DNA of 24,791 bases from a virus. Location of the stretch: positions 1 to 24,791 of IMG/VR virus record IMGVR_UViG_3300028767_000090; one strand, written 5' to 3'. Below are positions 1 through 24,791 of this stretch, piece by piece. The first letter of the stretch is position 1. Every line of letters starts with the position of its first letter. The position numbers and the translations under genes were made by a program. The notes beneath the pieces are model-generated. The model saw only the letters and a list, made by a program, of their open reading frames with translations. It was not told where the DNA came from and made no database searches.

Positions 1-21
1 TTTTGCTTCCTCAGGAGTCAT
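1..21 (-). CDS. Start of next gene after tape measure (partial, 7 codons)
   Basis: Leftward ATG at 21-19 followed by ACT CCT GAG GAA GCA AAA (MTPEEAK), running off the left edge. It shares one base with the tape-measure stop (TAATG), the usual sign of translational coupling. By position it should be another late gene of the tail or assembly operon, but seven residues identify no family. Confidence 0.55.
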
Positions 22-3000
22 TACAGTACTTTTATTCCGTTTAACTTCAAATAATACAGCGTTTCATCTATCCGGTCAAGTCGGCGACAAAAAGATGTAT
101 TAGTTCGAATATCCTCCTGAATAGCTAACATTCGACTCATTACGTCGACCGCATTTTTATTGGTGGCCAAAATAGCTACAATATTCAAGCGCATAGCGAT
201 AATCTGACCTGTAAGAGCCGTGCCGGTTTCTTCACTCATTTTTGCCGTATCACCTTTAATTCCTGTTTGACTAGTCGTTTCACCCGTAAATAGGTTACTA
301 TACTTTGATAACTGTTCGTAATACAGTTTTCCGGCATCCTGTATCTTCTTTTCGAAATCAGATTGTTCTGCAGATGTCAACTCGTTACCGCTTTCCATAT
401 CTGCCGCCAATTGCTCAACGGCTTTTTGCATCGGTTTTTCTAGGAACTGTAATTTTAAAGCATGTGATACAGCATTCTTAATTACATCATTCACTACATT
501 ACCCATTGCTAAAGCAGCATCCTCACCGTTGGCAAAAGCAGTAACAAGCGCATCGCCAAGCTGAGAGGCTAAGTCCTTAGCATTTGTTTGTGCCAATCCC
601 TCAACAATGGCATCGGCAGTATCGGATATCTCATTTTTAAGTGCTTCAATCTCCGCCTTACGGTCGGCAATGGCATCCTGATTCTGTTTTTTCTTTTTCT
701 TTCGATATTCCTGTGCAAGCCATGCCTCATTAGCACGTATCTGCGCCTGTAGGTTTTGAATGGATTCGCGTTGATCCTTATAAACATCAGTACCAAGTGC
801 ATCCTCTACGGCTTTCTGTAGGCGTTTATAAGCCGCTGTCAAGTCGTTTAAGTTGGCTTCAATCGCCTTTTGTTTCTTTGCAATATCCTTACTTTTCCTA
901 TCAAAAAGAGAGAATGCGCTTGTAAGTAATCCTACTGACCCAGTGATGATGTCAATTGGGTTACCCGTTGCAATTCCTTTGGCAAGAGTAGCCGCCCCCG
1001 ATACCATACCAATTACATCCTGAGCATCTTTCTTTTCCTGCTCGTTGAGTAATCCAAGCTGATCCAATCCGCCAACTACCGACGTCAATATTCCTTGAAC
1101 ACCATCAAGAGCCGCTCCGGCAGCTCCTGCCATAGAAGCGGTAGCCTTTGCTGCTTCATCCTCCAATTTTGCTAAATCCTCTTTTGAAGTTTTAGTGTCA
1201 AGTTTACCGGCTTTAAGAGCTGCTCCCGCTTTTGTATTACCGGTAATAGATGCCCCAAGTTGGGAAAAAGGATTGTTCTTTATTTTATCACCGGCAACGG
1301 TTTTTTGAGCTGAATTAATATCAGCAAGCATCTTCTTAGCCGTTTCGGATGACAATTTACCGGCTGCCTGTTCGGCAAGTATGCGAGCCTTAATGTCGGC
1401 AATAAGCTTTTCAGTTGTTTCTTTCGAAGCTTGCAACTTATCGTTAGTAGCCAGTTTGTACAAATCAGTTTCTTGGATAAGTCCGGCTGTTACTTCACTA
1501 ATCTTTTTATCGCGTTCGGCAGTAGCATTGGCTACGGCATCGGTCAGACCTTTATCTTTTAAATCTTTGATTTTTTTATCATATTCAGTTTCAATTTTTA
1601 CACGTTCATTGGCAAATGACATAGCCAGTGTAGTAAGTTCTTCACCCCATTTTTTTGTTGCTTCTTGTCGTTTAGCTGCATAAGCATTGTCAAGTGCCAG
1701 GCTTGCATCTGCTATCTCTTTTGCCTTAGATGGGTCAATGGTAGCTACAGAAGCACTTATGTTGGCAGAATCGGTTGATAGAGGTTTAAAACCTTTCTCA
1801 CCCTTGTGATTCTTATTATATGCCGTTACAATAGCAATCTCTTTTTCCTCTATTTTTTGAACTTCCAATTGTTTTTCAAGATCAATAGCATCAAGGCGTT
1901 TTTTCAAACTATCAGTTTGTTGGTCAATTAGAAGTTTTGACGTTTGAGACTCAATGTCAAGCAACATTTTTTGTAATTCTTTTTCGGCATCATATGCTTC
2001 TTTTATAGGTTTATCTTTAGTTTCAGTATTTTTTGAAGAAAAATCATTTAGATTAACTCCAGTAAGCAGTTTTTCGATTTCTTTATTTCCTAAATTAATG
2101 AGTTTACCTGACTTTCTTTGTTGAGCAATATATTTCACAAAAAATGCACCGCTCTTATCATTTGTAATTTTATCCATATTTCGCCAAAAATCTGAATAAA
2201 CCCCCTCAAATTCTTTTGAACCTAATTTTAATTTATCAGAATCAATGTAGTCGAATAAATTACCCATTGGCTTTACTCCTGCAATTAAATCACCGGTTAT
2301 CTTATTCAGCTGTTCGCTAGATGCACCATATTTTTGCATTATGCCTAAAACGTTATCCAATGCAGCCTCATACGGCTTTACAGTTGATTTTTTATAGCCC
2401 GAAAGAGCTGTATCAGCCTCTTGTTTTTTTAATGTTGCTTGTGCAGATTTTTCAATTAACGAGTTAGCCGCTTGAATCTTTATCGCTGCATCAATTGCAG
2501 CCTTAGACATAGCCGGATAAGCATTTTTTACCTGTTCAATTGTTTTTAAATGCGTATTGAATGTTTTATTAAAGTCATTAATTATTTGCTTGGCATTAGC
2601 CGAATTATCACCATACTTCTTTATTTCTATTCCAATTTTAGTAATATCTTGTATCTTTTTTGATGCCGATCCCGAAAAGTCAGAAAACACTTTATTAAGT
2701 GCTTTCTGACTCTCAGCAGTCTTATCAATTTCATTTTTCCCAGTTACTAATTTTTCGATGTACGATATAAAATCCTTACCATACATTGTCAATAAAGTAA
2801 TACCAACCATCATAATAGACTGCCATGATACCATACTTGAAAGCAATTGTTTCCATACTGGAGTCGTTGATGCACCTGATGCTTTTAGTGCCTCATTTTC
2901 ATATCTAGCTCTCTTAATATTGTCGGCCAAAATCGGTAAATTATTGCTTATCCCTAAGAAAAAAGTACTCATGCTCACTGATGCCGCAGGAAGCTCTCTG

Positions 3001-3401
3001 ACAACCTGCTGAACGGAATAATTTAGCGAATTATACCCAACAGCAGCCTTACCAACATTAGATGCATCAACGGAATCTACAGGAGCTATTTTTGTTTTAC
3101 TAAGTCCAGAAAGTTCAGCTTTCAGTTGTTTTACAGCATCCTTTTCATCTAGTATGTTTTTTTTAGTTATCTCAATCTCGCTTAGAATTTCGCTCTTTTG
3201 GTCTTTACTTGTTGCATTTTTGTAATCTGTGCCCAATCCAACTAAATCCTTTCTTAGATTAAGAAGGGCTTCATCATGGCGCAAAATATCCGATTTTACT
3301 CTAATATGAGCAGCCGATATATCATCAAGCGATTTTTCAATCTTTGCACCTTCCGTTTCGGTGTTACCACCATACATAAAGTCAATTTCTACAGGTTCCA
3401 T
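21..3401 (-). CDS. Phage tail tape measure protein
   Basis: 1126 residues. The protein sets tail length, is packed inside the tail tube during assembly, and helps deliver DNA through the host envelope. The sequence is rich in Ala, Lys and Glu with long predicted coiled coils over residues 20-110 and much of 480-760. A stretch around residues 130-165 (LNYSVQQVVRELPAASVSMS, then FFLGISNNLPILADNIKRAR) is typical of Bacteroidetes tape measures. Hydrophobic segments lie near 190-215 and 795-835. A lysine cluster (KKKKKQ) is near residue 905. By the rule of about 0.15 nm per residue the tail would be roughly 170 nm long. It starts at ATG 3401, 12 nt after the chaperone T frame ends, with no clear Shine-Dalgarno. 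The family call is firm from size, composition and position after the chaperone pair. Confidence 0.93.
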   Translation of the reverse strand: MEPVEIDFMYGGNTETEGAKIEKSLDDISAAHIRVKSDILRHDEALLNLRKDLVGLGTDYKNATSKDQKSEILSEIEITKKNILDEKDAVKQLKAELSGLSKTKIAPVDSVDASNVGKAAVGYNSLNYSVQQVVRELPAASVSMSTFFLGISNNLPILADNIKRARYENEALKASGASTTPVWKQLLSSMVSWQSIMMVGITLLTMYGKDFISYIEKLVTGKNEIDKTAESQKALNKVFSDFSGSASKKIQDITKIGIEIKKYGDNSANAKQIINDFNKTFNTHLKTIEQVKNAYPAMSKAAIDAAIKIQAANSLIEKSAQATLKKQEADTALSGYKKSTVKPYEAALDNVLGIMQKYGASSEQLNKITGDLIAGVKPMGNLFDYIDSDKLKLGSKEFEGVYSDFWRNMDKITNDKSGAFFVKYIAQQRKSGKLINLGNKEIEKLLTGVNLNDFSSKNTETKDKPIKEAYDAEKELQKMLLDIESQTSKLLIDQQTDSLKKRLDAIDLEKQLEVQKIEEKEIAIVTAYNKNHKGEKGFKPLSTDSANISASVATIDPSKAKEIADASLALDNAYAAKRQEATKKWGEELTTLAMSFANERVKIETEYDKKIKDLKDKGLTDAVANATAERDKKISEVTAGLIQETDLYKLATNDKLQASKETTEKLIADIKARILAEQAAGKLSSETAKKMLADINSAQKTVAGDKIKNNPFSQLGASITGNTKAGAALKAGKLDTKTSKEDLAKLEDEAAKATASMAGAAGAALDGVQGILTSVVGGLDQLGLLNEQEKKDAQDVIGMVSGAATLAKGIATGNPIDIITGSVGLLTSAFSLFDRKSKDIAKKQKAIEANLNDLTAAYKRLQKAVEDALGTDVYKDQRESIQNLQAQIRANEAWLAQEYRKKKKKQNQDAIADRKAEIEALKNEISDTADAIVEGLAQTNAKDLASQLGDALVTAFANGEDAALAMGNVVNDVIKNAVSHALKLQFLEKPMQKAVEQLAADMESGNELTSAEQSDFEKKIQDAGKLYYEQLSKYSNLFTGETTSQTGIKGDTAKMSEETGTALTGQIIAMRLNIVAILATNKNAVDVMSRMLAIQEDIRTNTSFCRRLDRIDETLYYLKLNGIKVL

Positions 3402-3413
3402 ATATCATAGGTA

Positions 3414-3731
3414 TTATTCACCAAGGAATTCGAGCAACTCCTCTTCGCTGTCAATCATTTTTGTTTTACTTCCTTTTTTGCGTTTTGGAACATCGGGGAG
3501 TTTCATTTGCAAGTTGAACCAACTTTCACCCCATAGCACGTAGTCATGCGACCAACCCGTTTCTTTTTGTATGCTCCATATAATTCCAAAGAGGCTATGA
3601 GAACCTTCCATGTGGCTCTTTGACTCCTCCTTTATTCCTGACCCAAATTCATCGGACTCATCCTCGTCATCCTCGCTATCAATTTGGTAGTAGTCGTAAA
3701 ACTTTCCATCCTCCCATATATAAGAACCCAC
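3414..3731 (-). CDS. Tail assembly chaperone T-frame (probable -1 frameshift extension)
   Basis: 105 codons from a GTG, with no Shine-Dalgarno before it. It lies directly upstream of the tape measure and overlaps the 3' end of the preceding gene by 100 nt in the -1 frame. This is the layout of lambda G/GT-type chaperones, where a minority of ribosomes slip to make a longer protein that binds the tape measure. The segment has an acidic run (SEDDEDESDE), then a Trp-rich stretch (HDYVLWGESWFNLQMKLPD) like the T domains of Bacteroidetes phages. The frame is open upstream to a stop near 3762, so slippage could occur anywhere between there and 3632. The only good slip tract is UUUU-A, at 3698-3701 on the complementary strand. 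Independent initiation at the GTG is the alternative. Confidence 0.75.
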   Translation of the reverse strand: MGSYIWEDGKFYDYYQIDSEDDEDESDEFGSGIKEESKSHMEGSHSLFGIIWSIQKETGWSHDYVLWGESWFNLQMKLPDVPKRKKGSKTKMIDSEEELLEFLGE

Positions 3732-4135
3732 ATCATGAGTTCTTGCAGTTGGTCAGCCGTGCAAGCTTTACGCAAGTGCCTGGCAAGTACTGGGGCAAAT
3801 AGCCAAATTTTAAGCGGTGAGTTAAGCAAGCAAGCAGCTACGCAAAGTGATACAGGCTTAATGTTTTCGAGAATCGTTTTTATGGGTAAGGATGCCGGAA
3901 CTGACTCCATGTTTTTAATCACTGTATCGTGCGCCTCACTTACTTTCAATGTTTCAAGTGGCGATAAGTCAATTACCGTGGATAGGTGAACCAATGTTCC
4001 AAGTCGTAACCGTTTGACGGCTATTTTCATTTTATTACGTCCGAATAGGCGATAAAAAAAAGGTGCAGGGATTGAAAACCCGACACCCCTGTCTAATAAC
4101 GCCATTGCGGCAGCGCGTTCTATATTTGCTTCCAT
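3632..4135 (-). CDS. Tail assembly chaperone G
   Basis: 167 residues, mostly helical, between the tail tube gene and the tape measure, which is the standard place for the G chaperone in siphoviruses. G-type proteins coat the tape measure and recruit tube subunits, and are absent from the finished virion. Its last 33 codons overlap the acidic T frame; in its own frame this end reads as a low-complexity Thr/Arg/Met tail (ESFTTTTK...RMTRMSPM), as expected if only the alternative frame is under selection there. Start ATG 4135 lies just after a palindromic repeat (4150-4180). I assign it by gene order and the overlap rather than by a recognised motif. Confidence 0.7.
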   Translation of the reverse strand: MEANIERAAAMALLDRGVGFSIPAPFFYRLFGRNKMKIAVKRLRLGTLVHLSTVIDLSPLETLKVSEAHDTVIKNMESVPASLPIKTILENIKPVSLCVAACLLNSPLKIWLFAPVLARHLRKACTADQLQELMMWVLIYGRMESFTTTTKLIARMTRMSPMNLGQE

Positions 4136-4149
4136 GTGTGTGATATTAT

Positions 4150-4180
4150 GTAGAGATAAGACTTACTGCCTTATCTCTAC
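4150..4180. repeat. Palindromic repeat GTAGAGA..TCTCTAC (hairpin)
   Basis: Perfect 11-bp inverted repeat GTAGAGATAAG / CTTATCTCTAC with a 9-nt loop, filling the gap between the tail tube stop (4192) and the chaperone start (4135). It has no U-run on either side, so it is a poor intrinsic terminator. Its outer ends match the element at 10903-10926 and resemble interspersed palindromes of Bacteroidetes chromosomes. It may modulate expression of the tail operon or protect the upstream mRNA end. Confidence 0.75.
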
Positions 4181-4191
4181 GAAATACAATA

Positions 4192-4689
4192 CTATCCAAT
4201 TTTACAAGAGGCAACACCCGCTTTTTTAGGAGCTAATACTCTTCCCTCAATGGTCAACTGTGCAATACCTGAACGTGTCAGCTTGTAATTGTAAGTTGCA
4301 CGTAAAGCTACTCGAGCGTATGTGATTGGTTTCCCTGATTTTGGAGTAACCTTTACTGATTTTTCATTAATTGAACTCGTAGCAGGAGCAATCCATACAT
4401 CATCAGGAGCAGTACCAGTTGTAGTACCTCCAAGCGTTTTCACCAAGTTTGCGGGAGTAAAGTCGGTAACAATCCATTTAAGTTTTGTTTTTTTCACTCC
4501 GGGAACAATTTCACCTGGTTCATCAAGCTCTTCATATTCGTGCTCAATATCGGCATCTTGTTCTTGTGTAATCTCGGCAGTATCTTTATAGGTATTACCC
4601 AATGAAGCAAAGGTTGTACCTACATCACCATCAACGGCAATATCACTAATTTGAATAGAAGATACGCCAAGCAATTTAGTTTCTGACAT
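4192..4689 (-). CDS. Major tail tube protein
   Basis: 165 residues. This protein stacks as hexameric rings to form the tail tube around the tape measure. It has a beta-rich composition with an acidic N-terminal region (QEQDADIEHEYEELDEPGE) followed by KLKWIVTDFTPANLVKTLGG, a pattern common in Bacteroidetes phage tail tube proteins. Size and place immediately upstream of the chaperones and tape measure agree. ATG at 4689 is the only sensible start and leaves 11 nt after the preceding lysis gene. Neither a sheath protein nor baseplate wedge genes are seen nearby, which supports a non-contractile tail. Confidence 0.85.
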   Translation of the reverse strand: MSETKLLGVSSIQISDIAVDGDVGTTFASLGNTYKDTAEITQEQDADIEHEYEELDEPGEIVPGVKKTKLKWIVTDFTPANLVKTLGGTTTGTAPDDVWIAPATSSINEKSVKVTPKSGKPITYARVALRATYNYKLTRSGIAQLTIEGRVLAPKKAGVASCKIG

Positions 4690-4700
4690 AATATGTTTAT

Positions 4701-5267
4701 TTAAATGATTTTTAAAAGCTTTTTAAATACTGATATAATCGGTGTTTTTGTCACCAATTTGAAGCCCGCAAAAGCGGTAAGAGCAATATAAAATAGTAGT
4801 CCAGTCCACCAAATAAAGTCACGAACAGGCGTTTCTTTTATTACAGGCACTTTTTTAGTTACGGTAAGTGTTTTGGTAATGTCTCGTCTATAATATTTAT
4901 CGGTCGATTTGATAAATACAGTATCCGGTTGCGTTTCTGCTTTATAGCTTAGTTGCCCATTTTGAAACGAAAAGTTAGAATTCATGTTCTTACTTTTTTG
5001 CTCCGAAAAACCTACCAACAAAACATTATTCAATGAATCGCACTTGAACAAAGCCCTGAGCATAGAACTATCCGCAGGAACTGCCACCGGGGTAAGCTTA
5101 TCCTTTTCGATAGATATTTGCGAAGAATTCACTACCGACTGTTTAGATTTGCAACTGGTCAATAAAGCCCCAATTATAAAAAATAGGATGATACATAAAA
5201 CTATAGTCCAAAGCCTAAGCTCCGGTGATGTCTTTTGCTTCTTGTTTTTTTTGTTCGAGGTTGTCAT
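4701..5267 (-). CDS. Candidate spanin: lipobox plus C-terminal membrane helix
   Basis: 188 residues. The N-terminus is Lys-rich (residues 5-12), then a hydrophobic segment (19-36) ending in a lipobox L-T-S-C with Cys39. The middle (40-148) is a hydrophilic linker, and a second hydrophobic helix lies at about 151-172, followed by a basic tail (KKLLKII). A lipid anchor at one end and an inner-membrane helix at the other is the plan of unimolecular spanins such as T1 gp11, which fuse outer and inner membranes in the last step of lysis. It overlaps the upstream coiled-coil membrane gene by 53 nt and follows an amidase gene, so it sits in a lysis cassette. There is no family match I can name; a holin-like role, or a partnership with the upstream protein as an i-spanin/o-spanin pair, is possible. 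Confidence 0.6.
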   Translation of the reverse strand: MTTSNKKNKKQKTSPELRLWTIVLCIILFFIIGALLTSCKSKQSVVNSSQISIEKDKLTPVAVPADSSMLRALFKCDSLNNVLLVGFSEQKSKNMNSNFSFQNGQLSYKAETQPDTVFIKSTDKYYRRDITKTLTVTKKVPVIKETPVRDFIWWTGLLFYIALTAFAGFKLVTKTPIISVFKKLLKII

Positions 5268-5646
5268 GATTGATAGAGTCTAATATTTTAATTATACGGT
5301 TATTAAGTGTTGTAAGCTTTCTAACATCTGTTCTCAATAATGAAACTTCATCAGCTAGCTTATCATACTTATCTGCAATGGCGCAAGCTCGTTGCTCTGC
5401 TGCATCAGCTCGTTGTTCAGCGGCCTCTGCTCTTTTTTCAGACATTTCGGCAGATTTTTGCCAAATATCTAGCGATGCAGAAACATTTGCAATTCGTTTG
5501 CCCTCAACATCGGCCTCCGAACTTTCTACTGCCACTACTGAGTTATTAGCCTCTGCATTGGCTTTTCGAAGTGTTGGTTTTAATGTAAACAGAATGATAA
5601 GTCCACCACCAAGAATGAAGTTTATAATTACACTTATGTATTCCAT
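5215..5646 (-). CDS. Lysis-cassette membrane protein with coiled coil (holin- or Rz-like)
   Basis: 143 residues. One hydrophobic segment at residues 4-22 (ISVIINFILGGGLIILFTL) is followed by a long charged helix containing near-repeats AEAAEQRADAAEQRA (about 72-90) and a heptad-like region to about 120. An N-terminal membrane anchor followed by a coiled coil is the topology of lambda Rz (i-spanin, 153 residues). It is also seen in single-pass phage proteins annotated as holins. It lies between the amidase and the lipobox protein, and its 3' end overlaps the latter by 53 nt, as in Rz/Rz1 pairs. The membrane and coiled-coil features are visible; the exact lysis role is inferred. Confidence 0.6.
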   Translation of the reverse strand: MEYISVIINFILGGGLIILFTLKPTLRKANAEANNSVVAVESSEADVEGKRIANVSASLDIWQKSAEMSEKRAEAAEQRADAAEQRACAIADKYDKLADEVSLLRTDVRKLTTLNNRIIKILDSINHDNLEQKKQEAKDITGA

Positions 5647-5662
5647 ACTAATTATTCTTTAA

Positions 5663-5684
5663 TCCCCTTTAGGGGGTTGGGGTA
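5663..5684. repeat. CCCCTTTAGGGG palindromic repeat at amidase 3' end
   Basis: CCCC-TTTA-GGGG at 5664-5675 followed by GTTGGGGTAG. On the leftward strand this reads CCCCAACCCCCTAAAGGGG, a motif common in intergenic regions of Bacteroidetes genomes. The amidase stop codon TAA (5671-5669) lies inside the palindrome, so the repeat supplies the last codons and stop. A degenerate relative (CCTCTTTAGGGG) lies just past the capsid gene stop at 6229-6240. Confidence 0.6.
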
Positions 5685-6130
5685 GTTTTATACTCTTTTT
5701 CGGCATCAAAGCACGGACACATCTTTATCCATTCGTTTGGCTCAATTACTCCATCACCATCTTTGTCAGGCGATAGGTCGCGATGTCCTTTCACTTTTGT
5801 GATAGCCGGATACAATGCTTTCAACTCCTTTATTATGCGCAAAAGACTTTCCTTTTGTTGAGCAGTACGTGTGTCGGCGGGTTTCCCGGCTACACTTATA
5901 CCACCTTCATAGCAGATACCTACCGAATTGGCATTAAAGCCTTCCACATGCGCACCAACTACATCCAATGGGCGAAGATGAACTACGTACCCACTTTTGC
6001 GAATGTAATAATGATAACCGGCACTATTGAACCCGCGAGCTCTGTGGTCGATAGTCATTTGTTCGGGTGTATAATCATGGTCAACCGGAGTGGCAGAGCA
6101 GTGAATTACAATTAAATTTATCTTTCTCAT
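5669..6130 (-). CDS. N-acetylmuramoyl-L-alanine amidase endolysin (Amidase_2)
   Basis: Zinc amidase of the T7-lysozyme/PGRP fold that cuts the bond between N-acetylmuramic acid and L-alanine in peptidoglycan, the endolysin of this phage. I start it at ATG 6130 (MRKINLIVIHCSATP), giving 153 residues; an ATG at 6178 is in frame but would place a terminator stem inside the gene. Numbering from 6130, the signature residues are His10 (IVIHCSA), Tyr39 (AGYHYYI), His116 (KGHRDLSP), Lys136 and the Cys138/Cys140 pair (KMCPCFD), matching the zinc ligands and catalytic Tyr/Lys of T7 lysozyme. Residues 122-133 (DKDGDGVIEPNE) form a perfect EF-hand-type loop. There is no signal peptide, so release probably needs a holin. 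The C-terminus and stop lie in a palindromic repeat. Confidence 0.95.
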   Translation of the reverse strand: MRKINLIVIHCSATPVDHDYTPEQMTIDHRARGFNSAGYHYYIRKSGYVVHLRPLDVVGAHVEGFNANSVGICYEGGISVAGKPADTRTAQQKESLLRIIKELKALYPAITKVKGHRDLSPDKDGDGVIEPNEWIKMCPCFDAEKEYKTTPTP

Positions 6131-6153
6131 AAATGGGATATTGGTAGTTAAAC

Positions 6154-6203
6154 AAAAAGAGCGCGGGTGTATCAACATTCATTGATCATGTACCGCGCTC
6201 TTT
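6154..6203 (-). terminator. Intrinsic terminator after the capsid gene
   Basis: Inverted repeat AAAGAGCGCGG (6156-6166) / CCGCGCTCTTT (6193-6203) with a 26-nt loop. On the leftward strand the GC-rich 11-bp stem is followed directly by TTTTTGTTT, the form of a Rho-independent terminator. It lies between the capsid stop (6251) and the amidase start (6130), so it should let capsid mRNA accumulate while limiting read-through into the lysis genes. Confidence 0.8.
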
Positions 6204-6250
6204 ACACACACGGATTTTATTTCTTATACCTCTTTAGGGGTTATTGCAGA

Positions 6251-7678
6251 TTAGGAAGCTGCACGCGTTACCAATACTTGATAAGTAGCAGTAGCGTTAC
6301 CGTCAGCACTAGTTACCGTTACATTGATAATATTTTCACCAACGGCAAGATTACGAGCTGCAGAGGCAGTACCACTTGTCAAGGTAGTCGATCCAACTTT
6401 CAATACTTGACCCGCTTGACCATGAGTTGCAGTTACGGTAGTAGAAGATACTCCGGTAGCTACAGCCAATGTATAAGTCTTAGTCTCTGCATCAAAATCA
6501 GGAACAATAGAGCCTGCGCCCAATACTAAGTTTGCTAAGTCGGTTGACCCTGCAGCAACAGCTGCTGCACGTCCGTCGTACAATACAATGTCTTCGTCAA
6601 AAGTGATATTAGTATCAGCTTTCATAAGCATTTTGAAAAAGTATTCTTCAGAGTCATTGGCTACTTTATCAATAAGAATAGCCTCAGCATCATCGACTAA
6701 TGAAACTCCAGCCCACCAGTACGAATCCATATCCATTGAAGCTACAGCAGCAACTACAACATCTTTAGGCCATGAGGTTAATGGAATAATCTGAATCCCT
6801 TTGAATCGCTCAACATTAGTTTCGCTCCAATCTTTACCTTTATTCGGTTGATTGGTAATTACATTATCATAAATATCTCCGTCATCAATCGATACAAAGA
6901 ATTTAAGATTAGGGTTTTTGCGGATGTTTTTTGGCAAAGATGCTCTAATACCCTTAAATACGGTAAGAATATTTGACTCATCAATAGCAGCAGTATTAGC
7001 CTGTTTTCCTACTAAATTAGAGGAAACAATTCTGGTCAAAATACCGTCAAAATACTGACCTTCATTAGTACCTTTTACGCCATTTACATATTCATCACCT
7101 AATTCAAAATCAACTACTTTTGCTAATTCTGCCAAAAATGCGTTTTGAACAGCTGGAGGCAATTGAGAAAATACTAGGTTACCGGTTGGCTGAAATGGAC
7201 GCCAAATGCTTTCAAGAGCCCGAGGGTTAAACCGTGTATAAGCCATAATATCCTGTGGCTCTAGATATTTTTCAGTTATACCAAAATCACCTTTACTATC
7301 TGCTGCCGTTGGATTTGCCTTTCTTTTTTGAAGCATCGATCCTGCACGAAGCATTGGAATAGTGAATTTTTTGGTAACATTCGGAACAATACGAATATGA
7401 CCACCTGCGACAAGCTCATTTCCAGTACTAGCTCGTGTGAGCAACTGATCAAGTACTTCACCCGCATAAATAGAGGTGATATTAAGAGCCATTGCCAAAA
7501 TACCTGATTTGTGTTTATTACGATACGCATAAACCGAACCGGCTAAGCTGACTACCATCAACGAAGCAATCACTAGGTTGGTAACATAAGGCGGAGCACC
7601 CTGAGTAAGCACCGAACCCAAAACGATGTTGACTAGCAACATGCCGAATAAAATGAGAATGAATTTTAATGTTTTCAT
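6251..7678 (-). CDS. Major capsid protein with N-terminal membrane helices and C-terminal beta-sandwich
   Basis: 475 residues. The central part from about residue 63 (MALNITSIYAGEVLDQLLTR) to about 385 reads as a phage major head protein, probably HK97-fold, and the gene follows the protease/scaffold gene as expected. Two additions stand out. Residues 5-24 and 31-52 are strongly hydrophobic (KFILILFGMLLVNIVLGSVL and TNLVIASLMVVSLAGSVYAY), in a region usually occupied by a scaffolding delta domain removed by the protease. Residues 391-475 look like a cadherin-like/Ig-like beta-sandwich: FDAETKTYTLAV near its start, GENIINVTVTSADGNATATY, and a final QVLVTR. Such domains decorate capsid surfaces. 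The start ATG 7678 is in continuous frame with the rest. It has its own terminator downstream. Confidence 0.85.
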   Translation of the reverse strand: MKTLKFILILFGMLLVNIVLGSVLTQGAPPYVTNLVIASLMVVSLAGSVYAYRNKHKSGILAMALNITSIYAGEVLDQLLTRASTGNELVAGGHIRIVPNVTKKFTIPMLRAGSMLQKRKANPTAADSKGDFGITEKYLEPQDIMAYTRFNPRALESIWRPFQPTGNLVFSQLPPAVQNAFLAELAKVVDFELGDEYVNGVKGTNEGQYFDGILTRIVSSNLVGKQANTAAIDESNILTVFKGIRASLPKNIRKNPNLKFFVSIDDGDIYDNVITNQPNKGKDWSETNVERFKGIQIIPLTSWPKDVVVAAVASMDMDSYWWAGVSLVDDAEAILIDKVANDSEEYFFKMLMKADTNITFDEDIVLYDGRAAAVAAGSTDLANLVLGAGSIVPDFDAETKTYTLAVATGVSSTTVTATHGQAGQVLKVGSTTLTSGTASAARNLAVGENIINVTVTSADGNATATYQVLVTRAAS

Positions 7679-7739
7679 TTTTCTAAAATTTGTTTGTTTG
7701 TAAATCTTTTTTATACCTTGTTTTAAAATGACTTAGAGG

Positions 7740-8720
7740 CTATTTCTTACCTTTTGTATTTGCCGCAATTTCTTTTTGTCGTTTATCCCAAGCCGTTTCA
7801 CCATCAGGTGATGGCACGTCAGACAAATTGATACCTTGTTTGTGCTTTGGCAAATCCTTTACAAGTGCCATAGTTCCTTCAGGGTCTTTATCGAATAAAC
7901 TCAACATTCGATCTTTTACCGGAGTGGCTTTATCACCTTCAGGTTTTTCACTCAACCGGCCATCCAAGAAAGAATCTGCCAACTCTTTATCAAATGCTGT
8001 TTTCTGAGCTGTTTTATCAGCCAATTCAATAGCATCGATTTTTGTCTGCAATTCCGTTTTAGCTGTTTCCGAAGCAGTAACTTTTAGCTTTTCGGCTGCA
8101 AGTTCACCGTCCACTTTTACTTTGTCTGCAAGCAACAGATCAACCTTTGCGTAAAATTCAGCCTCGGTGGCCGTATCTGCAAGGTTTAATTTTGATAAAT
8201 AATTTTTGTACATACTGTTTTCTATTTTTGGGTTTACAATAAAATCGGATAAGTTGAGTCCTTTTTCATCTGATAGATCAATTTGTTTCCCTTCTCTGTC
8301 AAATAATCTAAAGGCATTGTTATTTCCACCTATTGACACAATTGAAGCCTCACGAAGTCTACATTTAATCACAGTTGGTCCGGTTTGCCCAGGTAGTTTA
8401 TAAATATCATCATCTGATACTTCTAAGTCTACAAGTCCGGCACTTGCCATATTTAAAAACCCGCGCTCAACCTTACCAATCATTCTCTTTACATCTTTGT
8501 CATCATCCTCATAGTCGAATATGGCAGAACCTAATATAAGTCCATTATCAAAGCGACCATTATCCCATTTTCCAACAGGCAAGTCCCAATCATTATGTCT
8601 GTAAAGCATCACCGGGTTTTTTTTGAATTGAGTCATATCAACTCCATCTGGTAGAACTCGAATACCATAGGTTAGCAAGCTTCCATCAAGTATCGTAAAT
8701 GGGATTGGTTCTTTAGGCAT
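7740..8720 (-). CDS. Prohead protease with C-terminal scaffold (Mu gpI/Z-like)
   Basis: 326 residues. Residues 1-150 fit the phage prohead serine protease family: candidate catalytic His42 (MLYRHND) and Ser93 (LNMASAGL), and the late motif REASIVSIGGNNNAF. The protease trims scaffold and capsid N-termini inside the prohead. Residues 170-270 are a charged helix with coiled-coil character, and the tail contains PKHKQGINLSD; this is the scaffold part. In Mu the scaffold gpZ is made from an internal in-frame start within gene I. An internal ATG at 8213 (Met170, MYKNYLSKLNL) falls exactly at the domain boundary and could serve the same purpose. First gene of the leftward late operon; capsid gene follows after 61 nt. 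Confidence 0.88.
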   Translation of the reverse strand: MPKEPIPFTILDGSLLTYGIRVLPDGVDMTQFKKNPVMLYRHNDWDLPVGKWDNGRFDNGLILGSAIFDYEDDDKDVKRMIGKVERGFLNMASAGLVDLEVSDDDIYKLPGQTGPTVIKCRLREASIVSIGGNNNAFRLFDREGKQIDLSDEKGLNLSDFIVNPKIENSMYKNYLSKLNLADTATEAEFYAKVDLLLADKVKVDGELAAEKLKVTASETAKTELQTKIDAIELADKTAQKTAFDKELADSFLDGRLSEKPEGDKATPVKDRMLSLFDKDPEGTMALVKDLPKHKQGINLSDVPSPDGETAWDKRQKEIAANTKGKK

Positions 8721-8896
8721 AATTTAATTATCGTTTAAATGGGTTTTAAAAGACCTTGTCGGTTACTCTCGTTTTCAATTACACTGCAAAAAAACGCTAT
8801 AAAAACTACCTACCAAAAAAGTACTGCCATTTTGTCACGCATTTTTTTATTATCCCCATAAAAGCAGTTATTTTGCTTCAAATTAATAATGACACA
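8721..8896. promoter_or_regulatory. Divergent late-gene control region
   Basis: The 176 nt between the protease start (leftward) and the small terminase start (rightward) must drive both late operons. It is AT-rich with A and T tracts. A near-consensus box TTATTTTG at 8868-8875, about 20 nt before ATG 8897, resembles the Bacteroidetes TAnnTTTG element but is one base short, and no good -33 TTTG lies at the right distance. No convincing box faces left. The lack of strong host-type promoters would fit a phage-encoded late activator. Confidence 0.45.
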
Positions 8897-8903
8897 ATGG
8901 CAG
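8824..8903. repeat. Imperfect 15-bp inverted repeat around small terminase start
   Basis: CTGCCATTTTGTCAC (8824-8838) and ATGACACAATGGCAG (8889-8903) are inverted copies matching at 13 of 15 positions, separated by 50 nt. The second arm covers the ATG of the small terminase. It may be a two-site operator for a late regulator or a recognition site for packaging; the sequence alone does not decide. Confidence 0.5.
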
Positions 8904-9352
8904 AACTTACAAAAGACCAAAAGAAACAATGGGCTAAAGACCTATATCTATCCGATCAGAATCTTACACAAAAAGAAGTTGCTGAACGTGTAGGTACATC
9001 TGCTGTAACTATGAATAGTTGGGTTGATAAAGGAGGTTGGAAACAATTGAAAGAATCGTTATTGGTTACGCGTGAATCTCAATTGCGTAGGCTGTATTTA
9101 CAACTTGATGAATTGAATACCGCTATAATGAGTAAGGGAGTTGGAAAACGTTTCGCTGACCCTAAAGAGGTTGAAACTATTCGTAAACTCACAAATGCCA
9201 TCAAATCATTAGAGAATGAGTCGAGTATTGCGGACATAGTGGAAGTATGTAAAAGACTACTCAACTGGTTGCGTCCTATCAATCCTATTCTTGCAAAATC
9301 AGTTGCCGGTGTTTTCGACGACTTTATTAAATCAGTTTTGAAAAAAGCATAA
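8897..9352 (+). CDS. Terminase small subunit (DUF1804-like, HTH)
   Basis: 151 residues from ATG 8897 (MAELTKDQKKQWAKDLYLS); the frame is open further upstream, but that part is Lys/Phe-rich and runs through the promoter region, so I reject it. Residues about 22-45 (LTQKEVAERVGTSAVTMNSW) form a helix-turn-helix followed by VDKGGWKQLKES, the usual beginning of phage small terminases. The rest is helical (residues 50-150), as in the oligomerising part. Small terminases recognise phage DNA and load the large subunit; Mu-like phages carry a protein of this type just before the gp28-type terminase. The stop is 2 nt before the large subunit ATG, so the two are coupled. Confidence 0.82.
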   Translation: MAELTKDQKKQWAKDLYLSDQNLTQKEVAERVGTSAVTMNSWVDKGGWKQLKESLLVTRESQLRRLYLQLDELNTAIMSKGVGKRFADPKEVETIRKLTNAIKSLENESSIADIVEVCKRLLNWLRPINPILAKSVAGVFDDFIKSVLKKA

Positions 9353-9354
9353 CA

Positions 9355-10905
9355 ATGGCACCTATTAAAGCTACAGATAAACAAGCCGTAAAAGATTGGG
9401 ATGCATACCTACTTAGTTTTGTGGAAGGTGTAGAATCCGAACAAAACGAATCGCCAAAAGCGAAAGAGAAACGCATTGAAAAACTTGAAGGCAATTTTGA
9501 AGACTGGAAAAAATACTATTTCCCAAAATACTGTTTTGCCCCTGCAGCTCCTTTTCATATAAAAGCATCGCGTCGAATACTCAATAATCCTGAGTGGTAC
9601 GAGAGTCGTGTTTGGGCGCGTGAACTTGCCAAGGATGCACTGTGTATGATGGAAACACTTTTTCAAGCGTTGACAAAATACCACCCCGAACTACGCAAGG
9701 ATAATATTATTCTTATATCAAATAGTAATGATAAGGCTTGTAAGCTTTTAAAGCCTTACAAAATAAACCTCGAAAAAAACGAGCGTATCATTGCTGATTA
9801 CGGTATTCAGCAAATGCCGGGAAGTTGGAGCGATGGCGATTTTACAACGACTGGCGGAGTTTCTTTTATTGCCGTTGGTGCCGGACAATCGCCCCGTGGT
9901 AGTCGTAACGAGGAAGTAAGACCAAATAAAGTCATTATTTCGGATATTGATACCGACGAAGATTGTCGTAACAAAGATATTATTGACAAGCGTTGGGAAT
10001 GGTTCGAAGGTGCTGTATTTCCTACTCGTTCCGTATCTAAAGACTTTCAAGTTATTTTCCTTGGGAACTTAATAGCTGAATATTGTTGTGTTGCACTGGC
10101 TATGAAGATGGCCGATAAGGTAGATATTGTAAATCTGGAAGATGAAAATGGCAATAGTACATGGGATGGCAAAAATAAGCCGGAACATATTGCACGTATT
10201 AAAAGTAAAATAAGTACACGGGCTTATCAACAGGAATACATGAATAACCCACTAAGCGAAGGGGATATATTCAAAGAAATAACATGGAGCAAATGTCCTC
10301 CACTCTCATCAATGCCATATGTAGTGAATTATGCCGATCCTTCGCCATCCAACAAAGAAAAACAAAAGAAAGGCGTAAGTTATAAAGCGCAATTTGTGGT
10401 TGGGTACAAGGACGGCAAATTCTACATATACACCGGTTATCTCGATCAGGTTGTACAATCTGTATTTATCGACTGGTTTTATGGCATTAGAGACTATGTA
10501 AAAAATCGTACGCAAGTTTATAATTATATCGAAAATAATAAACTGCAAGATCCATTTTTTGAACAAGTATTCAAACCTCTTTTTCAGGCAATTGGTAAAA
10601 TAAAAGGCTTTATAAACATAAGTCCTGATGAAAGATCAAAACCCGATAAAGCATCTCGTATAGAAGGCAATTTGGAACACTTGAATAGAGATGGTCAACT
10701 CATATTTAATGAGGCCGAAAAGGATAACCCAAACATGAAGCGATTAGCCGAACAGTTCAGACTTTTCAGTATGCAGCTAAAAACCGCTGCCGACGGACCC
10801 GATTGTATCGAGGGCGCAGTATGGATACTCAACGAAAAAATATCAGCCATTGCTCCTGGCAATTGGAAAACATGGAGTAAGGCAACCAATAAAAAACGAT
10901 TGTAG
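9355..10905 (+). CDS. Terminase large subunit (Mu gp28-like)
   Basis: 516 residues. The ATPase part packages DNA into the prohead and the C-terminal nuclease part cuts it. In the position of the Walker A loop is RVWARELAKDALCMM (residues 85-99), resembling the R-x-x-A-K-S form of Bacteroidetes terminases but with Asp94 where Ser or Thr is usual. Walker B is VIISDIDTDED (193-203), preceded by QSPRGSRNEEVRP. The nuclease domain begins near 320 with YADPSPS, where the Asp is the likely first metal ligand, followed by an acidic segment (YIENNKLQDPFFEQ) and a late DGPDCIEGAV near 485 as the other candidates. It uses the same context as Mu, between the small subunit and the portal block. The stop codon TAG is part of a palindromic repeat. 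Confidence 0.92.
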   Translation: MAPIKATDKQAVKDWDAYLLSFVEGVESEQNESPKAKEKRIEKLEGNFEDWKKYYFPKYCFAPAAPFHIKASRRILNNPEWYESRVWARELAKDALCMMETLFQALTKYHPELRKDNIILISNSNDKACKLLKPYKINLEKNERIIADYGIQQMPGSWSDGDFTTTGGVSFIAVGAGQSPRGSRNEEVRPNKVIISDIDTDEDCRNKDIIDKRWEWFEGAVFPTRSVSKDFQVIFLGNLIAEYCCVALAMKMADKVDIVNLEDENGNSTWDGKNKPEHIARIKSKISTRAYQQEYMNNPLSEGDIFKEITWSKCPPLSSMPYVVNYADPSPSNKEKQKKGVSYKAQFVVGYKDGKFYIYTGYLDQVVQSVFIDWFYGIRDYVKNRTQVYNYIENNKLQDPFFEQVFKPLFQAIGKIKGFINISPDERSKPDKASRIEGNLEHLNRDGQLIFNEAEKDNPNMKRLAEQFRLFSMQLKTAADGPDCIEGAVWILNEKISAIAPGNWKTWSKATNKKRL

Positions 10906-10926
10906 AGACGCATAGTTATGCGTCTC
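10903..10926. repeat. Palindromic repeat GTAGAGACGCATA/TATGCGTCTC
   Basis: Perfect 10-bp inverted repeat GAGACGCATA (10905-10914) / TATGCGTCTC (10917-10926), preceded by GTA. The TAG stop of the large terminase is the first part of the repeat. Its GTAGAGA end is shared with 4150-4180. There is no U-run after the stem (CAAATAAC), so it is unlikely to stop transcription fully. It resembles GTAGAGACG palindromes scattered in Bacteroidetes genomes. Confidence 0.75.
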
Positions 10927-10951
10927 AAATAACAAACTCACAACGGATAAA

Positions 10952-11269
10952 ATGAAAAAACTAATTAATCTTTTTCGCGCATTAAATCTAAAGCGCAAAC
11001 TACGTCGAATGAACAGACGTATGGGGTTCAAGTATTTTAAACGTGAGTGTAAACGCGCTCGCCAGTATTCAAATGATAACGACGGCAAACGCTATCGGGT
11101 TTATCTGTTCGACCGATATAGAGCCTTATGCCGCGAAGATATTCAACGCATGAAAAATCAAGGTATCATTTCTAAACATGACGAAACAGGCGTATTATCA
11201 AAAAATGCATTTTACGACACATTGACCAATACCAATACGCACCCACAATTTTCTAATCGTAAAGTATAA
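10952..11269 (+). CDS. Small basic phage protein, unknown function
   Basis: 105 residues, very basic in its first half (KRKLRRMNRRMGFKYFKREC and KRAR) and helical. The middle KRYRVYLFDRYRALCREDIQ is probably a helix pair. The C-terminus is Asn/Thr-rich. It lies 46 nt after the large terminase, with a palindrome between, and 4 nt before the next gene. I recognise no family. Position inside the packaging block and the positive charge suggest a head-associated or DNA-contacting role, but this is weak inference. Start ATG 10952 is preceded by GGATAAA, not a convincing ribosome site. Confidence 0.6.
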   Translation: MKKLINLFRALNLKRKLRRMNRRMGFKYFKRECKRARQYSNDNDGKRYRVYLFDRYRALCREDIQRMKNQGIISKHDETGVLSKNAFYDTLTNTNTHPQFSNRKV

Positions 11270-11273
11270 AATA

Positions 11274-11663
11274 ATGTCTTATAAACCAATACAAGTCAAG
11301 CCTAATTTATACGCTGTTTATTTTCAGCCATTAAAAGAAATTGCATTGAAATACGGCTATAATTTAGTGATTCATGGTTCTATGAATCGCGATATGGATT
11401 TAGTTGCAATACCGTGGAATAATGAATTGAAACCACATTCAGAAATGATAATTGAAATGTCTGAATTTATTGGTGGTGAAATAATGATTAATGATGACAA
11501 GCGATTATTTTCTGATAAACCACATGGTCGTATCGTTTACGTGATTGATATTTACAGAGGTGGTTATTTAAGCGGTGGTGGCTTTCAGGAAATAACGTAT
11601 CATAAAGACCCACAATATTATTTAGATATTTCAGTAACGCCTATTTTAAATCATCAACAATAA
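11274..11663 (+). CDS. Conserved phage protein with nucleotidyltransferase-like HGS motif
   Basis: 129 residues. The segment YGYNLVIHGSMNRDMDLVAI (residues about 28-47) followed by PW resembles small phage proteins with a pattern HGS-x-x-x-D-x-D-L-x-A-x-P-W, reminiscent of the G-S...D-x-D core of nucleotidyltransferases. The C-terminal half is beta-rich with a late PHGRIVYVIDI and a Gly-rich GGYLSGGGFQE. The first Asp pair is present, but I cannot see the third acidic residue needed for a full active site, so catalysis is uncertain. It sits between two head genes and is co-directional, with 4 nt to the gene before and 6 nt to the next. The role is unknown. Confidence 0.6.
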   Translation: MSYKPIQVKPNLYAVYFQPLKEIALKYGYNLVIHGSMNRDMDLVAIPWNNELKPHSEMIIEMSEFIGGEIMINDDKRLFSDKPHGRIVYVIDIYRGGYLSGGGFQEITYHKDPQYYLDISVTPILNHQQ

Positions 11664-11669
11664 AATATT

Positions 11670-12077
11670 ATGTCATACATACAACCCGCAGAACTAACCA
11701 CCCATTTAGGTGTGGAACAAATAGAAGCTATCTCCGATGGCGACGAAACTATGCTAGCAAAAGCAATTAGCGCAGCTATCATTCAGGTAACCGGTTATCT
11801 ATCCGGGTATGATGTTGAAGCCGAATTTGCTAAAGCAAGTGATCAGCGAAATGACCTACTTGTATTATGGGTAAAGGATATTGCTGTATGGCATTTTATC
11901 AATATTTGTAACGTAAATACATCTATAGAGCTTCGTGCCAAACGACGCGATGATGCTATCAGCGACTTACGCAAAATTCAAAAAGGCGAGATGGTGATTA
12001 ACCTTACTGCAAAAACAAGTGAGTCAACCATTCCTTACAAATTTTCAAGTAATACAAAACGTAATAATCATATTTAA
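11670..12077 (+). CDS. Head completion/connector protein (DUF1320, Mu gp36-like)
   Basis: 135 residues. It begins YIQPAELTTHLGVEQIEAIS, followed by an acidic patch and a helical segment AISAAIIQVTGYLSGYDVE, and continues LLVLWVKDIAVWHFINICNV. This is the pattern of Mu gp36/DUF1320 proteins, which lie near the portal and are thought to complete the head-tail interface. The pattern LT..LG at the start and an Asp-rich middle with Trp-His are typical. It lies 2 nt ahead of the portal ATG, so the two are probably co-translated. Size matches the family. Confidence 0.75.
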   Translation: MSYIQPAELTTHLGVEQIEAISDGDETMLAKAISAAIIQVTGYLSGYDVEAEFAKASDQRNDLLVLWVKDIAVWHFINICNVNTSIELRAKRRDDAISDLRKIQKGEMVINLTAKTSESTIPYKFSSNTKRNNHI

Positions 12078-12079
12078 TC

Positions 12080-14332
12080 ATGGCTAAAAATATAAGTTCT
12101 GAAAAACCAATGCAAAGTACCGAAGCGGAACAGGTTATAAAAATGCTGATGGTGCGTCCGGCACGGTTGGAGTCGGCAGATATTGAAACATATAGGACTG
12201 CCGTTAATCAGGCTAAAATGGGTTATTACACTAAATGGTTCGATTTGGTGGATAACCTTATGCAAGATGGTTTTCTAAAAGATCAAATAGGTAAGCTCGT
12301 TGGTAAAGTGACCAATGCCGAACTTCAATTTCAAATTGATGGTAAGTCTGTTGATGTGATTAATGAATTGATTGATACACCCGAATTTGAAGAATTACTA
12401 ACTGAGATTGTTTACTCAAAAGTTTTTGGCAAAACAGTAATAAATACGGCCTTTGTCCCTGAATTTGAAATATTCAGTTTTCCACGGCAGCACATTCATA
12501 TAAAAAATGTAGGTCGCCCACTTGCCGACCGTCAACGTGTCATCACTACCATGCCCGGAGGAGTTACCGGTTATGAATATGCTGACGATGAATTTATTCT
12601 CGAATTTGGCAAGGATGGCGATTTAGGATTAATGTATTGTGTTGCTCAATATGTAATTTATAAGCGTGGTAACTTTGGCGATTGGGCAGAATGGGCAGAG
12701 ATATTCGGGCGTCCTTTTGTATTGGGTAAATACAATAGTACTGATACCAATGCGCGTGATGCCTTATTTGCATCACTATCACAGATGGGAGGTAAACCGG
12801 TACTGGCTGCACCAAAAGAAGCGGATATCGAAGTAATTCAGATGACGGGTGGCAGTAATGGCGATTTGTATCAACTGCTGCGCACTGCCTGTAATGAGGA
12901 AATAATGATTAGTATTTTGGGCGAAACCATGACTACCGTATCGGGCAGTTCACGCAGCCAAAGCGAAACACATGCTGATACACTGAACGACAAAGCCAAA
13001 ACGATGTGTCGCTATGTACAGCGCATGTTGAATAAAAAATTTGTACCATTATTAATTAAACGCGGTTATCCTGCTGCAGGTGGAAAATTTACTTTCCCAC
13101 AAGCTGCACAGGAACTAACAGTTGCCGATTTATCTGCCTTATCAAAATTAATGCGCATTCCGTCAAAATGGGCACACGATAAGTATGCCATTCCAATGGC
13201 TGAAGGTGATGAGGAAGTATTAGGCGAAAGTCAAACTACCAAACCCGATCCTAATACGCCATCCGACAATACTCCACAACTTGATGAAAATGGTAATCCT
13301 ATTCCACCAACACCGGAGCCACCGTCAACCGAAATAAAACCAAAAACGGCAAAGTTATCTGATATAACTCATTTTTCATTGTCAGATATAGCGCGTGAAC
13401 TACCGAATGAACCGAGTTTTATAGAAAAAATTAGCGGTTTTTTCGCGGACGCCCGGACAATGTGGAGCCGGGCAACAAATCAGGTGACACAATCGGTGAC
13501 CGAGCGCAGCCGAGGTCTGAGTTTAGCAGACAAGTCAACGAATTATACGGCGGGCATCAACATTGATAAACTGTTTAATCAGGCTTTAAATGACATTTAT
13601 GCGCAATACGAACTTAACCCGGAAGAGATGCCACTTGTATCTAAACCGCTGTTCGACATATCAAATAAATCTTATCAAAAAGCTATTGACAAAGAGTTCA
13701 AAAGTGCGGGCGTAGAATTTGGCAAAAAGAACGAATCTTTTATAGCAGAGTTCAAACAAAATGCAGCTGTGTTCTCAGCATTTAAGAACCACCGACAAAC
13801 AAGCGATATTGTTGCTCAATTAATCGACGCTGATGGAAATTTACTTTCGTTCGATAAATTCAGAAAGGCGGTACTTGGCACAACCATTAAAGCCGATTAT
13901 AATCAGAATTGGTTGAAAACAGAGTACAATATGGCGGTACGTTCAAGCCGAATGGGTGCAAAATTAAAGCAATTCGAAGCTACCAAACGATTGTACCCAA
14001 ATCTTGAATTTATGCCAAGTACGGCGGCCGAACCGCGCGAAGCACATAAAGAATGGTACGGTACTATTTTACCTATGGATCACCCTTGGTGGAAAGATCA
14101 TACACCACCAGTTGATTGGGGTTGTGAGTGCTCTATTAAAAATACCGACAAACCGGTTACCGATGTTCCTGAAGGCGGCGAAACGATTGATCCTGTATTT
14201 GCATTCAATCCGGCTGATACGGCCGAAATAGTAAACATGAAAGAACATCCGTATGTAAAAAACACAGATGCTCAATCAGCTGAGATGATAATGAAATTAG
14301 TCAATGAACTTCTTAACGAAAACGCAAAATGA
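12080..14332 (+). CDS. Portal (Mu gp29/DUF935) fused to gpF-like head morphogenesis protein
   Basis: 750 residues with two parts. Residues 1-380 match the DUF935 portal of Mu (gp29): a 12-mer ring at one vertex through which DNA enters. Visible signatures are LPDQIGKL-like spacing near residue 70 (FLKDQIGKLVGKV), a basic-aromatic middle (FPRQHIHIKNV), GNFGDWAEWAEIFGRP near 200, and ETMTTVSGSSRSQSETH near 285. A Pro-rich linker lies at about 384-425 (PPTPEPPSTEIKPK). Residues 430-750 match Mu gpF-type head morphogenesis proteins, with WLKTEYNMAVRSSRMG and the typical end PREAHKEWYG...PPVDWGCECSI around 655-685. In Mu these are separate genes (29 and 30). The frame is continuous, so it is a true fusion. 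The stop overlaps the next start by 4 nt (ATGA). Confidence 0.9.
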   Translation: MAKNISSEKPMQSTEAEQVIKMLMVRPARLESADIETYRTAVNQAKMGYYTKWFDLVDNLMQDGFLKDQIGKLVGKVTNAELQFQIDGKSVDVINELIDTPEFEELLTEIVYSKVFGKTVINTAFVPEFEIFSFPRQHIHIKNVGRPLADRQRVITTMPGGVTGYEYADDEFILEFGKDGDLGLMYCVAQYVIYKRGNFGDWAEWAEIFGRPFVLGKYNSTDTNARDALFASLSQMGGKPVLAAPKEADIEVIQMTGGSNGDLYQLLRTACNEEIMISILGETMTTVSGSSRSQSETHADTLNDKAKTMCRYVQRMLNKKFVPLLIKRGYPAAGGKFTFPQAAQELTVADLSALSKLMRIPSKWAHDKYAIPMAEGDEEVLGESQTTKPDPNTPSDNTPQLDENGNPIPPTPEPPSTEIKPKTAKLSDITHFSLSDIARELPNEPSFIEKISGFFADARTMWSRATNQVTQSVTERSRGLSLADKSTNYTAGINIDKLFNQALNDIYAQYELNPEEMPLVSKPLFDISNKSYQKAIDKEFKSAGVEFGKKNESFIAEFKQNAAVFSAFKNHRQTSDIVAQLIDADGNLLSFDKFRKAVLGTTIKADYNQNWLKTEYNMAVRSSRMGAKLKQFEATKRLYPNLEFMPSTAAEPREAHKEWYGTILPMDHPWWKDHTPPVDWGCECSIKNTDKPVTDVPEGGETIDPVFAFNPADTAEIVNMKEHPYVKNTDAQSAEMIMKLVNELLNENAK

Positions 14333-14772
14333 CAACTCTTTGGAAAATAAACGGTATTGATACCTATAGCACTTATGGCGTAGGTATTAAACGAGGTTCA
14401 TATAACGAAATCATGTCACCACCAACACCACGCAAACGCTTGGAGCACGAATATACTGATCAGAATGGTGTAGATGTCGACACTACCAGTCCGCTAACCT
14501 ATGAGCCGCGTAGGTTCAACATCAAAGTAATTATTGCAGCAGTTGACTATACAGCATTTTGGACGCAGTATAACGCATTTATTGCAGCCATTGCCACACC
14601 GGGTAGTTTCTCATTATGGGTAAAAGACATTGGGGTTACTACACACTTACTTTACGAGGGTGCTAAGTGTATCGACAAAACACGTTCGCTCAGATATGGC
14701 AAAGTGATAGTTAGTTACGAAATTTCAGTTCTCGAACAGAATCCAACAAATCGCACGTATGATCCAAATTAA
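14329..14772 (+). CDS. Distal tail protein-like (Dit)
   Basis: 147 residues. It opens with LWKINGIDTYSTYGVGIKRG, a common start for Dit-type proteins that cap the tail tube and hold the tail-tip hub. The beta-rich body, FNIKVIIAAVDYTAFWTQYN and the C-terminal strand VIVSYEISVLEQNP fit the N-terminal Dit fold. It overlaps the portal gene by 4 nt and the tail-tip gene by 14 nt, a tight translational coupling. Dit followed by Tal is the standard siphovirus order, normally directly after the tape measure; here the tape measure is on the other strand 11 kb away. Short Dit without a galectin-like extension. Confidence 0.7.
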   Translation: MTTLWKINGIDTYSTYGVGIKRGSYNEIMSPPTPRKRLEHEYTDQNGVDVDTTSPLTYEPRRFNIKVIIAAVDYTAFWTQYNAFIAAIATPGSFSLWVKDIGVTTHLLYEGAKCIDKTRSLRYGKVIVSYEISVLEQNPTNRTYDPN

Positions 14773-17700
14773 ACGAAATAATGCCAACCTGTTGGCAGTC
14801 GACAATCCGCTATCTTCATCGAACTATAGCAAAGCCGTAATGGGCGAAGAACAAATAACGTTGGTGTGGGAGCAGCCAACGTTTTTGCAATTAAACATAG
14901 GTGATTACATTGTTTACGAAGGTTCAAACTTTACGATGAACCAAATACCAACTGTCAAAAAGTTGAGTACTAAGGAATATCAATACAATGCCGTATTTCA
15001 GGCAACAAAATACGAGCTTTCAAAAGCTATGTACATGCTTTTCGACAATACGGATACTGTTCCGCTTGATGAGTTCCCGCTTACAGGAACGGCCGAAACG
15101 TTCATGCAATTGCTCATTGATAACCTCAACCGTGTAGCGGGCGCATCCACTTGGTCGCTAGGTGATGTTATTCCTGGTACCGAATATAAAAACCTTACTT
15201 TTTCAGATGAGGACTGCTTAACTGTACTCGGTCGGTTGGCAGATGAATTCGCAACCGAATACCATGTTATCAACCACACGATACATTTAAAGAAAATAAG
15301 TACCGACCGTGAAATAACACTTCAATACGGCTCTACTTTGTACGATATTGAACGTTCATCCGTGAACAGTTCCGATATTGTTACACGGTTGTATGTATTT
15401 GGTAGTTCTAAGAACATAGCTGCTAATTATCGGGGTGGAAGTACAAAATTACTTTTACCCGCTCCCGATACCTATCTGCAACATGCTAATGCTGCGTTGT
15501 ATGGTATCATCGAACAGTCAAAAACATTTGAGGATATTTACCCGCGCTTATCATCAGGTGCCGCAGGAACTGTCACATCCGTGGGTAATGAATTTGCGTT
15601 TACCGATAGTCATTTAGATTTTAATGTCAATGATTGTTTGCTCGACGGAACAAAAGCAAAAGTCCGATTCAATACAGGCGAATGTGCCGGATATGATTTC
15701 GAAATAGCATCGTACAACAATGCCACCAAAACATACGTAATCATAGCCAATACAGGCGAAAAAGACTTTACCTTACCAACTACCGACCTTAAGCCGGCTG
15801 TTGGCGATAAGTACATATTAATTGACCTTGTGATGCCTGCCAATTACGTTACTTCAGGCGAATTGGAAGTAAAGGACAAAGGCCTTGAATACCTGAATGC
15901 AAATGCTACACCGAAAGTAAACTATAAAGCCACGTTTAGTGCCGTATATGCTAAACAACATGTTCAAAACATAGAATGTGGCGACACCGTTCCGGTAGTC
16001 GACACTAACATTGGTATCAATGAGCGTTTACGGATCGTAAAAATTACGAAAGGACTTACCGACTTCTACAACGTTCAATTCGACCTATCGAATACGGTTA
16101 CTAAAACCGCACTGCAACGCATAGCGGGCGATGTGGCTAACGTAACCAATCAGGTAGTGGTAACGAATGACCAAGTAAATAAGAACCGAATACAAGCCTA
16201 CCAAAACACAAGGGAGGTAAAAGATATGGTGTTCGACCCTGACGGCTATTTTGATACTCAAAAAATAAAGCCGGCTTCTATCGAAACAGGTATGTTGAGC
16301 GTTGGAACAAAAAGCCAATCGTTTCAGCTTGCTTGCACCCTACAACCCAACTATCTGAACAATCCACAAGTGATAACTTGGAGCGCAGGAACATTGGCAC
16401 ACTTCACGCTAGTAGATGATCAGATTAAAGAGTGGGTAATTTCGGAAGGTAGTCTAACCATTGCCACTCAGTACGCTAGTAGTGCGATGTACATTTATGC
16501 ACGCTGTAGTCGCGCCGGTACTACCGGAGATATCTATTTTTCTACAACTGCCACCAAGTTCGATGCCGACGGAACTAACTGGATGTTCCTGATAGGACTA
16601 TTGCACACACCAATAAATGGAGTGCGTGGCATTTCGCTATCCTACGGCGAAACAACCATAAACGGTGCAAACATAAAGACTGGTGTTATTTCGGGCAGTG
16701 GGCTTGAAATAAACCTTGTAACCGGGATAATAAAAGGTCAGGTACAATTCAAATCCGGTGAAACCTACAAAGAAGTTGGTGCCGGTATTGCTGATGCCAA
16801 AACAGAAGCCGTTCAACTCGCTTATAACGATGCTACAACTAAATCCAATACCGCAAAAGATACTGCCATTAGTACCGCTTCGACAGATGCAACTAATAAG
16901 GCAAATAATGCCATTCAAACCTCTAAAGAGTATTCAGATGCTAAGGTAGCAGTAATAAATCAGAGTCTTACTGATTTGCAAACACAAACAGACGGAGCTG
17001 TATCTAACTGGCCTTCTAATACGCAAACGGAAGCTCCTACGTTGTCAAACTTTCCTGCTAACCAGTGGACTTCAAATACAGAACGTGACAGGCATATTCT
17101 TGATGTGTACACCAATTATCAGGAGTATGTTAGTGATGCAGTCACTCCAAATGCAGGTAAAAGTTGGAAGTTTGTAAAATCTGAATCAGGTGTTTATTCA
17201 TGGTCATTAATTGCTGATAATAATCAGTCAAAAGCTTATTTAATGTCGGTCAAAGCTACTGCAATAGCTAACCAAAAAATTACAACCTTTAGTGCTATTC
17301 CTAATACGCTAATGGCTGACGGCTTTTGCTACCGTAAAGGCGACCTTTGGAGCTTGCAAGCTCCTTGGAATAATTTCACCGTTGGCGAACTTCTTTCTGC
17401 TTCACAAGACAGCACATCATTTGTTTCGAGTGATTGGACTAAGTGGGTTAAATATACTGATGATACGGCTGTAAATAACCTAAAAGTAGGTGGTGTAAAC
17501 CTAATAAAAGGTACTTCTAAAAATTCATCAATCGCAACTCCAAATTGGGTACATTTACCTTTGTCAGCTCCATTGATAGTAGGAAAGGAATATATTCTTA
17601 GCGGTGAATTTACGTTTCCTTATGGAACGGTAGGCTATGTTTGTCTGAATAACTACGATTATGGAACAAACGCAATTCAGCTCCCTCATAATACTCCATT

Positions 17701-20473
17701 CGTTGCAACATCGGAAATGGCTACTAAGAATTACATAGCCTATTGCAATCAAACAGGCAATGGAGTTGTTGTGGTTAATTATCTACAGCTAGAATTAGGT
17801 AACAAAGCCACTGCCTGGAAAGAAGCACCCGAAGATACTGCTGCGAAAATTTTGGAAGCAAAGCAATCAGGTGATAATGCACAGTCATCTGCCAATACTG
17901 CAAATTCAAGCGTATTAAATTTAAATAATTATGTAGATGGTTCATTCAAGGATGGTGTAATATCAACATCAGAGGCACAGGCTATTGAAAAGTATAAAAA
18001 TCAAGTAACAAAAGACTTTAACGACCTAATAGCAGGGTATAATGTCATTTATGCTAATTCATATTTAATTGGTTCGACAAAAACGGATTTGCTGAATGCA
18101 AAAGTAACCATGTCGGGGGCAAAGGATAATCTTTTGACCTCAATCAACACGGCTATTTTGGATGGCAAAACAACAGTTGCCGAAAAGGCAGATGTTGATA
18201 GTAAATATTCGGCATGGGATTCTTCATTCTCTACTTATAAGAGTAAGTTAGAGTTAGCAAATAAAGCCATACAGTCAAATTTGGATTCATTAGCTCAAAA
18301 TGTAGCCAATACAGCAAAAGATACTGCAATAAGTACTGCTTCTACCGATGCAACAAATAAGGCGAACGCTGCTACGGAAGTGGCAAACGCAGCACAAAGT
18401 ACCGCCAACATAGCCGTTTCCAATGCAGCTACAGCACAGGTTACTGCTAATTCCGCTATTTCGTCAGCAAGTACAGCAAATAGTTTAATTGCAGATATTT
18501 CAAACGATGATAAGGTAACACCGTCTGAGAAGCAAGCAATGAAACTTGAATGGGATACTATTGTTAGCGAGAAAACAAAAAATGATGCTCAAGCTGATGC
18601 TTTTGGAGTATCTAAAACAGCATACAGTTCAGCTTATTCGAGTTTATACGGGTATATTTATACTAACTTAAATGACTTGAATACCACATGGGTGTTGGCT
18701 TCTGGTGGTGGTTCATTATTGCGTTCGTATTTTAAATCGTACTATGACACAAGAACTGATTTACTTAATGCAATTGCAACAAAAGCTAAAACATTGGCAG
18801 ATGCAGCACAAAATTCTGTTACCAATTTAAAAGTTGGTAGCGTAAACTTAATAAAAGGAACAACAAAGAATTCATCATTATCAGCTCCGTCGTGGGTACA
18901 TTTACCTTTGTCAGCTCCATTGATAGCAGGAAAGGAATATATTCTTAGCGGTGAATTTACGTTTCCTTATGAAACGTCAGGTTTTGTTAGTCTGAATAAT
19001 TACGATTATGGAACAAACGCAATTCATCTCCCTCATAATACTCCATTCGTTGCAACAGCGGAAATGGCTACTAAGAATTACATAGCCTATTGCAATCAAA
19101 CAGGCAATGGAGTTGTTGTGGTTAATTATCTACAGCTAGAATTAGGTAACAAAGCCACTGCCTGGAAAGAAGCACCCGAAGATACTGCTGCGAAAATTTT
19201 GGAAGCCAAAGCTAAAGCAATGGAAGCCGACTATTTGAAATCAGCTCTTCAATCTAGTTCTGAAGCTAATGGCGGTTTATTCAGTACTACTCTTATTCAG
19301 GTACGAGATACCGACAACGTTGTTAAGGGTGGAATGTCAGGCGTACAAAATGATAATGTTGGTATTTGGACGGGTGGAACGTATGCGGAGGCTATAGCGG
19401 GTATAGCGAAAAATATATTCAATAAGAATGGTAATTTCCGAATAGGAGGTGGATTGATTGACTTTGATGTAGCTTCACAAATAATGCTGATTAGCGCACT
19501 TATTAGAACTGCTGTAGCGGGTGATAGGCTAGAAATAAGTAACTCAAATAACTCTATAACTATTTATGATTATGCCGGGTTAGAGAAAGTAAAAATATCT
19601 CCTAAAACTGTATCTCCACGTGGTGATATTGGAGGTTCTACAACAGTTACCACAACTACCTATACAGCTCACTCTAATACGCAGGATGAAGACGGAACAA
19701 TTAGTCTTGGTAGTTCAGAAACTATAACCCTAGACCCTACTAAGTTTTTTACTATAGTAACTCCAAACGTAGTATATAATGCTTCTGTTAGTGGTTATTA
19801 TGATGGAGTTAATAAAATTCATTACACAGGCGATGCAACAATTAGTGTAAGTTTATTTGATGTGTCAAAGGGTGTATCAGTATGGGAAAAAAATGTTGGA
19901 GCATCTTCAAGTGATAGCACATTTTCAACGAATAGCGGTACTGTTGCTTCAAAAACACTTACCGGGATGAAAGGTAGTGTTTACCGTATAGATGTTACAA
20001 TCACAATTTCACACGAAGGTGCAGGAACCGGCTTGGCTAGTGCTTCTATATCAGCAGGGCAAACGCTTACCGGAACTATTGTAAATACTATTTCTGAAAT
20101 AGGTCTGAATGGGTTTAATTTCATAAAATCAGCCGATGAGTGGTTACATTTAGGAGATGATGAATTTTCAAGACGCGGAGCAACTGATTTACCTGCAGGA
20201 TTGGGAGGAGGACAAGTAGGTTCTGGAGGTTCACATTCAAATGCGTGGGGTCTTTCGTATGATTCAAGTAAAAGTACATATACGGTAACAATACATCACA
20301 ATGTAACAGATACTAAGTTTACCGTAAATGTAATTCCAAGAACTTCATTTACATGGTACATTTCGTCAATAACGGCTGCATCTTCATCAACAGCACATGA
20401 CGGAACTATTACTATTGTTTGTACTACCACTGGGGCAATATTCGATTATATAATGCTAAGAACCCCATACTAA
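14759..20473 (+). CDS. Tail tip/fibre protein (Tal-like) with internal duplication
   Basis: 1904 residues. The first 450 or so form the Tal/baseplate-hub part (MIQIKRNNANLLAVDNPLSS, a conserved LADEFATEYHVINHTIHLKK segment near residue 160). Residues 500-680 include a beta-rich fibre domain ending GANIKTGVISGSGLEINLVTG. Then come helical, Ala/Asn/Thr-rich parts (AKDTAISTASTDATNKAN at about 699 and again near 1185) and two carbohydrate-binding-like domains of about 128 residues (907-1034 and 1356-1483) starting VNLIKGT and ending YLQLELGNKATAWKEAPEDT. Two further helical modules lie between them. The C-terminal 400 residues are Ser/Thr/Gly-rich beta structure, the likely receptor-binding end. 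It probably forms the trimeric tip that binds host surface glycans. No endopeptidase catalytic motif is evident. Confidence 0.85.
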   Translation: MIQIKRNNANLLAVDNPLSSSNYSKAVMGEEQITLVWEQPTFLQLNIGDYIVYEGSNFTMNQIPTVKKLSTKEYQYNAVFQATKYELSKAMYMLFDNTDTVPLDEFPLTGTAETFMQLLIDNLNRVAGASTWSLGDVIPGTEYKNLTFSDEDCLTVLGRLADEFATEYHVINHTIHLKKISTDREITLQYGSTLYDIERSSVNSSDIVTRLYVFGSSKNIAANYRGGSTKLLLPAPDTYLQHANAALYGIIEQSKTFEDIYPRLSSGAAGTVTSVGNEFAFTDSHLDFNVNDCLLDGTKAKVRFNTGECAGYDFEIASYNNATKTYVIIANTGEKDFTLPTTDLKPAVGDKYILIDLVMPANYVTSGELEVKDKGLEYLNANATPKVNYKATFSAVYAKQHVQNIECGDTVPVVDTNIGINERLRIVKITKGLTDFYNVQFDLSNTVTKTALQRIAGDVANVTNQVVVTNDQVNKNRIQAYQNTREVKDMVFDPDGYFDTQKIKPASIETGMLSVGTKSQSFQLACTLQPNYLNNPQVITWSAGTLAHFTLVDDQIKEWVISEGSLTIATQYASSAMYIYARCSRAGTTGDIYFSTTATKFDADGTNWMFLIGLLHTPINGVRGISLSYGETTINGANIKTGVISGSGLEINLVTGIIKGQVQFKSGETYKEVGAGIADAKTEAVQLAYNDATTKSNTAKDTAISTASTDATNKANNAIQTSKEYSDAKVAVINQSLTDLQTQTDGAVSNWPSNTQTEAPTLSNFPANQWTSNTERDRHILDVYTNYQEYVSDAVTPNAGKSWKFVKSESGVYSWSLIADNNQSKAYLMSVKATAIANQKITTFSAIPNTLMADGFCYRKGDLWSLQAPWNNFTVGELLSASQDSTSFVSSDWTKWVKYTDDTAVNNLKVGGVNLIKGTSKNSSIATPNWVHLPLSAPLIVGKEYILSGEFTFPYGTVGYVCLNNYDYGTNAIQLPHNTPFVATSEMATKNYIAYCNQTGNGVVVVNYLQLELGNKATAWKEAPEDTAAKILEAKQSGDNAQSSANTANSSVLNLNNYVDGSFKDGVISTSEAQAIEKYKNQVTKDFNDLIAGYNVIYANSYLIGSTKTDLLNAKVTMSGAKDNLLTSINTAILDGKTTVAEKADVDSKYSAWDSSFSTYKSKLELANKAIQSNLDSLAQNVANTAKDTAISTASTDATNKANAATEVANAAQSTANIAVSNAATAQVTANSAISSASTANSLIADISNDDKVTPSEKQAMKLEWDTIVSEKTKNDAQADAFGVSKTAYSSAYSSLYGYIYTNLNDLNTTWVLASGGGSLLRSYFKSYYDTRTDLLNAIATKAKTLADAAQNSVTNLKVGSVNLIKGTTKNSSLSAPSWVHLPLSAPLIAGKEYILSGEFTFPYETSGFVSLNNYDYGTNAIHLPHNTPFVATAEMATKNYIAYCNQTGNGVVVVNYLQLELGNKATAWKEAPEDTAAKILEAKAKAMEADYLKSALQSSSEANGGLFSTTLIQVRDTDNVVKGGMSGVQNDNVGIWTGGTYAEAIAGIAKNIFNKNGNFRIGGGLIDFDVASQIMLISALIRTAVAGDRLEISNSNNSITIYDYAGLEKVKISPKTVSPRGDIGGSTTVTTTTYTAHSNTQDEDGTISLGSSETITLDPTKFFTIVTPNVVYNASVSGYYDGVNKIHYTGDATISVSLFDVSKGVSVWEKNVGASSSDSTFSTNSGTVASKTLTGMKGSVYRIDVTITISHEGAGTGLASASISAGQTLTGTIVNTISEIGLNGFNFIKSADEWLHLGDDEFSRRGATDLPAGLGGGQVGSGGSHSNAWGLSYDSSKSTYTVTIHHNVTDTKFTVNVIPRTSFTWYISSITAASSSTAHDGTITIVCTTTGAIFDYIMLRTPY
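17477..17859 (+). repeat. Intragenic duplication, copy 1
   Basis: A 383-nt unit in the tail-tip gene, repeated at 18824-19206 with an offset of exactly 1347 nt (449 codons). The last 148 nt (17712-17859) are identical in both copies; the earlier part differs at scattered positions. It encodes a carbohydrate-binding-like domain. Confidence 0.9.
18824..19206 (+). repeat. Intragenic duplication, copy 2
   Basis: Second copy of the 383-nt unit at 17477-17859. The first 110 nt have diverged most, and a cluster of changes around 18970-19000 alters GTVGYVCL to ETSGFVSL. The 3' 148 nt are identical, suggesting recent duplication or ongoing gene conversion. Confidence 0.9.
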
Positions 20474-20479
20474 TAAAAA

Positions 20480-20507
20480 AGCGACCTATATAATTATATA
20501 GGTCGCT
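20480..20507. terminator. Convergent bidirectional terminator palindrome
   Basis: A 28-nt perfect palindrome, AGCGACCTATATAA joined to its reverse complement, 6 nt after the tail-tip stop and 20 nt from the stop of the facing lipoprotein gene. On the leftward strand it is followed by TTTTTTATTA, a good U-run. On the rightward strand it is followed by AATAAATAAAA. It is therefore strongest as the terminator of the leftward lipoprotein operon. Confidence 0.8.
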
Positions 20508-20527
20508 AATAAATAAAATAATAAATT

Positions 20528-21097
20528 CTATTGGTTTAGTGTGGCGTATTCTGCATCTGTTGTTGGGTAAAATTTATAGGCATCATTGAATACTGGATAA
20601 ATAGCTTCGTAGTTCTTATCCGAAAACAGTGTTTCAATAGTAGACTGTGCAGCTCTCAATACTGAATTTGGGATATATGCTATAATCTCTCCTCTAGAGT
20701 TTAAAAATACAAATTTGCTAGCCTTTAAAAATGTTGGTTCAAGTATAAGGCTATCAGTCTTTGTTCCATCTATTTTTTCGTCATATCTCAAAATGTCCGA
20801 AGCCCACATCTTTAGCATCGGAGTTGCTGAAACCGTATCTCTTTGCAAGTGGTCAAACATTCTAGTTGCTACACGACCTTGCGAGTCAATAAACCGTACC
20901 CTTTCAGTTTGCTTTACAATTTGTAATGCAGTCAAATGAACTTCCGTAGAATTTACAGATTTTACTTTTTGGATAATTCCAGTCGCTCCCTTTAAATTCA
21001 AAGTTGCTAATGGGTCTGTTTGGAATTTACTGACTTCATCTTTCCCGCAGGAAACAAAAGCGATTGCCACTAAGGCGATAATAATTAGTTTTTTCAT
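20528..21097 (-). CDS. Phage-borne lipoprotein, unknown function
   Basis: 189 residues. A textbook lipoprotein signal (MKKLIIIALVAIAFVSC) puts the lipidated residue at Cys17. The residues right after it, GKDE, contain a K-(D/E)2 pattern like the surface-export signal described for Bacteroidetes lipoproteins, so it may be displayed on the cell surface. The rest is a mixed alpha/beta soluble domain that I do not recognise. The start overlaps the stop of the upstream gene by 4 nt (ATGA). The unit has its own promoter and terminator and lies beyond the tail genes, where lysogenic-conversion (moron) genes are often found. A role in superinfection exclusion or host surface change is a guess. The encoded protein is not similar in composition to its structural neighbours. 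Confidence 0.75.
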   Translation of the reverse strand: MKKLIIIALVAIAFVSCGKDEVSKFQTDPLATLNLKGATGIIQKVKSVNSTEVHLTALQIVKQTERVRFIDSQGRVATRMFDHLQRDTVSATPMLKMWASDILRYDEKIDGTKTDSLILEPTFLKASKFVFLNSRGEIIAYIPNSVLRAAQSTIETLFSDKNYEAIYPVFNDAYKFYPTTDAEYATLNQ

Positions 21098-21639
21098 AAG
21101 GCTGTTTGTTCTTTAATTAGCTTGTATTCATCAGATATAATACTTTTAGCTTTACTAGCTAAATCTAAATCAATATAGCCGTCGGTTGTATGAATTCTCA
21201 TGGCGGTTATTTCCTTTCCATTCAACGCCTCAAAATCTCCAGTTAAATAAATGTCTAAACCATATAATGCCGATCCAAACATCCCAACTGTTCCTTTACC
21301 AACTCCGGCAACTGTAAAAGATGTGTTTTCAAATTTATAAGTAGCACCTTCTTTGTCTAGCAGGATAATATGTGCACCTTCACCAAGAGCTAAAACGTTA
21401 TTTGTACACCATTTAACTCGCAAATAGTTTGTACCACTAACTTGTTTTATTGCCACCCAAATGTTTTTCATTAGTCTACCACCAGTAGAACCCATTAGAT
21501 TGTTATCAGAAACAATTTTTTCAAATGAGGTTTCTAATACTTTTTGTTTCGTAAATTTATCTACTTCATTTACTTTCAATTTTTGTGAAAAAGAAGACAT
21601 ACTTAAAATGCAGAAGGATAAAAGAATAATTTTTTTCAT
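21094..21639 (-). CDS. Secreted protein, partner of lipoprotein
   Basis: 181 residues. The N-terminus MKKIILLSFCILSMSSFSQ is a cleavable signal peptide, with cleavage probably after FSQ (residue 19). Cys10 is inside the hydrophobic core and is not a lipobox. The mature part is mainly beta-structured with Gly-rich turns (VAGVGKGTVGMFGSALYG) and a single Trp-Cys (VKWCTN); it ends with a basic helix. No known family is recognised. It is the first gene of a two-gene unit and ends in a 4-nt overlap with the lipoprotein gene, so the products probably act together in the periplasm or outer membrane. The promoter lies at 21666-21695, leaving 26 nt between the TAnnTTTG box and the ATG. Confidence 0.75.
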   Translation of the reverse strand: MKKIILLSFCILSMSSFSQKLKVNEVDKFTKQKVLETSFEKIVSDNNLMGSTGGRLMKNIWVAIKQVSGTNYLRVKWCTNNVLALGEGAHIILLDKEGATYKFENTSFTVAGVGKGTVGMFGSALYGLDIYLTGDFEALNGKEITAMRIHTTDGYIDLDLASKAKSIISDEYKLIKEQTAL

Positions 21640-21665
21640 GACAGTTTTATTTTAAAATTAAGTTA

Positions 21666-21702
21666 CAAATGTAAAGTGTTTTGCTTGATTAACAAGCAAA
21701 AC
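21666..21702 (-). promoter_or_regulatory. Bacteroidetes promoter with operator-like palindrome
   Basis: On the leftward strand TACATTTG (21673-21666) matches the TAnnTTTG box exactly, and a TTG at 21695-21693 sits 19 nt upstream, the expected -33 spacing. A perfect 10-bp inverted repeat GTTTTGCTTG / CAAGCAAAAC (arms 21678-21687 and 21693-21702, loop ATTAA) overlaps the -33 element. This is well placed for a repressor that controls the lipoprotein pair. It could also act as a weak terminator for the small gene upstream, though no U-run follows. Confidence 0.65.
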
Positions 21703-21709
21703 CACTAAA

Positions 21710-21892
21710 TTAATTAGGAGAAAACGAAAATATTCCGTTTTTATGCTCGCCTACGGTGTTTAGTTCCTTTTTCAAACACCTGTTTTCTTCTATAAGCTTT
21801 TCAAATCTATCCATAAACGTAACAATTATGGGCGAATTAGCTTCCTCTTTTTCAAGCTTTATGGTCAATATTCCGTCAACTATTTGTATCAT
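21710..21892 (-). CDS. Small hypothetical protein after Bro-N gene
   Basis: 60 residues with a charged helix (DRFEKLIEENRCLKKELN, residues 28-45) likely to form a coiled coil, and a beta-like N-terminus (MIQIVDGILTIKLEKEEA). It overlaps the 3' end of the Bro-N gene by 17 nt, as coupled phage genes often do. No homologous family is recognised. The operator-like palindrome lies just beyond its stop. The evidence for being real is the tight overlap and the protein-like composition; it is short, so confidence is modest. Confidence 0.5.
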   Translation of the reverse strand: MIQIVDGILTIKLEKEEANSPIIVTFMDRFEKLIEENRCLKKELNTVGEHKNGIFSFSPN

Positions 21893-22592
21893 TGGTCAGC
21901 CCTCCAATCATTAGTTGCATACTGTTGTTTATTCGGCTTCCGCTAAGTGTTAGTTGAGCTCCTTGCGCATTGGTAAACCATGCCGGGTGAGTATTGCCAA
22001 ACAGCCATATTTTAATGGCCAATGTTTCCACGGCATTCAGCTTCTTTGCCAGTTGGTTGCTTCCGGTACTGGAGTGCAGTGAGCGGTTAAGGTCATTGAG
22101 GCTAAACCATATTTGTCCGTCAATGCTTATATGGCGCACATTATAGCCATTAAACTCTTTAGTTTTGTACGGAACATTACGCGCATCTATAAAATCGCTT
22201 GTTTGCTGACGGTTCACACCGTAATATCCTTTTTTCAACAATTGAGGAATAACCTCGCTGGTTATCCATTTTCTGAATGTTTTGGCATACGGTTTATTAC
22301 TTCGTAAGATTAAAGCATATAAACCGCTTTCTGAAATGATGTTAGTTGATTGTTTTCTACCTAAACTGTCGGTGAGGTATGTTTTACATACCTCATCTTC
22401 ATCTAAAGAGGCAACAGTTTGTTTACTGTTCACAATTCCTAAAACATCGCAAACATCCTTAGCTACAAACCATGGCTTACTTTCAATCAAAATGTTACGA
22501 ACAGGCTGTTTACTTTCCGAGAACTGGAAAGTCATTACTTCGGAGAGTTGCTCGTTTACTGTCTGAGCTTGACTGTTTTCATTTGTTTTCAT
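21876..22592 (-). CDS. Phage antirepressor-like protein with Bro-N domain
   Basis: 238 residues from ATG 22592 (MKTNENSQ); a longer frame from TTG 22652 would read through a structured RNA and a poly-U tract, so I reject it. Residues about 25-125 are a Bro-N/KilA-like DNA-binding domain: the order NILIESKPWFVAKDVCDVLGI, then SLDEDEV, then ISESGLYALILRSNKP, KTFRKWITSEVIPQL and KKGYYG is characteristic. The C-terminal half (RHISIDGQIWFSLNDLNRSL and IKIWLFGNTHPAWFTN) repeats a similar strand-helix pattern and may be a second Bro-like or species-specific domain. Such proteins often act as antirepressors in prophage switching. The gene stands alone behind its own leader, which suggests separate control. 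Confidence 0.85.
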   Translation of the reverse strand: MKTNENSQAQTVNEQLSEVMTFQFSESKQPVRNILIESKPWFVAKDVCDVLGIVNSKQTVASLDEDEVCKTYLTDSLGRKQSTNIISESGLYALILRSNKPYAKTFRKWITSEVIPQLLKKGYYGVNRQQTSDFIDARNVPYKTKEFNGYNVRHISIDGQIWFSLNDLNRSLHSSTGSNQLAKKLNAVETLAIKIWLFGNTHPAWFTNAQGAQLTLSGSRINNSMQLMIGGLTNDTNS

Positions 22593-22621
22593 TTTCTTGG
22601 TGTTTTTGTCGTGTGGCAAAT

Positions 22622-22795
22622 AAAAAAACGGCCTACCACTACCCGTTGACAAGTCTTCACCAAGAAGGCTGAATACGCCATTACAACGTATTCACGGGGT
22701 TAGTAAGCCGCATATTGTGGTACAACTGGGCATAAAAAATGCCCAACGCAACGTACGGGCAGTGAACTACCCTCTTGGTATTTAGAAAACTTGTC
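22622..22795 (-). ncRNA. Candidate structured RNA or attenuator leader upstream of Bro-N gene
   Basis: On the leftward strand a strong closing stem pairs GACAAGTTTTC (22795-22785) with GAAGACTTGTC (22658-22648), 11 bp with one G-U. After a 5-nt bulge (TAAAT) a second helix pairs ACCAAGAGGG (22779-22770) with CCTTCTTGGT (22668-22659), 10 bp with one G-U. Inside the loop are TGGGCAT/ATGCCCA (around 22739) with outer GTAC/GTAC pairing, and GAATACG/CGTATTC (around 22680), which competes with TTCAC/GTGAA. Then a 5-bp stem AACGG/CCGTT is followed by seven T (22628-22622), a possible terminator. A promoter box at 22807-22800 places the transcript start near the first stem. The Bro-N ATG is 30 nt beyond the U-run. 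The region has no codon pattern of a protein. Function unknown; I do not recognise a described RNA class. Confidence 0.6.
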
Positions 22796-22799
22796 GTTG

Positions 22800-22830
22800 C
22801 AAAACTACACAATATTTTTTATAAACCACA
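22800..22830 (-). promoter_or_regulatory. Promoter for structured RNA / Bro-N gene
   Basis: On the leftward strand TAGTTTTG (22807-22800) fits the Bacteroidetes TAnnTTTG box. About 19 nt upstream is TGTG, an imperfect -33 element. The predicted start falls within a few bases of the closing stem of the RNA at 22795, which supports the pairing model. Confidence 0.55.
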
Positions 22831-22863
22831 CGCCTGGGGTTATTTTTTTTATTTTTTTTATTA

Positions 22864-22895
22864 AATCCGCTCGCGCTTCACAGCGAAAGCGGATT
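22864..22895. terminator. Hairpin between accessory operon and Bro-N leader
   Basis: Inverted repeat AATCCGCT (22864-22871) / AGCGGATT (22888-22895) with inner pairs CGCT/AGCG, following the stop of the small HTH-like gene (22918). On the leftward strand it is followed by TTTAATAAAAAAAATAAA, which has only a short U-run; it is likely an imperfect terminator or mRNA 3' stabiliser. The remaining stretch to 22807 is A/T tracts with no coding sign. Confidence 0.5.
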
Positions 22896-22917
22896 ATCAG
22901 GTATTATTAAAATGAAA

Positions 22918-23154
22918 TTAGTCAAATAATTTTAATTGGTTAGGATCATCTTCCGGCTTTTCATTTTCGGCTTCAATTTCATTCATGTATCGCCAAAATG
23001 TGCGTTCAGATATTCCCGTTACCGGCTTTATTTTGTTGCGATAAATTGCCAATTTACACCTATCCTGCCTACCAGGCTCGTAGTCGGCTCTCAGCATTCC
23101 TTTCACTCGTTCCGCGCTCAGATGTGTACTTTTATGCTTTTTTCGCTTTGCCAT
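22918..23154 (-). CDS. Small HTH-like protein of mobile elements
   Basis: 78 residues. A basic start (MAKRKKHKSTHLSAERVKGM) is followed by LRADYEPGRQDRCKLAIYRN and KIKPVTGISERTFWRYMNEIEAE; the last part reads as a helix-turn-helix (VTGISERTFWRYM) with a recognition helix containing Arg and Trp. The tail is acidic (EDDPNQ) and ends LKLFD. Similar short proteins occur on Bacteroidales prophages, but I know of no assigned function. It could regulate the early genes or act as a DNA-binding cofactor. It begins next to an 11-bp tandem repeat, and its transcript ends at the hairpin 22864-22895. Confidence 0.65.
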   Translation of the reverse strand: MAKRKKHKSTHLSAERVKGMLRADYEPGRQDRCKLAIYRNKIKPVTGISERTFWRYMNEIEAENEKPEDDPNQLKLFD

Positions 23155-23182
23155 TTAATCGGTATTTAATTGGTATTTAAAA
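23153..23182. repeat. 11-bp tandem repeat before the HTH-like gene
   Basis: GGTATTTAATT and GGTATTTAAAA in tandem (23161-23182), with a partial third copy ATTTAATC overlapping the start codon. The period is about one helical turn, which would place binding sites on one face of DNA. It lies in the 29-nt gap between the HAD gene stop and the HTH-like gene start, so autoregulation is possible. Confidence 0.45.
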
Positions 23183-23183
23183 A

Positions 23184-23582
23184 TTACAAGAATCCGTCGC
23201 GGATTGCTTTATCCTCTCTCGTTATCGGCACTCTATCAATTATCATCTCGTATATTTCATCCCAGTGCGGAAGTGGTTTAAGTAAACCCCTATCATCTAT
23301 TACCATATCGTGAAATACTTTTCGAGTGTCAACACCTCCATATTCAGCTATATTAGCAGGACAACCATTATTATAACTATCGAATAAAACTCCATTTTCA
23401 CCAAGAAACTGAGCAGCTTCTGCAAGTTTTTTACCATTTCTATTTGTCCATAGAATTAAATAATAACCATCCTTTTTTAGTTTCAGTAGATTCTCTTTTG
23501 CTCCTGGTTTAAAATTCCCAATTTCAGGGAAATGATCCTCTACTATCGTTCCGTCAAAATCTATTGCTAATATTACTACCAT
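23184..23582 (-). CDS. HAD-superfamily hydrolase/phosphatase
   Basis: 132 residues. Motif I is AIDFDGTIVE (nucleophile Asp8, acid/base Asp10), motif II ILWTNRNG (Thr near residue 46), and the metal-binding motif IV DMVIDDRG (Asp pair near 96). Members of this compact Mg-dependent family are phosphatases for small phosphorylated metabolites or nucleotides; this one lacks a large cap domain. Similar genes occur in Bacteroides phages. A role in nucleotide or sugar-phosphate metabolism in infected cells is plausible, the substrate unknown. It starts 8 nt after the upstream gene and its 3' end contains a short palindrome AATCCGTCGCGGATT that encodes part of IRDGF. Confidence 0.85.
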   Translation of the reverse strand: MVVILAIDFDGTIVEDHFPEIGNFKPGAKENLLKLKKDGYYLILWTNRNGKKLAEAAQFLGENGVLFDSYNNGCPANIAEYGGVDTRKVFHDMVIDDRGLLKPLPHWDEIYEMIIDRVPITREDKAIRDGFL

Positions 23583-23589
23583 ACATTTG

Positions 23590-23832
23590 TTATTTTTTAT
23601 TTGTTCCCTGAGCGAAGTCGAAGGGTAGTTTTCTTTTAAGTTCTGATAGCTCCTTAGCCACCGTTAAGTAATTCATCCGATAAATATCTCTTTCGTTGCA
23701 CACACGCTCAATCATATCATTTGCAGCCACAAGGTCGGTTGCAAATCTCCCTTCCGAGTCTCTGTTCCGATCCGACTCTATTCGTCGAACCTTGACAGTC
23801 TCTACAAAATTTATTGATAATTGATCGTTCAT
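23590..23832 (-). CDS. Small hypothetical protein with repeat-derived C-terminus
   Basis: 80 residues. An N-terminal part MNDQLSINFVETVKVRRIES is followed by a charged segment (RNRDSEGRF) and a helix (NDMIERVCNERDIYRMNYLTVAKELSELKRK, of which residues about 38-68 may be a coiled coil). The end LPFDFAQGTNKK is encoded by the repeat at 23606-23625 and is not likely to be ancestral. No family recognised. It lies between an upstream gene ending 8 nt earlier and the HAD gene 7 nt downstream, so it is probably co-transcribed with them. Real-gene support comes from this packing and from codon composition. Confidence 0.55.
   Translation of the reverse strand: MNDQLSINFVETVKVRRIESDRNRDSEGRFATDLVAANDMIERVCNERDIYRMNYLTVAKELSELKRKLPFDFAQGTNKK
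23606..23625. repeat. REP-like palindrome CCCTGAGCGAAGTCGAAGGG
   Basis: CCCTGAGCGAAGTCGAAGGG preceded by TGTT. Its ends are complementary (CCCT/AGGG). It is almost the same as the element at 23906-23925 and resembles the TTCGACTTCGCTCAGG elements common in Bacteroidetes genomes. Here it lies in frame at the 3' end of a small gene, producing the peptide PFDFAQG. Confidence 0.7.
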
Positions 23833-23840
23833 ACAAATAG

Positions 23841-24317
23841 TTATTTAAACCTATCTCGAAAATGCTGTAGACCATCGTTCTCATCAATAACCTGATCTAC
23901 CTGTTCACTGAGCGTAGTCGAAGTGTGCAATTCATTAAACCTTTCTGCTATCCACACATTCAATTTCTCCACCGTCTTATTGCTCACCATGCAATGCCGT
24001 TTAAACTTACCGTAGTCAATAATCGACTTTTCAACTACGCCACCACGTTCTGAAAATGTAAGAAAATAAACACGGTATTCTTTCAAATTAATACCGCTTG
24101 TCCGGGTATCTCTATACGTTCGCCCGATACTTATCCATGTACCGGTAGGATTAGCCGGTGAAGTGATTGACGCGTCAAATACATTCGACCAATTCAGAAA
24201 CTTCCACTCCGGTGGTACCACCAATGCATCAAAAAACGCCTTACATATTTCGCTCAGCTCGTTCGCTGTGCGTGGGGTTCTAGCACCCCATGTTCCTTTA
24301 GCTTTTGCTTCGGCCAT
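23841..24317 (-). CDS. Hypothetical protein of accessory operon
   Basis: 158 residues. It starts MAEAKAKGTWGARTPRTANE and has a conserved-looking beta region GTWISIGRTYRDTRTSGINLKEYRVYFLTFSERG (residues about 59-92) followed by FKRHCMVSNKTVEKLNVWIA, which may be helical. The beta core with paired aromatic residues suggests a small compact domain, but I recognise no family. The repeat at 23906-23925 encodes residues near 131-138 (HTSTTLSE). It overlaps the upstream ASCH-like gene by 20 nt and is followed by the 80-residue gene after 8 nt. It is part of a co-transcribed set of early or accessory genes. Confidence 0.6.
   Translation of the reverse strand: MAEAKAKGTWGARTPRTANELSEICKAFFDALVVPPEWKFLNWSNVFDASITSPANPTGTWISIGRTYRDTRTSGINLKEYRVYFLTFSERGGVVEKSIIDYGKFKRHCMVSNKTVEKLNVWIAERFNELHTSTTLSEQVDQVIDENDGLQHFRDRFK
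23906..23925. repeat. REP-like palindrome CACTGAGCGTAGTCGAAGTG
   Basis: CACTGAGCGTAGTCGAAGTG preceded by TGTT. It differs from 23606-23625 at three positions, and the outer changes are compensatory (CACT/AGTG instead of CCCT/AGGG), so the ability to pair is kept. It lies in frame within the C-terminal part of the 158-residue gene. Confidence 0.7.
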
Positions 24318-24791
24318 ATCTGAAACTTGTAAAATGAATACAGGCCATTGGCTCTTTCAAATCATACTTCCCTTTTTCGAACCAATCGCGAAAGTCAACT
24401 TGTGATAATCCATCATTTTCAGCAGTCTGATAAAAAGGAAAGTCTCGAAACATTTCATCCTCACATCGTATTGCCATTCCGCAAAAAGGCATATCAAAAT
24501 CCGATTCATAAATAGCCTCCTGAATTCCAATACCGCTATCTTTGTTTAGTTGTGCAAACTCTATCGGTTTACTGCCATCTCGCTGATAGTTGTAGGGTGA
24601 TCCGCTCCAATATCGTAATGAAAGTATTGCTCTTCCTTCCTGAACTTCTTTAATCCTTTTTTGCCACAGTGGGAGGTTTCCACGGAAAGTATGAATCTTT
24701 GGGTCTAAATCGATAAGCAAGTAGTCAGGCATTTCTACAAGCAGATTAAGTGCTAACTGTATCTTTTCGACAAAATATGTGGGTTGTCCCT
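24298..24791 (-). CDS. ASCH-like hypothetical protein (5' end outside window)
   Basis: Part of a gene that extends past the right edge. The frame stays open for 19 codons beyond the first visible ATG (24732), and that part reads GQPTYFVEKIQLALNLLVE. It recalls a Bacteroidales protein type with a PTHFVEKI segment upstream of IHTFRGNLPLWQKRIKEVQ, AILSLRYWSGSPY and IEFAQLNKDSGIGIQEA. Taken together this resembles the ASCH domain, a small RNA-binding fold related to PUA that is common on phages. The C-terminal part (ENDGLSQVDFRDWFEKG and EPMACIHFTSFRY) belongs to the same family type. Function in the phage is unknown. Its stop lies 20 nt inside the downstream gene. Confidence 0.65.
   Translation of the reverse strand, partial: GQPTYFVEKIQLALNLLVEMPDYLLIDLDPKIHTFRGNLPLWQKRIKEVQEGRAILSLRYWSGSPYNYQRDGSKPIEFAQLNKDSGIGIQEAIYESDFDMPFCGMAIRCEDEMFRDFPFYQTAENDGLSQVDFRDWFEKGKYDLKEPMACIHFTSFRYGRSKS

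Follow-up and report, generated by a model that had tools for sequence, protein, structure and literature searches.

Antisense control of an antirepressor, as we propose it here, is known from phage P22, where the sar RNA comes from the opposite strand of the arc-ant region and is without a scaffold like that of the present RNA. In phages P1 and P7, the C4 RNA lies on the same strand as the antirepressor gene and upstream of it, within one transcription unit (PMC5320573, PMC8198154). C4 is an RNA of ~77 nt with three stem-loops, which carries its boxes in the loops and matures from a precursor through RNase P cleavage (PMC5320573). Of its two short boxes, which both pair with the leader, b′ binds close to the ribosome-binding site, and a′, more distant on the upstream side, provides the specificity, which a few base changes suffice to switch (PMC5320573, PMC8198154). 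C4 is listed for Proteobacteria and phages (PMC2864571). In E. coli, SymR is complementary to the symE start region and represses a SymE-family protein (PMC1891008). FopS/GibS of Bacteroides thetaiotaomicron is a multicopy sRNA family that pairs near start codons; FopS has a single-stranded 5′ seed and a terminator hairpin, one shared seed and trans targets in PULs, and it was deposited in Rfam (PMC11697453). Bacteroidota are major gut bacteria, and little on their lysogeny control was found in the literature searched.

Here we analyzed an element on the minus strand of a virus record, which was taken whole as the window (24,791 bases). By comparison of sequences, this element most probably specifies a same-strand antisense RNA, which keeps the Bro-N antirepressor gene directly behind it from being translated (Table 1). 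A first-pass annotation of this DNA had proposed a promoter-driven, structured RNA that controls the antirepressor, and this general reading is well supported by the comparative evidence. The pseudoknot of the RNA, and the complementarity between the 3′ strand of its closing helix P1 and the start region of the Bro-N mRNA, were absent from that annotation.

The RNA at the window locus

The stem, the hairpins, the T-run and the TAnnTTTG box (TAGTTTTG) all lie where they had been placed before, with P1 starting at 22795. The minus strand of 22592-22807 has a predicted folding energy of -69.4 kcal/mol, against -52.7 ± 4.5 kcal/mol in 200 shuffles, none of which is as stable. The main stem had been described as bulged and 21 bp long; it is bulged, but in the pseudoknot-free fold of the window RNA it has 18 pairs with a 5-nt bulge. 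A short stem followed by seven T had also been described. The T-run stands, but a simple consensus scan found no intrinsic terminator at it, and the supposed stem strand pairs with a strand of the loop. Judging from the relatives, what looks like a terminator stem is more probably half of a pseudoknot, in which it pairs with GCGGCUUACUA..CCCGU of the loop. A weak AACGG/CCGUU stem does exist; it is lost in one relative (L035), where the pseudoknot is kept. We do not claim that P1 and the pseudoknot are sterically exclusive; the linker lengths do not strictly forbid both.

The 78 aa gene upstream of the RNA is without a match in Pfam or PHROG. It is followed by a G+C-rich hairpin, probably its terminator, which would isolate the RNA's own promoter from this preceding gene. 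A comparable hairpin, CGCTGTGAAGCG, is found in L086 downstream of a homologue of the 78 aa gene, and another one with a T-run is found in L089. On the other side of the RNA, the in-frame extension of the Bro-N gene that had been said to encode STGSGRPFFY does exist (a TTG ORF, 21876-22652), and the likely real start is the ATG at 22590-22592.

Table 1. Positions of the features discussed, counted along the window.
Feature	Position	Strand	Basis
Promoter box TAGTTTTG, Bacteroidota -7 type (TAnnTTTG)	22800..22807	-	Read from sequence; box or close variant before P1 in most relatives with known 5′ end
Predicted antisense RNA, ~175 nt, P1 through T-run	22621..22795	-	Fold z -3.7; covarying homologs
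P1 helix, 5′ arm: GACAAGUUUUC, 5-nt bulge, ACCAAGA	22773..22795	-	P1 duplex forms in all members, with differing sequences
Hairpin P2 GGGUAGUUCACUGCCC	22757..22772	-	Predicted fold; seen in most relatives
Hairpin P3a GGGCAUUUUUUAUGCCC	22728..22744	-	93-97% of cells paired, with double changes
Pseudoknot strand 1: GCGGCUUACUA and CCCGU flanking near-invariant ACCCCGUG	22694..22711	-	11+5 pairs, 98-99% paired (n=23)
Hairpin P4 GAAUACG...CGUAUUC	22671..22693	-	94% paired; double changes in 6 of 7 pairs
P1 helix, 3′ arm UCUUGGUGAAGACUUGUC, also the predicted antisense strand (boxes b′ and a′)	22648..22665	-	Pairs with 5′ arm and with Bro-N start region
Pseudoknot strand 2: ACGGG and UGGUAGGCCGU, running into T-run	22628..22646	-	Comparison of relatives
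T-run, 7 T, presumed RNA 3′ end	22621..22628	-	Read from sequence
Target box a: CGACAA (GACAA pairs with UUGUC of 3′ arm)	22606..22611	-	Upstream of box b
Target box b: CACCAAGAA, perfect 9-nt complement of UUCUUGGUG	22594..22602	-	Ends just before start codon
Bro-N antirepressor gene, presumed target, 238 aa	21876..22592	-	ATG start; Pfam Bro-N 4.9e-28; PHROG anti-repressor Ant 7.9e-46
G+C-rich hairpin ATCCGCTTTCGCTGTGAAGCGCGAGCGGAT after 78 aa gene, probably its terminator	22865..22894	-	Read from sequence

Relatives and covariation

A direct DNA search of phage records with the window RNA gave no match. Bro-N relatives together with a pattern scan of IMG/VR gave seven distinct homologs, the window included. 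A first covariance model, in which the pseudoknot helix was coded as nested, found true matches in two Bacteroidota genomes among 395 (L261 and L264 in one, L262 in the other). A second model and one more pattern scan brought the set to 23 distinct members, after which ~30 more matches were found in Bacteroides and other Bacteroidales. The E-values of these purpose-built models are rough; matches rejected as false were L263, which sits inside a gene, L265, which is without the pseudoknot core, and L343.

In the genus of Bacteroides rodentium 13 of 41 genomes matched, with up to six copies per genome, and in its wider order 4 of 41 matched, B. rodentium again among them. The phyla of a Pseudomonas and of a Paenibacillus, with 249 genomes sampled from each, gave no match, in large batches that are scored less deeply. 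Since only Bacteroidota samples gave matches and these two phyla gave none, the genome matches are all from Bacteroidota. The family is found in Bacteroidota genomes and in metagenomic virus contigs. Among the matches listed by a pattern scan of genome contigs, blastn showed no real homolog; B. rodentium, which that scan had flagged, later gave a covariance-model match elsewhere in its genome.

Named phages and plasmids, searched with three relatives, showed similarity in antirepressor coding sequence only, or nothing. The first-pass annotation knew of no described RNA family of such a form, and in Rfam 15 the window locus indeed gave unrelated or chance matches only, both at the gathering threshold and at E up to 10. 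No description of the family was found in the open papers searched; single copies may have been sighted before in subscription papers or supplementary lists. We regard the RNA as a strong candidate for a hitherto undescribed RNA family with members in Bacteroidota genomes and phages.

In each of the seven homologs, GCGGCnnnC...ACCCCGUG in the loop is complementary to ACGGGnAGUGGnnnGCCGU, which precedes the T-run, and this pairing crosses P1 to give a pseudoknot. In a structure-free MAFFT alignment (A3) of the seven, 96.1% of the cells are paired, with 17 double-change cells, which none of 500 shuffles reaches; sliding the partner columns as a control lowers the pairing to 37-49%. The 23 members have 97.1% of cells paired and 118 double-change cells (0 of 500 shuffles reach this), and only 36-52% when the partners are slid by 1-3 columns. 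In their pseudoknot helix 98% of the cells are paired, and 9 of the 11 pairs of the long helix have changed on both sides. An independent Bacteroides set of 28 distinct rows is 93.8% paired with 135 double changes; its alignment and that of the 23 members are model-fitted, and the first MAFFT alignment is not. Stems broken without compensation had been named in the first-pass annotation as a refutation; the stems are instead kept across the homologs, with many compensatory changes. Comparison of relatives thus shows the fold, the pseudoknot, the promoter box and the matched boxes. A TAnnTTTG-like box precedes P1 in most members of the family.

One could argue for a chance structure, or for conservation of coding or regulatory DNA that is neutral to structure, as a single locus is only moderately unusual (z -3.7; 11 of the 156 ATG starts in the window pair with the arm as well as the Bro-N start does, or better). 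This is already refuted by the 118 compensatory cells, by the shuffles and by the collapse of the slid-column controls, with no ORF seen conserved across the RNA, and we leave it a negligible probability. The scaffold segments ACCCCGUG and CGGGAAGUGG have a mean identity of 0.95-0.98 and the arm one of 0.64; a near-invariant scaffold with a variable arm is what one would expect if the specificity changes while the scaffold stays fixed.

RNAs of the same topology that the models missed were seen in L003-L007, L009, L010 and L089/L090, upstream of Bro-N or another gene and directly after a TAnnTTTG box. In them a helix of ~10-17 bp is crossed by another of 8-14 bp, and the 3′ arm of L010 has a 10-nt complement over the AUG. 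These may be further scaffolds of the same kind. The virus contig of L125 carries, besides its antisense RNA, a match to the Rfam RT-17 RNA (RF03020, 44.6 bits) at 2985-3075 on the minus strand.

The proposed antisense arm and the genes behind it

The 3′ strand of P1 is complementary both to the 5′ strand of P1 and to the ribosome-binding and start region of the next gene. At the window locus UUCUUGGUG pairs with CACCAAGAA up to just before the AUG, and UUGUC pairs with GACAA upstream. In relatives both strands have other sequences yet remain complementary: arm and target are UCGAAUGA/UCAUUCGA in L108, CACUAAUA/UAUUAGUG in L116 and UGUAAAGU/ACUUUACA in L125. By itself the duplex of the window is unexceptional, as the count of ATG starts above indicates, so the antisense case rests on the comparison between loci. 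Over 23 loci the duplexes of each arm with its own target sum to -375.1 kcal/mol, against -215.7 ± 13.7 kcal/mol when they are reassigned (0 of 20000; ~11.7 SD), and the own target ranks first of 23 at 16 loci. For 25 Bacteroides loci the own sum is -520.7 against -377.1 ± 16.5 (0 of 20000; ~8.7 SD). Perfect complements that end at the start codon are found at four Bacteroidales loci (20 nt in L361, 17 in L355, 16 in L366 and 16 in L373), and at a Bacteroides tandem locus each of two RNAs matches its own gene only (-30.1 vs -7.2 and -17.3 vs -6.2). Against this, several Bacteroides copies, e.g., L347, L352 and L367, have no match to the next gene. A duplex screen of the entire upstream regions of 66 Bro-N loci was set aside as too noisy, although the relatives of the window ranked high in it.

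The products encoded downstream in the phage set have Bro-N, KilA-N, AntA or pRha domains, which belong to phage antirepressors and regulators, and two or three are without a clear Pfam match. In the bacterial copies L261 and L264 the next gene is a SymE toxin gene (PF08845, 4e-13 and 2e-10), with a 10-nt complement of the arm over its AUG. Downstream products in Bacteroides also include small proteins with a membrane segment and an uncharacterised family of ~110-170 aa. A third SymE-like gene, recognised by eye, stands behind the RNA in L371 (1501-1650), with a 10-bp match over the AUG that includes one G-U pair. The ~110-170 aa family, which has no Pfam match, follows the RNA in L345, L346, L347, L356, L358, L362, L363 and L367-L370, and at most of these loci the antisense match to the start is weak or absent. 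Proteins of ~77-112 aa are encoded directly behind the RNA in L351, L361, L366, L355 and L373; several have a hydrophobic segment, four of the five have 16-20 nt of perfect antisense at the start, and they could be type I toxin-like.

This range of targets bears on two further readings. A branched, pseudoknotted fold with the near-invariant ACCCCGUG and CGGGAAGUGG is aptamer-like and may suggest a riboswitch or attenuator before the antirepressor, which senses a metabolite or a phage protein and has no antisense role. However, each target gene has its own version of the start-region match, and no single ligand would explain targets that go from antirepressors to SymE and small membrane proteins; we consider such a riboswitch very improbable. 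The first-pass annotation had also offered a sensor or attenuator, but the data favour a gene-specific antisense 3′ arm, with the supposed terminator stem as part of a pseudoknot. In ToxIN the order is RNA, terminator and gene, with a pseudoknot. The present order and pseudoknot recall this system, and the RNA might then be a type III-like antitoxin, or a protein-binding RNA, whose pseudoknot titrates the product of the next gene. Yet short repeat units are not seen, the downstream products come from unrelated families and the antisense match is left unexplained, so that we give this even less credence than the riboswitch.

Proposed mechanism and described systems

The mechanism that we propose for the antisense RNA is as follows. 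A ~175-nt RNA would start at the TAnnTTTG box and usually end at the T-run after pseudoknot strand 2, and occasional read-through past the T-run would give the antirepressor mRNA. In the phage loci the T-run is 22-68 nt from the gene, which leaves little room for a promoter between them, so the RNA and the mRNA would share the upstream promoter, and efficient termination would make the short RNA more abundant than the mRNA. Two short boxes in the 3′ strand of P1 may pair, in trans, with two boxes of the mRNA that lie just before the start codon or over it, by which the ribosome would be shut out. In the resting RNA the antisense strand is probably held within P1; in the predicted folds it is almost fully paired there, with 16 of 269 nt free, which counts against the antisense reading and contrasts with the loop-borne boxes of C4. 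The pseudoknot helix might then form instead of P1, or beside it, leaving the antisense strand free to bind, and pseudoknot formation and target binding would jointly open P1 and block ribosome entry. In our energy model, opening P1 with the pseudoknot formed costs ~11 kcal/mol on average and the arm:target pairing returns ~16 kcal/mol, a net favourable balance in 21 of 22 cases.

The short distance to the gene, with hardly any space for a separate promoter, would also suit a cis-acting leader switch, the main rival reading. The RNA would then stay attached to the antirepressor mRNA as its 5′ leader, and the 3′ arm of P1 would exchange between the 5′ arm and the start region, turning translation on or off, perhaps upon a protein, a processing event or a ligand. 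The start region does repeat the sequence of the 5′ arm, as a switch needs, and P1 and the start-region pairing are mutually exclusive. Nevertheless, the promoter and the T-run point to a free short RNA, the target gene of L342 lies 100 nt past the T-run, the predicted fold of the read-through leader retains P1 and not the start-region pairing, and a conserved ligand pocket is not evident. We regard a cis-acting switch as unlikely, though well worth keeping in mind, and both modes may operate.

With antisense repression in trans, the likely role of the RNA would be to keep the antirepressor silent in the lysogen, also when a phage with identical boxes superinfects, and the part in lysis-lysogeny control that had been suggested for it is plausible. 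The boxes would then predict mutual immunity between phages. A wider proposal, on which we are evenly divided, is that of a mobile and reprogrammable RNA repressor, in which one pseudoknotted scaffold is retargeted across Bacteroidota through its two boxes. It would set superinfection-immunity groups of phages, and in chromosomes it would be the RNA antitoxin to SymE and to small membrane proteins, with the antisense strand released by a P1/pseudoknot switch. An antitoxin function of the scaffold is suggested by the comparison as well, and the scaffold looks like a natural programmable repressor for Bacteroides.

Among the described RNAs, FopS was set aside as a prior description on structure, and no Rfam family matches the present RNAs. 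As with the type I toxin-antitoxin pair SymE/SymR, the RNA stands before a SymE or SymE-like gene in L261, L264 and L371, but SymR is on the opposite strand and fully complementary, whereas the present RNA shares the strand of its target, to which it is matched by 10-nt boxes, and has a conserved scaffold. C4 (RF01695) gave no match at the gathering threshold, and none at E up to 10 for the window locus or at E up to 0.1 for nine relatives. The present RNA resembles C4 in being a same-strand RNA upstream of Bro-N, KilA-N, AntA and pRha genes, and in matching the target's leader and ribosome-binding region with a pair of short boxes. It differs from C4 in its length of ~175 nt, in having P1 and a pseudoknot, in placing the boxes on the 3′ strand of its closing helix, in having a T-run of its own, and also in its occurrence in Bacteroidota genomes and virus contigs. 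The best reading is that it works like C4 of P1 and P7 but is not a member of the C4 family, which suggests that the control of antirepressors by antisense RNA, as in P1, has arisen or been maintained with another RNA fold.
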